DNA from: Cohaesibacter gelatinilyticus
Lineage (GTDB): Bacteria; Pseudomonadota; Alphaproteobacteria; Rhizobiales; Cohaesibacteraceae
Reading direction: 5' to 3'
Length of the DNA: 64,000 bases
Assembly: GCF_900215605.1 (NCBI RefSeq)
Contig: NZ_OBEL01000006.1
Span: forward strand, 186,001-250,000
In this document: positions 1-64,000 of the stretch, in pieces
Numbering within the stretch: position 1 is the stretch's first letter
How the letters are laid out: each line of letters starts with the position of its first letter
Program-made: the position numbers and the translations under genes
Notes under the pieces: generated by a model
The model's input: only the letters and a program-made list of their open reading frames with translations
The model's database searches: none
Told to the model about the DNA's origin: nothing

Positions 1-476
1 GCCACCATCAGGTCCTTCCATTTGAAGAACAAAATCACCAGTGTCACGCCACCGATCAGCAAGAGCTGAAAGGAGTCACTCTTTGTAATGGCCAGAATAT
101 TGCCCAGGACAATCGTCTGAATATTCACCGAGGTCGGAGACAACGAGACCATGAACAGCCCAAGACCAAAGAAGGACGTGTAGATCAATCCAATAATCGC
201 ATCTTCGCGCAACTTGGTTCGCTGATTGAGAAACAGCATGGAGATGGCAGCCAAGCCACCAGCCAGGAAAGCCCCAAGCGAGAAAGGAAGCCCCAGCATA
301 TAAGCACCGGCAACGCCGGGAACAATAGAATGCGACAGCGCATCACCAATCAACGACCAGCCCTTCAGCATCAAATAGGCTGACAGAAAAGCACAGATCG
401 TACCGACCAAAGCGCTGATCACCATGGCATTGACCATATAACGATAGGCAAAAGGCTCAAGGAGCAGATCAATCAT
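1..476 (-). CDS. sitC: Mn/Fe-type ABC transporter permease (partial)
   Basis: This is the N-terminal 158 residues of an integral membrane permease of the metal-ion ABC-3 family; the C-terminus lies beyond the window edge. The visible part reads [18 protein letters not shown] and continues through several hydrophobic segments with the family-typical stretch [18 protein letters not shown] at about residues 42-59. The start codon overlaps the end of the ATPase gene by 8 bases, so the two are translationally coupled. It would form the channel through which the metal delivered by the upstream binding protein crosses the inner membrane. Assignment to SitC rather than another Mn/Zn/Fe permease rests on the neighbouring binding protein. 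Confidence 0.85.
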
Positions 477-1389
477 ACCGAGCCTCTTGCGGCTTATCGA
501 CCTTACCCTTCTCGCTCGCACCATCATCAGCTTCGCCATAGACAACAAACGGACGCTCATCATCAGTGATCACCGTTACCTGACGACTATCATCATCGTC
601 ATGCAATTCCGAGCCACCCAGAATGAAGTGACGCAAGACACCACCGAAGGTCTTTTCCAAATTGGCCTGCGTAAAGACGTCCTTGGTGAGACCGGAATCC
701 AGCACAGTTCGATTGATGAGAACCGTGCGATCACAAAATTCAGGGACGGAGCCCAGATTATGAGTGGAGACCAGCATCACATGTCCTTCCTCGCGCAACT
801 CACGCAACAGAGCGGTAATCTGATCTTCGGTTTTCACATCCACGCCGGTAAATGGCTCGTCCAGCAAAATGACTTTGCCCTCCTGAGCCAGGGCCCGCGC
901 AAGGAAAACACGTTTCTTCTGACCACCGGACAATTCGCCGATCTGGCGCTTGCGATAGTCAGCCATATTCACCCGCTCCAGCGCATCCTGAACCATTTCA
1001 TGGTCTTTGCGAGACGGAATGCGTAACCAACCCATATGGCCATAACGGCCCATCATCACCACGTCTTCCACCAGAACCGGAAAATTCCAATCCACTTCCT
1101 CGGCCTGAGGAACATAGGCAACCAGATTGCGTTTGAGGGCCTCGGCACCACTCATTCCCAAAATGGAGACGGAGCCGGTCGCCAGAGGAACAAATCCCAT
1201 CAAGGACTTGAAGAGGGTCGATTTTCCAGATCCATTCACCCCGACCAACGCAGTGATGGAGCCTTGCGGAATAGAGAAGCTTGCCTGCCGCAAGGCTGTA
1301 TGGCCATTGCGATAGGTAACTGTGATATTATCCGCGACTAGGCCCAACTCACGATTGTCGGGGTTTAGATCTGAGAACGGCTTTAGCAT
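469..1389 (-). CDS. sitB: Mn/Fe-type ABC transporter ATP-binding protein
   Basis: This cytoplasmic ATPase powers the metal importer. It shows Walker [10 protein letters not shown], the ABC signature LSGGQKKR and Walker B VILLDEPF, followed by the switch histidine in STHNLG. I chose the ATG at 1389 ([11 protein letters not shown]), four bases after the binding-protein stop; an ATG at 1416 would add nine residues and overlap the upstream gene. A roughly 60-residue C-terminal tail rich in D and E (near [20 protein letters not shown]) extends beyond the ATPase core. Gene order binding protein, ATPase, permease matches sitABC/mnt-type operons. Confidence 0.88.
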
Positions 1390-1393
1390 TATC

Positions 1394-2296
1394 TTATTCC
1401 ACCAACCCGTTCGCAATGGTCTGGGTGGTCACTTTGAGGAGATCCAAATAGGTCGGAACCGGCCCATCAGGCTCGGAAAGAGAGTCTACATAGAGCACAC
1501 CACCATATTGGGCGCCAGTTTCTTCCGCTACCTGTTTTGCACTTTTATCAGAGACTGTGCTCTCAGAAAAGATAACAGGGATTTTCTCAGCACGAACGGT
1601 ATCAATCACACGACGCACCTGCTTTGGCGTCCCCTGTTGATCGGCATTGATCGGCCACAGATACAATTCTTTCAGATCAAAGTCCCGTGCCAGATAACTA
1701 AACGCCCCTTCACTCGTCACCAGCCATTTTTTCTCATCCGGAATTCTGGAAAGACTGGCCCGAATCGGATCAACAATAGCTTTGAGCTGCTCGCTATAGG
1801 CTTTTGCATTGGCGTTATAGACGTCAGCATTGTCCGGATCATATTTCACCAGTGCTTTGCGAATATTATCGACATAGATCAGACCATCAGATGGTGACAT
1901 CCAGGCATGCGGATTTGGTTTGCCCTCATATGGACCAGACCCAATGCCCATAGGTTCAATACCTTCGGTCGCAACCACACTGGGCACATCAGACAGGTTG
2001 GAAAAGAAGCGTTTGAACCACAATTCCAGATTCAGTCCATTCCAGATGATCAGATCCGCATCTTGCGCCCGAAGGATATCCCGCGGCGTCGGCTGATAAT
2101 TATGGATCTCGGCGCCGGGCTTGGTAATTGACTCCACCACAGCAGCATCCCCGGCAACATTCTTAGCCATATCAGCAAAGACGGTGAATGTAGTTACAAC
2201 CTTGAACTTGTCTGCTGCAACCGCGCTCGCACCAAAAGGCATGCTTACGCTGGCGACCATCGCCACACCCGCCAGGACGGATTTCAACCAATTCAT
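1394..2296 (-). CDS. sitA: Mn/Fe-type ABC transporter substrate-binding protein
   Basis: This periplasmic cluster A-I metal-binding protein has a signal peptide (residues 1-28, ending near ASAVAA). The putative metal ligands are visible: His65 (GAEIHNY), His130 (NPHAWMSP), Glu196 (TSEGAFSY) and an Asp in the last third ([11 protein letters not shown]). A Glu rather than His at the third position is the pattern of Mn/Fe binders (SitA, PsaA) and argues against a ZnuA-type zinc protein. The start at 2296 has GGAG seven bases upstream. It is the first gene of the operon and is transcribed divergently from a DMT permease. Metal identity is inferred. Confidence 0.88.
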
Positions 2297-2598
2297 ACCA
2301 ATCTCCAAAAATCATACATTTTCTGGCATCCAACTTATCAGCAAACCTAACTCTGTCAAACGCTTTTAAGAAGCATTCGCAATAAATATTAAAAATAAAT
2401 ATATTTCAAATACTTAAATTTTAACTTAATCACAAAAGGCCTTAAAATTCTAAACTGAACGCGATAATTTCATCATCAGCATCATGTTTCAAGCACTGGC
2501 AAATTGCCCGATCAGGTGCTAGATTGCCTTTCCTACCATTCCGCAAAGACGAACAGATCATGTTCGTTTTGCTTTCATATTTTTATCAAGAGCTTTTT
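2297..2598. promoter_or_regulatory. AT-rich divergent promoter region of sitA and the DMT permease
   Basis: This 302-bp gap between divergent genes is very AT-rich between about 2370 and 2450. The 9-mer AATAAATAT occurs twice (2381-2389 and 2394-2402). A metal-responsive operator (Fur/Mur type) would be expected for sitA, but I could not match a known consensus, so the repeats are only candidates. Confidence 0.35.
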
Positions 2599-3594
2599 AT
2601 GCCAAGCAGTGACAGTAGCCCGAGGCCTCAACAGGCCGCGAAGGGCACCTTGACTTCATCCATTTCCAAGGATGCCTGGATCGGCATCGCACTTGCAGCT
2701 AGCGGATCCTTTTTCTTCTCGACCAAAGCCATCTTTGCCAAGCTCGCTTATGCCGCAGGAGATCTACCAGTTGAGACACTACTGGCACTACGCATGTCTC
2801 TCGCCCTGCCCTTTTTTCTGATCACTGGCCTGCGCCTCCTCTATAAGGAACCATCCCGGCGTCTTCTATTGACCCCGGCAATCATGCTCAAAACGGCATT
2901 GGTCGGCATCTGCGGCTATTATGTTGCCAGCTTTCTTGATTTCTCGGGCCTGGTCTATCTGACGGCACAAATGGAAAGACTGATCCTTTTCACCTACCCT
3001 TTATTCGTAGTGATCTTTGGCGCTCTTTTCTTTGGACAACCATTGAGTAGATGGTCTCTGATCGCCTTCCCGGTCTCTTATTGCGGTTTGGCAATTCTCT
3101 TCTCAAGCGCGGCCAATCATGGCAATCCAAATATTGAGGTGGGTGCTCTGTTTGTCCTGGGATCGGCTATTACTTTCGCACTTTATCAGCTGATGGCCAA
3201 ATCCATCATCACTGCCATGGGAAGTCGCCTTTTCACATCCTTTGCCATGAGTGCAGCCGCCATAGCCACATTGGTGCATTTCAGTATCAACCATTCCATC
3301 TCGGATCTCTGGGTCAATAATGAAATCGGTGTCTACGTGGCGCTAATTGCAATATTCTCGACGGTGATCCCCGCCTATATGCTAAATGAAGCCCTGAACA
3401 AGATCGGCCCGCAAATGGTTGGAATGCTGGGCAATCTCAGTCCGCTTTTCACCACACTTATGGCGGTAATCATCCTTGCCGAGCCATTTGGCCCTTACGA
3501 GGCGCTTGGCACATTCATTGTGCTTGCAGGAGTATTGCTCTTCTCTCATATGGACCAGAAGGCAAAGAAAAAGCGAGCTGACGAGCTCGCTTGA
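2599..3594 (+). CDS. EamA/DMT-family permease
   Basis: This inner-membrane protein has about ten hydrophobic segments arranged as two EamA halves, the usual layout of the drug/metabolite transporter superfamily. The first half begins near WIGIALAASGSFFFSTKAIF and the second near VGALFVLGSAITFALYQ. I chose the ATG at 2599 (MPSSDSSPRP) with AAGAG upstream; ATGs further upstream would add residues that look unrelated. The substrate cannot be predicted from sequence. It is divergent from sitA and convergent with cysQ. Confidence 0.85.
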   Translation: MPSSDSSPRPQQAAKGTLTSSISKDAWIGIALAASGSFFFSTKAIFAKLAYAAGDLPVETLLALRMSLALPFFLITGLRLLYKEPSRRLLLTPAIMLKTALVGICGYYVASFLDFSGLVYLTAQMERLILFTYPLFVVIFGALFFGQPLSRWSLIAFPVSYCGLAILFSSAANHGNPNIEVGALFVLGSAITFALYQLMAKSIITAMGSRLFTSFAMSAAAIATLVHFSINHSISDLWVNNEIGVYVALIAIFSTVIPAYMLNEALNKIGPQMVGMLGNLSPLFTTLMAVIILAEPFGPYEALGTFIVLAGVLLFSHMDQKAKKKRADELA

Positions 3595-3613
3595 AATCCT
3601 TGATGCTTCTCCA

Positions 3614-3640
3614 CCCTTGAAGGGATCTATCCCTTCAGGG
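3614..3640. terminator. Hairpin between convergent genes
   Basis: The arms CCCTTGAAGGGAT (3614-3626) and ATCCCTTCAGGG (3629-3640) pair with one bulged T and almost no loop. The structure covers the 3' end of cysQ. There is no T-run, so if it terminates transcription it does so weakly or with Rho. Confidence 0.4.
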
Positions 3641-4463
3641 CATCCAGCCCCGGTTGCAGATCGACACCCGCCCCGGCAATGAAATAACCATTGGCGAAAG
3701 GTGCATCATCATTGACCACTTTGCCATATCGAAAGCGATTGCCATCGAGATCGACGATCTGACCGCCAGCAGCGGTCAGGATTGCGTCCCCCGCTGCAAT
3801 ATCCCATTCCATGGTACGGCCGAAACGCGGATAAAGGTCCGCCTCTCCCGCTGCCAGAAGGCAGAATTTCAAGGATGAGCCAATCGCAACGCGGTTCTCG
3901 ATCTGATAAGGTCGCACAAAAGCAGCATCGCTCTCGGATTTATGCGACCGGCTGCCAACCAGAACCAAACCAGTAAAGGTTTGATAAACCTGCATATCTT
4001 GTCGATTACAGACTTCACAGCTGACGCGAGGGTCCATCACCTCGGCACGATAGGCACCAACGCCAACCTCCCCAAAGAAAAGCCATCCTTTGGCGGGTGT
4101 ATAGATCACGCCCATCACGGGCACACCATCCTTGATCAGCGCAATATTGACGGTAAATTCCCCATTGCGGGCAATGAACTCGCGGGTACCGTCCAGAGGA
4201 TCGACAAGAAAAAAGCAATCCCCAATTTCCGGGATATTACCAGCAGCCACCTGTTCCTCGGCAACAACTGCAATCTCTGGGGCAGATTGGCTGAGTTTTT
4301 GAAGGATAATGGCTTCTGCCGCTTCATCAGCCGCGGTAACCGGACTGTCATCTCCTTTATGGCGAACATCGATCTCCTGTTCGTAAATGTCCAGTATCGC
4401 TACCCCAGCCGCCAGTGCTGCATCAATCAACGCCGCTTCCAGATGAGAGAAAGCCCCTGCCAT
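3627..4463 (-). CDS. cysQ: 3'(2'),5'-bisphosphate nucleotidase CysQ
   Basis: This Mg-dependent phosphatase of the inositol-monophosphatase superfamily hydrolyses 3'-phosphoadenosine 5'-phosphate to AMP, recycling the by-product of sulfate assimilation. It shows the metal-binding motifs VVAEEQ, DPLDGTREF and EWDIAAGDAIL in the correct order. The start at 4463 (MAGAFSHL) has GGAG eight bases upstream; an ATG six bases earlier is also possible but sits too close to the same ribosome site. No sulfur-assimilation genes lie next to it. Confidence 0.88.
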   Translation of the reverse strand: MAGAFSHLEAALIDAALAAGVAILDIYEQEIDVRHKGDDSPVTAADEAAEAIILQKLSQSAPEIAVVAEEQVAAGNIPEIGDCFFLVDPLDGTREFIARNGEFTVNIALIKDGVPVMGVIYTPAKGWLFFGEVGVGAYRAEVMDPRVSCEVCNRQDMQVYQTFTGLVLVGSRSHKSESDAAFVRPYQIENRVAIGSSLKFCLLAAGEADLYPRFGRTMEWDIAAGDAILTAAGGQIVDLDGNRFRYGKVVNDDAPFANGYFIAGAGVDLQPGLDALKG

Positions 4464-4672
4464 ACTCATAACTCCAGCCTTTACAAAGCTTAGAACGTAT
4501 TCCCGAAAAGTGTGTGCGGTTTTCGGACAAGAATACGCTTCAGAATTGCCCTTGTCACATTTGTGTAACAAAGGGTTTTGTCACAAACAAGCAGCCCAAA
4601 GAGCACGAACAGCATTTTGAACAGCCATTCCAAATATAATGAGAGGGGAAAAAGATCTTTTCTCAAAAAAGC

Positions 4673-5368
4673 TTAAAAGGAAATCGGGCTCGAAAAATCC
4701 ATCCATTCACCCGTCGCAGGATGGATCAGTCCCAGATACTCGGCATGCAGACAGAGCCGGTCAGAAGCCGTAAGTGCCTCATCTTTAGCATAAAAGCGAT
4801 CGCCCAAAATCACATGCCCAAGACTGAGCATGTGAACGCGCAATTGATGGGAGCGGCCAGTGATCGGAGAAAGCCGCACCAAGGTGCTCTTCTCATCTCG
4901 TCCTATCACTTTCCAGTCAGTCTGTGCAGGTTTTCCACGTTCAAAGCAAACCATCTGTTTGGGGCGGCTAGGCCAGTCACAAATCAAGGGCAAATCCACA
5001 TGCCCTTCATCATCCTTCAGCTGCCCCCAAACGCGGGCCACATATTGCTTGGAGGTTTTACGTTTTTGAAACTGGCGCCCAAGATTGCGCAGGGCATCCG
5101 CAGTTCTCGCCAACACCATTACCCCAGACGTATCCATATCCAGTCGATGTACGATCCGCGCATCGCCATAGCACTCAACGGCTCGGTGCTCCAGGCAATC
5201 CTGATGCTCTGCGGCCTTTCCCGGAACACTCAGCAAACCTGTTGGCTTGTCAAAGACAAGGATATGCTCATCCTCATGGACCACATTCAAATATGGATCC
5301 ATTGGCGGCGCGTAATCCACCAGCGGCGGTGTCAGGCTTGGAGCATGGTCAGTCTTGGGATATCTCAT
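4673..5368 (-). CDS. rluA: RluA-family pseudouridine synthase
   Basis: This enzyme isomerises uridine to pseudouridine in RNA. The catalytic motif HRLDMDTSG is present, with the Asp of HRLD as nucleophile, and ITGRSHQLRVHM is the conserved C-terminal motif. There is no N-terminal S4 domain. The size (about 230 residues) and architecture fit RluA, the 23S rRNA U746/tRNA U32 enzyme, better than RluC or RluD. It follows the E3 gene on the same strand, so it is possibly co-transcribed. The start is uncertain: ATGs at 5368 and 5377 are both plausible. Confidence 0.8.
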   Translation of the reverse strand: MRYPKTDHAPSLTPPLVDYAPPMDPYLNVVHEDEHILVFDKPTGLLSVPGKAAEHQDCLEHRAVECYGDARIVHRLDMDTSGVMVLARTADALRNLGRQFQKRKTSKQYVARVWGQLKDDEGHVDLPLICDWPSRPKQMVCFERGKPAQTDWKVIGRDEKSTLVRLSPITGRSHQLRVHMLSLGHVILGDRFYAKDEALTASDRLCLHAEYLGLIHPATGEWMDFSSPISF

Positions 5369-5442
5369 GGCGCCCATATGCAAGACGGCGGATGATACGT
5401 CAATCACCCGCCGTGCAATATTCTCAGAATTTGGCTTCAAGC

Positions 5443-6855
5443 TTAGATATGCAGCGCATGTCCCAAAGCACCCAAAGCTGCTTCCTGCAACGCTTCAGAT
5501 TGCGTTGGGTGAGCATGAATGGTGCCTGCAATATCTTCCAGCACGGCACCCATTTCCATGGCAAGAGTGAAGGAAGAAGACAGTTCCGCAACACCTTTGC
5601 CAACGGCCTGAATACCCAGCACCTGATGATTATCTGTCCGTGCAACCACACGCACAAAGCCACTGTCGCTTTCCATGGTCATGGCGCGGCCATTGGCCAT
5701 GAAAGGGAACATGCCAATCTTGACATCGAACCCTTGTTTTTTGGCCTCAGCGGGAGACAAACCCACCACCACGACTTCAGGATCAGTGAAGCAAACTGCC
5801 GGAATGGCCGCTGGATCAAAGCGACGACTTTTGCCTGCAATCACTTCAGCCACCATCTCACCTTGAGCAATGGCACGGTGCGCCAGCATCGGCTCACCTG
5901 TCACATCACCAATGGCAAAGACATCACTCATGGAGGTCCGGCATTGATCATCAATCTTGATGAAGGGACCATCCATGGTCAGATAGAGATTACTGGCACC
6001 CCAACCTTCCATGCGGGATTTACGACCCACAGTGACCAGGATCTTATCGGCTGCCAGGCTCAATTCCTTGCCTTGCGCATCTTCCACCAGGAGCGCCTTG
6101 CCATCCTTGGAAAGAGACTTGGCCTTGGCGCTTAGATGAACGGTTACACCAAGATCCGTCAGAGACTTGGCCACCGGCTTGGCAATATCCCTGTCATAGT
6201 GAGGAAGGACTTGATCAGCAAACTCAACGACCGTGACAGCAGAGCCCATCTTGGCGAAAGCGGTACCGAGCTCCAACCCGATATAACCGCCACCGACAAC
6301 AATCAATCTGGCAGGTACTTTCTCCAGTGCCAAGGCCTCGGTTGAAGAGATCACCTTGTCACCATAAGGAAGATCTGGCAATTCCACCGGAACGGAACCC
6401 GGAGCCAGGACCACATGTTCGGCATGAATGACCTTGGTTCCTTCCTTGGTCTGCACCTCACAGGTTTTGCCATCCAGCATCTTGCCCCAACCCTGGATCA
6501 ATTGCGCTCCAGCCTTTTTGATAAGACCGGATACACCACCATTGAGCTTGGCAACAATGCCATCTTTCCAAGCCACCGACTGCTTCAGATCAAGCTTTGG
6601 CTTGGAATGAGAAATACCCAAAGCGCTTTTGCCAGATATGGCAAAGCTGGTTGCCTTATGGAATTCCTCTGCCACATGGATCATGGCTTTGGACGGAATA
6701 CATCCCACATTCAAGCAGGTTCCACCGGGTTTTTCGCCTTCGACCACAATGGTCTTCAGGCCCAATTGCCCTGCTCGGATGGCAGCCGCATAGCCGCCGG
6801 GGCCTGCGCCCAAAATCAAAACATCACAAGAGATGCCGCCGCGTGTTGCATTCAT
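5443..6855 (-). CDS. lpdA: Dihydrolipoyl dehydrogenase (E3) of the branched-chain 2-oxoacid dehydrogenase complex
   Basis: This FAD enzyme reoxidises the dihydrolipoyl arm of E2 with NAD+. It shows the FAD dinucleotide fold GAGPGGY near the N-terminus, the redox disulfide in [14 protein letters not shown], the NAD fold [12 protein letters not shown] and the C-terminal HAHPTQSE with the catalytic base His. Length (470 residues) is normal. It is the last gene of the four-gene bkd operon, which points to a complex-specific E3. The ATG at 6855 has GGAG eight bases upstream; the GTG nine bases earlier is less likely. Confidence 0.92.
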
Positions 6856-6875
6856 GATTGGCACTCCAAGTTCGC

Positions 6876-8219
6876 TTAATCGACAAATAGAGTTGCCGGA
6901 TGCTCCAGCAGGCTCTTGATTTTCTGAATGAAGACGGCTGCATCCCAGCCATCAATGATGCGGTGATCGAAGCTGGATGACAGGTTCATGATCTTGCGTG
7001 GTACGAATACCCCGTCCATATGAACCGGCTGGATTTGGATCTTGTTGACACCGACAATTGCCACTTCCGGGCTATTGATAACCGGGGTCGAGACAATACC
7101 GCCCAATGCACCAAGGCTGGACAGAGTAATCGTAGACCCGGTCAGCTCGTCACGAGTGATGGAGCCGTCCCTCGCCACATCAGCCAAACGCTTGGTCTCG
7201 GCTGCCAGATCACGCACGGATCGCGCCTCTGCATGACGGACAACAGGCACCATCAGACCACCATCAGTTTGTGCGGCCATCCCGATATGACAAGCCGCAT
7301 ATTGGCGAACGACATTTTCCCGATCATCGAAATGAGAGCTGAGTTTTGGATTCTCGGCAATAGCCAGAACCATGGCTCGCATGATGAAAGGCAGAATGGT
7401 GAGCTTTGGATCGCCTTCCTTGCGCGTGTCATTCATATGAACACGCAGCTTTTCCAGATCCGTGACATCCACTTCCTCGACATAGGAAATATGTGGAATG
7501 CGACTCTTGGAATCCTGCATACGCTCGGCAATTTTACGACGCAGACCGATGACCTTGTATTCATCCACTTCATGTCTAGCCTGCATGGCAGAGGTAACGA
7601 CCGGCTGCACCATCGCACCCTGACCAGAGGACACGATATAGGCATCCAGATCTTCATGCAGAATACGGCCAGCCGGGCCGGTACCCCGGATATAGGCAAG
7701 GCGGATACCTGCTTCCAGGGCACGACGACGCACACTTGGAGAGGCGAGAGGTTTTTCACCCACAGCGCGCGGCAATCCTTGAGTGGGGACAATGGAATGT
7801 GCAGCGGCTACGGGTGTCGCAGGAACAGAAGAAGGCTTCGTCATTGCGGAGGATGGCTCTGAAGACACTTTTTTGTCTGCAATCTCGGATTTGTTTTCGT
7901 CTTGAATGGCAGGTTTTTCAGAGCCAGCGGCTGGTGCTGGTGCACAAACATCATCCTCTGCATCAACATTGCCTTCACCATCCACCTGGATGGCGATGAT
8001 CTCGGCGCCCACCGCGGTCATTTCACCAAGTTCACCGGTAAGGGATAGGATGGTACCAGTCACAGGAGACGGTATTTCAACGGTCGCCTTATCCGTCATC
8101 ACGGCAGCCAACACATCGTCCTCATTGACGAAATCACCCACCTTGACTTCCCATTCAACAATTTCGGCTTCGGTTATGCCTTCACCAACATCAGGCATTT
8201 TAATGATATGCTTGGCCAT
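6876..8219 (-). CDS. bkdB: Branched-chain 2-oxoacid dehydrogenase E2 (dihydrolipoyl acyltransferase)
   Basis: This is the core acyltransferase that moves the branched acyl group from lipoate to CoA. The lipoyl domain occupies about residues 1-80 with the lipoylated Lys in [11 protein letters not shown] Pro/Ala/Ser-rich linker follows, then a peripheral-subunit-binding domain ([13 protein letters not shown], about 160-195) and the catalytic domain ending with the active-site motif [13 protein letters not shown]. There is one lipoyl domain, as usual for BCKDH E2. The start codon overlaps the E1 beta stop (TAATG). Confidence 0.92.
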
Positions 8220-9235
8220 TATACTGCCTCCATCATGGCTTTAAGAGCTTTACCAACGCGCTTTGGTCCCGGGAAGTAATCCCATTCCTGAGCATGCGGA
8301 TATGGCGTATCCCAACCAGTCACCCGCTCGATCGGCACTTCCAGATGGTAGAAGCAACGCTCTTGCACCTGCGCAGCCAGCTCAGCACCAAAACCAGAGG
8401 TCAATGTCGCTTCATGAACAATAAGACAACGACCAGTCTTCTTCACAGAAGCCTCGATCGTCTCGATATCCAAAGGCAACAATGAACGCAGGTCGATAAT
8501 CTCGGCATCGATACCTGTCTCGGACGTTGCAGCTTCGGCCACAAAAGTCATGGTGCCATAGGTCAGGATGGTGACATCACTGCCTTCACGGCGAATAGCA
8601 GCCTTGCCAATCGGCACGGTATAATGGCCCTGCGGAACTTCCCCCATGGGATGCCCCGCCCAGCTTTGAGCCGGACGATCATGATGTCCATCAAACGGTC
8701 CATTATACAGACGCTTCGGCTCCAGAAAGAGAACAGGATCATCATCTTCGATCGCTGTTATCAGCATTCCCTTGGCATCATAAGGATTGGAGGGCATTAT
8801 GGTCTTCAAACCAGACACATGGGTGAAAATCGCTTCAGGTGACTGACTATGGGTCTGACCACCAAAAATTCCACCCCCACAAGGGGTGCGAATGGTAATC
8901 GGAGCTGTGAAATCACCCGCAGAACGATAGCGAAGGCGAGCGGCTTCCGAGACGATCTGGTCATAGGCAGGATAGATATAGTCGGCAAATTGCACTTCTA
9001 CACACGGCCGCAAACCATAAGCCGCCATTCCTATTCCAGTACCGACAATGCCGCTCTCGTTTATGGGACAGTCAAACACGCGATTGGAGCCATATTTCTC
9101 CTGCAAGCCAGCCGTGCAACGGAAAACCCCGCCAAAATAGCCGACATCCTCACCAAAGACGACCACATCCTTGTCTTGGCCAAGTTTGATATCCATCGCA
9201 TCGCGGATGGCTTCAATCATGTTCATTTCAGCCAT
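8219..9235 (-). CDS. bkdA2: Branched-chain 2-oxoacid dehydrogenase E1 beta subunit
   Basis: This transketolase-like beta subunit pairs with E1 alpha to decarboxylate 2-oxoacids from valine, leucine and isoleucine. It shows FGEDVGYFGGVFR, GIVGTGIGMA and the GFGAELAAQVQE segment of the transketolase C-terminal domain. At 338 residues it has the normal size. GGGAG lies eight bases before the ATG, and the gene begins three bases after the E1 alpha stop. The four subunits in order E1 alpha, E1 beta, E2, E3 match the Pseudomonas bkd operon. Confidence 0.92.
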   Translation of the reverse strand: MAEMNMIEAIRDAMDIKLGQDKDVVVFGEDVGYFGGVFRCTAGLQEKYGSNRVFDCPINESGIVGTGIGMAAYGLRPCVEVQFADYIYPAYDQIVSEAARLRYRSAGDFTAPITIRTPCGGGIFGGQTHSQSPEAIFTHVSGLKTIMPSNPYDAKGMLITAIEDDDPVLFLEPKRLYNGPFDGHHDRPAQSWAGHPMGEVPQGHYTVPIGKAAIRREGSDVTILTYGTMTFVAEAATSETGIDAEIIDLRSLLPLDIETIEASVKKTGRCLIVHEATLTSGFGAELAAQVQERCFYHLEVPIERVTGWDTPYPHAQEWDYFPGPKRVGKALKAMMEAV

Positions 9236-9238
9236 GGA

Positions 9239-10477
<1,239 letters not shown>

Positions 10478-10705
10478 TCAGCTCTCATTGTGAGAGAATT
10501 ATGTCAGCATCATTGTCCTATATGATGTCACATACAGAGAAACAGTCATCCCTTTTTCTTCTCATATAAGAAAATAAAAGAGAAAATTTAGCACCTTTTA
10601 ACGAGGAAAATAGATCAAATAATCCTGATGAAAAAATTTCATAGAACATACAGTCCAATTGAATTTAAAATTTGCAGCAGATTGCTTCCATGTATCAACC
10701 AATCG

Positions 10706-11095
10706 TCAGCAGCGACATTTCATCGGCAATGATTGAGCATCACAAATCAATTCCTGTCTGGGAAAACCAATACGGCGCTTTACCAAATCCGCAACAAAGC
10801 CTCCATTGGCCCAACACCATGTTCCCTTACCAAAAGATACGGTGCTGGCATCACATGTCTTACCCATATAAAGGGTCACTCTTTTTTCGTGATAGCGGTA
10901 ATTCTCATCGTACCAGGACAATGGATATTTCGATTTCAGCTTATAGCCATGGCTGTTGCAGTTCAAAACCCAGACATGATTTTCACCGACATAATCGGTG
11001 GGCGCATCTTGTGCCAAACCTGGGGCCGGGATCACACACAAGCTTGCCAGCAAAACGAAGACGCCCGCATTTCTCCACTTGATCTGTTCCCTCAT
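10706..11095 (-). CDS. Small secreted cysteine-rich protein, unknown function
   Basis: I do not recognise the family. The protein has a clear signal peptide (REQIKWRNAGVFVLLASL and on to the cut near PGLAQ) and a mature part of about 100 residues with six cysteines (in LNCNS, KTCDA, TWCWA, LICDA and the terminal KCRC), enough for three disulfides. It is rich in aromatic and basic residues. The ATG at 11095 has a strong GGAGG six bases upstream, which supports a real gene. It is transcribed alone, upstream of the bkd operon on the same strand. Confidence 0.6.
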   Translation of the reverse strand: MREQIKWRNAGVFVLLASLCVIPAPGLAQDAPTDYVGENHVWVLNCNSHGYKLKSKYPLSWYDENYRYHEKRVTLYMGKTCDASTVSFGKGTWCWANGGFVADLVKRRIGFPRQELICDAQSLPMKCRC

Positions 11096-11697
11096 TCCAT
11101 CCCTCCTCAAATTCATCAAACATCACTGAAAATTCTGCAAAACATCCCACCAATTGGCAATCGGAATAGTCATATTTTGAGGCACCCACCGTCCAAAAGG
11201 TACATGAAATTGCCAAAAGCAGCTTACGTAAAAGAAAGTCATCAATTTCTTTCACCGCTACCCGACCTATAAAATATCAAAGCACCCCAAAAGACAAATA
11301 CGGGCAATTTTCGCACCTGCAGCATAGAAATACTGTCACAAATACTAGAATTTTAACCAATATAATCTCGGAAAGACTTTTACATTCAACTTTTTGAAAT
11401 TTTAGACTCTATTTCATTTGTTGCGACAGCGGTCACGACTAAAGGATGAGGGAATTATACGAAACATTAATTGAATTGATTGCGCCTCTCATTTTAGATC
11501 GGGTCAAGGCCAGCGATGCGGGATTCTGTCTGACAGCCCAATTGCTGGTCGTAACATTCACAAGGTCCGTACAGGGACCCTGGCTCATTGATCAAGCTGA
11601 TCCCAGCGGAGGAACCTGGAATTGGCTCAAGGGCAAAGGTTCAACGGACAACCTGGAACAGGAACCGAATAAACGGTTCTTCACCATGGGGGGAAAC
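11096..11697. promoter_or_regulatory. 602-bp region with the upstream leader of the DUF4212/symporter operon
   Basis: No gene is evident here. From 11446 onward the frame is open into the DUF4212 gene but the encoded residues do not resemble that family, so I read it as untranslated leader. It contains two short hairpins: GGTCC/GGACC near 11563-11580, and GAACCG (11662-11667) with CGGTTC (11674-11679). The second sits just before the GGGGGG ribosome site. The part between 11280 and 11440 is AT-rich and probably holds the promoter. Confidence 0.4.
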
Positions 11698-11961
11698 ATG
11701 GCTGAGAATAATGATTCTGGAAAAGCCTACTGGAAAGCCAACCTCAACCTCATCACCATCTGTCTGGTGATCTGGTTTGTGGTATCTTTCGGTTTTGGGC
11801 TTATTCTTCGTCCTGCTTTGTCAGGTATTTCCGTCGGTGGCACCGACTTGGGCTTCTGGTTCGCCCAGCAGGGATCGATCTACGTATTCCTGGGACTTAT
11901 CTTCTTCTACGCTGTTCGCATGAACGCTATTGACCGCGCCCACGGCGTGTCTGACGACTAA
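11698..11961 (+). CDS. DUF4212 small subunit of sodium:solute symporter
   Basis: This short membrane protein of 87 residues has two transmembrane segments (about LNLITICLVIWFVVSFGFGL and SIYVFLGLIFFYAVRMNAI). DUF4212 proteins are regularly encoded directly before VC_2705-type sodium:solute symporters and are thought to act as an accessory subunit, like YjcH beside ActP. The ATG at 11698 follows GGGGGGAAAC. The symporter gene begins 20 bases downstream. The strongly biased codon use of both genes suggests high expression. Confidence 0.9.
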   Translation: MAENNDSGKAYWKANLNLITICLVIWFVVSFGFGLILRPALSGISVGGTDLGFWFAQQGSIYVFLGLIFFYAVRMNAIDRAHGVSDD

Positions 11962-11981
11962 GAGAGCAGGAACGAGAGATT

Positions 11982-13757
11982 ATGGATCTTCAAACTCTTA
12001 CATATATCGTCGTTGGGGCATCTTTCTTGCTCTATATCGGCATCGCCTTCTGGGCCCGCGCTGGCTCTACCGGTGAATTCTACGCTGCTGGCCGCGGTGT
12101 TCACCCTGTTGCCAACGGTATGGCAACCGCTGCTGACTGGATGTCTGCTGCGTCATTCATCTCCATGGCAGGCCTCATCGCCTTTAACGGCTATGGTGCT
12201 TCCCAGTTTCTGATGGGCTGGACCGGTGGTTACGTACTGCTGGCCATGCTGCTTGCACCTTACTTGCGTAAATTCGGCAAGTTCACCGTGCCTGAGTTCA
12301 TTGGTGACCGCTTCTACTCTTCCACAGCACGTATCGTTGCCGTGGTCTGCCTGATCGTCTGCTCCATCACCTACGTGATTGGTCAGATGAAGGGCGTTGG
12401 TGTTGCATTCTCCCGCTTCCTCGAAGTAGACGCTTCCACCGGCCTTCTGATCGGCACCGGCATCGTGTTCCTGTACGCTGTGCAGGGTGGCATGAAAGGC
12501 ATCACCTACACCCAGATCGCTCAGTACTGCGTTCTGATCCTGGCATACACCGTACCTGCAGTCTTCATCTCCATGGAACTGACCGGTTCTTTCCTGCCAC
12601 AGATCGGCCTGTTTGGTGATCACGCTGCTTCCGGTACCCCACTTCTGACCAAGCTTGATCAGATTGTGACGGATCTCGGATTTAAGGAATATACGGCACA
12701 GTCTTCCAACCCGCTCAACATGTTCATGTACACCATGTCCCTGATGATCGGTACGGCTGGTCTGCCACACGTTATCATCCGTTTCTTCACCGTTCCTAAA
12801 GTGTCTGACGCTCGTTGGTCCGCTGGTTGGGCTCTGGTCTTCATCGCAATCCTCTACACCACCGCTCCTGGCGTTGGCGCAATGGCTCGCATGAACCTGA
12901 TGGACACCATCCAGACCGGTGAAGTTGGCGCTCCTGACGGCAACCTGCAATATGAAGCACGTCCTGACTGGTTCAAGAACTGGGAAACCACTGGTCTTCT
13001 GAAGTTCGAGGACAAGAACGGTGACGGCCGCATTCAGTATTACAACGACAAGAGCAAGGACTTTGCTGCTAAAGCAGAAGGCTTTGGCTGGAAAGGCAAC
13101 GAGCTGAAAGTGGACCGTGACATCATGGTTCTGGCTAACCCTGAAATCGCCAAGCTTCCAAACTGGGTGATTGCCCTGGTTGCTGCTGGTGGTCTGGCTG
13201 CTGCTCTGTCTACTGCTGCCGGTCTCTTGATGGCTATCTCTTCCGCCGTTTCTCACGATCTGATGAAGGGTACCTTCACTCCGGATATCTCTGAGAAGCA
13301 GGAATTGCTCTACGCTCGTATCTCCATGGGTGTTGCCATCGCGATCGCTGCATGGCTTGGACTGAACCCTCCCGGCTTCGCAGCTCAGGTTGTGGCGCTG
13401 GCCTTCGGTCTGGCAGCATCCTCTATCTTCCCTGCACTGATGATGGGTATCTTCTCCAAGCGCATCAACTCCAAGGGCGCAACCCTCGGCATGATCGCTG
13501 GTATCCTGTCCACCCTGCTGTACATCTTCATGTACAAAGGCTGGTTCTTCATCCCAGGCACCAACATGTTGGCTAACACCACTGCCAACCACTTCCTGGG
13601 CATTGCTCCAGAAGCGTTCGGTGCAATCGGTGCCCTGATCAACTTCGCAGTTGCTTACGTAGTGTCCAACGCGACCGAAGAGCCACCGCAAGAGATCCAG
13701 GATCTGGTGGAAAGCATCCGCGTACCATCTGGTGCGGGTGCAGCTGTCGATCACTAA
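11982..13757 (+). CDS. Sodium:solute symporter (VC_2705/ActP-like, SSS family)
   Basis: This 591-residue inner-membrane symporter of the SSF family probably imports acetate or another short carboxylate with Na+. The N-terminal SSF signature region is AAGRGVHPVANGMATAADWM at about residues 36-55. A hydrophilic insert near residues 315-385 contains DKNGDGRIQYYN (about residue 344), an EF-hand-like loop in which the twelfth position is Asn rather than Glu. AGGAACGAGAG precedes the ATG. Codons such as CTG, ATC, GGT and CGT dominate, which marks it as highly expressed; this bias also leaves the opposite strand open. Substrate is inferred from family and the DUF4212 partner. Confidence 0.88.
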   Translation: MDLQTLTYIVVGASFLLYIGIAFWARAGSTGEFYAAGRGVHPVANGMATAADWMSAASFISMAGLIAFNGYGASQFLMGWTGGYVLLAMLLAPYLRKFGKFTVPEFIGDRFYSSTARIVAVVCLIVCSITYVIGQMKGVGVAFSRFLEVDASTGLLIGTGIVFLYAVQGGMKGITYTQIAQYCVLILAYTVPAVFISMELTGSFLPQIGLFGDHAASGTPLLTKLDQIVTDLGFKEYTAQSSNPLNMFMYTMSLMIGTAGLPHVIIRFFTVPKVSDARWSAGWALVFIAILYTTAPGVGAMARMNLMDTIQTGEVGAPDGNLQYEARPDWFKNWETTGLLKFEDKNGDGRIQYYNDKSKDFAAKAEGFGWKGNELKVDRDIMVLANPEIAKLPNWVIALVAAGGLAAALSTAAGLLMAISSAVSHDLMKGTFTPDISEKQELLYARISMGVAIAIAAWLGLNPPGFAAQVVALAFGLAASSIFPALMMGIFSKRINSKGATLGMIAGILSTLLYIFMYKGWFFIPGTNMLANTTANHFLGIAPEAFGAIGALINFAVAYVVSNATEEPPQEIQDLVESIRVPSGAGAAVDH

Positions 13758-13785
13758 GATTGACACTCCCAAACAAAATCAGAGA

Positions 13786-13812
13786 AGCCCGGCTGTTCAG
13801 TCGGGCTTTTTC
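13786..13812 (+). terminator. Rho-independent terminator after the symporter
   Basis: AGCCCG (13786-13791) pairs with CGGGCT (13802-13807) across a 10-base loop, followed by a T-run. It ends the DUF4212-symporter transcript and separates it from the DUF294 gene. Confidence 0.85.
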
Positions 13813-13854
13813 CGTCCATATTTGGTGCCAAAATGGCTTATTTCTCGAATTGCA

Positions 13855-13896
13855 TAAATTGTCAGCTCATGAGTGACCTGCATCAATGACAATTTA
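13855..13896. promoter_or_regulatory. Perfect 10-bp inverted repeat upstream of the DUF294 gene
   Basis: TAAATTGTCA (13855-13864) is mirrored by TGACAATTTA (13887-13896), with the 8-bp palindrome CTCATGAG in the spacer. It lies about 50 bases before the start codon, with no T-run. It could be an operator bound by a dimer or an mRNA leader hairpin. Confidence 0.5.
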
Positions 13897-13946
13897 ACCT
13901 CTGCTATCGAACAATCTGATTGATTTTGATGACCGGGGAGTCTGGC

Positions 13947-15791
13947 ATGACCATTGCCTCTTTTACAGAATTTGCTTCACATCGCCATCCATTTGACCTG
14001 CTTCCCTCAGAACGCCTGCAGGAATTGGCTGCCAGCACCCAAACCAGAACCGTCGCCGCGGAGAAGGTAATTTGCGATGTGGGAGAGAATCTCTCCAGTC
14101 TGTATCTGATTGAAAAAGGCGCTGTTGATCTCATCACGCCAGAAGGCTCACTACTGCTTCACTTGAATGTCGGCAATTGCTTTGGTGAACGGGCCCTGTT
14201 GTCAGATGGCAAGTCCCCGAACAAGGCCGTTGCCAGCGAAGAAACTTCTCTTTTCATCATCCCTGGAGAGGAATTTCAAAACCTGATCAAAAACTATCCA
14301 CCTTTCCATTCTTTCTTCGATAGTTCCTTGGCCAGAAAAGCTCCAACAACACCACAAAACACTGATTCCACAACAAGCCTGATCTCGGTTTCCATCGACA
14401 ATCTGATGACGCCAAACCCCATCACTATTCCGCCATCTGCGACTGTGATGGAGGCGGCACAAATCATGCGAGAGAAAAACATTTCCTGCGTGTTGATCTC
14501 GGAGAGTGACACCCTCACCGGCATTCTCACCACGGGCGATCTCAGTCATCGTGTAGTTGCTGCGGGCCGACCATCAGACACGATGGTTGGCGAAGTCATG
14601 ACATCAAATCCTTTCACCCTGGGGCCGGACGCGCTTGGATTTGATGCCTTGATGGCCATGATGGAGCGTTCCCACACCCATTTGCCAGTGGTTGAGAATG
14701 GAAAACTGGTCGGCATTCTTACAAACACCAATCTGGTACGCCAACAAGCCGTTTCCGCTCCTTTCATCATTCGCGACATCAGCCGCCAGAACAGCTTTGA
14801 AGCCCTGAATGAAATCGTCTCCAAGACACCTCAGATGCTGGCGCAATTGGTCGGTTCTGGTGTGGACGCCCATAACATCGGCCGCATCATCACCAATGTG
14901 ACAGATACCCTGACCCGTCGTCTTGTCACAATGGCAGAAGAGAAATTCGGCCCTGCCCCGGTGCCCTATCTGTGGCTGGCTTGCGGCTCTCAAGGTCGGC
15001 AAGAACAAACCGGCGTTTCCGATCAGGACAATTGTCTGATTTTGGACAATGCCTATCGTGAAGCCGAACATGGTGACTATTTCAAGCAATTTGCCCAATA
15101 TGTCTCGGACGGGCTGGACGCCTGCGGTTACTTCTATTGTCCCGGCGACATGATGGCTACAAATTCACGATGGTGCCAGCCTGCAGATATTTGGCGCGGT
15201 TACTTCAATCATTGGATCGACAAACCCGACCCAATGGCCCAGATGCTGGCCAGCGTCATGTTTGATCTACGCCCCATCTGCGGCAATGAGCTGCTCTTTG
15301 ATGGCATGTATCAGGAAACTTTGGAGAAGGCGCAGAAAAACTCGATCTTCCGCGCGCACATGATTTCCAATTCCCTCAGCCATACACCACCACTAAATCT
15401 CTTCCGTGGCTTTGCTCTCATCAAAAAGGGTGAGCATAAAGACACTGTTGATCTGAAACATAATGGCGTGGTCCCGATCGTGGATCTTGGACGAGCTTAT
15501 GCATTGGAAGCAGCGATCGAGAATGCCAACACACGTGAACGCCTGCTACTGGCGCGCGATGCCAAAGCACTCAGTTCTTCTGGCGCAGGCGATTTGATCG
15601 ATGCTTATGATCTAATCGCCAATATGCGTCTGGAACATCAGGCCAAGCAGATCAGAGAAGGCCAGAAGCCGGATAATTTCATGCCACCTGCCATCCTGTC
15701 AGAGCTGGAACGCAATCACCTGAAAGACGCTTTCATCGTCATCAAGACAATGCAATCTGCTCTTGGCCACAGTCATGGAGCGAATATTTAA
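13947..15791 (+). CDS. Cyclic-nucleotide-fold/CBS/DUF294 nucleotidyltransferase-like protein
   Basis: This 614-residue cytoplasmic protein has four parts: a cNMP-binding fold (about 15-115), two CBS domains (about 148-270), a DUF294 nucleotidyltransferase-like domain with GSQGRQEQ and DQDN (about 340-370), and a DUF294 C-terminal domain (about 460-605). In the phosphate-binding cassette FGERALLSDGKSPNKAVA the usual Arg is missing, so cAMP binding is doubtful. The architecture resembles GlnE/GlnD-like regulators that act on a partner by nucleotidylation, but the target is unknown. Such genes recur beside ActP-type symporters. GGGGAG lies six bases before the ATG. Confidence 0.85.
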   Translation: MTIASFTEFASHRHPFDLLPSERLQELAASTQTRTVAAEKVICDVGENLSSLYLIEKGAVDLITPEGSLLLHLNVGNCFGERALLSDGKSPNKAVASEETSLFIIPGEEFQNLIKNYPPFHSFFDSSLARKAPTTPQNTDSTTSLISVSIDNLMTPNPITIPPSATVMEAAQIMREKNISCVLISESDTLTGILTTGDLSHRVVAAGRPSDTMVGEVMTSNPFTLGPDALGFDALMAMMERSHTHLPVVENGKLVGILTNTNLVRQQAVSAPFIIRDISRQNSFEALNEIVSKTPQMLAQLVGSGVDAHNIGRIITNVTDTLTRRLVTMAEEKFGPAPVPYLWLACGSQGRQEQTGVSDQDNCLILDNAYREAEHGDYFKQFAQYVSDGLDACGYFYCPGDMMATNSRWCQPADIWRGYFNHWIDKPDPMAQMLASVMFDLRPICGNELLFDGMYQETLEKAQKNSIFRAHMISNSLSHTPPLNLFRGFALIKKGEHKDTVDLKHNGVVPIVDLGRAYALEAAIENANTRERLLLARDAKALSSSGAGDLIDAYDLIANMRLEHQAKQIREGQKPDNFMPPAILSELERNHLKDAFIVIKTMQSALGHSHGANI

Positions 15792-15798
15792 GATATTC

Positions 15799-15977
15799 GA
15801 TGAAAGCATCGCGCTTTCATCAGAAAACGCTAGCCGAGCGGGCCATCGATAATGGTCCGACCCGCTTGGTACCCTGATCAGATGATCAGGGATAACGCAA
15901 GGGCATAACTAGTCAGAAAAGCTAACATATTTCGATTGGACATGGCCGCACCAGATTGCTAAACCTCTCTGGTGCGG
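15799..15977 (+). other. Series of four intergenic hairpins
   Basis: Immediately after the DUF294 stop codon come four strong inverted repeats. They are GATGAAAGC/GCTTTCATC (15799-15821), CCGAGCGGG/CCCGCTTGG with one G-U pair (15834-15869), CCCTGATC/GATCAGGG (15872-15891) and CCGCACCAGA/TCTGGTGCGG (15946-15977). None is followed by a T-run. They fill most of the gap before the membrane-protein gene and could be a structured RNA, an mRNA processing or stability element, or protein sites. Confidence 0.6.
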
Positions 15978-16040
15978 AACATGCGGCAGGCTTCAGACCT
16001 GTCAGGTTAATCCAGAGCCAGACCCAGTCGGAGACATTTT

Positions 16041-16553
16041 ATGCTTTTCAATCTTCTAGGCACCTTCGTCGCTGGCATCGGCGCAGCAGGCATCATAATC
16101 CTGTTGTATAAATATATTCTGCGCATACCACGTCCCAAAGCCGCTATTCCGGCTGCAGCCGGTGCCATGATGATCCTCTTCCAGGTCTTTCTGGATTATG
16201 GTTGGTTCTCTCGTGCAACCGCTGATTTCGAGGGCGATCTGGTGGTTATCTCCACTTTTGAAGGCAAAAGCTTGCTCCAACCACTTTCTTACGTCATTCC
16301 GCGTACAGATCGTTTCATTGCACTCGAAGTTGCAACTCTCAAGGAACATGAAAGCTTGCCCGGCATAAAATTGGGTACCCTTCATATCATCGCCCGCGAT
16401 GCCCCCAATGGTCAGCGCAAACAATTGTTCGATTGCATCAACAACAAACGCGCCGATATCAGCCCTGACTTGTCTCTGACTGCAGACGATCTACAATCCA
16501 AAGCCAAATGGCTGGATATGCCCACAGGATGGAGCACCGCTGCCTGCAAATAG
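16041..16553 (+). CDS. Membrane protein of unknown function in the symporter/sensor cluster
   Basis: I do not recognise the family. The 170-residue protein has two N-terminal hydrophobic segments (about residues 2-25 and 36-52) followed by a soluble domain of about 110 residues that begins near GWFSRATADFEGDLVVIST. GGAGAC precedes the ATG at a good spacing. It lies between the DUF294 gene and the receiver/sensor genes on the same strand, which suggests involvement in the same signalling process; this is inference from position only. Confidence 0.6.
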   Translation: MLFNLLGTFVAGIGAAGIIILLYKYILRIPRPKAAIPAAAGAMMILFQVFLDYGWFSRATADFEGDLVVISTFEGKSLLQPLSYVIPRTDRFIALEVATLKEHESLPGIKLGTLHIIARDAPNGQRKQLFDCINNKRADISPDLSLTADDLQSKAKWLDMPTGWSTAACK

Positions 16554-16880
16554 GGAAATTACCTACAACCTTGGACTAATTAAAACTGAAAAATCAAAGG
16601 CTACCTCCCAAAACTAGGAGCAATGGCCAATAGCTTTTCCTATCAAAAAACGTCATAATCATGCCCAGACTATGGCAATGTCTTTTGATCAAGCGCAAAG
16701 CCTTATCACTCATCAGGCCTTATCCTGATTGCATAAATGCTGGTTTTCGGAAGTCGTTTTCGGCCGTTTTTAATTGCGAAGTTTCATCTCCGCAAACTCA
16801 TTCTACCGAGCGGCAGAACGTTTGGACTCTGCATATTATGATAGACATTGGCACATATGGCATCTGGGAGGAGCGCCACT
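16554..16880. other. 327-bp intergenic region before the receiver gene
   Basis: No gene is supported here; an 82-codon open frame at 16661-16909 has no ribosome site and no recognisable features. It presumably carries the promoter of the receiver/sensor-exonuclease pair, but I see no clear operator. Confidence 0.4.
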
Positions 16881-17252
16881 ATGACCAAATCCATTTTGGT
16901 GGTGGATGACGAAACATCCATCAATTTCGCATTAGAGCATTTGATGAAATCCGAAGGCTATAAGGTTGCTACTGCGCATGATGGCAACGAGGCCATTGAT
17001 TGCGTTTGTCAGACCCATCCGGACCTCATTCTGCTGGATGTCTCCCTGCCCCATAAAGATGGTTATGAAATTTGTCAGGCACTGCGTGCAGATACCACCA
17101 CTCAGAATATCAAAATCATCATGATGAGCGCTCGCAGCCGCGACATCGAGATCGAGAAAGGACTGGCAATGGGCGCAAATGCCTATCTCACCAAACCTTT
17201 CTCGCTGGGTAAGGTTACCCAGACAGTCCGGGATATTCTGGCGCAAGCCTGA
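16881..17252 (+). CDS. Stand-alone receiver (CheY-like response regulator)
   Basis: This protein of about 123 residues consists only of a receiver domain: the acidic pair VVDDE near residues 7-11, the phospho-acceptor Asp in LILLDVSLP (about residue 53), the Ser/Thr position in IIMMSARS and the Lys in YLTKPF. There is no output domain, so it must act through protein contacts. The ATG at 16881 has GGAGGAG seven bases upstream. The sensor-exonuclease gene follows 77 bases later, making that protein the obvious partner, although its kinase core looks inactive. Confidence 0.88.
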   Translation: MTKSILVVDDETSINFALEHLMKSEGYKVATAHDGNEAIDCVCQTHPDLILLDVSLPHKDGYEICQALRADTTTQNIKIIMMSARSRDIEIEKGLAMGANAYLTKPFSLGKVTQTVRDILAQA

Positions 17253-17329
17253 TCCATCTCCACATCCATCCTGGCCTTCATATCTCTTCAGCCATAAGCT
17301 GAAGATCCTATTGCTGAAAACTGCCTGAC

Positions 17330-19468
17330 ATGATTGAACGCCTCAGCCTGCGGCTCCGCATATTTCTATTCTTCGCCTTCATTGGCCTCGCCTCTTGTGC
17401 CATCATCGTTGCCTCTCTCTATTTCGCTCTTGGTCGCATTGGCCCAGAGGCAACACCACATCTGGTATTGTTTGGTGGTATTTCCTGTTTTGCCATCCTG
17501 TTGCTCAATGGATATGTCTGGCAGAAATTCGATCTCAATGTTGCCAACCCGATCGATATGATCGTCAAGGATGTGCGCACATTGGTCCATGCAGGCGCTC
17601 AACAGGATCTGAATTCCGAAACCGGAAAATATCTTGGCTTTCTCAATCCCGCCATTCGCGAAATTTCCCAGGCCTTGGTAGAAGCAAGAGAGGAAACAGA
17701 TAAGCAGGTTTCAGAGGCCACAGCATTGGCCAATCGTCAGAAGCGCCGTCTGGAAACCGTTCTTCAGGATCTTGATCAGGGCGTTCTGATCTGCAATCTG
17801 GAAAACAAGATCCTGCTTTACAACAAGCGTGCCCTGAATATCCTGCATGTCTCAGGCGAACTGGGCCTTGGTCGAACACTTTTCTCTGTTGTCTCAGCAG
17901 CCCCTTTTCGCCATGCACTGGACCGTCTACACAACCGATTTGAAGAAGGCCGCCACAAGCGTCACAAGGAAGGCCTCTCAACAATGGTAATCGGCGCCAC
18001 AGCCGACGGGGGTCATACCCTGCAAGGCAAGGTGACACTCATCGTCAATACAGAAGAAAATCTCGCTACCGGCTATACAGTCACCTTTGAGGATATCACC
18101 CATCAACTGGCCGAAAATGTAGAGCGAGACCGCCTGCTCCATCAGGCAATGATGGAGCTACGTCATCCTGCCGCCAATTTGCAAGCAACAGCAGAAATGC
18201 TGGCAGGTGATTTCAATCTGGATGCAGACACCCGCAAAAACTTCGAAAAGATTCTGGTAAAGGAAACACATTCACTTTCGGCCAGCATCGAAGCCATGGA
18301 TAACAAATCTCATCAACTCATGGCTGGTGCCTGGCCCATGTCAGATGTATATTCTTCCTCACTTTTCAATTGCATATTGCGCCGCAATGCATCCGAGGAT
18401 CTGACGCTGACCTGCGAGTTTGTCGGTACACCGGTCTGGCTACATTGTGATAGTGTCACCATTGTCGAGTTGATCGAATTTGTCATGCGCAAGGTCGCCA
18501 GCCAAACAGGCCTGCGTGTCTTCCAACTATCCGCCAATCGCACAGGACGCAAAATCTATATCGATCTCTACTGGCATGGTGAAATGGTCACCATCTCCCA
18601 AATCGATAGCTGGCTCGATGAACCGCTGGACGCTGATCTGGGCGAGATCACTGGACGCGATGTACTGGATCGCCACAAGACTGATTTCTGGTGCACAAAA
18701 ACGCCGGATGGCACCGTTCATCTACGCCTCCCCTTGACGCCAGCTCGCGATCATCATGAAGATGACATCGAAGTTGAACGAGAAATCATACCGGAACGTC
18801 TGGATTTCTATGATTTTGATCTGATGGAACGAACCGACCTCTCTGATATCGAGGACACCCCCCTGCGCGAACTGACCTTCGTGGTATTCGACACGGAAAC
18901 CACAGGACTGGAGCCTTCAAATGGTGATGAGATGATTTCCATCGCAGGCGTTCGCATTGTCAATGGACGTATCATGAGGGGCGAAAGCTTTGATCAATAC
19001 ATCCATCCGGGTCGCTCCATCCCGGCCGCCTCTACTGCAATCCATCACATCACCAACGAGATGGTGGCCGATGCACCACCTGTCGAAGAGGTTCTCCCCA
19101 AATTTCATTCCTATGTCAGTGATGCGGTTCTGGTAGCCCACAATGCCGCCTTCGATATGAAATTCCTATCTCTCAAGGAAGCTCAGACAGGTCTGAAATT
19201 CTCCAACCCTGTGCTGGACACCGTCTTGTTGGCCGCCCATCTTCAGGGTCAAACCGCAAGTCTGACGCTGGACACACTGGCAGAGCAGTTCGGTATCGAA
19301 ATTCCGCCAGAGGTGCGTCACACTGCCCTCGGTGACTCTCTCGCTACAGCAGAAGTTCTCCTGCGTCTGATTGACCTCCTGGAGGCAGGTGGCATCAACA
19401 CTCTACGCGATGCCGTCGAGGTGGAAAAAAAAGCAGCAGCCATCCGCAAACAGCAAGCCAAGTATTAG
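17330..19468 (+). CDS. Membrane sensor with degenerate histidine kinase fused to DEDDh 3'-5' exonuclease
   Basis: This 712-residue fusion has two transmembrane segments (about 7-32 and 42-63), a coiled-coil linker, a PAS-like domain (about 138-250), a kinase-like region (about 265-470) and a DnaQ-type exonuclease domain (about 515-690). In the H-box position the sequence reads MMELRHPAANL: Met replaces the phospho-acceptor His, and the ATPase N- and G-boxes are not recognisable. By contrast the exonuclease motifs are all intact: FDTETTGL, HNAAFDMKF and RHTALGDSLATAE. The nuclease is thus predicted active (RNA or DNA substrate unknown) and tethered to a membrane sensor. Separate exonuclease and DUF294 genes beside ActP-type symporters are known, for example PA3232-PA3235 of Pseudomonas aeruginosa (recalled, not checked). 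Confidence 0.85.
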   Translation: MIERLSLRLRIFLFFAFIGLASCAIIVASLYFALGRIGPEATPHLVLFGGISCFAILLLNGYVWQKFDLNVANPIDMIVKDVRTLVHAGAQQDLNSETGKYLGFLNPAIREISQALVEAREETDKQVSEATALANRQKRRLETVLQDLDQGVLICNLENKILLYNKRALNILHVSGELGLGRTLFSVVSAAPFRHALDRLHNRFEEGRHKRHKEGLSTMVIGATADGGHTLQGKVTLIVNTEENLATGYTVTFEDITHQLAENVERDRLLHQAMMELRHPAANLQATAEMLAGDFNLDADTRKNFEKILVKETHSLSASIEAMDNKSHQLMAGAWPMSDVYSSSLFNCILRRNASEDLTLTCEFVGTPVWLHCDSVTIVELIEFVMRKVASQTGLRVFQLSANRTGRKIYIDLYWHGEMVTISQIDSWLDEPLDADLGEITGRDVLDRHKTDFWCTKTPDGTVHLRLPLTPARDHHEDDIEVEREIIPERLDFYDFDLMERTDLSDIEDTPLRELTFVVFDTETTGLEPSNGDEMISIAGVRIVNGRIMRGESFDQYIHPGRSIPAASTAIHHITNEMVADAPPVEEVLPKFHSYVSDAVLVAHNAAFDMKFLSLKEAQTGLKFSNPVLDTVLLAAHLQGQTASLTLDTLAEQFGIEIPPEVRHTALGDSLATAEVLLRLIDLLEAGGINTLRDAVEVEKKAAAIRKQQAKY

Positions 19469-19484
19469 ACAGCTCAGGACATCC

Positions 19485-19518
19485 ATGATAGGCAGACAGC
19501 TTCTAAGCTGCCTATCAT
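19485..19518. other. Perfect 11-bp inverted repeat without T-run
   Basis: ATGATAGGCAG (19485-19495) and CTGCCTATCAT (19508-19518) form a strong hairpin between the exonuclease gene and the next permease. The absence of a T-run resembles the hairpins at 15799-15977. Confidence 0.55.
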
Positions 19519-19532
19519 TCGGATAATCTTAC

Positions 19533-20435
19533 ATGGAATTGGGTATTCTCGCCGCCATATGCGCTGCAATCATTTGGGCGGCTGCATCCATTGTATCCTA
19601 CCGACCAGTCATCCATTTCGGCGTGCTGGATTTCACCCGCATCCAGCTTCCCATGTCCGCTTTATTGCTTGGCCTTGTCGTCACCTTGCAAGGCAATTGG
19701 GGCAGTCTGAATTGGGCACAATGGATACCCATCGCCTTCTCCGGCATCATTGGCATTCTGCTGGGGGATATAGCTTTGCATTCCTGCCTCAAATATGGCG
19801 GTCCGCGCCGTATGCAACTTCTTTTCGCGCTCAATGCTCCCATGGCATCCCTCATCGGTTTTCTTGCACTTGGAGAAGTCCTGAGCCTTAGCGATGCCAT
19901 TGGCGGCTTTCTGATCCTGACAGGCATTGCACTGGCTATTCTTTATAACAATCCGCAATCCAATGATGGCACAGGCGAAAAACTGACCGGTAGTTTGTTA
20001 CAAGTGCTGTTCTGGGGGTTGCTCTCCGCACTCTGTCAGGCAATTGGCCTGATCATCATGAAGCCAATTGTAGATGCTGGCACAGATCCGTTGGCTGCCA
20101 GTGCCGCTCGCACAATTCTCAGCGCCGTCTTGCTGATGACCACGTTGCTGATCCCGCAAATGCGTTTTCGCACTGTCGACAAACAGGATATCGCCCCCAT
20201 TGTCCTCGCCACGGTCGCAGGCTGGATGGGCTATGTGGGGGCCATGAGCTTACTGATTTTCGCATTGCAAAGTCAGAATACAGGCATTGTCGCCGTTCTG
20301 GGATCGACAGCACCAATCATGATCTTGCCGATCCTGTGGGTCATCAACAAACGTCCTCCAGCTCTTCCAGGTTGGGCAGGCGCTGGTCTGGCTATTGGCG
20401 GAATAGCTATCCTCTCAGAGATGCCGTTTCACTAG
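19533..20435 (+). CDS. EamA/DMT-family permease
   Basis: This 300-residue inner-membrane protein has about ten transmembrane segments in two EamA repeats (start MELGILAAICAAIIWAAAS; second half from about residue 150). The substrate is unknown. Its 3' end overlaps the 3' end of the next permease gene by 29 bases on the opposite strand, and the two proteins are only distantly alike. Confidence 0.82.
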   Translation: MELGILAAICAAIIWAAASIVSYRPVIHFGVLDFTRIQLPMSALLLGLVVTLQGNWGSLNWAQWIPIAFSGIIGILLGDIALHSCLKYGGPRRMQLLFALNAPMASLIGFLALGEVLSLSDAIGGFLILTGIALAILYNNPQSNDGTGEKLTGSLLQVLFWGLLSALCQAIGLIIMKPIVDAGTDPLAASAARTILSAVLLMTTLLIPQMRFRTVDKQDIAPIVLATVAGWMGYVGAMSLLIFALQSQNTGIVAVLGSTAPIMILPILWVINKRPPALPGWAGAGLAIGGIAILSEMPFH

Positions 20436-21372
20436 GCTTCTTTGATCTCAGATAGTTCAAGGCCCTGCCATCGACAACAAGCAAACCGAAACCGATCAAA
20501 ATCATTCCTAGGATGTGAGACAGCTTCATGCTCTCTCCCAGAATGAGCACGCCAAGCAAAATCGCAAACACCGGTATCAACAACGTAACCAGTGAAGCAT
20601 TGGTCGCACCAGCCTCATCCAGCAGGCGAAAATAAAGAATATAAGCCCAGGCAGTCGACAAAACGGCAAGCAGAACAACACTTAATATCACCCAAAACGA
20701 TGGCAGTGTACTCACCCCCGCCCAATCATCCCAGATCATGATCGGCAGCAGTAACAAGCTGGACGCACAGACTTGTCCCATCGCCCCAACCACTGGATCC
20801 ACACCCATGGCACGAAATCGCCGGGCATGGACGGCCGCAAAGCCATAAGACAGGGCAGCACCTAGAATTGCCAATTGTGCCCATAGGGAATTACTCAATC
20901 CAGACAAAGCATCCACACCGGATATGGCAACAATGCCAAGCAATCCCAGCACCACACCCATTACCTTGTTCAGACTCAATCTTTCATCTGCTAGCAAAAG
21001 CCCGGCGACAAGCATCGTGAAGATCGGCGTGGTGCCATTGAGGATCGAGGCAAGACCTGACGTAATGCTTTTCTGACCCCATACAATCAGAGAGAACGGC
21101 ACCACGTTATTCAAAAAGCCCATAATAAAAAATGCCAGCCAGATGTTCGGGCTTTTGGGAATGGTTCGTCCAGTCATCAGAACGAATGCCACCAGCACAA
21201 GCGCAGCCAAGCCAACCCGACAGAACACAATCATCATGGTTGGCAATTCTGCAATGCTGACTTTGACAAAGAAGAAGGCACCACCCCATAAAAAGGCAAG
21301 CAAGATCAGCATGCCCCATTGCCGGGGTGCCATCACCAAACCGATTGCTGTTTGCGATGAGGTCGATTTCAT
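20407..21372 (-). CDS. EamA/DMT-family permease
   Basis: This protein of about 321 residues has ten predicted membrane segments in two EamA repeats; LLAFLWGGAFFFVKVSI is a typical first-helix motif of RhaT/YdcZ-like exporters. The ATG at 21372 (MKSTSSQTAIG) has GGGAG eight bases upstream; the TTG 15 bases earlier is unlikely. Convergent with the preceding permease. Substrate unknown. Confidence 0.83.
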   Translation of the reverse strand: MKSTSSQTAIGLVMAPRQWGMLILLAFLWGGAFFFVKVSIAELPTMMIVFCRVGLAALVLVAFVLMTGRTIPKSPNIWLAFFIMGFLNNVVPFSLIVWGQKSITSGLASILNGTTPIFTMLVAGLLLADERLSLNKVMGVVLGLLGIVAISGVDALSGLSNSLWAQLAILGAALSYGFAAVHARRFRAMGVDPVVGAMGQVCASSLLLLPIMIWDDWAGVSTLPSFWVILSVVLLAVLSTAWAYILYFRLLDEAGATNASLVTLLIPVFAILLGVLILGESMKLSHILGMILIGFGLLVVDGRALNYLRSKKPSETASLRG

Positions 21373-21607
21373 ACCTCTTTCTCCCAAGCATGTTATTGTG
21401 TTCTATCGTTCAAATGACTTTGATATCACTCTCCCTGCTCTCTCCCCACCCGTTTCTTGCTCAATCACAAAACTTACAACCATCCACAGCCTCAAAAGTG
21501 ACAAAGACATGTGAGAGTTCGGGTATCAACGATAATCCTCACTTCCTAAATTGCTGCGAATCGGAGACGTTGCCTCTCTAGTTGAATTATAGGAAATCTG
21601 CGCCCCA

Positions 21608-23092
21608 ATGACCGTCAGCATTAATCTCGGCACCATGAAACTGGGAAATCCGGCAGAAATGGATCTGGAAGAATTGCTGGCTACACGTCTGCTGGTTCAG
21701 GGCAATTCCGGTTCGGGCAAATCCCATCTCTTGCGTCGCATTCTGGAACAAAGTGCCCCTTGGGTGCAGCAAATCGTGATTGACCCGGAAGGCGACTTCG
21801 TAACATTGGCCGAAAAATTCGGCCACGCTGTTGTCGATGCCATCGGCACCGAGCGCGATCTGACCATGATTGCCGCCCGTGTACGCCAGCATCGTATCTC
21901 TGCAGTGCTCAATCTCGAAGGTCTGGATGCAGATCGTCAGATGCGCGCCGCCAGTGCTTTCCTCAATGGTCTGTTCGATATCGACCGCAATTACTGGTAT
22001 CCGGCACTGGTTGTGGTGGATGAAGCCCAACTCTTTGCTCCGGCTGCTGGTGGTGAGGTAAGCGAAGAAGCACGCCGTATGTCCCTTGGCGCCATGACCA
22101 ACCTGATGTGTCGCGGCCGCAAACGTGGCTTGGCTGGTATTATCGCCACCCAGCGACTGGCAAAGCTTGCCAAGAATGTTGCCGCAGAAGCCTCCAACTT
22201 CCTGATGGGAAGAACCTTTCTGGATATCGATATGGCTCGCGCATCAGATTTGCTGGGCATGGAACGTCGTCAGGCAGAGACATTCCGAAATCTGGATCGT
22301 GGGCACTTTGTGGCTCTGGGCCCAGCTCTTTATCGTCGCTCTGAAACCGTCAGGATCGGCGCTGTCGAAACAGCGGCCCGCTCTACCAGCCCCAAACTGA
22401 TGCCACTACCGGAACGCTCAACCGAAAGCCTGGATGATCTTCTGTTCAAACCAGGAACCGATGATGAACCCGGCCCAGCTCTGCATGCTCCGGCCCAGAC
22501 CACAGCAGAAGTTTTGCAACAGCTTGCACATTTGCGCATGGAAGCAAAATTTCCGGATGAGCCCGAACCACAATTGGAACTGGATTCGGGCCTCAGCCTT
22601 GAAGAGCGTGAGGAAATCCTGCATCGGATTCTGGGCGAACTTCTGGAAGATGAAGAAGCGGCATTCCAACCGATCTCGGTTCTCTATCAGGATTTTCAGG
22701 TTCGCTGCCGCATCGACAAGCAATTGAAAACAGTGCCGGAATTACAGGAATTTCGGCAACTCCTTTCTGTCGCGCGTGCCAAACTGGACACGCAGGAAGA
22801 GGAACTGGACGAGGATCAGTGGAAGCAAGCTACCCTTGTTGCAGAGCAATTGCCCGAGGAAATGCGCGGTGTCTATCTGGTACTGGCCAAAGCTGCCATA
22901 GGCAAGAAGCCCTGCCCAACCAATATCGAGCTAGCCACCGCATACGGCACTCGCTCACCAGGTCGCGCCCGTTGGCTACTGACCTATATGGAAGAGCGCG
23001 GTTTTCTGATCTGCGCCAACGATCTGCGTGGCAATCGAATTGTTACGCTCAAGGATCTGGGTCACCAGACCGAACCCGGCAACCCGGAATAG
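21608..23092 (+). CDS. HerA/DUF87-like P-loop ATPase
   Basis: This 494-residue protein belongs to the HerA/FtsK-like ATPases. Walker A is GNSGSGKSH (residues 32-40) and Walker B is LVVVDEAQLF (about 134-143). The motif IIATQRLAKLAKNV is the sensor-like strand found in HerA relatives. The C-terminal half contains a long acidic helical region and a winged-helix-like end near NIELATAYGTRSPGRARWLL. HerA proteins usually work with the nuclease NurA, but none is adjacent. Many stand-alone relatives in alphaproteobacteria have no assigned role. Confidence 0.75.
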   Translation: MTVSINLGTMKLGNPAEMDLEELLATRLLVQGNSGSGKSHLLRRILEQSAPWVQQIVIDPEGDFVTLAEKFGHAVVDAIGTERDLTMIAARVRQHRISAVLNLEGLDADRQMRAASAFLNGLFDIDRNYWYPALVVVDEAQLFAPAAGGEVSEEARRMSLGAMTNLMCRGRKRGLAGIIATQRLAKLAKNVAAEASNFLMGRTFLDIDMARASDLLGMERRQAETFRNLDRGHFVALGPALYRRSETVRIGAVETAARSTSPKLMPLPERSTESLDDLLFKPGTDDEPGPALHAPAQTTAEVLQQLAHLRMEAKFPDEPEPQLELDSGLSLEEREEILHRILGELLEDEEAAFQPISVLYQDFQVRCRIDKQLKTVPELQEFRQLLSVARAKLDTQEEELDEDQWKQATLVAEQLPEEMRGVYLVLAKAAIGKKPCPTNIELATAYGTRSPGRARWLLTYMEERGFLICANDLRGNRIVTLKDLGHQTEPGNPE

Positions 23093-23117
23093 TCTCAAAT
23101 AACTTTGACAAACAGAC

Positions 23118-23144
23118 AAAAAAGCCGGGCAAGCCCGGCTTTTT
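23118..23144. terminator. Bidirectional Rho-independent terminator
   Basis: GCCGGGC and GCCCGGC pair across a two-base AA loop, flanked by A-run and T-run on both sides, between the convergent ATPase gene and mnmA. It should work in both directions. Confidence 0.92.
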
Positions 23145-23168
23145 CATAATCAATGGGACCATTTATGA

Positions 23169-24350
23169 TCAAGCATTGATCGCATCTTGCACATTGGACG
23201 GTTGACGAATTTGAGCCACGGACTTGGTACTGGCAATCCAGCCGCCACCCCAGAGTTCGGACTCCTTATCAACACTGTCATAGAAGACACAAGCCTGACC
23301 TGGCGCGACACCTTCCTCACCATCCAGAAGTTCGACCTCGAACCCTCCATCATCGGTCACATGCAATAGTGCGGCCTTCGGAGGACGGGTTGAGCGAACT
23401 TTGGCATAAATCTCCAGACCCTTTTCCGGAATCTCGGACACATCGATAGGACCCAACCAGTTTACTTCACGCAGCTTCAGACGACGTGTTGCCAATGCTT
23501 CACGTGGACCGACGATAACTTGCTTCTTTTCCGCATCCAGTTTGACGACAAACAATGGTTCGCCTGCAGAAACACCCAGACCACGGCGCTGACCAACAGT
23601 GTAGCGGATAATACCTTTATGTTGGCCCAGAACACGTCCATCAATATGAACAATATCACCAGGTTCAGCAGCGCCAGGATGCAAACGTTCAATCACATCG
23701 GTATATTTTCCAGTCGGAACGAAGCAGATATCCTGACTATCCTGCTTGTCCGCAACGCTCAAACCAAGTTCACGGGCCAACGCACGGGCTTCCGGTTTTG
23801 GCATACCACCAAGCGGGAAGCGCAAGAAGTCGATCTGCTCTTGTGTCGTAGCAAACAGGAAATAACTCTGATCACGATCTTCATCGGTCGGGCGATAAAG
23901 AACCCGGCGATTTCCTTTCTGACGAGATGTAATATAGTGGCCAGTCGCCATCACATCAGCGCCAAATTCCTTGGCAGTCTCGAGCAAATCCTGAAATTTG
24001 ACGGTCTGGTTACAAGCGACGCAAGGCACTGGGGTTTCGCCAGCCAGATAGCTCTCGGCAAACCGATCAATGACCGCTTCCTTGAAGCGGCTTTCATAGT
24101 CCAGCACATAGTGAGGGATACCCAGATGCTCGGCAACACGCTTTGCATCCTGAATATCCTGTCCTGCACAACAAGCACCAGCCCGATGCATGGCTTTGCC
24201 ATGATCATAAAGCTGCAATGTGACGCCGATGACATCATACCCCTGCTGCTTCAACAAAGCGGCTGTAACGGAGCTATCCACTCCGCCGGACATAGCAACA
24301 ACAACACGGGTATCTTCTGGGCGACCAGGTAAATCAAGACTGTTTGACAT
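23169..24350 (-). CDS. mnmA: tRNA 2-thiouridylase MnmA
   Basis: MnmA adenylates U34 of Lys, Glu and Gln tRNAs and transfers sulfur from the Tus/IscS relay to make 2-thiouridine. The PP-loop motif SGGVDSS is near residue 21, the catalytic Cys is in PVPCVACN and the second Cys in DSQDICFVP. Length 393 residues is slightly longer than E. coli MnmA (368). It is transcribed alone, convergent with the HerA-like gene. Confidence 0.95.
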
Positions 24351-24625
24351 AAACAGATTCCATCTCTCATCTCACCAACAACAGCACTGGTCCTCGACTG
24401 CTTGAACCGGAATGGTCAGTTCCGATCTGTCGGCTTATTTTCCGCCTTTATATAGGTATTGATCGAAAACACCAAACCCCAAACTGGAGATTTTGAGTAA
24501 AAAAACGCATTTGACCCGGCAAGAATTGCCTCAAGCAGGCAGTTTTTCACCGCCTTGGCCCTCACAGCTTCGAAGTCACATCCCCAAAATCAGCAGAAAT
24601 CAGCCTTTCTGAAAATTCAAAAACT
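24351..24625. other. Intergenic region between mnmA and fliK
   Basis: This 275-bp gap holds the mnmA promoter and, at its right end, the fliK promoter. A short hairpin TGCCT/AGGCA followed by GTTTTTC near 24527-24546 could be a weak terminator. Nothing else was recognised. Confidence 0.35.
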
Positions 24626-24641
24626 TGGCACGATCCTTGAA
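24626..24641 (+). promoter_or_regulatory. Candidate sigma-54 promoter for fliK-flgD
   Basis: TGGCACG-ATCC-TTGAA matches the sigma-54 consensus TGGCACR-N4-TTGCW at every position except one (TTGA for TTGC in the -12 element) and has the exact spacing. It lies about 35 bases before the fliK ATG. FlbD, a sigma-54 activator, is encoded in the same island, so control of this hook gene operon by FlbD is a coherent inference. Confidence 0.6.
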
Positions 24642-24675
24642 TAGGATATGGGTGAACTCATGTACGAGGAAAAAT

Positions 24676-26748
24676 ATGGTCGCTCAGTATTCTGTCTTGC
24701 CTGTAGTGGAGAGCCCTCCCCCTGCCAAAGGAAAGTTGCCAACAAACGGGCAGTCTTCGGCTGATGATATGCGCAAGTTTGAACGGGAAATGGATAAAGT
24801 CCAAGCCGATGAGCGAGCATCACGCAACTCTGATCGGTCGTCAACACAACCCGGAAAAAGCGATGCGCCTGCCAAGCCTCATGCAAATAGCGACAGACAG
24901 GCCAGCGTCAATTCGGATCAGCACGCCCAAAATCCCAAGCCAGATGGCGGGCCAATTGCTGCCGATCAGTCCATATCTGTCAAAAAACCAGCTGCTGACC
25001 AAGCCACCCAGGAAGCACCAGAGTCCAAATCCGAAGTGCCTGCGGAAATTGCCAATCTGACCAATTGGCAACTCTTGGAGCAGGTTGCCAACAAGCGCGA
25101 CGATAAGAATAAAACTGGTTCTGCGCTATTGATGGATAGTGCGGCCCCGAAGGTTGAGGATGAAACACCGGTGAAAACCGGCAAAGACCATACCACTCTG
25201 GCAGACATTGCTGCTCAGATAGAATCCATTGGCAACGAAACTGCCAAGGTCCCGGCAACGGACGCTGAGGGTGAAATTGATCCGAAACTCACAAAGCAAC
25301 TTATCCAAACCGGTGAAAAGTCCGAAGCAGAATTGGGTACCGTCAAAATAGGAAACGGCAAGGAAGACGCAGCAATTGGCACTGAGGGCAAAGGCCAGCC
25401 AGTGATCGACGCTGAGATTACCAGCACCAAAACAGTGACGGAAGCTGGCATTGTTGCTCCGAACAAAACTACAAAAGCATTCAAAAATGACGACCAGAGC
25501 CAACAGAATGTCCCTGGCACCAAATCCGGCAACAAAACCATTGCTGCGGAGCAGGTGACGGATTCTAATGCAGAAGCCATCTCGCAAAATGGTGACGCTA
25601 TCTCGGACAGGCCGGATGCAAATGTGACTGACAAGGAAGAGCAGTCAATATTAGCAAAAGCACAAGAACCAGCTCAGCAGTCAGTTGAACAGTCAGCCAG
25701 AACTCACGCTTCAGATACCGAACAACCAGCTGTTCACGCAACTGACACTGCCAACTTGTCAGATGATCAACTTGTCAAAGCAGACATTGAGCAAGTAACA
25801 GAGCAGTCAGCAAAACCAACGCCGACTCCAACACAGAACACCCAGGCAACTACGGACGCCACGAACCAGAACACACAATCCCAATCTGCGCTTGCTCAAA
25901 GTTCCAGTGAAGGAACAACACCTGCTACCCAGAGCAAGGAAGCCCTGGCAGCACAGCGCGCAGCAAGCGATCCTGATCAGAAACAAGCGACCAGTGAAGA
26001 CAATCCATCTGATATTGCCAAGTCGGAAATCCGGACGGACGCCAGATCTGATAAATCAGCGCCAACGGTCAATGATCGTCAGGAACAGTTGGCCAAGTTG
26101 CGCGCTCCCAAGGGAGCCATTTTCTCTGAACTAATGGCTGGGGTCAAAGCAGATGCAGGCCAAATGACCGATATGGATGGTGCGAATGATCTGTTCGATC
26201 CAACTGTAGAGATGGATCTCTCAAACTCCATGTCTCAGGACAGAAGCGTTCGTTTGACCGGGTTTGATGCCTTTGCCAAGACAGGCAATCTGCCCACCTC
26301 CGCCAGTTTGGCAAATGCCCAAGCCATCGCCGCCCAGATATCTCGCCATGTACGTGGCGGAGAAAATCGCTTCGAGATTCGACTGGATCCAGCTGAACTG
26401 GGCAAGATCGATGTAAAATTGACCATTGGCTCTGACGGTCAGGCTCGAGCGCATCTTTTTGTCGAGCGCCCCGAAACCATGGACTTCCTGATGCGCGATC
26501 AGCGAATGCTGGAACGCACGCTGCAACAAAGCGGTTTGCAGCTTGAAGACAAGGGTCTGGAATTCTCTTTGATGGACCAGGGGGATCAAAATCAGCAATG
26601 GGCAGAGCAACAGAACCAGTCGGACGATGACATTTACTCTTCATCGTCTGACAGAGCCGACAACACAGATGCAGCAACGGAAGCGCCGGTCAATGGCGCA
26701 CTTGCACAGAATTACGTCGCCACAGATGGCGTCAATTTGGTCATCTAA
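24676..26748 (+). CDS. fliK: Flagellar hook-length control protein FliK
   Basis: FliK measures hook length and switches export specificity from hook to filament subunits. The 690-residue protein has a long low-complexity middle rich in Q, T, A, D and E (about 40-500) and a conserved C-terminal Flg_hook domain (about 555-645) with RFEIRLDPAELGKIDVKLTI, the typical PxxLGxV-like motif. The ATG at 24676 (MVAQYSVLPV) follows GAGGAAAAAT; an upstream TTG falls inside the promoter. flgD follows after 18 bases. Confidence 0.88.
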   Translation: MVAQYSVLPVVESPPPAKGKLPTNGQSSADDMRKFEREMDKVQADERASRNSDRSSTQPGKSDAPAKPHANSDRQASVNSDQHAQNPKPDGGPIAADQSISVKKPAADQATQEAPESKSEVPAEIANLTNWQLLEQVANKRDDKNKTGSALLMDSAAPKVEDETPVKTGKDHTTLADIAAQIESIGNETAKVPATDAEGEIDPKLTKQLIQTGEKSEAELGTVKIGNGKEDAAIGTEGKGQPVIDAEITSTKTVTEAGIVAPNKTTKAFKNDDQSQQNVPGTKSGNKTIAAEQVTDSNAEAISQNGDAISDRPDANVTDKEEQSILAKAQEPAQQSVEQSARTHASDTEQPAVHATDTANLSDDQLVKADIEQVTEQSAKPTPTPTQNTQATTDATNQNTQSQSALAQSSSEGTTPATQSKEALAAQRAASDPDQKQATSEDNPSDIAKSEIRTDARSDKSAPTVNDRQEQLAKLRAPKGAIFSELMAGVKADAGQMTDMDGANDLFDPTVEMDLSNSMSQDRSVRLTGFDAFAKTGNLPTSASLANAQAIAAQISRHVRGGENRFEIRLDPAELGKIDVKLTIGSDGQARAHLFVERPETMDFLMRDQRMLERTLQQSGLQLEDKGLEFSLMDQGDQNQQWAEQQNQSDDDIYSSSSDRADNTDAATEAPVNGALAQNYVATDGVNLVI

Positions 26749-26766
26749 GCCGGAAGGGATTAAACC

Positions 26767-27435
26767 ATGACTGCAGTTGGTGGCGTATCAGCCGGCACAC
26801 AGGGAACAGCACAGAAGGATCAGGCCGGACTGGTCGGCAATTATGAGACATTCCTCACCCTTCTGACCACACAGCTGAAGAACCAAAGCCCGCTCGACCC
26901 GATGGATGCCAACCAGTTCACCGAACAATTGGTACAATATTCCAGCGTCGAACAGCAGATCAAGGCCAACCAGCAAATGGAAAATCTGGTAGCTATGTCC
27001 GCTGCCAACAATGCCTTGAACAGTCTGAACTTTGTAGGCAAGACCGTCACCATTGACGGATCCAAAGGCAATCTGACAAGCGGCGGTACATTGACTTACA
27101 AATTCGATATGCCATCGGATGCCAAGGGTACAGTAACCATTCGCAATGCATCAGGTCAGGTAGTAACGGTCAAACAGGGCGTGGAGTTCAAATCCGGCGC
27201 TCAGACCTATGAATGGAATGGCAAGAATAGTGCAGGTGTCCGAATGGCACCTGGTACCTATTCCATTCAGATCGACGCACTGGATACCAGCGGAAACAAC
27301 GTTGCAGCAACAACCGATCAGACCGGAACGGTCGATAAGGTCGATGTGAGCAGTTCCAATCCTCTTCTCATCATCGGCGGCCAGGCCATCGCAATGTCGC
27401 AGGTAAAATCCATCGCCCAAACCAGCGGCAGTTAA
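26767..27435 (+). CDS. flgD: Flagellar hook assembly (capping) protein FlgD
   Basis: FlgD forms the scaffold cap on which hook subunits polymerise. The N-terminal export and capping region FLTLLTTQLKNQSPLDPMD and QFTEQLVQYSSVEQQIK (about residues 31-70) is highly typical. The rest contains the FlgD Ig-like and Tudor-like domains (FDMPSDAKGTVTIRN, YEWNGKNSAGVRM). Length 222 is normal. It shares the fliK operon. Confidence 0.93.
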   Translation: MTAVGGVSAGTQGTAQKDQAGLVGNYETFLTLLTTQLKNQSPLDPMDANQFTEQLVQYSSVEQQIKANQQMENLVAMSAANNALNSLNFVGKTVTIDGSKGNLTSGGTLTYKFDMPSDAKGTVTIRNASGQVVTVKQGVEFKSGAQTYEWNGKNSAGVRMAPGTYSIQIDALDTSGNNVAATTDQTGTVDKVDVSSSNPLLIIGGQAIAMSQVKSIAQTSGS

Positions 27436-27473
27436 GGCACTTCAAGCGCAATTTGCACGACTTTTCGTTATGG

Positions 27474-27488
27474 TTAAGAGGCTTTTAA
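27474..27488. promoter_or_regulatory. Perfect CtrA box upstream of sciP
   Basis: TTAA-GAGGCTT-TTAA matches the full CtrA consensus TTAA-N7-TTAA. It lies 38 bases after the flgD stop and about 170 bases before sciP. A GATTC (GANTC, CcrM-type site) follows at 27565-27569. Confidence 0.7.
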
Positions 27489-27660
27489 CGGCTTCAAAAG
27501 CGATAAAAGTCATCATTTCCGCGACTTATTGGCAATATGCAAGATCACTCGCATTTCGCATTCCGATTCATTACCAAAGTGTTTCCAGAGGCTTAGGTCT
27601 TTTTTAAAGGCATTGTTCTATTCTCAACTTCGATGAGGTCAGGTTGAGTGTGAGAGTACA

Positions 27661-27933
27661 ATGACCGATCAAACACGTGCTAGAGTAAAATATGTCATCG
27701 GCCCCGATGGGTCCCCGTTGACCATAGCAGATCTACCACCCGAGAATACTCGTCGGTGGGTGATCCGGCGCAAGGCTGAAGTCGTTGCCGCAGTACGCGG
27801 TGGCTTGTTGAGCCTGGAAGAAGCGTGTCAGAAATATACGCTGACAGTTGAGGAATTCCTTAGCTGGCAGAGTTCCATCGACCAACACGGTCTGGCGGGT
27901 CTGCGTGCAACACGGGTCCAGCAATATCGCTGA
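27661..27933 (+). CDS. sciP: CtrA inhibitor SciP (DUF1153)
   Basis: This 90-residue protein is a DUF1153 member with a helix-turn-helix core (EENTRRWVIRRKAEVVAAVRGG-like region at about 27-50, then LSLEEACQKYTLTVEEFLSW). SciP in Caulobacter binds CtrA at its target promoters and prevents RNA polymerase recruitment, resetting the CtrA programme. A perfect CtrA box upstream suggests CtrA-driven expression and thus negative feedback. It stands alone between flgD and the fliF operon and ends at a strong terminator. Confidence 0.9.
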   Translation: MTDQTRARVKYVIGPDGSPLTIADLPPENTRRWVIRRKAEVVAAVRGGLLSLEEACQKYTLTVEEFLSWQSSIDQHGLAGLRATRVQQYR

Positions 27934-27978
27934 GGCATATTGGGAGGCAGGGCAACCTGACCAACCAGAAAATCTCAA

Positions 27979-28010
27979 AAGGTCGGCGTAAAAAAGCGCC
28001 GGCCTTTTTT
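27979..28010 (+). terminator. Rho-independent terminator after sciP
   Basis: AAGGTCGGCG (27979-27988) pairs with CGCCGGCCTT (27997-28006) with one G-U pair, followed by six Ts in total. Confidence 0.9.
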
Positions 28011-28089
28011 ATTGCCCGTCAAATGTTTATCTCTTTCCGACGCCAAGCACCCTCACTCAACAGCCGGCCCGATCAGACCTGGCAAATCA

Positions 28090-28206
28090 GTCATGATCAT
28101 TTGAGCCAATCTCCACTTCTGGGGAAAAATTGGCTCCATTCTTCGCCTCAAATTTCGCTTCTCCATAGATAAAAAGGGGATAAACGACCCTGTGAGTCGT
28201 TTTTTT
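28090..28206 (+). ncRNA. Candidate small RNA between sciP and fliF
   Basis: Two successive terminator-type hairpins lie after sciP with no gene between them. The second belongs to an orphan transcript. Upstream of it is a separate hairpin: GAGCCAAT (28103-28110) pairs with ATTGGCTC (28129-28136), with an inner CTCC/GGGG helix and the loop ACTTCT. A hairpin plus a terminal terminator is the usual layout of a bacterial trans-acting small RNA. The 5' end is unknown, so the start given is approximate. Confidence 0.55.
28181..28206 (+). terminator. Orphan Rho-independent terminator
   Basis: AAACGAC (28181-28187) and GTCGTTT (28195-28201) form a perfect stem with a 7-base loop, followed by five more Ts. 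It is 270 bases after the sciP stop and just before the CtrA boxes of fliF. Confidence 0.88.
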
Positions 28207-28246
28207 CATACCAATTTGAGCGGAAAAGGTCGTGCACCACAAAGTG

Positions 28247-28284
28247 TTAACCACTCGTTAACCATTTCCTTAACACCTTGTTAA
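28247..28284. promoter_or_regulatory. Two tandem perfect CtrA boxes upstream of fliF
   Basis: TTAA-CCACTCG-TTAA (28247-28261) and TTAA-CACCTTG-TTAA (28270-28284) are both perfect TTAA-N7-TTAA sites, separated by 8 bases. Four TTAA half-sites therefore lie 11-12 bases apart on one face of the helix. This is the expected position for CtrA activation of the fliF operon, as known for Caulobacter. Confidence 0.8.
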
Positions 28285-28291
28285 CCAATCG

Positions 28292-28310
28292 CTAGGAAAA
28301 TATTGCCTAG
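28292..28310. promoter_or_regulatory. Palindromic motif in the fliF promoter shared with ctrA
   Basis: CTAGGAAAATATTGCCTAG is a 5+9+5 dyad eight bases downstream of the second CtrA box. A copy with 17 of 19 identical bases lies upstream of ctrA at 39167-39185. The binding protein is unknown. Confidence 0.5.
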
Positions 28311-28350
28311 TGATTTGGGTAAGGCCGAAAAGGCACAAAGGGCGACTGGC

Positions 28351-29988
28351 GTGAACGCACTGACAGAATTTTTCAAGACGCTGGGACCAGTAAGACTGGC
28401 AGCAATGGGTGTGGTCACAGCCGTACTCGTTGGCTTCTTTGCCTTTATCATGATGCGCGTCTCCGAACCGACCCTCTCACCGCTCTATACCGACCTTGCT
28501 TTTGAAGATTCCATCCAGATCACAAAATTGCTGGAAGCGCAAAATGTAAAGCACGAGATCCGTCAGGAAGGCGCTGTCATCCTGGCACCGAAAGACCAGA
28601 TCCTGCGCCTGCGCATGCAGCTGGCAGAGAGCGGCCTGCCTGCGGGCGGCAATGTCGGTTATGAAATCTTCGACAAGAGCGAAACACTTGGCACCACGTC
28701 CTTCGTGCAGAATGTCAATCATCTGCGCGCGCTGGAAGGTGAGCTTGCCCGCTCCATTCGCACCATTCGCAATGTTCGCCAAGCGCGTGTTCATCTGGTT
28801 CTTCCCAAACGCCAGCTTTTCAAACGGGATCAGAAACCACCCTCTGCGTCCATCGCTGTCAAATTACAGGGCAATCTGGGACAAACCCAGATACAGGCAA
28901 TCCAGCATCTGGTTGGTTCTGCCGTTGAGGGTCTGAATCCGGAAAATGTGACGATCATTGATGCCAAGGGTCGTTTGCTGGCATCTGGTCGCGGCAATGA
29001 CGAGAATTATCTCTCCGCCCGTATGGACGAGCGAACTCAGCAACTGGAAAATCGACTTCGCAATCAGGTAGAGGACATCATCGCCAAAATCGTAGGAGAT
29101 GGTCGGGCCCGCATCGAAGTCGCTGCAGAACTCGATTTCAACAAGGTTACCGAAACATCCGATACCTTTGATCCTGACGGTCAGGTGATCCGCTCCACTC
29201 AAACCCGCTCGGAATCCGCAAAAAGCAACGAAAAAGAAGGCAATGATGGCGTAACTGTTGGCAATGAGCTCCCGGGCGCTGCCGACAATACCGGCAATGG
29301 GGCCGGTCGTCAGGAAGCAACCGACGTTACCGAAGAGCTTGTCAATTACGAAATCTCTCGCAAGACCACGACCGAAGTGGTTCAGGGTGGCCGTGTCAAA
29401 CGTCTCTCTGTTGCAGTTCTGGTAGATGGCACATATGAGAAAAATGATACAGGCGAGCTGACCTACAAACCAAGAAGTGCTGAAGAGCTTGAACAGATTT
29501 CCAGTCTGGTGCGTTCGGCAGTTGGCTATGTTCAAACCCGTGGTGACAAGGTCGAAGTCATCAACATGCAGTTCGCTGATGGTCCACAAACCATCTTTGA
29601 CGACAGTGGCGACGAGCTCTTTGCCTTCACCAAGGATGACTATATCCGCTTTGCCGAACTCGGCATCCTTCTTCTCATGACCCTTCTGGTCCTGTTCCTC
29701 GTTGTACGTCCGTTGATGAAGCGCATGCTCGAAAAGCCGGAACAAGAGAACGAAGAAGGCATCGTCATTGGGCCAGATGGCCAGCCTATGGTCTTGAATG
29801 ATGATGGCGACATGGTACCTGCACCTGAGAATGAAGAACCAGTTCACCCGACAATGAAAGCCATCGAGCATGCACAATTGCAAGGCTCCTTGCAGGCCGA
29901 CACTCTATTGCGTGTTGGTGAACTCGTAGAAGAAAATCCTGAAGAAGCAGCCAAGATCGTTCGGCTGTGGCTTCAGGATGCAGCATAG
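28351..29988 (+). CDS. fliF: Flagellar MS-ring protein FliF
   Basis: FliF builds the MS ring, the first membrane structure of the flagellum. It has an N-terminal transmembrane helix (about 15-35), the YscJ/FliF ring-building domain (SPLYTDLAFEDSIQI and LARSIRTIRNVRQARVHLVLPKR), a second ring domain and a C-terminal helix (LGILLLMTLLVLFLVVRPL) followed by the FliG-binding tail. I prefer the GTG at 28351 (encoding MNALTEFFKTLG, with AAGGG eight bases upstream). A TTG at 28303 would lie inside the palindromic operator. First gene of the class II operon. Confidence 0.93.
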   Translation: MNALTEFFKTLGPVRLAAMGVVTAVLVGFFAFIMMRVSEPTLSPLYTDLAFEDSIQITKLLEAQNVKHEIRQEGAVILAPKDQILRLRMQLAESGLPAGGNVGYEIFDKSETLGTTSFVQNVNHLRALEGELARSIRTIRNVRQARVHLVLPKRQLFKRDQKPPSASIAVKLQGNLGQTQIQAIQHLVGSAVEGLNPENVTIIDAKGRLLASGRGNDENYLSARMDERTQQLENRLRNQVEDIIAKIVGDGRARIEVAAELDFNKVTETSDTFDPDGQVIRSTQTRSESAKSNEKEGNDGVTVGNELPGAADNTGNGAGRQEATDVTEELVNYEISRKTTTEVVQGGRVKRLSVAVLVDGTYEKNDTGELTYKPRSAEELEQISSLVRSAVGYVQTRGDKVEVINMQFADGPQTIFDDSGDELFAFTKDDYIRFAELGILLLMTLLVLFLVVRPLMKRMLEKPEQENEEGIVIGPDGQPMVLNDDGDMVPAPENEEPVHPTMKAIEHAQLQGSLQADTLLRVGELVEENPEEAAKIVRLWLQDAA

Positions 29989-29997
29989 GATTTCACT

Positions 29998-31056
29998 ATG
30001 TCAGCCAATGCACTTGCAACAATGGGCAACAATAGCGGCGTCTCTATCGACAACGAAGAGCGCGAACTCGATGGTGCTGAAAAGTCTGCAGTGCTGCTTC
30101 TGGCACTGGGCGACGAGCATGGTGCCGAAATCTGGAAGCGTCTGGACGACATAGAGATCAAGCAGGTCTCTATCGCAATGGCAAAACTGGGTGGCATCAC
30201 ACCTAATATGCTGGATGACCTGATCGTGGAATTCGTCTCGCGTCTGACCTCTAAAGGCAGCGTAACCGGCAATTATGATTCGACAGAGAAACTACTACGA
30301 TCCTTCCTGCCAAATGACCGTGTCAGCACGATCATGGAAGAAATTCGGGGGCCTGCTGGTCGCAACATGTGGGAGAAACTCTCCAATGTTCAGGAAAATG
30401 TTCTGGCCAACTATCTGAAGAACGAGTATCCGCAGACAGTTGCCGTGGTTCTTTCCAAAATCAAATCGGACCATGCAGCCCGTGTTCTGTCCATCATGCC
30501 GGAAGAGTTCGGACTTGAGGTTATCAATCGCATGCTCTCCATGGAAGCGGTGCAAAAGGAAGTCTTGCAAAAGGTCGAGCAGACCCTGCGCGTGGAATTC
30601 ATGTCAAATCTTTCCACCACCTCTCGTCGCGATGCTCACGAGGTGATGGCAGACATCTTCAACAACTTCGACCGCCAGACAGAGGCACGACTTTTGGCAG
30701 CTCTCGAAGAAGAGAACAGAGAATCCGCAGAAAAGATCAAGCAACTCATGTTCACCTTCGAAGATCTCTCCAAGCTCGACGCAGGTGGCATTCAGACCTT
30801 GCTCCAGAATGTCGAAAAAGACGCATTGTCTCTGGCTCTCAAAGGCGCCAACGAAACCATTCGCGAGCTGTTCTTTGGCAACATGTCCACCCGTGCAGCC
30901 GCCATGCTGCAGGAAGATATGGAAACCATGGGCCCTGTTCGTCTCAAGGACGTGGACGAAGCACAGGGCACCATGGTCAATGTCGCCAAAGATCTCGCAG
31001 CCCGTGGCGAATTGATGATCGCCAAAGGCAATGGCGAAGACGAACTGATCTACTAA
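29998..31056 (+). CDS. fliG: Flagellar motor switch protein FliG
   Basis: FliG is the rotor protein that interacts with the stator. The C-terminal charged torque helix is recognisable ([31 protein letters not shown]), and the middle domain carries [10 protein letters not shown] where most homologues have EHPQ. The N-terminal extension before [18 protein letters not shown] is typical of alphaproteobacteria. AGGA lies seven bases before the ATG, and the gene begins nine bases after fliF. Confidence 0.94.
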
Positions 31057-31122
31057 TACGCATAATTTGAAATACTAACCCGCAACACGAACCGACCCCA
31101 AAGACCTCAGGAACTGAATTCG

Positions 31123-32100
31123 ATGGCACAGCCCGCCCGCTACCTTTTTGATCTGAATTTCTCAGCTCCCCCCGAGCCTGAGATCGAAGAGGTCGTGGAA
31201 GAAGAAATCATTGAGGAAGAACCTCCTGAGCCAATGATCACAGTTGCAGAACATGAGGCCTTGATCGAAACCATTCGTCAACAGGCCTATGAGCAAGGTT
31301 TGGCTGATGGTCGTCAGGAGCGCGAGCAAAACGCCGCGGAGAAGAGTGCCGAGCTTCAAAAGTCCATCCTCGATGAAATTGCCATGGTCTATACCGAGGT
31401 CGGCACCTTGCTTGCCCGTCTGGAACGCGATGCCAGCCACCTTGCCTTTGCTTTCGCCAGCAGTTTCGCGCAAAAGCTCGTGGCGCAAGAGCCAAAAGCT
31501 GAAATACAGGCCTTGCTAAACCAGATTCTGGCACCATTGCGCAAAAGCCCGCATTTGATCATCCGTGTGCACTCCAGTCTTGCTGATGAAATCCGACAAA
31601 CAACGCAAGATCAGATGAAGGAACTGGGTTTCGAGGGCTCGCTGATGATTACGGAAGATGATGCCGTGGCGCCAGGAGATTGCGAAGTGGAATGGAACGA
31701 TGGTGGAATTGGGCGCAACATGCGTGCCGCCATGCATCATGCAGAAGAGTTGCTTGATCAACATTTTGCGCACATCCCGCAAGACGAGACAGAAGATGAT
31801 GACAATGCGAATGAAGACATTTCGGCAGAACCAGAGATAGCATCAGAAGAAACTACACCCGATGAGCAGGAAACGCCTGAGCTTTCTGACGGGGATCAGT
31901 TGGAAATGAACAAACCTGCTGAGACTGCTGAACCCGATTTAAATTTGGATATGCCACAGGGGTTGAGCGAATCCCAACCAGACATGTCCATGACAACAGA
32001 ACCAGCAGCGCATGATACAGATCATCATGTCACTCCTGACCCGGATCTTGAAACAGCAACGCATGACCAGTCCGATCAACCCCAAGGAGAGCCACAATGA
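31123..32100 (+). CDS. fliH: FliH/FlbE-like flagellar export ATPase regulator with acidic tail
   Basis: FliH links the export ATPase FliI to the rotor. The core (about residues 1-220) has an acidic N-terminus, a helical region with YEQGLADGRQEREQNAAEKS and a C-terminal domain (MITEDDAVAPGDCEVEWNDGGIGRNMRA) that is diagnostic for FliH. After that comes an approximately 100-residue tail very rich in D, E, P, T and H, which makes the protein 325 residues instead of the usual 200-240. Position between fliG and fliN matches flbE of Caulobacter. The stop overlaps the fliN start (ATGA). Confidence 0.85.
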   Translation: MAQPARYLFDLNFSAPPEPEIEEVVEEEIIEEEPPEPMITVAEHEALIETIRQQAYEQGLADGRQEREQNAAEKSAELQKSILDEIAMVYTEVGTLLARLERDASHLAFAFASSFAQKLVAQEPKAEIQALLNQILAPLRKSPHLIIRVHSSLADEIRQTTQDQMKELGFEGSLMITEDDAVAPGDCEVEWNDGGIGRNMRAAMHHAEELLDQHFAHIPQDETEDDDNANEDISAEPEIASEETTPDEQETPELSDGDQLEMNKPAETAEPDLNLDMPQGLSESQPDMSMTTEPAAHDTDHHVTPDPDLETATHDQSDQPQGEPQ

Positions 32101-32441
32101 GCGATAGTCCAGAAAATGACGGCTTGAACTTGCAGGAACAGGATATGTCTGTCGATCAGGCAGGAGCTGGTGAAGATGGCACGCCCTCCCCCAAAAATGC
32201 CGCTGATCTCGAAGCTGTCTTCGACGTCCCGGTTCGCGTCTCAGCCGTTCTTGGTCGCGCCCAGATGCCTGTCAATGAATTGCTCAATCTTGATGTGGGC
32301 AATGTACTGGAGCTGGATCGCAAGGTGGGGGAAGCCGTGGATATTTATGTGAATGCCCGACTGGTTGCCCGTGGCGAAGTGGTGCTGGTGGAAGACAAGC
32401 TGGGCGTGACCATGACCGAAATTATCAAAGCTGATAAGTAA
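32097..32441 (+). CDS. fliN: Flagellar motor switch protein FliN
   Basis: FliN forms the bottom of the C-ring and takes part in rotor switching. The SpoA domain is clear: FDVPVRVSAVLGRAQMPVNELLNL and VNARLVARGEVVLVEDKLGV (about residues 42-110). The 40-residue N-terminus is acidic and variable. It overlaps fliH by four bases, and flbD begins 15 bases downstream. Confidence 0.94.
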   Translation: MSDSPENDGLNLQEQDMSVDQAGAGEDGTPSPKNAADLEAVFDVPVRVSAVLGRAQMPVNELLNLDVGNVLELDRKVGEAVDIYVNARLVARGEVVLVEDKLGVTMTEIIKADK

Positions 32442-32456
32442 GCCAGGAGAAACATT

Positions 32457-33830
32457 ATGCGCCTTCTCATTGCAGGATCATTGAACGGCCAGCTCTCTAT
32501 GGCGACAAAAATCGCTTTGGACCGCGGAGCCCAGGTCTCTCATACCGAAACGATGCAACTGGCCCTCAGTCATTTGCGGGCTGGTCGCGGGGCAGACTTG
32601 ATGATGGTCGATGTCAATCTCGACATTGCTCACTTGATCCAATCCCTCGAAAACGAACATATCACAGTTCCGGTTGTGGCCTGTGGCGTGGAAAATGATG
32701 CCCGAGCCGCGGTGAAAGCCATTCGTGCCGGTGCCAAGGAATACATCCCTCTTCCACCCGATCCAGACGTCATTGCGGCTGTTCTCGAAGCTGTCTCCCA
32801 AGATCAGGGAAATCTGATTTTCCGCGACCCAGCCATGGGGAGCCTCATGCAATTGGCCAATCAGATTGCACCAAGTGACGCATCTGTACTGGTCACCGGC
32901 GAAAGCGGTACCGGCAAGGAAGTACTGGCCCGGTATCTGCATGGAAAATCCCGACGCGCGGCCAAACCTTTTGTGTCGGTCAATTGCGCCGCTATCCCGG
33001 ATAATCTTCTGGAATCTGAGTTATTCGGTCACGAAAAAGGGGCATTTACCGGTGCAATCGCCCGCCGGATCGGCAAATTCGAAGAAGCCAATGGCGGTAC
33101 CTTGTTGCTCGATGAGATTTCCGAAATGGACATCCGTTTGCAGGCCAAGCTTCTACGTGCCATTCAGGAACGTGTGATCGACCGCGTCGGTGGTGCCCAA
33201 TCTGTCTCCGTTGATATCCGCATCATCGCAACTTCCAACCGCAATCTGGCGGATGAAGTACGTTCAGGTACCTTCCGCGAGGATTTGCTCTATCGGCTTA
33301 ACGTTATCAACCTGCAGATTCCGGCTCTTCGTGAACGTCCGCAAGATATTGATGTGCTTGCCAACCATTTTGCCGATAAATATGCGCAAGCCAATGGTCT
33401 ACCCCAACGTAAACTAAGCGGGGAATGCACACGCCACCTGCATGCCAATCAGTGGTCTGGCAATGTCCGTGAGCTGGAAAATACCATGCATCGCGCGGTG
33501 CTGCTCTCAACCGGAACCGAAATCGGCCCTGAAGCCCTTCGGATGCCTGATGGCAGTCGTATGGATCAAACCATCATTGGTATGGCCAGCGGCCCGGCTG
33601 CACAAGCTGTTATGGCCGCCGAAGGTGTAACGCGCACCATGGTTGGACGAACAGTGGCAGAAGTCGAGCAGGATCTGATCCTCGACACGCTGGATCATTG
33701 CCTGGACAACCGCACACATGCAGCCAATATCCTTGGCATCTCCATCCGCACATTGCGGAACAAGTTGCGCCAATACGCATCAGAAGGCGTGGATATCCCG
33801 CAACCAGGAGAAGGAAAGATCGCCAGCTAA
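32457..33830 (+). CDS. flbD: Sigma-54-dependent flagellar regulator FlbD
   Basis: FlbD is an NtrC-type activator of late flagellar genes and a repressor of fliF in Caulobacter. The receiver-like N-terminus (1-115) lacks a normal phospho-acceptor site (MMVDVNLDIAHLIQ), as known for FlbD. The AAA+ domain has Walker A GESGTGKE, the sigma-54 contact loop GAFTGA and Walker B GGTLLLDEIS. The C-terminal Fis-type helix-turn-helix is NRTHAANILGISIRTLRNKL. AGGAGAAACATT lies before the ATG. Its location directly after fliN repeats the Caulobacter order. FliX, its usual partner, is not in the window. Confidence 0.92.
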   Translation: MRLLIAGSLNGQLSMATKIALDRGAQVSHTETMQLALSHLRAGRGADLMMVDVNLDIAHLIQSLENEHITVPVVACGVENDARAAVKAIRAGAKEYIPLPPDPDVIAAVLEAVSQDQGNLIFRDPAMGSLMQLANQIAPSDASVLVTGESGTGKEVLARYLHGKSRRAAKPFVSVNCAAIPDNLLESELFGHEKGAFTGAIARRIGKFEEANGGTLLLDEISEMDIRLQAKLLRAIQERVIDRVGGAQSVSVDIRIIATSNRNLADEVRSGTFREDLLYRLNVINLQIPALRERPQDIDVLANHFADKYAQANGLPQRKLSGECTRHLHANQWSGNVRELENTMHRAVLLSTGTEIGPEALRMPDGSRMDQTIIGMASGPAAQAVMAAEGVTRTMVGRTVAEVEQDLILDTLDHCLDNRTHAANILGISIRTLRNKLRQYASEGVDIPQPGEGKIAS

Positions 33831-33909
33831 GGCACGAGTCTTCTAAGAGAAAGGCAAGCACGACCAAACACTGAATTCCCGCTTTGAAAAGCAAAACAGG
33901 ATTTAAGGC

Positions 33910-36096
33910 ATGAGCGACGCAACGGCCCCGATGGCTGAGACTGCCAGCGCCCCTCCAGGTGATGGAGGAGACGCACCAGTTGAGGCTGGCCTGAGTGCAC
34001 CATCCGGCCCTTCCTTTGGCAGTCATATTGCCAACGCAATTGACGTTTTACGGCGTGGAGATCTGGGTCTTGCCATCGGAGTGATGGTGATTTTGGTGGT
34101 GATGATCCTGCCAATGCCAGGTTTCATGCTGGACATGTTTCTGGCAGTTTCCATCATTTTTTCCATCCTCATTCTGATGACGGCGCTCTTCATTCGCGCA
34201 CCATTGGAATTCTCCGCTTTTCCAACCGTCCTTCTCGTCGCCACCATGTTGCGGCTGGCACTGAACCTCGCATCCACCCGTCTGATTCTGGCTTATGGGC
34301 ATGAAGGCTCTAGCGCCGCAGGTAATGTCATCGAGGCTTTTGGAGCCTTCATCACGCGTGGCAATTTCGTCATCGGGGTGATTGTCTTTGCCATCTTGGT
34401 TACCGTGAACTTTGTTGTGATCACCAAGGGTTCCGGTCGTATTGCCGAAGTGGCTGCCCGCTTCACCCTGGATGCCATGCCCGGCAAACAAATGGCAATC
34501 GACGCAGATTTGTCCGCAGGCCTCATTGACGATCAGGAAGCCAAAAAGCGCCGTAAGGATCTCTCCGATGAAAGCTCTTTCTTTGGTGCCATGGATGGTG
34601 CATCAAAGTTCGTACGCGGCGATGCCATCGCCGGTCTCGTCATCACATTCATCAATGTCCTGGGTGGTATCATTATCGGCGTGGCGCAAAAGGAAATGGC
34701 CTTTGGTGACGCGGCAGAAGCGTATACTCTGCTGACAATCGGCGATGGTCTGGTATCCCAGATTCCCGCTCTTATCGTCTCCACTGCCGCTGGTATGTTG
34801 GTGTCAAAAGCTGGCGTTTCCGGCTCCGCCGACCGCGCCATGGTAGAGCAGCTTTCAGGCTATCCAAAAGCACTGGGCATGTCCTCGGCAGTCATGGTCG
34901 TCATGGCCTTCTTGCCGGGTATGCCAGCCATGCCGTTTCTGGCTCTGGCAGGCGGTGCCGGTTATATGGCCTATCGCTCGAGCCAAAAGCAAAAGGAAGA
35001 AGTCGCTCAACAGATCATCCAACAGCAACAGGAGACTCTGGAAGAAGCAGCCCCACCAAGCGAGGAACCAATCAGTCAGGTCCTCAAAATGGACGAATTA
35101 CGCCTTGAACTGGGTTATGGCCTGATCTCCATGGCCAATGGCGAAGGGTCCGAACTGCTGACTGAACAGATCAAGGCGCTTCGTCGTCAACTGGCATCCG
35201 AGATGGGTTTTGTCATGCCAGCTGTACGCATTCTGGATAATGTCCAATTGCAAGGCAACGACTATGTCCTGAAAGTCAAGGAAGTGGAAGTGGGCCGGGG
35301 CGTGGTTTATCCGGGTCAATTCATGAGCATGGATCCAACCGGCGCACCGATTTCATTACCCGGAGCCCAAACAACCGAACCAACCTTTGGTCTGCCAGCT
35401 ACCTGGATTGATGCATCCTTGCGTGAGGAAGCCGCTATTCTCGGCCTGACCGTGGTCGACCCGGCTACCGTCATTTCCACTCACCTGACCGAGATCATCA
35501 AAGCCAATATGTCTGAACTGCTCTCTTATGGTGTGGTTCAAGGATTGCTGGACGAATTGCCAGATGAACAGAAGAAACTGGTCGATGATATTGTTCCAAG
35601 CCAGATCACCATTTCCGGCATCCAGCGTGTGCTGCAAAGTCTCCTGGAAGAGCGTATTTCCATTCGCGATCTGAGTTCCATTCTGGAAGGAATTGCCGAC
35701 GCCTCGGGCTTTACGCGCTCCGTGCAAGCCATGACAGAGCATGTACGTTCACGACTGTCCCTGCAAATCTGCGCTTCCCATCAGGCACCAGGCGGTTATC
35801 TGCCCATCATCACTCTCTCTCCCGTATGGGAGCAGGAATTTGCGTCTGCCTTGATTGGAGATGGTGATGAAAAGCAACTCGCCATGGCTCCCAGCAAACT
35901 GCAGGAGTTCGTCGGATTGGTTCGTGATGCCTTTGAAGATGCGGCACAGATGGGAGAAATCCCGGTTTTGCTAACCTCTCCAGGCACTCGCCCCTATGTT
36001 CGCTCGATCATCGAACGTTTCCGTGCACACACAACGGTCCTAAGCCAGAGCGAAGTTCATACACGTGTAAGATTGAAAACAGTTGGCACCATATAG
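33910..36096 (+). CDS. flhA: Flagellar type III export gate protein FlhA
   Basis: FlhA forms the export gate ring of the flagellar secretion system. It has about eight transmembrane helices (about 50-375), including the conserved FHIPEP-type loop (NFVVITKGSGRIAEVAARFTLDAMPGKQMAIDADLSAG), and a large cytoplasmic C-domain beginning near ISQVLKMDELRLELGYGLI. Length 728 is slightly above the usual 690-700 because of the proline-rich N-terminus. AAGG precedes the ATG. It is the last gene of the fliF run. Confidence 0.95.
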   Translation: MSDATAPMAETASAPPGDGGDAPVEAGLSAPSGPSFGSHIANAIDVLRRGDLGLAIGVMVILVVMILPMPGFMLDMFLAVSIIFSILILMTALFIRAPLEFSAFPTVLLVATMLRLALNLASTRLILAYGHEGSSAAGNVIEAFGAFITRGNFVIGVIVFAILVTVNFVVITKGSGRIAEVAARFTLDAMPGKQMAIDADLSAGLIDDQEAKKRRKDLSDESSFFGAMDGASKFVRGDAIAGLVITFINVLGGIIIGVAQKEMAFGDAAEAYTLLTIGDGLVSQIPALIVSTAAGMLVSKAGVSGSADRAMVEQLSGYPKALGMSSAVMVVMAFLPGMPAMPFLALAGGAGYMAYRSSQKQKEEVAQQIIQQQQETLEEAAPPSEEPISQVLKMDELRLELGYGLISMANGEGSELLTEQIKALRRQLASEMGFVMPAVRILDNVQLQGNDYVLKVKEVEVGRGVVYPGQFMSMDPTGAPISLPGAQTTEPTFGLPATWIDASLREEAAILGLTVVDPATVISTHLTEIIKANMSELLSYGVVQGLLDELPDEQKKLVDDIVPSQITISGIQRVLQSLLEERISIRDLSSILEGIADASGFTRSVQAMTEHVRSRLSLQICASHQAPGGYLPIITLSPVWEQEFASALIGDGDEKQLAMAPSKLQEFVGLVRDAFEDAAQMGEIPVLLTSPGTRPYVRSIIERFRAHTTVLSQSEVHTRVRLKTVGTI

Positions 36097-36120
36097 GTTC
36101 AAATCCCAGATATTCCGAGC

Positions 36121-36554
36121 TTATCCAACCCATATCTTGACCACTGGCAAATTTCCAAGCGTCGTCATGCACGCTTCAGCGGTTTCCGCTCCATTGGTCA
36201 CAAAATGGCGGGAGCAGTAAGTCAGATGCCCATCATGCCCATGAAAGTGATATGGGGTCGAAGTAACCGAGAGAACAGGCACACCGCTATCCAGCTGCGC
36301 GCGAGTCACACCATCAATCACTGCAGTCGCCACAAAGTCATGTCGATAGATGCCTTCATCTACGACCAGAGCGCAAGCGATGATGGCATCATACTCGCCA
36401 CTCCGAGCCAACAGCTTGGCTTGAAGTGGAATTTCATAATCGCCCGCAACATCAAAGGCATCAATGGCATCGAAATTGATACCCAACTCACCCCACCTCA
36501 GAGACAAAGTCCTTATTGAATGACAGACAACCGAGGTAAACTTGTTTTGATATC
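36121..36554 (-). pseudogene. ribH2: Remnant of type II lumazine synthase (ribH2)
   Basis: From DAIDAFDVAGDYEIPLQA to the stop the frame encodes the C-terminal two-thirds of a type II 6,7-dimethyl-8-ribityllumazine synthase, including the catalytic His region GIYRHDFVATAVIDGV and PYHFHGHDGH. The N-terminal segment that should read like FIQAxWHxDIVD is missing. A piece resembling the next helix (SFNKDFVSEVG) is in another frame just before a GGGG run, which suggests a frameshift. There is no good start codon, and the upstream bases are occupied by the PqiA-like gene. I read it as a decayed gene; a start at a TTG inside the frame would give a protein without substrate-binding residues. Confidence 0.6.
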
Positions 36555-37019
36555 CTATCGTTTGATCATCATGGCTGCAAAAGCAGAGCCAAGTGTCGCG
36601 AAGGCGTAGAACCATAGCCCAGGCAAGACCGACGCCGTCGCCAAGCCGGATGTCTTGGCTGAAAAGACAACCAGAGCAACCAACAGCACATCCATCATCG
36701 ACCATTTGCTGGTCAACCCAAGAAGAGCAATGGAGCGCCCGCGCCCAACCCGTCCCTTGTAAGCGATATAATGAAGTAGCAAGATCTTGCCACTGGGAAA
36801 AACAAGCGAGAACAGTCCCACAATCCCGGCCAGGACCGGCTCACCATCCTGCCAAAGTCCCATCAGGATCGATAGCAGGGACGGCGTCTCGGTAAAAAGA
36901 AGCAATTTATCCATACTGACGAGCGGCAAAACAAGCCCCAGACCAAAACTAAAGGCAACAAGAGCAAGCAGTAAGGGAAGAAGGAACGACAATCGGGCCT
37001 CTCGGAATTTCTCAGACAT
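36555..37019 (-). CDS. PqiA-like membrane protein
   Basis: This 154-residue protein has four hydrophobic segments and resembles one half of a paraquat-inducible protein A domain (SFGLGLVLPLVSMDKLL, FPSGKILLLHYIAY, LTSKWSMMDVLLVALVVFSA). PqiA proteins are linked to envelope lipid transport and stress, but no PqiB/MCE partner is nearby. The ATG at 37019 is preferred over the preceding TTG. It is flanked by the fliJ terminator and the ribH2 remnant, so the pair interrupts the flagellar genes. Confidence 0.7.
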   Translation of the reverse strand: MSEKFREARLSFLLPLLLALVAFSFGLGLVLPLVSMDKLLLFTETPSLLSILMGLWQDGEPVLAGIVGLFSLVFPSGKILLLHYIAYKGRVGRGRSIALLGLTSKWSMMDVLLVALVVFSAKTSGLATASVLPGLWFYAFATLGSAFAAMMIKR

Positions 37020-37070
37020 CAAGCATTTGACGAATGAGCAATCTAGCCCGATTCACTTTTGAAGGATACA

Positions 37071-37125
37071 AAAACAAAAAACTCCGACAGCCAGCCGGAC
37101 AGGCAGATTTTCATCCAACTGTCGG
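37071..37125 (-). terminator. Terminator after fliI-fliJ
   Basis: On the minus strand CCGACAG and CTGTCGG (plus-strand 37119-37125 and 37084-37090) pair over a 28-base loop, followed by AGTTTTTTGTTTTTG. The long loop holds further GC-rich pairing options. Confidence 0.65.
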
Positions 37126-37225
37126 CCAGCCAATGGAGCATTGAAAACAGATCTGCAGTTCTCTAGCAATCTGTCACGGATAAGCCTCTCGGTCACAAGA
37201 CAGGCCAATCCTCAAATATGAGCTA

Positions 37226-37639
37226 TCAGCCGCGACGATGTCGGCCGATCATACTGAAATCGTCCAACTCAGCCTGTTCGGTTTCTTCCTGAGCAGCACG
37301 ATCGCGTGCCTGATCTCGCTCTTCCAGTTTCTCGACTTTCTTCAAGTCTCCGATGGCTTCGCGCAATTGATCCTGCGCGCGTTCCAACTGCTCGTTGAGA
37401 TCGTCGATAGAAACCTGCAAATTCTCTTTTCGCTGGATCGCTGCCTTGGCAAACGTAGGATAGGCAAAGTGAGCCACATCATTAATGCCAGCTTTTTCTT
37501 CTTCAAAGGCGATCTGATCGTCCAGATCCTTGATCATCGTCTGGAACTCGGTGACCATCAATTCGATCTGACCGACCTGACGGCGCTTATCATCCACCTG
37601 AAAACGTTTTAGGCGGATAAGACTGTCACGTGACTTCAT
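37226..37639 (-). CDS. fliJ: Flagellar export protein FliJ
   Basis: This 137-residue, strongly helical, charged protein is the coiled-coil stalk of the FliI export ATPase, similar in role to the gamma subunit of F1. The region SLIRLKRFQVDDKRRQVGQIE is typical of FliJ. It follows fliI by 13 bases, with AAGGAG before the ATG. Confidence 0.85.
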   Translation of the reverse strand: MKSRDSLIRLKRFQVDDKRRQVGQIELMVTEFQTMIKDLDDQIAFEEEKAGINDVAHFAYPTFAKAAIQRKENLQVSIDDLNEQLERAQDQLREAIGDLKKVEKLEERDQARDRAAQEETEQAELDDFSMIGRHRRG

Positions 37640-37652
37640 TACTCAATACTCC

Positions 37653-38993
37653 TTAAAGCCCCGAATCTTCCCTGTTCAAATGCTCCCCGACAATCCCATT
37701 CAGCAACTCATAACCTTCATGCAAGCTGGTCGCCTCTCCCTTATACTGGGTCAAGTAAGCTTCCAGCGGCTCATGCAGGGCAATCGCCAAATCGACCTCG
37801 GGGTCGCTTCCCTTTTTATAGGCTCCCAATCGGATAAGCTCTTCCATATCCGAAAAAGTCGCCATGTACTGCTTCGCCTTTAATACGCTTGGCCAATAGG
37901 CCGGGTCAGCAGCTTTGGGGAGTGTACGCGAAACTGATTTCAAAATACTTATCGCCGGATATCTTCCCCGCTCCGCAATTTGCCGTTCCATGACGATGTG
38001 GCCATCCAAAATGCCCCTTACAGCGTCAGCAACTGGCTCGTTGTGATTATCACCTTCCACTAAAACAGTAAAAAGTCCCGTAACAGATCCCTCTTTTTTT
38101 AGCCCAGGACCCGCTCTTTCCAATAATTTCGGCAATTCTGCAAATACTGTGGGCGTATATCCCTTGGAAGTAGGTGGCTCTCCAGCCGCCAAACCAATTT
38201 CACGTTGAGCCTGTGCAAATCTTGTAACTGAATCCATCATGCACAAAACCTGTTTGCCCTCACCGCGAAAATACTCCGCCAAAGCCAGCGTCAGATAAGC
38301 AGCCTGACGTCGCATCAACGCCATTTCATCGGAAGTCGCAACAACAACAACGGATCGAGCCAGGCCCTCCTCCCCCAGATCATCTTCGATAAATTCCTGC
38401 ACCTCGCGACCACGTTCACCAATCAGACCAATGACATTCACATCCGATGAGGCATTTCGAGCCAGCATGGAAAGAAGCACTGACTTGCCAACACCAGACC
38501 CGGCGAAGATGCCCATACGTTGTCCCTGGCAGAGCGTGATGAAAGAGTTAATGGCCCGCACACCCAAATCCATGGGCCTGCCAACTCGGGTTCGGGCATG
38601 CGCAGCAGGAGGTTTGGCACGCAAAGGCATCGTTACATGGCCACGTGGGAGTGGACCTTTACCATCGATTGGATCACCAAAAGCGTTAACAACACGGCCC
38701 AACCATCCTTTAGTCGGACGTATGCTCGCTGCAGGTAACAAATCGGCCCGGCATCCCATTCGGATGCCCTCGAGCTCCGAAAACGGCAAACAAAGGGCCT
38801 TGTCATTGGCAAAACCCACAACTTCACACAGGATGGGATCATGGTCGCGACTCTTGATCGATACCATCGACCCCACACTCATCTCAAACAAAGGGCCAAC
38901 AACTTCAACCAGATGCCCCTGAATTGAGGAAACACGCCCGTAAGAATGGCGCGGTGTTACATCTTCAAGCTTTCCAATTAAATCCTGCACCAT
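37653..38993 (-). CDS. fliI: Flagellum-specific ATP synthase FliI
   Basis: FliI is the hexameric ATPase of the flagellar type III export apparatus. Walker A reads [11 protein letters not shown], Walker [14 protein letters not shown], and the family motif [20 protein letters not shown] is present. Length (446 residues) is normal. The ATG at 38993 has AAGG seven bases upstream; a TTG two codons earlier was rejected. It is transcribed divergently from ctrA across the GANTC-rich region, so the two genes may share control sites. Confidence 0.95.
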
Positions 38994-38999
38994 TGCCAA

Positions 39000-39360
39000 A
39001 CCTTTACTGATTCTGTCCCATCGTAACGATTCGTTTACCCGTATGGTTAATTATAAATCCATAGGATTCATAAAGGTAAATTTTGCCCAGTTGAAATGCT
39101 TAATATGTTGCCGAGTCAAGAGAGTCACTTAGCAGACTTTCTTAAAGTGAAACTTTAAGTCGCGTACTAGGAAAATTTTACCTAGTATTCAAATAGATAC
39201 CACTTTTTTTTGGTAAAGTTTCAGACAAGGCTTGCATGATGGAATCAGGATTTGTTAACCATTATGCATTAGCTTTTTTACTGGGATGTGATTTGGTCCT
39301 TAGCACCTGCAGAAAGTCAGGTTGCTCCAAGCCCAGGAAAGGCAAGATGAGGGGATTGGC
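39000..39360. promoter_or_regulatory. Shared fliI/ctrA control region rich in GANTC sites
   Basis: This 361-bp region has five GANTC sites (39028, 39065, 39113, 39122 and 39242), the target of the CcrM cell-cycle methylase. It also has a near-CtrA box GTAA-N7-TTTA (39023-39037, overlapping the first GANTC), a perfect dyad CTTAAAG/CTTTAAG (39141-39159) and a CtrA half-site TTAACCAT at 39255. In Caulobacter, ctrA transcription depends on GANTC methylation state and on CtrA itself, so this region fits that model. Confidence 0.65.
39167..39185. promoter_or_regulatory. Palindromic motif upstream of ctrA shared with fliF
   Basis: CTAGGAAAATTTTACCTAG is a perfect 5-bp dyad with a 9-base AT-rich centre, extended by one more pair (TA on either side). 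It differs from the fliF copy at two positions only. It lies about 176 bases before the ctrA start. Confidence 0.5.
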
Positions 39361-40062
39361 ATGCGAGTTTTGCTAATTGAGGACGACAGCGCCACGGCAC
39401 AGAGCATCGAGTTGATGCTCAAGTCCGAAAGTTTCAATGTCTACACCACCGACCTTGGTGAAGAAGGCATCGATCTTGGCAAGTTGTACGATTATGACAT
39501 TATACTTCTGGATTTGAACCTGCCGGACATGTCCGGTTACGAGGTGCTGCGAACGTTACGCGTCTCAAAGGTGAAAACTCCAATTTTGATTCTGTCCGGT
39601 CTGGCCGGAATCGAAGACAAGGTCCGTGGCCTCGGCTTTGGTGCCGACGACTATATGACCAAACCATTCCACAAAGACGAATTGGTTGCTCGTATTCACG
39701 CAATTGTGCGCCGCTCCAAAGGCCATGCACAATCCGTGATCACGACCGGCGAACTGACCGTCAATCTGGATACCAAAACTGTTGAAGTCAACAGTCAGCG
39801 CGTGCATCTGACCGGCAAGGAATATCAGATGCTGGAATTGCTCAGCCTGCGCAAGGGTACGACCCTTACAAAGGAAATGTTCCTCAACCATTTATATGGT
39901 GGCATGGACGAGCCAGAGCTGAAAATCATCGATGTATTCATCTGTAAATTGCGCAAGAAACTGGCAACAGCTACCGGTGGTCGAAATTATATCGAGACTG
40001 TCTGGGGCCGTGGTTATGTGCTGCGCGAACCGGATGAAGAGGGCTTGAAAGAAAGCGCCTGA
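39361..40062 (+). CDS. ctrA: Cell-cycle response regulator CtrA
   Basis: CtrA is the master regulator of the alphaproteobacterial cell cycle and of flagellar class II genes. It is an OmpR-type protein with a receiver domain (phospho-acceptor Asp51 in [12 protein letters not shown], Lys in DYMTKPF) and a winged-helix DNA-binding domain ([32 protein letters not shown]-like region). The sequence from [19 protein letters not shown] onward is almost diagnostic. The C-terminus ends ESA; a Caulobacter-type hydrophobic double-Ala degradation tag is not obvious. I chose ATG 39361 over the upstream in-frame start at 39322. ChpT and SciP are encoded in the same window. Confidence 0.96.
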
Positions 40063-40098
40063 CTTCGCCTGAAGTTCCTGGTTCCCTCACGAGATTGC

Positions 40099-40126
40099 AA
40101 CCCGCCTTGCTCGCATGGCGGGTTTT
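40099..40126 (+). terminator. Rho-independent terminator after ctrA
   Basis: AACCCGCC (40099-40106) pairs with GGCGGGTT (40117-40124) over a 10-base loop, with a T-run of four. Confidence 0.85.
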
Positions 40127-40365
40127 GCTTTGCCAACTTTCTCCAGGAAGGCACACAATACTTTGGTGATGATAATCGAGTATTTTGGAAAAGTTGACGC
40201 ACTTTTCAGATAAGGACTCGCTTCAAAACATGAAGTGAAAATCTTTTTCAGTCGTTCAACAATCGTGAGAACGGCTTTGGTCGACCAACCAATCATCTCA
40301 TCACAATCGCGCATTCGCAATAAATCACCTGAACGCAATCCGCTAAATCGGCCATACCAGCAAAG
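40127..40365. other. Gap between ctrA and cheR terminators
   Basis: No gene is recognised; a 93-codon open frame on the minus strand covers both terminators and is not credible. A hairpin TCGCTTCA/TGAAGTGA (40218-40238, one G-U pair) is followed by AAATCTTTTT and could be a second, orphan terminator. Confidence 0.4.
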
Positions 40366-40394
40366 CAAAAAGGCGCCTGAGAACCCCAGACGCC
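40366..40394 (-). terminator. Rho-independent terminator of the chemotaxis operon
   Basis: On the minus strand GGCGTCTG pairs with CAGGCGCC (one G-U pair) over an 8-base loop and is followed by TTTTTG. It lies 28 bases after the cheR stop. Confidence 0.85.
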
Positions 40395-40421
40395 CTGATC
40401 ATATCGTTGTAGTAAGATCCA

Positions 40422-41531
40422 TTATTTTTTCAAGCTGGTAAACCGCGATCCAGCGCCCGAAGGCCGAGTGGTTGAGCCGGATGATCCAGTTGATCCGGGA
40501 CGAGATGTTCCCAGACGGCTGGCGCCACTGGATCCTAAACCACTGGTTGCTGGTTTGGTTATGCCAGGTCGAGACAGTCCGCCAGCAGCAGATCCCGCAC
40601 TGGCAGCACCTGGACGTGTAGCTCCCGTACCGACAGCCGCACGTGTCCCACCAACTGCAGCAGAAGGACGCATCCCCCCACCAGCAGCAACGGCATTCAA
40701 CGCAGGCTTCGCAGCAGCAGCAGCACGAGCGGTGCTATACAGTCCGCGTTTGCCTGGAACAGATTTGAACTCATTGCTCAAACCAACCACAGTCTCTGCG
40801 GCACCAAGCACCAGATAGCCATCATCCGGCATCTGTTTGGAAATGCGGTTCATGATGTCAGACTTGGTAGTCTGATCAAAATAAATCAGAACGTTGCGAC
40901 AGAAGACCACATCAAACTGACCAAGAGCGGTAAAGCTATCCAACAGATTATATGGCTTATAAGTCACCATCGAGCGGATATCAGGATTAACCTGCCACAT
41001 CTCACCATGTTGGGTAAAATATTTCAGCAAGAACTGCACTGGCAGACCACGCTGCACTTCAAACTGGCTGTAATAGCCGACCTTGGCCTTTTCCAGAACT
41101 TCGTTGGACAGATCTGTCCCGATAATCTCGAAGCGCGCACCATTCAGCTTGGAAGCATTTTCCTTGATACACATGGCAAGGGAATAAGGTTCCTGCCCGG
41201 TAGAGGCTGCTGCGCACCAGATACGGATTTTCTTACCCGGACGATTGGCCGTCATATGGGGTAGGATCGTCTCGGTGAAATGGTCAAACGGCGTCTTATC
41301 ACGAAAGAAGAAGGACTCATTGGTAGTCATCGCCTCGACCACCTGATTTTGCAATCCCTTCTCTGACGGCGTTTTCAATTTGGCAATCAAATCCGATATG
41401 GTCTGCAAACCCGCCTTACGCGCGATAGGCATCAAGCGGCTTTCAATCAGATATTGCTTATCGTTTGACAGTACCAGCCCTGACTTCTGTTTAAGGAAGC
41501 TCTGAAGGTAGGCATATTCTTGTGGTGTCAT
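40422..41531 (-). CDS. cheR: Chemoreceptor methyltransferase CheR
   Basis: CheR methylates glutamates on chemoreceptors with S-adenosylmethionine. The N-terminal domain carries ESFFFRD, the SAM-binding region IRIWCAAASTGQEPYSLAM and the C-terminal FDVVFCRNVLIYFD. After the enzyme (about residue 280) comes an unusual tail of roughly 90 residues made almost only of A, G, S, T, P and R, which could be a flexible tether. The start overlaps the cheB stop (ATGA). Last gene of the operon. Confidence 0.93.
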   Translation of the reverse strand: MTPQEYAYLQSFLKQKSGLVLSNDKQYLIESRLMPIARKAGLQTISDLIAKLKTPSEKGLQNQVVEAMTTNESFFFRDKTPFDHFTETILPHMTANRPGKKIRIWCAAASTGQEPYSLAMCIKENASKLNGARFEIIGTDLSNEVLEKAKVGYYSQFEVQRGLPVQFLLKYFTQHGEMWQVNPDIRSMVTYKPYNLLDSFTALGQFDVVFCRNVLIYFDQTTKSDIMNRISKQMPDDGYLVLGAAETVVGLSNEFKSVPGKRGLYSTARAAAAAKPALNAVAAGGGMRPSAAVGGTRAAVGTGATRPGAASAGSAAGGLSRPGITKPATSGLGSSGASRLGTSRPGSTGSSGSTTRPSGAGSRFTSLKK

Positions 41532-42757
41532 TGCCGTTCCCCTCTAAATATACGTGTAACTTTTGAGCCAATTTGCGCAAGTGGCAGAACTGCGGCACAA
41601 ACCCCGGCCTGCGCGGCTGCCCCAGGCATGCCCCATACAACGCTGGAAGCCTCGTCCTGAGCAATAATGCTGCCTCCGGCGTCAACAATATGCTGCGCTC
41701 CTGCAGCACCATCATGGCCCATACCGGTCAGGATCACTCCAAGGGATGCAGCTCCATAAACCTTGGCAGCACTTTCAAAAAATGGATCAACAGCAGGTTT
41801 GCAGAAATTCACCGGAGGTTCATCATTCAGCTGAACAACGACCTGTCCCGCCTGCTTTGCCAGCACCATATGCTTTCCGCCCGGAGCTACATAAATTTGT
41901 CCGGCCTTGACCACTTCCCCATGTTGCGCTTCTGCGGACGGAGAGCCTGAAGCCCTCGCCAGATGGTCAGCCAAAATTGCGGTAAATGTGACTGGCATAT
42001 GCTGCGTGATCAGTATCGGAACACCAGACATTTGAGGTCCGATTTCACCAAGCAGTTTTTCAAGAGCCTGAGGCCCGCCAGTGGAACTGCCAATCAACAA
42101 AGCTCTTGGACGGGCGCTGCCAAAGGATCGCAAGGCGATCCCTCCAGCACCACGAGCTGCAGCAGCCGCAGCGGCTACCGGGCGTGCACCACCTGCTGCT
42201 GTGGCCGTCTCGGCGCGCATGGCGCCTGGACGCGGCGCGGGCTGTGGCGCAGTTGCTCCGGCTGGTCGGGAGGCACGAAATCCACCTGCTCCCGGTGCAG
42301 GCCGTTGTGGCATTCCGCCAAGTCCTTTGACCTTATTGAGGAGCTCGCGACGAAAATCAGTCGAAGTGGTAATCTGGCTATTGCTTTCCGGCTTTGGAAC
42401 ATAGTCCGCAGCACCCAGCGACAGCGCCTTCAAGCTGATTTCAGCATTGCGACGCGTCAGCGTCGAAGCCATGATAACTTTGGTCGCAGGGTAGGTTTTA
42501 AGCAACAAAGGAAGTGCTGTAAGACCATCCATATCCGGCATCTCGATATCGAGAATAACAATGTCCGGCTTGGACTTGGCAATATCCTCTACCGCAAGAC
42601 GCCCATTGCGATGTGAATTCACCAGTAGTAGATCGGGATCTTCATTGATCCAGCGGCCTATCAACCCCCGGATAACGACAGAATCGTCTACAACCATCAC
42701 TTTAATCTGGCGCGCAGCCGAAGAAGCCGCAGCAGCATTTGCAGACATAAGACCCAT
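41528..42757 (-). CDS. cheB: Chemotaxis methylesterase/deamidase CheB
   Basis: CheB removes receptor methyl groups when phosphorylated by CheA. The receiver domain (about 17-140) has Asp70 in VILDIEMPDMDG. The catalytic domain has the Ser in IGSSTGGPQAL, the His in ITQHMP and the Asp in GMGHDGAAG. Between them is an Ala/Pro/Gly/Arg-rich linker of about 60 residues, longer than in E. coli CheB (total 409 against about 350). GAGAGAG lies before the ATG. Confidence 0.94.
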   Translation of the reverse strand: MGLMSANAAAASSAARQIKVMVVDDSVVIRGLIGRWINEDPDLLLVNSHRNGRLAVEDIAKSKPDIVILDIEMPDMDGLTALPLLLKTYPATKVIMASTLTRRNAEISLKALSLGAADYVPKPESNSQITTSTDFRRELLNKVKGLGGMPQRPAPGAGGFRASRPAGATAPQPAPRPGAMRAETATAAGGARPVAAAAAAARGAGGIALRSFGSARPRALLIGSSTGGPQALEKLLGEIGPQMSGVPILITQHMPVTFTAILADHLARASGSPSAEAQHGEVVKAGQIYVAPGGKHMVLAKQAGQVVVQLNDEPPVNFCKPAVDPFFESAAKVYGAASLGVILTGMGHDGAAGAQHIVDAGGSIIAQDEASSVVWGMPGAAAQAGVCAAVLPLAQIGSKVTRIFRGERQ

Positions 42758-42791
42758 TCAATCTCTCTCTGGCTTGGAAATATATAAAGTC

Positions 42792-43157
42792 CTAGATCAG
42801 GCCAACTTCCTGGAATTTCGCTTCAACAATCTCACGATCAAAAGGTTTCATGATATATTCGTTGGCTCCGGCGCGAATGGCTTTGGCAATATGAGCCACG
42901 TCATTCTCTGTGGTGCAGAAGATCACCTTTGGATCATCTCCTCCATCCAGCTTGCGCAATTCAACCAGAAAATCCAGACCATCCATGACAGGCATGTTCC
43001 AGTCCAACAGAACCGCATCAGGCATCTGGTCAACACAGCTATCCAGTGCGACCTGGCCGTCTTCGGCTTCTGTAATCTCAAACTCAAGATCTTCCAGAAT
43101 GCGCCTTGCTACCTTGCGGATCACACTGGAATCATCAACAACGAGACATTTCTTCAT
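42792..43157 (-). CDS. cheY: Chemotaxis response regulator CheY
   Basis: This 121-residue single receiver domain has the acidic pair VVDDSS, phospho-acceptor Asp52 in VLLDWNMPVMDG, the Thr in IFCTTEND and Lys in YIMKPFD. It is the diffusible signal from CheA to the flagellar switch. AGGAG lies seven bases before the ATG. It is placed between cheW and cheB in the operon. Confidence 0.94.
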   Translation of the reverse strand: MKKCLVVDDSSVIRKVARRILEDLEFEITEAEDGQVALDSCVDQMPDAVLLDWNMPVMDGLDFLVELRKLDGGDDPKVIFCTTENDVAHIAKAIRAGANEYIMKPFDREIVEAKFQEVGLI

Positions 43158-43185
43158 TACTTCACTCCTATCCCGACTGATCGCT

Positions 43186-43677
43186 TTAAGCAGCTACACT
43201 AATTTTTTCCACCATATCGCCCAGTACACGATCAACATCGAGAATAACCATCAGATTACTATCCAGCCGATGTACACCCGCCGCAATATCGGCCCAACGA
43301 GGATCCAGATTGGATGGAACGGATTCCTTGGAACTCTCTGAAAGATCCAGAACTTCCCCGACGCTATCGATGATCAAACCATAGGATTCTTCCTTGAATT
43401 CGATCCCGATCGCCATCAGATTCTCTACGTTTTCCAATGGTTTCAGTCCCAGCCGGCGACGCATGTCAATTGCTGTAACGATACGTCCCCTCAGGTTGAG
43501 TACCCCGGCCACTTCCGGTCTGGAAAGCGGCACCCGTGTCATGGATTCCGGAACAAAAACATCATGAACGCGGCTTATCTGCAATCCGAACAACTGATCA
43601 CAGATATAGATGGTTACATACTGAATGGTTTCATCCAGGTTTTCACCATCCAGCTCTTTGTTGGTATGATCATTCAT
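43186..43677 (-). CDS. cheW: Chemotaxis adaptor protein CheW
   Basis: CheW couples chemoreceptors to CheA. The 163-residue protein is a single CheW domain: YVTIYICDQLFGLQISRVHDV, PEVAGVLNLRGRIVTAIDMRRRLGL and YGLIIDSVGEVLDLSESS. The start overlaps the cheA stop by four bases (ATGA), giving tight coupling with CheA. Confidence 0.94.
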   Translation of the reverse strand: MNDHTNKELDGENLDETIQYVTIYICDQLFGLQISRVHDVFVPESMTRVPLSRPEVAGVLNLRGRIVTAIDMRRRLGLKPLENVENLMAIGIEFKEESYGLIIDSVGEVLDLSESSKESVPSNLDPRWADIAAGVHRLDSNLMVILDVDRVLGDMVEKISVAA

Positions 43678-46487
43678 GCTGCTACTCCCAGCTCAACATT
43701 CTGTTCCTTGAGCGATGCAATCAGCCCAGGACGGTCAAATTTCGCTACATAGTCGTTGAAGCCAGCCCGACGACCGCGCTCGATAGCCTGTGGTGTACAC
43801 AGGGACGACAATGCAATGATCGGAATATCCCGCGTCGCAGGATTACGTCGAATGGCCTCGCAGAATTCGAAACCGTTCATCTCGGGCATTTCGATATCGC
43901 TGACCACGATCTCATAACCAGGGTCACGCTCCAATACAGCCAATCCGTCTTGAGCGGAGGAGCAGATAGTAACCTGATAACCTGCAGCTTTCAGCACCGG
44001 ACCAAGCATATTACGGAAGAAGGAGCTGTCATCAACAAACAGCAATTTCTTGACCAAGGCCACCTCGTCCAGTTCCTTGCGATGGAACCAGTCTTCAAAT
44101 GCTTGTGGCAGGAAGTGACCAACATCGATAATCTCGGTTGCTTTACCTTTGATGACCGCAGTTCCCAAAATGCCAGGAACCTCGGAGGAAACCTCGATAT
44201 CCAGATGTTCGTCAACAATATCGACGATCTCATCAACCACAAGCCCCATTGAGCGGCCTGCATCAGAGAAGACCAACATCGGCTGCGAGCCTTCGGTCTT
44301 CCGCTCGATATAGTTATTGACCTGAACCAACGGCATCAGGCTGCCTCGATATTGAACCATATCTCGTCCATTGGAATATTCGATCTTGTCGATTTCAAAT
44401 TCCTCAAGACGCGTAACCAAAGATAACGGTACAGCTTTTGGTTCGGCAGAGCCTGCACGGAAGATAAGCAGGGAAACCTTGTTGTTCTCTTCTTCCGGCA
44501 AGGAAGCTTTCTCTTCTTCTTCCACTTCCTGAGACATATCGGTTCCAACATGGCTACCAAAGGCCTGAGCCACACCATTCGGATCCAAAATCATGATCAC
44601 ACTACCGTCACCCAAAATGGTATTGCCGGAGAACAGGGTCAGATTGCGCAACATGGACGCCATTGGTTTGACCACGATTTCCTCGGTATGGAAGACGGCA
44701 TCGACCACAACACCAAAGATTTGCGGGCCAACCTGCATGACAATGATGAAGCCATTATCATCCAGTTCAATCTCCTCATCGCGCTTCTCTTCAATACCCA
44801 GCAGATTGGACAGATGAATAAGAGGCAGCAACTTGTTACGCAAACGAAGGACAGGCGTATCCTTGATACGTTCAATCTTATGTTCGGAATTGTTCTGAAC
44901 GCGTACCAGTTCAACAACGGATAGTTGTGGGATAGCGAAGCGATCGCCAGAAGCTTCCACCAGCAGACTGGAAACAATAGCCAGGGTCAGCGGGATCTTG
45001 ATCGAGAAGACAGATCCCTTGCCTGCAGTTGATTTCAGATCGACAGAACCACCGATCACTTCAATATTGTTGCGAACAACATCCATGCCTACACCACGAC
45101 CAGACACGTTGGTCACTTTCTCGGCAGTGGAGAAACCCGCAGCAAAGATGAATTTGTTGATCTGCTGCTCGCTCATTTTCTCAAGCTCGGCTTCGGTCGC
45201 CAATTCATTCTTGAGAATTTTTTCCTTGATCTTTTCGGTATTCAGACCACGACCATCATCTTCAATATCAATGATGATGTGACCACCTTCATGATACGCA
45301 GATAACTTGACAGTTCCTTTTGCTTGCTTGCCCATCGCAACACGCTCATCAGGCATTTCAAGCCCATGGTCAGCCGAGTTACGCACCATATGGGTCAGTG
45401 GGTCCTTGATCAGTTCCAGTACCTGGCGATCAAGCTCGGTATCCTGACCAACCATGACCAGATCAATCTGCTTGCCCAGATCATTGGCCAAATCGCGCAC
45501 GATACGAGGCAATTTCTGCCAGGCATTGCCAATTGGCTGCATTCGGGTCTTCATGACGCCTTCCTGCAATTCAACTGTCACATTGGACAAGCGTTGCAGT
45601 GGCACCTTGAATTCTGAATCTTCATGACGGCGAACAATTTCAAGCAACTGATTACGGGTCAGAACCAGCTCGGAAACCATGGTCATCAGATGCTCAAGCG
45701 TCTCGACATTCACGCGAATGGACTGATTGGCAACAGATTTGGTCTCTTTGTCAGCAGCTTTCGCCTCTGGTTCTTTTTTCGGCGCAGGCTTGACTGGCTC
45801 CTTCTTCGCAACCGGCTTGGCACCAGAGCGCTTCTGTGCGGCCGCGGCCGCTACAGCCTCTTCAGCTGCCGCTTTAGCATTAGCCTCAACATCAAAGTCC
45901 TCGGGACCATCAGCGTCACGGAAAGCACGCTCCAGATCATCCAACGAGACTTCACCTGCCTTGAGTTCACGCTCAAGAACCTGATAAACCTCGGCGGGCT
46001 TATCATCATCAGATTCAGAACTTTCCGGTTCCGATGCTTCAGCGACGGGTTCGTCAGGGGTTTCCGCACTGGGTGCATCCGCTTCGGCAGCACCGGCTTG
46101 CCCGGCATATTTGCCAATGCCAGCCAGCCGGTCCAGATGATCGATGAGGTCTTCATCCGATCCTTCCGGCTCACTTTCGGTTGCTTCAAGCTCGGACATG
46201 ATCTCTTTAATGCGATCAAGCGACTTCAGAATAATGGAAACCGACTCTTCGGTGACGGGGGCCCCATCGCGGAACTTTCCCATCAAGGTCTCTGCGGCGT
46301 GAGCCAGACTTTCCAGGCGAGGAAGGCCCAGAAAACCACAGGTCCCTTTAATGGTATGAACCAGTCGAAAAATGTTATCGAGGATCTGAGCGTTGTTCGG
46401 TTCTTGTTCAAACTTGACAAGCTCTACATCAACGACATCCAAGCTTTCATTGGTTTCTTCGATAAATTCACGTAACAAATCATCCAT
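43674..46487 (-). CDS. cheA: Hybrid chemotaxis kinase CheA with two CheW domains and a receiver
   Basis: CheA autophosphorylates in response to receptors and feeds CheY and CheB. Domains in order: Hpt (His44 in RLVHTIKGTCGFLG), a long acidic/Ala-rich linker (about 110-265) with no clear CheY-binding P2 domain, the P3 dimerisation helices (TLEHLMTMVSELVLTRNQLLE), the HATPase (MVRNSADHGLEMP, ENDGRGL-like DDGRGLN), a first CheW domain (about 530-660), a second CheW-like domain (about 675-800) and a C-terminal receiver (LLFVDDSSFFRNML with Asp in VVSDIEMPEMNG). The 937-residue length and terminal receiver differ from E. coli CheA (654). The receiver may be a phosphate sink. Confidence 0.94.
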   Translation of the reverse strand: MDDLLREFIEETNESLDVVDVELVKFEQEPNNAQILDNIFRLVHTIKGTCGFLGLPRLESLAHAAETLMGKFRDGAPVTEESVSIILKSLDRIKEIMSELEATESEPEGSDEDLIDHLDRLAGIGKYAGQAGAAEADAPSAETPDEPVAEASEPESSESDDDKPAEVYQVLERELKAGEVSLDDLERAFRDADGPEDFDVEANAKAAAEEAVAAAAAQKRSGAKPVAKKEPVKPAPKKEPEAKAADKETKSVANQSIRVNVETLEHLMTMVSELVLTRNQLLEIVRRHEDSEFKVPLQRLSNVTVELQEGVMKTRMQPIGNAWQKLPRIVRDLANDLGKQIDLVMVGQDTELDRQVLELIKDPLTHMVRNSADHGLEMPDERVAMGKQAKGTVKLSAYHEGGHIIIDIEDDGRGLNTEKIKEKILKNELATEAELEKMSEQQINKFIFAAGFSTAEKVTNVSGRGVGMDVVRNNIEVIGGSVDLKSTAGKGSVFSIKIPLTLAIVSSLLVEASGDRFAIPQLSVVELVRVQNNSEHKIERIKDTPVLRLRNKLLPLIHLSNLLGIEEKRDEEIELDDNGFIIVMQVGPQIFGVVVDAVFHTEEIVVKPMASMLRNLTLFSGNTILGDGSVIMILDPNGVAQAFGSHVGTDMSQEVEEEEKASLPEEENNKVSLLIFRAGSAEPKAVPLSLVTRLEEFEIDKIEYSNGRDMVQYRGSLMPLVQVNNYIERKTEGSQPMLVFSDAGRSMGLVVDEIVDIVDEHLDIEVSSEVPGILGTAVIKGKATEIIDVGHFLPQAFEDWFHRKELDEVALVKKLLFVDDSSFFRNMLGPVLKAAGYQVTICSSAQDGLAVLERDPGYEIVVSDIEMPEMNGFEFCEAIRRNPATRDIPIIALSSLCTPQAIERGRRAGFNDYVAKFDRPGLIASLKEQNVELGVAA

Positions 46488-46611
46488 GATCCATACCCTG
46501 ACAATTGGCGGAATCCTGCCACTTCACGCGGCTGTTCCCCCTCAGTGTCGGACCAAGTGGTTAAGATAGGCTGAAGCAAACCACAATAATTGTCAGCTTT
46601 TACGTCAACCT

Positions 46612-46629
46612 ATCAATAACCCTATTGAT
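46612..46629. promoter_or_regulatory. Inverted repeat in the cheA upstream region
   Basis: ATCAATA (46612-46618) and TATTGAT (46623-46629) form a 7-bp dyad about 125 bases before cheA. The nearby AT-rich stretch ATTAGGGAAAATACTTAG (46647-46664) loosely resembles the fliF/ctrA palindrome but is shorter. Either could be an operator. Confidence 0.35.
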
Positions 46630-46670
46630 TATTTTACCATATAAATTAGGGAAAATACTTAGTTACTCAT

Positions 46671-47372
46671 TCAAGCATCTTCACCTGGGATTGCAACACC
46701 AATCATTTCGCTTGCAGGCGGTATGTAAACCGGCTTGGCCTCAATGGTAATTGTGTCGTCAGTCCAGTCAAACGACAGATCCATCTTGCTTTCTCGCGCC
46801 AGGAGCCCGGTATAATAAGGCTGAATGGCATGGGCATCGATGCCGTGATCATCAGCAGGTTTACCACGCAACAGGCGATCAAGACTTGCCGGAATACGTG
46901 CATTCCGACCCTCGCAAACCAACAGGAAAGTAGGGTAACGGGCGTCCCCATCATGCTTAACCTTAATGGTACCTCCCCGAGGAATTGTTGAAGTTCCGAT
47001 TAGCACAAGGTTAAGAAGCAACTTGACCAGATTCTTGGGCATCAGGACACGTGTCCCTTCCCATTCCATGTCAGCCTTTTCTCCTGCCATGAAATTACTG
47101 GCAACTTTTTCCGCATCGCCAGTATCGATTTCAGCGCCAGCAGATCCGGCGGCACCAAATGCAAGACGCGCAAACTGGAGCTTGGCCGAAGCGGTATGAG
47201 CCGACTTGGTAATCAGCTCCATGGCAAAGGCACGCATATCCTCGCCATTATCCTCTTCAAGCACTTCAAGGCCATTTGTAATCGCCCCAACCGGGCTAAT
47301 GATGTCGTGGCAAACCCGGCTACAGAGCAAAGCAGCCAGATCCATGGAGGAAAGGGTGTCCTTGGCAGTCAT
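46671..47372 (-). CDS. chpT: Histidine phosphotransferase ChpT
   Basis: ChpT passes phosphate from the hybrid kinase CckA to CtrA and CpdR. It has a two-helix dimerisation region with phospho-acceptor His22 (CSRVCHDIISPVGAITNGLE) and a degenerate Bergerat ATPase-like domain that does not bind ATP (region LVKLLLNLVLIGTSTIPRGGTI). Length 233 is normal for the family. The ATG has GAGGATGTA upstream. It lies 5' of cheA on the same strand with a 183-bp gap, so it probably has its own transcript. Confidence 0.88.
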   Translation of the reverse strand: MTAKDTLSSMDLAALLCSRVCHDIISPVGAITNGLEVLEEDNGEDMRAFAMELITKSAHTASAKLQFARLAFGAAGSAGAEIDTGDAEKVASNFMAGEKADMEWEGTRVLMPKNLVKLLLNLVLIGTSTIPRGGTIKVKHDGDARYPTFLLVCEGRNARIPASLDRLLRGKPADDHGIDAHAIQPYYTGLLARESKMDLSFDWTDDTITIEAKPVYIPPASEMIGVAIPGEDA

Positions 47373-47588
47373 TACATCCTCAACTGGTTGGATTCATGTC
47401 TTTGGTATTCATTCACTCTTACGAATCAATACCACTCTCTCTTAATGAGAATTAACCATCCACGCGGCATCTGCCAAGGGTTCACTGATCTTGCCCACTC
47501 AAACTGGGCAAGAAACCATATGAAATAATGTAAAGTAGTGATGTTTTGGCAGACTTACTCTCCCTAAAAGGAAAGGAATGCCTTTATA

Positions 47589-48128
47589 TCAGCGTGTAAG
47601 AGTGGGTTCCAACTTTTGCCAGCTGGCTATTCCACGTTGAATATGCTGTTCCAGTGCCTGGGCCCAGGCTGCCCGAGCTGGAAAAGAATAAAAAAGATAA
47701 AGCCTGTCTTTATAAAGAGCCCAAACCTTCGGGTTGGAAGCAGACAAGTAACCCCGTGCCATGGCCAAAGCTCCATGCCCACCAAATTGTGGCGCATAAA
47801 GATCGGGATCTGCCTTGAAGACTTCAAGATTGGCCTGTGATGCGAAAACCCAACTCACATTGTTCCAGACAAACTCATAATCATGTTTGCCTTTCACTGC
47901 TTTTTGATCGGTATGATAAGCCACCGGGTCATAACCCCATATAGCAAGTCCGCTATTCGGATCGATCACAACGCGTCGCGATTGCACCGATGCCTCTACA
48001 TCATTGACATTGATAGAAAGATCAACAGCAATACAGACGAACACCATCAGGCAAATTGACAAGCCCTTCTTCATCATCAACAGGACCGATTGCCCAGTCT
48101 TGCTCCACGATCCTCGCATCGCCTTCAT
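47589..48128 (-). CDS. YHS domain-containing envelope protein
   Basis: This 179-residue protein has an N-terminal hydrophobic segment (GLSICLMVFVCIAVDLS) consistent with a signal peptide or anchor, followed by a YHS-like domain (AIWGYDPVAYHTDQKAVKGKHDYEFVW-type sequence and PQFGGHGALAMARGYLSASNPKVW). YHS domains are small possible metal-binding modules. The ATG at 48128 has AAGGA eight bases upstream, better than the first in-frame start at 48212. Function unknown. Confidence 0.72.
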   Translation of the reverse strand: MKAMRGSWSKTGQSVLLMMKKGLSICLMVFVCIAVDLSINVNDVEASVQSRRVVIDPNSGLAIWGYDPVAYHTDQKAVKGKHDYEFVWNNVSWVFASQANLEVFKADPDLYAPQFGGHGALAMARGYLSASNPKVWALYKDRLYLFYSFPARAAWAQALEQHIQRGIASWQKLEPTLTR

Positions 48129-48365
48129 GCCACTCTTCCTTACAGCCAACCAATTCCGGTTGTCATATTCCTCTGCCCACAAGAAACTTCCTTCTGGTCC
48201 GCCGAATATCATTTTTTCATCATAATCAACCCTAGACTGGTCGAAATAAGGATTCTGTTAAGAAAAAAGAGCCATCCATAAGATATGGTAAACAAAATAT
48301 TGTCGGCTCCGAACTTCGCTCGAATCCACCCGCCATGGCAATTTTTCCTGCAAAGGACACCGAAC

Positions 48366-48983
48366 ATGACCCTGTTTCAGCACCGCACGTTTGGCGCATA
48401 TTTCTCCACCCTGTTCATCGCAGCCATGCTGTATGTGATCTCGGCAACAATGCTGAGCACATCTGCCCGCGCACAGGCAAATGACATCAATCCAAATGAC
48501 AATTTCTACTCGAATGCAGAAATACTGGATGCTGGCCAACGATTCTTTGGGTCTGTCTCCGGTGGCCTTGCCTCTGTTCTGGAAAGGTCGTTCGCCAAAT
48601 ATGGCCTACCCAACGGCTATATTCTCGGTGAAGAAGGAAGCGCTGCCATTGTAGCGGGCCTGCGCTATGGCGAGGGGACGCTCTATACCAAAAACATGGG
48701 TGAACACAAGGTCTTCTGGCAAGGCCCTTCCATTGGTTGGGACTTTGGTGGAGACGGCAATCGCACCATGATGCTTGTCTATCACCTGCCCGATACCAGC
48801 GCCATCTATCGTCGTTATATCGGCTTCAACGGCTCTGCCTATCTGGTTGGTGGTTTTGGTCTGACCGTCCTTGGCAACAATGGAATTCTGGTGGTTCCTG
48901 TCCGCTCAGGCGTCGGGGCCAGGCTTGGCGTCAATGTCGGTTATCTGAAATTCAGTCAACGTCCGACCTGGAACCCGTTCTGA
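48366..48983 (+). CDS. DUF1134 secreted protein
   Basis: This protein of about 205 residues has a signal peptide (FGAYFSTLFIAAMLYVISA through STSARAQ) and a DUF1134 domain, a family of periplasmic or outer-membrane-associated alphaproteobacterial proteins with glycine-rich strands (GPSIGWDFGGDGNRTMMLVY, GFNGSAYLVGGFGLTVL). Function unknown; it resembles the YSC84/lipid-binding type in its repeated GG-hydrophobic pattern, which is only a loose resemblance. AAGGA precedes the ATG at 48366. It is divergent from the YHS gene and ends at a terminator. Confidence 0.82.
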   Translation: MTLFQHRTFGAYFSTLFIAAMLYVISATMLSTSARAQANDINPNDNFYSNAEILDAGQRFFGSVSGGLASVLERSFAKYGLPNGYILGEEGSAAIVAGLRYGEGTLYTKNMGEHKVFWQGPSIGWDFGGDGNRTMMLVYHLPDTSAIYRRYIGFNGSAYLVGGFGLTVLGNNGILVVPVRSGVGARLGVNVGYLKFSQRPTWNPF

Positions 48984-49013
48984 TCCAACCTGCTCTTTGA
49001 ATGCAGTTTCAGC

Positions 49014-49043
49014 CCCGTCAGCAATCTGTTGACGGGGTTTTTG
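49014..49043 (+). terminator. Rho-independent terminator after the DUF1134 gene
   Basis: CCCCGTCA (49014-49021) pairs perfectly with TGACGGGG (49031-49038), followed by five Ts. Confidence 0.92.
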
Positions 49044-49080
49044 TTTCGCAGACAATGTATTTTGATTAGAAATTACTGTC

Positions 49081-49135
49081 GGTCTTTCCCCTAAAAAAGA
49101 CCAAAAAATGAATAGTTAATAGTGATTAACTATTC
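49081..49135. promoter_or_regulatory. Two consecutive perfect inverted repeats before the coiled-coil gene
   Basis: The first is GGTCTTT/AAAGACC (49081-49102). The second is a 10-bp dyad GAATAGTTAA (49110-49119) / TTAACTATTC (49126-49135) with a 6-base spacer. The second lies about 60 bases before the start codon and is a good operator candidate. Confidence 0.5.
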
Positions 49136-49195
49136 CACCTTGTCCACTCTACTGGTAAAACCAAAGATAAGATTCGGTTCGGATCGATTAAGCAC

Positions 49196-50518
49196 TTGTT
49201 ATCGGGTGCATACGGGTATAGGTGGTCATTTCCCTTGATTGAATCTGCTTTATATATCTTGCTGGGTTTCATCATCGCCATTTTGATGATGCTGGTAGTC
49301 GTTCCCATGATCTGGCGCCGTGCGGTTCGTCTCACCGAAAAGCGTGTATTGGGCGAGATACCGATCAGCTACAGTGAATTGCAGGCAGAAAAAGATATGC
49401 AGCGGGCCGAGCAGGCCATCACCCAGCGTCGACTGGAAGTCTCCGTGGAATCCCAGCGCGAGCAGCTTACCCTTAACAGCATCAAAATTGACCGTCTCAA
49501 GCAAACAATTGAAGAGCGTAATAGCTCAATCACGGATCATCAGAAAATCATTTCAGATCTGGAAAACTCCCTTGCCAACAAAGGCGATGACTATCTGCAT
49601 CAGGCAGGCCAGCTGGAACAATCGCGCACTTCGGTCGCGCAAGCCAGGGAGCGGATTGCAGAGCTTGAACAGATCAAGACCGATCTTGAAACTGATATCC
49701 TGCATTTCGAGACCGAGCAAAGTGAACAGAAAGTGGAACTGGTTGCCCAATTGGCACGCATCGAGGCTGCACGTGGTGAGATTTCAGAACTAAACCAGGC
49801 ACTCAAAACCGAGACCGATAGCAGAAAAGAAGTCGAATCCCGCCTGAGCCAGAAAAACTCTGATTTTGATCGCATCAAAGAGCGCCTTGATACTCTGGAC
49901 GAGAAACTCAACCAACTTCAGTCGGAAGCTGCCGACAAAGACAGCGAAATCGCAACATTGAAGCAGCGCGTTAAGCGCCTTCAAGGTGCTCGTAACAATT
50001 CATCATCAGATGATCAGGCTCGTTTGGCTGAAACAGAGGCACGGCGTGTGGAAGCGGAAGCAAAGATCTCAAGCCTGACATTACAATTGTCAAATCAGGG
50101 CGATAATGCTGATGACGAGAATTCCCGAGAAGCTGTTCGCAAGGCCCTTGAAGCTGACAATATTCGTCTGAACAAGCAAATCAACACTCTGCAATCGACG
50201 CTCAAGGAATTGCACGACAAATATGACGAACTCAGCAAAAACCAGTCCCCTGCTCAATCTGAAAGTCCTTTGACACCGTCCGAACATCAATTACGCGAGG
50301 AAATGAAAAAGATTGCGGCCCAAGTAACTGTTGCGGCCATGAAGCAGGAAGCAGAGCCTTCCAAAATTGCCGCCATTCTGGACGACAACAAACAGAACAA
50401 ACAGCAAGAGGATCCGCTTTCCAAAGTCTTGTCACTGGCGGGCCATATCACCAATCTGGCAAAATCGTCAGATGAGAGCCAAGAAGAGCAACCGGAACAA
50501 AACGAACAAGCTTCCTGA
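49196..50518 (+). CDS. Membrane-anchored long coiled-coil protein, unknown function
   Basis: The 440-residue protein has one N-terminal transmembrane helix (ALYILLGFIIAILMMLVVVPM) and then about 300 residues of heptad-rich, E/Q/K/R-rich coiled coil (about 60-350), ending in a disordered Q/E-rich tail. I recognise no domain of known function. No ATG is near the helix: the start is a TTG at 49196, or a TTG at 49235 (after AGGTGG) that would shorten it by 13 residues. It probably spans or organises the cytoplasmic face of the membrane. It is followed by the ABC-F gene on the same strand. Confidence 0.72.
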   Translation: MLSGAYGYRWSFPLIESALYILLGFIIAILMMLVVVPMIWRRAVRLTEKRVLGEIPISYSELQAEKDMQRAEQAITQRRLEVSVESQREQLTLNSIKIDRLKQTIEERNSSITDHQKIISDLENSLANKGDDYLHQAGQLEQSRTSVAQARERIAELEQIKTDLETDILHFETEQSEQKVELVAQLARIEAARGEISELNQALKTETDSRKEVESRLSQKNSDFDRIKERLDTLDEKLNQLQSEAADKDSEIATLKQRVKRLQGARNNSSSDDQARLAETEARRVEAEAKISSLTLQLSNQGDNADDENSREAVRKALEADNIRLNKQINTLQSTLKELHDKYDELSKNQSPAQSESPLTPSEHQLREEMKKIAAQVTVAAMKQEAEPSKIAAILDDNKQNKQQEDPLSKVLSLAGHITNLAKSSDESQEEQPEQNEQAS

Positions 50519-50643
50519 TTTCTGCCTGCAAATCTGAAACAAAGATAATTTCCCGCCACTTGAAAGTCTTCTCCAGCTTGGGTAAGCCTTGCCACATCCA
50601 ATGTCTTATCGACATGTTCCAAGACTAGAAGGCAAGCACGTCC

Positions 50644-52461
50644 ATGGCCCCTCCTCTGCTTCATTTGCAAGATACACATCTGACCATTGGCGGCCAGTCT
50701 CTCCTTGGCGGAACCGAGCTGGCAGTGCATGAGAGTGACGCAATTGCACTGGTAGGCCGCAATGGATCTGGCAAGTCCACACTTTTGAAAATTGCAGCAA
50801 ATATCGTGGAACCCGACAAGGGAGAACGTTTCTTTCAACCAGGCACCACATTGCGCTACCTGCCGCAAGAACCGGACTTATCAGCCTATGAAACCACCCT
50901 TGCCTATGTGGAAGATGGCCTGACTGAAGGCGATGCCCACTACCGCGCCCAATATTTGCTGGAAGAACTTGGTCTTACGGGGCACGAAAATCCATCAGAC
51001 ATTTCAGGTGGCGAGGCCCGCCGCGCTGCCCTTGCACGTGTTCTGGCACCCGAACCCGACATTCTGCTACTGGACGAACCAACCAACCATCTGGACCTTC
51101 CCGCCATCGAATGGCTGGAAAGTGAACTGAGGCAAATTCGCTCAGCCAAAGTCATCATCAGCCATGACCGCCGCTTTCTTGAAAATCTGACCCGCACGAC
51201 CGTCTGGATCGACCGTGGCACAGCTCGCCGCAGCAGTAGAGGTTTTGCTCATTTTGAAGCCTGGAGAGATGAGATTTTTGCGCAGGAAGAAGTTGAGGAG
51301 CAAAAGCTCAAACAAAAAATCCTCGCAGAAGAAGACTGGATCCGTTATGGCGTTACTGCACGCCGCAAACGCAATGTCCGTCGCCTTGGAGAACTGCATA
51401 CTCTGCGTCACAAGAAACAACAAATGGCACAGAACCGACCTCAGGGCGACGTCAAGATGGCAGCCTCGGAAGGCGAGACATCCGGCAAGTCAGTAGTCAA
51501 GGCCAAGGAAATCAGCAAGGCCTATGAAGGGCGGAATATCGTCAAGGATTTCTCCATGGAAATTCTGCGTGGTGATCGTATTGGCATCGTTGGCCCCAAT
51601 GGTGCAGGAAAATCTACGCTTATCAACTTGCTCACAGGCGGACTGGAACCTGACAGCGGCACAATCAAACTGGGTACCAATTTGCAAATGATGACGCTGG
51701 ATCAGAAACGTGAAAGCCTGAATCCGGATTGGACCTTGAAAGAAGCCCTCACTTCTCATGGTGGTGACATGATTCAGGTGGGCGATACTTCGCGGCACGT
51801 TGTCTCCTACATGAAGGATTTTCTCTTCCGTCCGGAACAGGCCAGAAGCCCAATCGGAGTATTATCCGGCGGTGAACGCGGCCGTCTGATGTTGGCCCGT
51901 GCCCTCGCAAAGCCATCAAATATCTTGGTCCTTGACGAACCAACCAACGACCTGGATCTGGAAACCTTGGACCTGCTGCAGGAAGTCATCAACGACTATT
52001 CAGGCACAGTCATTCTGGTCAGCCATGATCGCGACTTCCTCGATCGCATTGTCACCTCTACGCTTTTTGCAGAAGGTGACGGAAAATGGATTGAATATGC
52101 CGGAGGTTATTCCGACATGGTTGCCCAACGAGGCACAGGTGTAGAAGCCAGAAAGGCCACCGCCAAAACCAAGCCTGTCAAAGAAAGCCATAGCTCAAAA
52201 GAGGAAGAGCTAAAACAACGCAAAGCGCTGACTTTCAAAGACAAACATCTGCTGGAAACCTTACCGATCAAGATGGAAGAAATTCAAGGTAAGATTGATC
52301 GCTTGCGCAAACGATTGGAAGACCCCGATCTTTTCACCAAAGATCCCGAAACCTTCAACAAGGCTGCAAAAGCACTGGAAGCCCAAGAAGAATTGCTGGA
52401 AAAAGCCGAAGAGAAATGGCTGGAGCTGGAAATCATGCAAGAAGAGCTCGGAGAAAGCTAA
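50644..52461 (+). CDS. uup: ABC-F family ATPase (Uup-like)
   Basis: This soluble 605-residue protein has two ABC cassettes: Walker A GRNGSGKST with LSGG-like ISGGEARR, and GPNGAGKST with LSGGERGR; both Walker B motifs end in LLDEPTN/VLDEPTN. A charged linker joins them and a C-terminal coiled coil (about 525-605, KMEEIQGKIDRLRKRLEDPDLF) marks the Uup subgroup. ABC-F proteins act on ribosomes to relieve stalling; Uup also affects precise excision in E. coli. It has no transmembrane partner. Confidence 0.9.
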   Translation: MAPPLLHLQDTHLTIGGQSLLGGTELAVHESDAIALVGRNGSGKSTLLKIAANIVEPDKGERFFQPGTTLRYLPQEPDLSAYETTLAYVEDGLTEGDAHYRAQYLLEELGLTGHENPSDISGGEARRAALARVLAPEPDILLLDEPTNHLDLPAIEWLESELRQIRSAKVIISHDRRFLENLTRTTVWIDRGTARRSSRGFAHFEAWRDEIFAQEEVEEQKLKQKILAEEDWIRYGVTARRKRNVRRLGELHTLRHKKQQMAQNRPQGDVKMAASEGETSGKSVVKAKEISKAYEGRNIVKDFSMEILRGDRIGIVGPNGAGKSTLINLLTGGLEPDSGTIKLGTNLQMMTLDQKRESLNPDWTLKEALTSHGGDMIQVGDTSRHVVSYMKDFLFRPEQARSPIGVLSGGERGRLMLARALAKPSNILVLDEPTNDLDLETLDLLQEVINDYSGTVILVSHDRDFLDRIVTSTLFAEGDGKWIEYAGGYSDMVAQRGTGVEARKATAKTKPVKESHSSKEEELKQRKALTFKDKHLLETLPIKMEEIQGKIDRLRKRLEDPDLFTKDPETFNKAAKALEAQEELLEKAEEKWLELEIMQEELGES

Positions 52462-52470
52462 ACAACAAAA

Positions 52471-52526
52471 TGTAAAGGGCGCTTTACTTTTTTATCAATT
52501 CACATTATGTAAAGGGTGCTTTACAT
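52471..52526. promoter_or_regulatory. Two tandem operator dyads before the membrane protein/XRE pair
   Basis: GTAAAG-GGCG-CTTTAC (52472-52487) and ATGTAAAG-GGTG-CTTTACAT (52507-52526) share the core GTAAAGGGYGCTTTAC; their centres are 37 bp apart. They directly precede the ribosome site of an operon that ends with a small XRE repressor, so autoregulation is the natural reading. Confidence 0.75.
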
Positions 52527-52539
52527 TTTGGAGATTGTT

Positions 52540-52995
52540 ATGTCCCGTTATGAACGCTTTTCCTGGACTGCCACGGCACTGCTTCTCAGTGCCTGGGCGG
52601 CGCTGACCATACAATTTTGGAATGGCAACAACCTTGCCGAGCTTGAAACCCGCCAAATGGCCATATCATTGGGCCTGATTCTGGCTGCTGCAACCATCGG
52701 CTTGGTTCTCGCATCAACCACCCTCTGGTCAAAAAAGACAAAGGCTAGAGACCCCCTTGATGAGCGTGAGATATCTATTGAAAACCGCGCTGAAAAATAT
52801 AGCTACTATGTGCTGGATGGCTGTATTTCGACTTTGATTGTCGCAATCCTTTGGGAAACAGCTTATGGCCCCAATCTCATCGGTAACTTTTCACTCCTCA
52901 AACCCGAAGGCTTGATTTTTGCATTGGCTTCCATTCTGATCATCGCCGCCCTTACTCGATTCATCACAGCAGCAATCGCATCAAAACTGTCATGA
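52540..52995 (+). CDS. Small membrane protein paired with XRE regulator
   Basis: This 151-residue protein has four hydrophobic segments (WTATALLLSAWAALTIQFW, MAISLGLILAAATIGLVLAS, VLDGCISTLIVAILWETAY, GLIFALASILIIAALTRFI) with the acidic/basic loop KKTKARDPLDEREISIENRA between the second and third. The family is common beside YozG-like XRE regulators, but its role is unknown. GGAG lies six bases before the ATG. Its last four bases overlap the regulator start. Confidence 0.75.
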   Translation: MSRYERFSWTATALLLSAWAALTIQFWNGNNLAELETRQMAISLGLILAAATIGLVLASTTLWSKKTKARDPLDEREISIENRAEKYSYYVLDGCISTLIVAILWETAYGPNLIGNFSLLKPEGLIFALASILIIAALTRFITAAIASKLS

Positions 52996-53213
52996 CAGAG
53001 AGCAAGATTACAAACAATCTGCGCCTCTTGCGAAAATCTCCACCCAAGATGACCCAGCAGGAACTTGCAGACGCCCTCGATGTCTCACGACAAACCATCA
53101 TTGCAATAGAGAATGGGCGCTATGCGCCCTCTCTTGCTCTTGCTCTGAAGATAGCGAAACTCATGCAACGACCAGTCGAAGAGATCTTTTCAATTCCGCA
53201 CGAGGAGCAATAA
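52992..53213 (+). CDS. XRE-family transcriptional regulator (YozG-like)
   Basis: This 73-residue protein is a single Cro/CI helix-turn-helix: MTQQELADALDVSRQTIIAIENGRYAPSLALALKIA. It has no ligand or dimerisation domain beyond the short C-terminus RPVEEIFSIPHEEQ, typical of small YozG-type repressors. It overlaps the membrane protein gene (ATGA) and most likely binds the two dyads at 52472-52526. Confidence 0.9.
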   Translation: MTESKITNNLRLLRKSPPKMTQQELADALDVSRQTIIAIENGRYAPSLALALKIAKLMQRPVEEIFSIPHEEQ

Positions 53214-53410
53214 TCAGTCAGGTATCATGCTATCCTGCCAATACTGGAATTGATCGACGAAAATCCGGCTCGCAAATTGATTTCAGTCCAGCTTTTCTCT
53301 GGAAATTGCACTCACTCTCGCCTATGGTCCGCCCAACCTGATTTTGGCTGATCGCTTTGTGACCGCGCAAACGCGGATCGCCATTCCGTCAAGAGACATG
53401 AAAGACTGAT

Positions 53411-54997
53411 ATGCCCGCAAGTCATGAAAAGCGCCGCACTTTTGCAATCATCTCGCACCCCGATGCGGGTAAAACCACCCTGACAGAAAAGCTGCTCTAT
53501 TTCGGTGGGGCCATTCGGATGGCCGGGCAAGTGAAGGCCCGAGGCGAAAAACGCCGTGCCAAATCTGACTGGATGAAGATTGAACAGGAACGTGGTATTT
53601 CGGTTACCTCATCGGTCATGACGTTCGAGCATAAAGATCTGATCTTCAACCTGCTTGATACACCGGGCCACGAAGACTTCTCAGAAGATACCTATCGCAC
53701 ACTCACCGCCGTTGACAGCGCCATCATGGTCATCGATGCCTCCAAAGGTATCGAGGCTCAGACCCGAAAATTATTCGAGGTTTGCCGGCTGCGCGATATT
53801 CCAATCATCACATTGGTCAACAAGTGTGATCGCGAAGCCAAGGACACTTTCGAGCTGCTGGATGAAATCCAGGAAACACTGGCCCTGGACCTTTCGCCAA
53901 TGGTGTTACCCATCGGCACCGGTTCCAATTTCCATGGCTGCTTCAACATCACCAATGGCGATTATTATACTTCCGAGACACGAGGCGAGGCATTCGACAA
54001 GATTGTCGAAACGACTGGCTTTGACGATGAAAAACTCGATGAGCTGGTCGATGGTCAACTGCTGGAAGAAGCCCGGGAGATGATGGAATTAGCTTCTATA
54101 GGCTATTCGGAATTCGATCTGGAAAGCTACCAGGAAGGCCATCTGTCTCCGGTCATCTTCGGCTCCGCACTGAAAGATTACGGACCGACTGCCCTACTTG
54201 ATTTGATCGCTGAGATCGCGCCAATGCCACGTTCGGCTCCATCAACCATTCGCACGGTGACACCTGACGAGAAAAAGGTTTCCGGCTTTGTCTTCAAAGT
54301 ACAAGCCAATATGGACTCCAATCACCGTGACCGCGTGGCCTTCATGCGTATTTGCTCTGGTGATTTCAAACGAGGCATGAAACTGCGTCAGGTCCGCACA
54401 AACAAGGACGTGATGGTTCATAGCCCAATCATGTTCTTCGCGCAGGATCGCGAGGTGGTCCATGGTGCAGGACCTGGTGATGTAATTGGCATTCCGAACC
54501 ACGGCACCATTCGCGTTGGCGACACCTTTACCGAAGGCGAAAATCTGCAATTCACCGGCCTTCCGGCTTTTGCTCCGGAAATTCTGCGCCGTGTTCGCCT
54601 GCCAGACACGACCAAAGTAAAACAACTCCGCCGCGCTTTGGAGGATCTGGCCGAGGAAGGTCTCACACAGGTCTTCAAGCCCAATATTGGTTCCAACTGG
54701 ATCATTGGTCTCGTCGGCATCCTTCAGCTCGATGTTCTGAAGTCCCGTGCCAAGGCGGAATATGGCGTCGAAATCGACTTCGAGCCTTTGACTTTCAATA
54801 TGGCCGTCTGGTTGAAATGCGAGGATGACGCCAAGCTGAAGACTTTCATCTCCGCAAATGCAGGCAATGTGGTGCATGACCGTGAAGGAAGCCCGGTCTT
54901 TCTGGCAAAGAGCCAGTGGGAGCTGGATTATACCAAAGAGCGCAATCCGGACATCATTTTCATGAAAACACGTGAACTGGTCAGCGCCGAAGGGTAA
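53411..54997 (+). CDS. prfC: Peptide chain release factor 3
   Basis: RF3 is a translational GTPase that removes RF1/RF2 from the ribosome after termination. The GTPase motifs are SHPDAGKTT (G1), DTPGHEDF (G3) and NKCDREA (G4), followed by the EF-Tu domain 2-like part and the RF3 C-terminal domain. 528 residues matches E. coli RF3 (529). It stands alone with a 198-bp upstream gap. Confidence 0.95.
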   Translation: MPASHEKRRTFAIISHPDAGKTTLTEKLLYFGGAIRMAGQVKARGEKRRAKSDWMKIEQERGISVTSSVMTFEHKDLIFNLLDTPGHEDFSEDTYRTLTAVDSAIMVIDASKGIEAQTRKLFEVCRLRDIPIITLVNKCDREAKDTFELLDEIQETLALDLSPMVLPIGTGSNFHGCFNITNGDYYTSETRGEAFDKIVETTGFDDEKLDELVDGQLLEEAREMMELASIGYSEFDLESYQEGHLSPVIFGSALKDYGPTALLDLIAEIAPMPRSAPSTIRTVTPDEKKVSGFVFKVQANMDSNHRDRVAFMRICSGDFKRGMKLRQVRTNKDVMVHSPIMFFAQDREVVHGAGPGDVIGIPNHGTIRVGDTFTEGENLQFTGLPAFAPEILRRVRLPDTTKVKQLRRALEDLAEEGLTQVFKPNIGSNWIIGLVGILQLDVLKSRAKAEYGVEIDFEPLTFNMAVWLKCEDDAKLKTFISANAGNVVHDREGSPVFLAKSQWELDYTKERNPDIIFMKTRELVSAEG

Positions 54998-55033
54998 ACT
55001 CAAATCTGAGTACAAACAGATATGCGGCTTTTT

Positions 55034-55774
55034 CTACAAAGAGCCGCCCATCACCCGATCACGCCCGTTTTCTTTAGCTTGATACATGTAGTGATCTGCC
55101 GCCTGCACCAGCTGGTCAAATCCATCCATATCAAACTTGGCATCGACGGATACCACTCCAATACTCACCGACAATCGATGAACAATCTCTGGTGAAGGTT
55201 CAAAATCAACGGCAGCAACAGCTTCTCGAATCCGCTCCGCCACCCGAAGGCTTTGCTCTCTGGCAATACCAGGGCAATAGATACAAAATTCTTCACCCCC
55301 CATTCGGCCAACAATGTCTCTCTTGCGCAAAACGCTTTTCATCGCATTCACGATAAGGACCAAGGCCTCATCTCCCGCCTTGTGGCCGTGACAATCATTG
55401 ATCTGTTTGAAATGATCGACGTCCACCATAAGCAATGCTTTGGAGGCGGAAGCTTCTTCGCTCTTGCGAACGAGTTGATAAAATGTTGCTCGATTATAGG
55501 TCTGAGTCAGATCATCAAATTGCGAAATATGTTTCAAGGTCTCGTGAGCAAGGTGCAATTCATCATGCATATCAGCAAATTCAAGTCGCTTGCCCTGAAT
55601 GTAATAGCTAACAGGAAAGGCGATGAACAAGGGCACAATGAAAGCAATAAGATAACCAACTCGATCAGGTCGATCCATTAGCGTATTCATCATCACAGAA
55701 GTCACCAACAGTGACACAACAACAGAAAGTGCCGTGACGAAAAAAGGTGTTTTTATTCTGGATCGCTTATTCAA
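55034..55774 (-). CDS. Membrane diguanylate cyclase (GGDEF)
   Basis: This 246-residue protein has two N-terminal transmembrane helices (about 10-55) and a GGDEF domain. The active-site motif GGEEF is intact, and RKRD five residues before it is an RxxD inhibitory I-site, so it is predicted to make c-di-GMP and to be product-inhibited. No EAL domain is present. The only in-frame start is a TTG at 55774 with AGGTG upstream. c-di-GMP could affect the nearby motility programme. Confidence 0.88.
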   Translation of the reverse strand: MNKRSRIKTPFFVTALSVVVSLLVTSVMMNTLMDRPDRVGYLIAFIVPLFIAFPVSYYIQGKRLEFADMHDELHLAHETLKHISQFDDLTQTYNRATFYQLVRKSEEASASKALLMVDVDHFKQINDCHGHKAGDEALVLIVNAMKSVLRKRDIVGRMGGEEFCIYCPGIAREQSLRVAERIREAVAAVDFEPSPEIVHRLSVSIGVVSVDAKFDMDGFDQLVQAADHYMYQAKENGRDRVMGGSL

Positions 55775-56052
55775 TGCATGAACACCTGTTTCAGATCAAA
55801 GGATAATCAGCTTGTCTTGCAAAAGCTTATCGCCATGCTCTTTACCAATTATAAAAGCATGTCCAAAAAATAAACAAGACTCCCGCAGCCAATTGCAGGC
55901 TGATAACAAAGCTCTCTTGGCAGCATAGAAAATGGCTGTCAAATTTCCCTTGCCTGAAAAAATCACCACAATCTGTGTTCATGTTACTTTCAGAGAGAAA
56001 GCATTAGCATTCTGAAACCGAACTCATTGAAAGAAAAATAGTGACACATGCC

Positions 56053-56454
56053 ATGACCCGTCGTCAGGCCATCAAATTCCTGACACTCGCTTCTGCCGCC
56101 CTGCCCGCTTCTACTGCTTACGCAGGCAAAGCCACGATCAAAGGCGAAGCATTCTATCTGGAACGGATAGCATTACCCAAAAATGCAATCATGGAAGCAC
56201 AATTGCTGGACATCTCATTGCAGGACGCCCCTGCCAAAATACTGGGCAAGGTCATTGTTGACCCAGCCGGTCAGGTTCCTGTTCCATTCACGATCCATTT
56301 CAACCCCGAGGACCAGAAGTCGGGTCACGTTTATGCTATTTCAGCCAGCATCAGAATGGATGGCAAGCTCATATATGCCAACGACACCATTCACCCGGCA
56401 TTGGGCGAGCATCATCAAGATCTCTATCGGATCAAAATGGTTCCGGTAGGATAG
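56053..56454 (+). CDS. YbaY-like secreted protein with Tat-type signal
   Basis: This protein of about 133 residues begins MTRRQAIKFLTLASAALPAS, a twin-arginine-type signal with cut near AYA. The mature part matches the YbaY/YscW-like family (conserved GEAFYLERIALPKNAIMEAQL and VYAISASIRMDGKLIYAND). No lipobox Cys is visible. Function unknown; related proteins are envelope lipoproteins. A GTG at 56041 is an alternative start. Confidence 0.75.
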   Translation: MTRRQAIKFLTLASAALPASTAYAGKATIKGEAFYLERIALPKNAIMEAQLLDISLQDAPAKILGKVIVDPAGQVPVPFTIHFNPEDQKSGHVYAISASIRMDGKLIYANDTIHPALGEHHQDLYRIKMVPVG

Positions 56455-56553
56455 GCATGAAAACCGCACACAAATATATGCGTCTTTCGGAAAAATATTT
56501 TTATAAACAATAATTTGAAAGTTCTGAATGACCGAATATTCATTCAAAATGCT

Positions 56554-57306
56554 CTAACGATTTTCCTTTGCCAGCAAGTCAACGCTCTTCCAGATGGCAT
56601 GAGCAATCACCTTATCAAAGGTTCCAATTGGTGATATCCAACTTTGCTTGTTATCGGCATCACTCAGCTTCCAATCAGAAACCCAATATCCCTCCTTGTT
56701 GACCGACATACGGCCTGTCAATATTGTTTTGGCCTCGGTCTCAATCGGCATCGCATCGGATCTGGGAATAATCAGGGAAAGCGCAGTTCTATTACGCAGG
56801 GAGAAAATAACCTCACGTTGCCCCCAGCCACGTTCGGATGTCTCGGTGACCAGATAGTCCGCCTGACCGTCCCAGACATTCAGCAAGATCAGAATTTCAG
56901 GTCGTGTTTTCAACCAGGGCGCAGTTCCTGCCTTTGCAAGTAACGTATTGATCTTCTTCTCATCAAAGAGAACCGTAAATTCGAATGAGCGATCCCTCGT
57001 TCCCTGTTCATCAGAAATCTGTATGCCTTCCTTTCGATCAAGATAGGAAAAACTGGCAACATACTCCTCGACTCGTTGCAAAGCATCCAGCACTTCGGGA
57101 TTGGTAAGAACCAAACGATTACCACTCGCCTTGGCCACGACCATCTTCAGGCATTCCACCATACCACGCTTGCGTTCGGGCAGATTGTCCTGCCCGGTGA
57201 TTATGGTGGTCGCAGAATATAGATGTTCATGCCCAGCATACGCTGGCAAAACCGATTGGCCCAACAGGCCGGACAAGAAGATGGCAATATATAGATATAA
57301 ACGCAT
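56554..57306 (-). CDS. DUF2066 periplasmic protein
   Basis: This 250-residue protein has a signal peptide (RLYLYIAIFLSGLLGQSVL to PAYAG) and a DUF2066 domain (RKRGMVECLKMVVAKASGN, YLDRKEGIQISDEQGTRDRSFEFTVLFD). The family is widespread in Proteobacteria but has no established role. It is convergent with the YbaY-like gene and divergent from the MORN gene. Confidence 0.8.
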   Translation of the reverse strand: MRLYLYIAIFLSGLLGQSVLPAYAGHEHLYSATTIITGQDNLPERKRGMVECLKMVVAKASGNRLVLTNPEVLDALQRVEEYVASFSYLDRKEGIQISDEQGTRDRSFEFTVLFDEKKINTLLAKAGTAPWLKTRPEILILLNVWDGQADYLVTETSERGWGQREVIFSLRNRTALSLIIPRSDAMPIETEAKTILTGRMSVNKEGYWVSDWKLSDADNKQSWISPIGTFDKVIAHAIWKSVDLLAKENR

Positions 57307-57507
57307 GAATTGATCCTATCACAAGCTGATGTGGAAGCCCAATTTGCACCACACGAATGTCCTTCCTGCTTTCAAACTGGCTTCAAGAGTTAGTACATCT
57401 ATACCTCTTGTTTGACTGACGCTTCACATCAACACTTTGTCCTCAACACCCTCTCCAATCAACGCACAAAACTCAAAACCCCGTTGGACATCAATCAGGA
57501 TTTAGAC

Positions 57508-58209
57508 ATGACGTCGCTGCCTCACATTATCAAACTGACAGCATTGCTGTCAGGCATACTCTTCTCTGCTCATTCTCAGGCCGACACTTTGCGCTATAAC
57601 AATGCAGTTTATGAAGGCCAGGTTGGGATCTACAACACCAAGAAAGGTCGGATCAAAAAGCCCAACGGCCAAGGCACCCTGCGCTTCAACAGCGGTAATG
57701 TTCATAAAGGCATGTTCAGCAATGGTAGACCGCATGGCCTGGGTACCCGGTTCTATGCCAGTGGCAGTAAATGCTATGGCCGCTTTGAAGGAGGCAAGAT
57801 GAATGGGTATTTCAAATGCACTTACTCAAGCGGAGCCCGTTATGAAGGAACCATGCAGAACAACAAGCGCACGATTGGCCGCATGACATATTCCAACGGC
57901 AACGTCTATGATGGCGCCTGGAGAAATGGGAAACCACATGGACGCGGGGAAAAAAGATATAGCAGTGGCAACCGATATGTGGGCAGCTGGAAAAATGGCA
58001 AGCTCAATGGCGAAGCTGTACTGAGATATGCCTCGGGAGCATCCTATACCGGCTATTTCCGGGATAACAAGAAACATGGCCCCGGCGAATACATAAACAC
58101 CGCAAAGAGAATAAGCGCCTGCCTGCTCTATAATATGGGCGACAAGGTCCGCCAGGCACGATCAACCGGCAGCCGCGCAGAATGCTATGACAAAGCCCGC
58201 CGCTGGTAG
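57508..58209 (+). CDS. Secreted MORN-repeat protein
   Basis: This 233-residue protein has a signal peptide (HIIKLTALLSGILFSAHS to QADT) followed by about seven MORN-type repeats of 22-24 residues with the pattern Y-x-G-x(4)-G-K-x-x-G-x-G (for example VYDGAWRNGKPHGRG and RYVGSWKNGKLNG). MORN proteins are beta-hairpin solenoids; bacterial ones have scattered or unknown roles. The ATG at 57508 has AGGA seven bases upstream; the first in-frame start at 57412 lacks a signal peptide. Convergent with ilvD across a shared terminator. Confidence 0.8.
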   Translation: MTSLPHIIKLTALLSGILFSAHSQADTLRYNNAVYEGQVGIYNTKKGRIKKPNGQGTLRFNSGNVHKGMFSNGRPHGLGTRFYASGSKCYGRFEGGKMNGYFKCTYSSGARYEGTMQNNKRTIGRMTYSNGNVYDGAWRNGKPHGRGEKRYSSGNRYVGSWKNGKLNGEAVLRYASGASYTGYFRDNKKHGPGEYINTAKRISACLLYNMGDKVRQARSTGSRAECYDKARRW

Positions 58210-58226
58210 TGTCAATCAACCAACAA

Positions 58227-58260
58227 AAAAACCCGGCGCTCATTTGAGGCCGGGTTTTCA
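58227..58260. terminator. Bidirectional terminator between the MORN gene and ilvD
   Basis: AACCCGGC (58230-58237) pairs with GCCGGGTT (58249-58256), extended by inner CTC/GAG, with an A-run before and a T-run after. Confidence 0.88.
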
Positions 58261-58280
58261 TTCAATACTGCCGGAGCAAC

Positions 58281-60137
58281 CTACTCTTCGACACGGGTCA
58301 AACCGGTCAGATCACGCACAGCACCTTTATCGGCGGAAGTAGCCATCAGGCCGAAGGCTTCCAGAGAGCGGGACACAATGCGAGTGCGATGCTCAACCGG
58401 CTTCCAGCCATCACGACCTTTGGCATTCATCACAGCACGGCGCTCTGCCATAACCTCATCAGATACTTCAACGTCAATCTTACGGTTTGGAATATCGATA
58501 TGAATCATATCGCCCTCTTCCACCAGACCGATGGCACCCCCAGAGGCAGCCTCTGGAGAAACATGACCAATGGAAAGACCAGAGGTACCACCTGAGAAGC
58601 GACCATCAGTGATCAGTGCACATTCCTTACCCAGACCCATGGCTTTCAGATAGGAGGTTGGATAGAGCATTTCCTGCATGCCCGGACCACCGCGAGGACC
58701 TTCATATCGGATCAAAACCACGTCACCAGATTTGATGTCGCCACCGGTGATACCTTTCACGGCACTGTCCTGACTCTCAAAAATACGCGCAGGACCGGAG
58801 AATTTCAAAATGCTCTCATCCACACCTGCAGTCTTCACGATACATCCATCCTTGGCGATGTTGCCAAAGAGAACCGCCAGACCACCATCCTGACTATAGG
58901 CATTTTCCTTATTACGGATACAGCCATCAGCACGGTCGGTATCCAGTTCTTTATAGCGCTTGGCCTGAGAAAAAGCCTCAGTGGTGCGGACACCGCCGGG
59001 TGCCGCACTATAAAGCGTTTTCACCGCATCAGACGGATTCCGCATGATATCGAAAGTATCGATAGCATCACCAATAGTTGGCAGATGAACGGTAGAACAA
59101 TCGCGATGAATAAGGCCAGCACGATCCAACTCACCCAGAATACCCATGATACCACCAGCACGATGGCAATTCTCGATATGATATTTCTGCGTCATTGGTG
59201 CCAGCTTACAAACGGATGGAACCGAGCGGGAAAGGCGATCGATATCTGACATGGTGAAGTCGATTTCACCTTCACGTGCGATGGCCAGAATATGCAGCAC
59301 GGTATTGGTGGAGCCACCCATTGCAATGTCCAGTGTCATGGCATTTTCAAACGCCTTGAAGTTGGCAACATTGCGTGGCAATACGCTTTCATCGTCTTCC
59401 CTGTAATAGCGCTTGCACATATCAACGGCGGTACGCGCTGCTTCAAGGAACAATTCTTTACGATCCGCATGGGTCGCAACAACGGTGCCATTGCCCGGTA
59501 GAGCGAAGCCAAGGGCTTCAGCCAGACAATTCATGGAGTTCGCGGTGAACATGCCTGAGCAGGAACCACAAGTCGGGCAAGCTGCTTCTTCCACCTTCTG
59601 CACCATTTCGTCAGAGACTTGAGGATCGGTCCCCATGACGATGGCATCCACCAAATCCAACCCGTGATCAATGCCTTCGGCACGACCAGCTTCCATCGGG
59701 CCACCAGAAACAAAAATTGCAGGAATATTGAGGCGCATGGCAGCCATCAACATGCCCGGCGTGATCTTGTCGCAGTTGGAAATACAAACCAGAGCATCAG
59801 CGCAATGAGCATTGGCCATATATTCCACGCTATCGGCGATGATTTCACGAGACGGCAGAGAATAGAGCATGCCGTCATGGCCCATCGCAATGCCATCATC
59901 CACAGCAATGGTATTCATTTCCTTGGCGATACCACCTGCAGCTTCGATCTCACGCGCCACCATCTGACCAAGATCTTTCAGATGCACATGGCCCGGTACG
60001 AACTGGGTGAAGGAGTTGCAAACAGCAATAATTGGCTTGCCGAAATCCTTGTTTTCCATACCGGTCGCACGCCAAAGAGCGCGGGCACCAGCCATATTGC
60101 GGCCATGGGTCGAAGTCTTGGAACGATAGTCTGGCAT
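58281..60137 (-). CDS. ilvD: Dihydroxy-acid dehydratase IlvD
   Basis: IlvD dehydrates 2,3-dihydroxy-isovalerate and -methylvalerate in valine and isoleucine synthesis. Iron-sulfur cluster cysteines are visible in [25 protein letters not shown] and [18 protein letters not shown]. The length (618) matches E. coli IlvD (616) and suggests the 4Fe-4S type. The ATG follows AGGATCAGGAA. It stands alone; the degradative bkd operon lies far upstream in the same window. Confidence 0.95.
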
Positions 60138-60535
60138 TTCCTGATCCTTGTGGGATATATCAAGCAGCTTCCGGGCAACCGGATTTTGTTACCACCAGAA
60201 GCTCATACGGTCATCTGGTCCTAAGGGGCATGCCCCAGTCTGCTCCTGTCATAAACCATTCAAGGAATGGGAGACAAACAGTTTCTTTGAATTGATTGAT
60301 CAATCCCGCTGATAAAAGAACAATAATAATAAAAATGACGCCTCTGTTTTGAACAAAATCACCGCTTCGAGGATCATATCAAGCTGCCACACATTCAGTT
60401 CCATCTGGGCAGGTAGACTAACGGTTCCAGGAAAAGTCGCTTGGCTTTCACAACAAAAACAGCCTAAATGAGAACTCCAAGCCAAACACAATCGCAACAA
60501 ATACAAAATCGTGTCTGGCGTATCATGGAAACCAA
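60138..60535. promoter_or_regulatory. 398-bp divergent region with hairpins in the ilvD leader
   Basis: The ilvD side (60190-60275) contains three inverted repeats: ACCAGA/TCTGGT (60193-60218), GGGGCATGCCCC (60225-60236) and CCATTC/GAATGG near 60258. A 12-bp palindrome GATTGATCAATC is at 60294-60305. No leader peptide rich in branched-chain residues was found. The right half, toward lysR, is AT-rich with no recognised feature. Confidence 0.4.
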
Positions 60536-61438
60536 ATGAAAGTTTCACTGCATCACCTTCGTGCCTTTGTGGCAGTCTCACGTGAAAGGTCTTTCACACG
60601 TGCCGCAGAGCTTTTGGATATGTCACAGCCTGCTGTTACCACGGCCATCAAGCAGTTGGAAGAAACACTGAATGTGCGCCTGTTTGACCGATCGACAAAG
60701 GTTTTACGCCTGACCAAGGCCAGCGAGACCTTTTTACCAAGTATCGAACGAGTATTGGGAGAGCTGGACCAGACCCTGCATGACTTTCAAGCCATGGTCG
60801 ATGGCGCGCAGGGGCATGTCGCCGTATCGGTTCTACCATCGGTTGCGACCAATGTATTGCCCAGAACCATTGAGAGCTTTTTTGCGGCCTTTCCCAATAT
60901 CCGTCTGTCGCTGCGTGACGATAATTCTTCTGGCGTAAGAGAGCGTGTATTGAGCGGAGAAGTGGATTTGGGAGTTGCCGGGCGACCGGACCCGACCGAG
61001 GCACTGGATTTTGAGCCTCTTATTCGTGATCCATTTGGTGTGGTGGCCCATAAGAGCCATCCTTTATCACAGGGCAGCGGGCCTTTGAAATGGCAAGAAC
61101 TGGCAGACTATCCCTATATATCCTTTGCAGCTGATACCGGCATTCGCCCCATTCTGGATACATTGAAAGATGTGCCGGAAAATATTTCTGCACCCTGGAT
61201 CGAGGTTTCCAATATTGCCACCGTCTTGTCGTTGCTGAAAACCAATCTCGGCATTGCCGCCTTGCCGCAAATGTCAGTGAACCCAATTGAGCAAGATGTG
61301 GTCTTCCGAACCCTTTTGAACCCGCCTTTGTTTCGAGAACTTGGCCTGATCACCCGTCGAAACCGGTCTTTGTCTCCGGCGGCGGAGCGCTTCACTCAAC
61401 ATATGAAGGATGCCTTGAAGCCCTATTGGGAACGTTAG
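60536..61438 (+). CDS. LysR-family transcriptional regulator
   Basis: This 300-residue protein has the LysR N-terminal winged helix-turn-helix (HHLRAFVAVSRERSFTRAAE, SQPAVTTAIKQLEETL) and a C-terminal periplasmic-binding-protein-like effector domain (from about residue 90, HVAVSVLPSVATNVLPRTIE). It lies 145 bp upstream of a TAXI-TRAP transporter on the same strand, which it may control. The effector is unknown. Confidence 0.9.
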   Translation: MKVSLHHLRAFVAVSRERSFTRAAELLDMSQPAVTTAIKQLEETLNVRLFDRSTKVLRLTKASETFLPSIERVLGELDQTLHDFQAMVDGAQGHVAVSVLPSVATNVLPRTIESFFAAFPNIRLSLRDDNSSGVRERVLSGEVDLGVAGRPDPTEALDFEPLIRDPFGVVAHKSHPLSQGSGPLKWQELADYPYISFAADTGIRPILDTLKDVPENISAPWIEVSNIATVLSLLKTNLGIAALPQMSVNPIEQDVVFRTLLNPPLFRELGLITRRNRSLSPAAERFTQHMKDALKPYWER

Positions 61439-61582
61439 ATGGTCGTGCAGGATATGGTTCATTTATCTATTTATACAGTTTGTTTATAGAATCCTATTTT
61501 TTATTAAAAATACTCATAAATCTTGTTGCCTGATCTGGCACATATGGCCTTATGGACTCCATCAAACCATGGGAGGTTTCAT

Positions 61583-62590
61583 ATGACACAGACATTCATG
61601 CGCAGTTTCCTGCGTACCGCAACGGGTATATTGGCAGCAGCTACCATCAGCACGTCAGCGATGGCAGATGACCCGGAATTCCTGAATATCGGTGGTGGCC
61701 CGAGTGGCGGCACGTTCAATGTTGTCGCCACCGGGCTTGGCAATCTGATGGGCGAAGCATTCCCGAACAGCGTTGTAGGTGTGCAGCCCGGTGGATCCGG
61801 CCCCAATATCTTGCGTGTCTCTTCGGGCGAAGCGGATCTGGGTATCACATCCGCCAGCAATGCCTCAGATGCCTTTGCGGGCCGTGACCCGGCTACACCT
61901 GACAAACCGATCAAAAATTTACGGGGTTTGATGACCTTTTTCCCAAGTGCTATCCAGATCTGGGTGGATGCAAGCTCAGACATCAAGTCCATCAAAGATC
62001 TGGTGGGCAAACAGATCAGTGCCGGCCAGCCGGGTCAGACATCCTGGAATGCCTTTAACAATCTGCTGAAAGTACATGGCATGACCATCGAAGATCTGGA
62101 AGCCAATGGTGGCAAGCTTCATCATCTGAGCTGGAAGGAATCCCAAAACGGCTTGCGCAACGGTCAGCTCGACGCCGTGATGTGGGTGGCTCTCTATCCG
62201 CATTCCACCGTTCTGGCAACAGAAACTGCCCGCAAGATCCGTGTACTGGATCTGGATGATGCAATGGTCGATGAATATCTTTCCAAATATGGCAGCGGCT
62301 TCGAAAAAGTCACCCTGCCGGTGGGTCTCTATCAGGGTCAGTCAAAGCCGGTGACCTCGGTTGGCACCAAGACCTTCCTGTTTGCCTCTGACAAGATGTC
62401 TGATGACACCGCTTACAAGGTTACATCCAGCATCTGGAACAATCTTGATCGCTTCCAAAAAACCCATGCCCTACTGCAATATATCGAAGCAGAGACTGCT
62501 GGTCGCGGCATGCTGGTGCCTCTTCATCCCGGTGCTGCCAAATTCTACAAGGAAAAAGGCATCCCGATGGATAAGCCAGCTCTGAAGTAG
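61583..62590 (+). CDS. TAXI-family TRAP transporter substrate-binding protein
   Basis: This periplasmic receptor of the TAXI class (TRAP-associated extracytoplasmic immunogenic) has a signal peptide (residues 1-27, ending near SAMADD) and the family-typical IGGGPSGGTFNVVATGLGNLM and QPGGSGPNILRVSSGEADLGITSA. It delivers a solute, often a carboxylate or amino acid, to the fused TRAP permease encoded downstream. The ATG at 61583 has GGGAGG six bases upstream. The substrate is unknown. Confidence 0.9.
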   Translation: MTQTFMRSFLRTATGILAAATISTSAMADDPEFLNIGGGPSGGTFNVVATGLGNLMGEAFPNSVVGVQPGGSGPNILRVSSGEADLGITSASNASDAFAGRDPATPDKPIKNLRGLMTFFPSAIQIWVDASSDIKSIKDLVGKQISAGQPGQTSWNAFNNLLKVHGMTIEDLEANGGKLHHLSWKESQNGLRNGQLDAVMWVALYPHSTVLATETARKIRVLDLDDAMVDEYLSKYGSGFEKVTLPVGLYQGQSKPVTSVGTKTFLFASDKMSDDTAYKVTSSIWNNLDRFQKTHALLQYIEAETAGRGMLVPLHPGAAKFYKEKGIPMDKPALK

Positions 62591-62596
62591 CAGCCT

Positions 62597-62626
62597 GGCT
62601 CTCGCTTTTCCCTAGAAGTGAGAGCT
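62597..62626 (+). terminator. Hairpin between TAXI receptor and TRAP permease genes
   Basis: GGCTCTCGC (62597-62605) pairs with GTGAGAGCT (62618-62626) with two G-U pairs, followed only by CTTTCCC. It is probably a partial terminator or 3' stabiliser that keeps binding-protein mRNA in excess over permease mRNA. Confidence 0.45.
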
Positions 62627-62756
62627 CTTTCCCTGTTTGACGATCTGAGTTAATGCCTTATCTAACTTCCCTCCAGATAAGGTCGAGATAGATCGCCAAA
62701 CAGGGTTGCATCTTGAATTTTCATCCGGCGACCAAGCATTTCAGGAGCGGCCACTC

Positions 62757-64000
62757 ATGCCCTTCACTCTCGATAAAACCGTTTCGGTTTTGGCAGTCTC
62801 CATGGCGATGTTTCATCTGTTGGTGGCATCCCCGTTTTTTCTGTTCCCCGATTTGGTGGTACGCGGAACGCATCTGCTTTTATCGCTTGTGATCGGATTT
62901 CTGATTTATAGATCGGCGGGTGGCGTGTTCCGCTCCATGCTTGATTGGGGCCTGATCCTGCTATCGGTTCTGTGTGTCGGATATCTGATTGTCAATCATA
63001 GCTCAATTGTCGTGCGTCCACCATGGACACAGGTCGCGACGCCGGCGGAGTTACTTGTCGCGTTAGGCACGGTGCTTGTGGTGCTGGAAATGACGCGTCG
63101 CGCCCTTGGCATGTCCATCACGGCGCTATGCGTTATCTTCATTGCGTATGGTTTTGCCGGGCCCTATTTGCGTCATGTCGATTTTCTGCGTCCGCTGGCT
63201 CATAAGGGCGTGAGCATCAATCAGTTTGTCGATCAGATCTATTTCAGTTTCGAGGGCATTTTTGGAGTGGCACTTGGCGTCTCCACCGATTTCATTTTCC
63301 TGTTTGTGGTCTTTGGGGCATTGCTTCAGGTGATTGGCGGCGGGGACTTTTTCGTCAATGTCACCAAGTCCGCGACCGGTGCCACACGAGGTGGGCCGGC
63401 CAAGATGGCCGTTGTTGCCAGCGCCTTGATGGGCACTATGTCCGGCAGTTCGGTTGCCAATGTGGCAACCACCGGTGCCATAACCATTCCGATGATGAAA
63501 AAGCTGGGCTATCCGAAGGCCTTTGCCGGGGCGGTGGAGGCTGTGGCTTCGACCGGAGGGCAAATCACACCACCCATCATGGGAGCTGCGGCCTTTCTGA
63601 TGGCCGCGATTTTGGGCATCACCTATCAGGAAGTGATCACAGCTGCAGCCTTGCCCGCCTTTCTATTCTTTGCCTCCCTGTTTGTGGCGGTGCATTGGGA
63701 AGCTTTGAAACATGGCTTGCAACCGCTGGAACGCAGCGAGAAGGGCGCGACCTGGCGTGAGTTCAAGGCTGGCTGGACCTTCCTTCTGCCGCTTGTGGTG
63801 ATCATGACGTTCCTGATCATGGGCTATACACCAAGCCTTTGCGCCTTTTATGGAGTAGTTGCGACCCTGATCACTCCCTTCCTGCGGGCATCCACCCGTG
63901 TGTCGGGCAAGACGCTGGCCCATGGGCTGGAATTTGGAGCCAAGTCAGCAGTGACCGTTGCCATTGCCTGCGCGTCAGCTGGCATCATTGTCGGCATCGT
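62757..64000 (+). CDS. TRAP transporter fused permease subunit (TAXI type, partial)
   Basis: This open frame runs off the window end, so only about the first 414 residues are seen. It starts MPFTLDKTVSVLAVSMAMF with AGGAG upstream and is highly hydrophobic. The region GSSVANVATTGAITIPMM followed by STGGQITPPIMGAAAF is the conserved substrate-binding loop of the large TRAP (DctM-like) domain. The small DctQ-like domain appears fused at the N-terminus, as in TAXI systems (12TM fusion). It partners the upstream TAXI receptor. Confidence 0.92.
   Translation, partial: MPFTLDKTVSVLAVSMAMFHLLVASPFFLFPDLVVRGTHLLLSLVIGFLIYRSAGGVFRSMLDWGLILLSVLCVGYLIVNHSSIVVRPPWTQVATPAELLVALGTVLVVLEMTRRALGMSITALCVIFIAYGFAGPYLRHVDFLRPLAHKGVSINQFVDQIYFSFEGIFGVALGVSTDFIFLFVVFGALLQVIGGGDFFVNVTKSATGATRGGPAKMAVVASALMGTMSGSSVANVATTGAITIPMMKKLGYPKAFAGAVEAVASTGGQITPPIMGAAAFLMAAILGITYQEVITAAALPAFLFFASLFVAVHWEALKHGLQPLERSEKGATWREFKAGWTFLLPLVVIMTFLIMGYTPSLCAFYGVVATLITPFLRASTRVSGKTLAHGLEFGAKSAVTVAIACASAGIIVGI

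Follow-up and report, generated by a model that had tools for sequence, protein, structure and literature searches.

A membrane-bound, kinase-dead sensor joined to a DEDDh exonuclease and encoded beside a DUF294 protein and a solute symporter in Cohaesibacter gelatinilyticus

Pseudo-histidine kinases, symporter-linked kinases, exonucleases encoded beside DUF294 genes and nucleotidyltransferases that reverse their own modification have each been described, and the protein discussed here resembles all four in part. DivL of Caulobacter is a pseudo-histidine kinase whose kinase core lost its activity and became a sensor of DivK~P, as stated in passages of PMC4211667. Like our protein it has a histidine-kinase fold, a PAS domain and a replaced acceptor His, and the partner, a putative one in our case, is a single-domain response regulator. 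The target of DivL is the kinase CckA, according to the abstract of PMC9430884, whereas the output of our protein would be a covalently joined DEDDh exonuclease. A further difference from DivL is that the Asp of the ATP site is replaced by Trp.

The symporter-STAC histidine kinases CrbS/MxtR share the physiological setting of this protein, which we call the sensor-exonuclease, but they retain an intact kinase motif and act on a transcription factor, CrbR/ErdR. Exonucleases of the PP_0353 / PA3232 type resemble it in that the same operon encodes a CBS-domain (DUF294) protein, but have been described with no membrane sensor, pseudo-kinase or dedicated response regulator. The acetate regulator MxtR/ErdR has the DUF294-exonuclease operon of Pseudomonas putida among its targets, and there the pair is found close to glcB and not to actP; the exonuclease and CBS-DUF294 pair of P. 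aeruginosa PAO1 adjoins actP and yjcH. Finally, DUF294 is predicted to share the nucleotidyltransferase fold of GlnE and, as with GlnE and GlnD, is paired with a removing activity, which is putative here. GlnE removes AMP by a second nucleotidyltransferase domain and GlnD by an HD domain, whereas the supposed remover in our case is the DEDDh exonuclease.

The window, by which we mean the whole stretch of 64,000 nucleotides analysed, carries in succession genes for a DUF4212 protein, a VC_2705-family symporter, a cNMP-CBS-DUF294 protein, a small membrane protein, a single-domain response regulator and the sensor-exonuclease (Table 1). For the small protein, Pfam and NCBIfam gave no match and the PDB none that is meaningful. 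The response regulator more likely starts at the ATG of MTKS at 16881.

Table 1. Positions in the window of the operon genes and of the parts of the sensor-exonuclease.
Feature	Position	Strand	Basis or remark
DUF4212 small symporter subunit	11446..11961	+	PF13937, E 1e-32 (C-terminal half); TIGR03647
VC_2705-family sodium:solute symporter	11982..13757	+	TIGR03648, E 3e-255
cNMP-binding, CBS, DUF294, DUF294_C nucleotidyltransferase (predicted)	13920..15791	+	Pfam; GS...DxD motif
Small membrane protein, 170 aa	16041..16553	+	No family match; conserved in operon
Single-domain response regulator	16848..17252	+	PF00072, E 5e-29; acidic pair, phospho-Asp and Lys intact
Sensor-exonuclease gene, 712 aa	17330..19468	+	ATG start; TM-TM-(HAMP-like)-PAS-pseudo-DHp-pseudo-CA-DEDDh
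Transmembrane segment 1	17354..17422	+	About residues 9-31, in a hydropathy segment of about 5-38; model helix 7-37
Transmembrane segment 2	17462..17518	+	About residues 45-63, in a hydropathy segment of about 41-64; model helix 39-88
PAS domain, residues 140-256	17747..18097	+	Pfam PF00989, E 4e-5
DHp-like two-helix hairpin, residues 257-334	18098..18331	+	AlphaFold2 helices 257-292 / 299-334
Met275 at phospho-His position of H-box MMELRHP	18152-18154	+	
Pseudo-ATPase (CA-like) domain, residues 338-471	18341..18742	+	Trp415 for DxGxG Asp; degenerate N- and G2-boxes
DEDDh 3'-5' exonuclease domain (predicted activity), residues 516-686	18875..19387	+	All catalytic residues present

The sensor-exonuclease is membrane-bound. 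An earlier note, made from the DNA letters, had read two membrane helices, a PAS-like domain and an exonuclease with all DEDDh residues from this gene, and hydropathy, Pfam and the catalytic residues bear this out. Residues 42-126 form a HAMP-like region that matches chemoreceptors in a profile search. Residues 518-677 match RNase_T (PF00929, E 2e-35) and the PolC exonuclease 9qpc is a Foldseek fold match of this domain (rmsd 1.5 Å), which together rule out a chance resemblance to DnaQ. D521, E523, D609, H664 and D669 make up the full DEDDh set in three Exo motifs. In the AlphaFold2 model (mean pLDDT 84.5, pTM 0.58) a helical hairpin, an ATPase-like domain and the exonuclease can be recognized; Foldseek returned WalK, VicK, further kinases and DivL (E 3e-9), and as modelled the kinase half has the DHp-CA histidine-kinase fold. 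Automatic names for this protein should be treated with caution, as it resembles models of WalK-type kinases as well as those of DNA polymerase III epsilon and is probably neither. The literature searched (titles, abstracts and passages, with few subscription papers) held no description of a fusion between such a sensor and an exonuclease or of a DUF294-exonuclease switch, and no biochemistry for any member with this architecture.

Within the genus, a full-length copy was found in 17 of the 18 genomes searched (the window's own included), and the eighteenth has split ORFs. Across the class, a match with an E value of 1e-45 or lower was obtained in 26 of 289 genomes, counting shorter and fused forms. 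In a contig database, at least 562 of 594 pattern matches align to the query with an E value of 1e-3 or lower, possibly with plain DnaQ-like genes among them; the best 80 all align over at least residues 119-691. Many of these 80 are metagenome-assembled, and the names of their records include Rhodospirillales, Azospirillum, Rhodobacteraceae, Stappia, Bradyrhizobium, Gammaproteobacteria and Nitrospirota. For comparative work, 161 sensor-exonuclease entries were reduced to 124 non-redundant ones and then to the 121, the window's among them, that have at least 700 bases of upstream sequence. These 121 loci are the basis of the counts for DHp and response regulator, DEDDh residues, CrbS-type kinases and proximity to DUF294. 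Each of the five DEDDh residues is kept in 121/121 members.

The kinase half has fared differently. Pfam gave no match to the HisKA or HATPase families at E values up to 1, either with the whole protein or with residues 250-487 alone. The NCBIfam WalK kinase model aligns with residues 112-386 (E 1e-13), at 50 bits far below its 725-bit cut-off, and the solved histidine kinase 4u7n is a borderline phmmer match (E 0.06). A profile built from 58 relatives does reach VicK 4i5s (E 7e-22, profile positions 52-472) and DivL 4q20 (E 2e-6). When the family was compared with intact CrbS-type kinases, profile to profile (probability 98.7%), the H-box, N-box and G-boxes could be aligned and each was replaced; the replacement of the His, the N-box Asn and DxGxG was judged by eye from this alignment. 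His occupies the acceptor column in none of the 97 non-redundant members whose hairpin is intact, the window's among them; 43 have Glu there, 28 Asp and 26 other residues, so that an acidic residue is present in 71/97. In the window's genus the column varies between Met, Ile, Val, Leu and Ser. The Asp of DxGxG has become Trp in 97/97.

Judged by these alignments, the kinase residues are lost across the whole sensor-exonuclease family. The earlier note was right that the H-box carries Met for the phospho-His, that no clear N- or G-box is left and that a kinase was lost while a nuclease was kept, but wrong to treat this as a feature of one degenerate gene, given that it is common to 97/97 members. 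Recent decay of a single gene is ruled out, since the kinase-dead members span records of Alphaproteobacteria, Gammaproteobacteria and Nitrospirota. Could the protein be an unconventional but active kinase that uses another acceptor residue? The fold is predicted to be that of a histidine kinase and His449 is invariant (97/97). This residue, however, lies in the CA domain and aligns with a conserved region around a non-acceptor His of ordinary kinases, and the ATP-binding motifs are replaced; we reject the idea on these grounds and regard it as scarcely credible.

What, then, is the hairpin kept for? Of the 97 loci whose DHp hairpin covers at least 60 aligned residues, 92 encode a response regulator on the same strand and no more than 1.5 kb away; with a short or missing hairpin the count is 0/24. 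If only loci that retain the CA domain are considered, the figures are 92/97 with an intact DHp versus 0/10 without. The 60-residue threshold was picked post hoc, from the gap between 57 and 65, and the association runs in the same direction at all thresholds from 40 to 70. Five loci have an intact DHp but no adjacent regulator. The regulator is upstream of the sensor-exonuclease in 91/92 loci, at a median distance of 24.5 bases, and both its phospho-Asp and its Lys are present in 92/92. On an exonuclease tree made by a quick method, the DHp state changes 7 times and the regulator state 12 times. Well-supported branches carry 3 independent pairs and the best tree 7, all agreeing in most pairings, with a sign test p of 0.25, because three pairs on strong branches are too few to reach significance alone.

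The two partners also covary (92 pairs, about 52 effective sequences). The top pair joins DHp position 287 to regulator position 28, with a score reached by 3/200 shuffled pairings, and helix 1 of the regulator takes part in 17 of the top 50 pairs, where 5.5 are expected. A wide set of interface positions, taken from the mutants named in the titles of structures 4jas and 4jav with flanking positions added by the analyst, was matched by 8/6709 shifted placements and 0/200 shuffled pairings; the narrower set without the flanking positions is weaker (55/6709 shifts and 3/200 shuffles as high). Part of this covariation may stem from the split between two large clades (Ala-Ser versus Leu/Val/Thr-Ala), and because of such clade effects we use it as supporting evidence only.

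Since the kinase-dead half is inherited in step with a regulator that has retained its phospho-Asp, the dead DHp hairpin is probably a docking site for the phosphorylated regulator, as in the case of DivK and DivL. It follows that the view of the protein as a sensor with a lost kinase holds for the residues, and probably fails where it implies an inert remnant. A simpler picture would make the kinase-like part a scaffold that relays the PAS signal by a dimer twist, with the regulator as a relic without a role. The histidine kinase-like part does appear dispensable, because 24 loci have neither an intact DHp nor a regulator, and an old gene pair may remain linked through inertia. Inertia nevertheless leaves unexplained both the conservation of the regulator's residues and its absence from every one of those 24 loci, 10 of them CA-retaining, and we find the scaffold picture improbable.

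If the hairpin is a docking site, the single-domain regulator would be phosphorylated by another kinase, for example a symporter-kinase of the CrbS/MxtR type. In other lineages the regulator and the sensor-exonuclease adjoin such a symporter-kinase, and 25 of the 27 CrbS/MxtR-type ORFs listed have the HELRTP motif (as SHELRTPL or THELRTPL). A CrbS-type kinase with an intact motif lies within 5 kb in only 23/121 loci. A single CrbS-like symporter-kinase is encoded in the window's genome, away from the locus on contig C1.

In tblastn searches of the 80 best loci with the window's proteins, the regulator was found in 69, DUF294 in 61, the symporter (SSF) in 49, the small protein in 43 and DUF4212 in 36; matches were counted anywhere in the available stretch, loci at contig ends were included, and some of the SSF matches are only partial and lie in a symporter-kinase. 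The earlier note's expectation that the neighbours are not a random set thus survives these counts. The exonuclease is tied to DUF294 in particular. Among 249 Pseudomonadota genomes, DUF294 proteins occur in 96. Exonuclease matches of at least 140 bits lie within 7 kb of DUF294 in 36 of 38 cases, against 2 of 64 for lower-scoring ones (the best 102 of a longer list, with a threshold picked post hoc); the two exceptions are in genomes G526 and G521, the latter with a distance of about 14 kb between the two parts of the operon. DUF294 is also encoded in each of the 37 genomes that have an exonuclease of at least 140 bits among the same best 102 entries.

Seen from the sensor-exonuclease, DUF294 is within 7 kb in 99/121 loci and absent from that range in 22; where at least 7 kb of sequence is available on both sides (53 loci), 9 have no DUF294 within 7 kb. 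Of the genomes whose locus had shown no DUF294 by tblastn, 12 were checked (10 with loci among the 22 profile-negative ones, and two negative by tblastn), and 12/12 encode DUF294 somewhere in the genome, so the two genes lie apart in those lineages, Azospirillum among them. Seen from DUF294, 20 loci without a nearby sensor-exonuclease were picked by hand, not in strict order, several of them for a close DUF4212 gene and all with their exonuclease neighbours unseen beforehand; 19 of these adjoin another DEDDh exonuclease, mostly of 210-240 aa, and the remaining one is in G526, which encodes a sensor-exonuclease elsewhere. Seven genomes have ORFs in which exonuclease, CBS and DUF294 form a single chain.

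The neighbouring, fused and sensor-borne cases therefore represent one exonuclease-DUF294 pair in several arrangements, with or without a pseudo-kinase. The 80-locus survey, the proximity of exonuclease and DUF294, and the 19 of 20 loci rule out a random neighbourhood. Together with the literature, the last of these supports what the earlier note said of Pseudomonas, namely DnaQ-like exonucleases beside DUF294 and ActP-type genes. The closest partner of the nuclease is DUF294 rather than the symporter, because those two also occur in one polypeptide.

What could DUF294 do? A GS...DxD pattern is present in 139/139 DUF294 ORFs. The model of residues 11-623 (pLDDT 89.2) has as its first two fold matches the GlnE adenylyltransferase 1v4a (TM-score 0.36) and DrrA 6yx5 (0.40), scored by the whole query; 3k7d is also among the best, with the three spanning 0.34-0.40, and CBS and cNMP domains follow. 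One could suppose that DUF294 makes a linear or cyclic oligonucleotide as a second messenger, which the DEDDh domain degrades and the CBS and cNMP domains read. Such a system would suit the invariant nucleotidyltransferase motif, which shares its chain with CBS and cNMP-binding domains, and Orn, a DEDDh enzyme, degrades short oligonucleotides. On the other hand, the fold matches the protein-modifying GlnE/DrrA group, and passages of PMC3710099 place DUF294_C with the C-terminal domains of GlnD and GlnE; a second messenger seems distinctly unlikely to us.

We tentatively prefer to read the sensor-exonuclease as a membrane-anchored, regulator-gated phosphodiesterase that counteracts the DUF294 transferase in monocarboxylate uptake. 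The phosphorylated regulator would dock on the dead DHp hairpin, and its binding, combined with the PAS signal, would switch the exonuclease on or off. DUF294 would add a nucleotide (AMP, by analogy with the GlnE fold) and the DEDDh domain would remove the same group. The target would belong to monocarboxylate uptake, with the VC_2705/ActP-type symporter, the DUF4212 subunit of that symporter and some protein associated with them as candidates, and the modified state of the uptake component would be its less active state. That the transferase and the exonuclease have a common substrate is conceivable, if a little short of probable; that the modification is specifically AMPylation of a protein is rather doubtful. 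The full chain, a reversible nucleotidylation switch on solute uptake in which DUF294 is the writer, the DEDDh domain the eraser and the dead kinase the regulator~P receptor that gates it, is on the whole more doubtful again. If true, it would to our knowledge be the first two-component pathway whose output is the removal of a nucleotidyl modification, and the first use of a DnaQ-type exonuclease as a de-nucleotidylating enzyme in signalling.

The genetics of P. putida can be read in this light. In passages of PMC9927547, the exonuclease (pp_0353) mutant is slow to grow on pyruvate, the DUF294 mutant is not, and the transporter mutant behaves like the exonuclease mutant. Such an asymmetry is expected if the writer inhibits and the eraser restores, although this interpretation would be carried over from a species that has the exonuclease but lacks the sensor. 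The same passages report no phenotype for the pp_0354 (DUF294) deletion, and the activity of pp_0354 is therefore only putative. Also against the preferred reading, P. aeruginosa showed no growth defect on propionate when its symporter PA3234 was deleted, as given in passages of PMC9765439. In its favour, a nuclease may serve as an eraser: passages of PMC12663964 identify RNase Z as a deAMPylase. Against it, they report that RNase T, a DEDDh enzyme, failed to deAMPylate a SelO substrate.

Regulator-gated RNA decay has to be weighed here as well. The membrane exonuclease would degrade transcripts or small RNAs, DUF294 would tail or tag the RNA 3' end that it trims, and organic-acid metabolism would be adjusted in this way. 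The exonuclease is nearest to DnaQ/PolC-type DNA/RNA exonucleases, the authors of PMC9927547 propose mRNA degradation for pp_0353 in the passages concerned, and the pairing would also make sense if one enzyme tailed 3' ends and the exonuclease trimmed them. Yet the DUF294 model matches protein AMPylases first, with no poly(A) polymerase among the 50 matches listed, Pfam finds no RNA-binding domain in either protein, and of a general nuclease one would expect wider associations than those with a single nucleotidyltransferase and a single type of transporter. We consider RNA decay unlikely. The earlier note's suggestion of signal-gated hydrolysis of nucleic acids or nucleotides should accordingly be widened: because exonuclease and DUF294 occur in one polypeptide, free nucleic acid is no likelier a substrate than a nucleotidylated product.

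The architecture of the sensor-exonuclease offers a testable account of the DUF294-exonuclease phenotype in P. putida. It would add a case to the few histidine kinases known to have become receptors, and it makes the DEDDh exonuclease a candidate eraser of a nucleotidyl modification. DUF294 is widespread in the Pseudomonadota (96/249 genomes), and the partner genes that recur with relatives of the sensor-exonuclease in many bacteria suggest an undescribed switch that controls how small acids, acetate and pyruvate for example, are used.

The small membrane protein listed in the table found no match in a family search. By tblastn, 43 of the 80 best-matching loci carry it, and at L213, a DUF294 locus without the sensor-exonuclease nearby, a protein of this type adjoins DUF4212-SSF.

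Coordinates of the small membrane protein in the window
Feature	Position	Description
Small membrane protein	16041-16553	two hydrophobic stretches at the N-terminus, by eye, with about 110 residues after them

At L037 (G016, a genome of the same genus as the window), the sensor-exonuclease gene and its neighbours are spread over several overlapping ORFs, which suggests frameshifts, either real or sequencing-derived. Genome G006 holds, at a second place (L035), a duplicate of the response regulator gene together with the sensor gene's TM-PAS portion; this copy is near-identical to the full version in L034 and ends where the DHp hairpin begins. A frame downstream of the break resembles, by eye, a transposase. 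Two further sensor-exonuclease loci, L162 and L163, keep the ATPase-like region with a DHp of only 21 residues in the alignment, and their TM and PAS parts were without a match to the profiles.

Among the 97 members with an intact hairpin, 71 have Glu or Asp in place of the acceptor His (window residue 275 and its equivalents), and such an acidic residue could act as a mimic of charge or phosphorylation.
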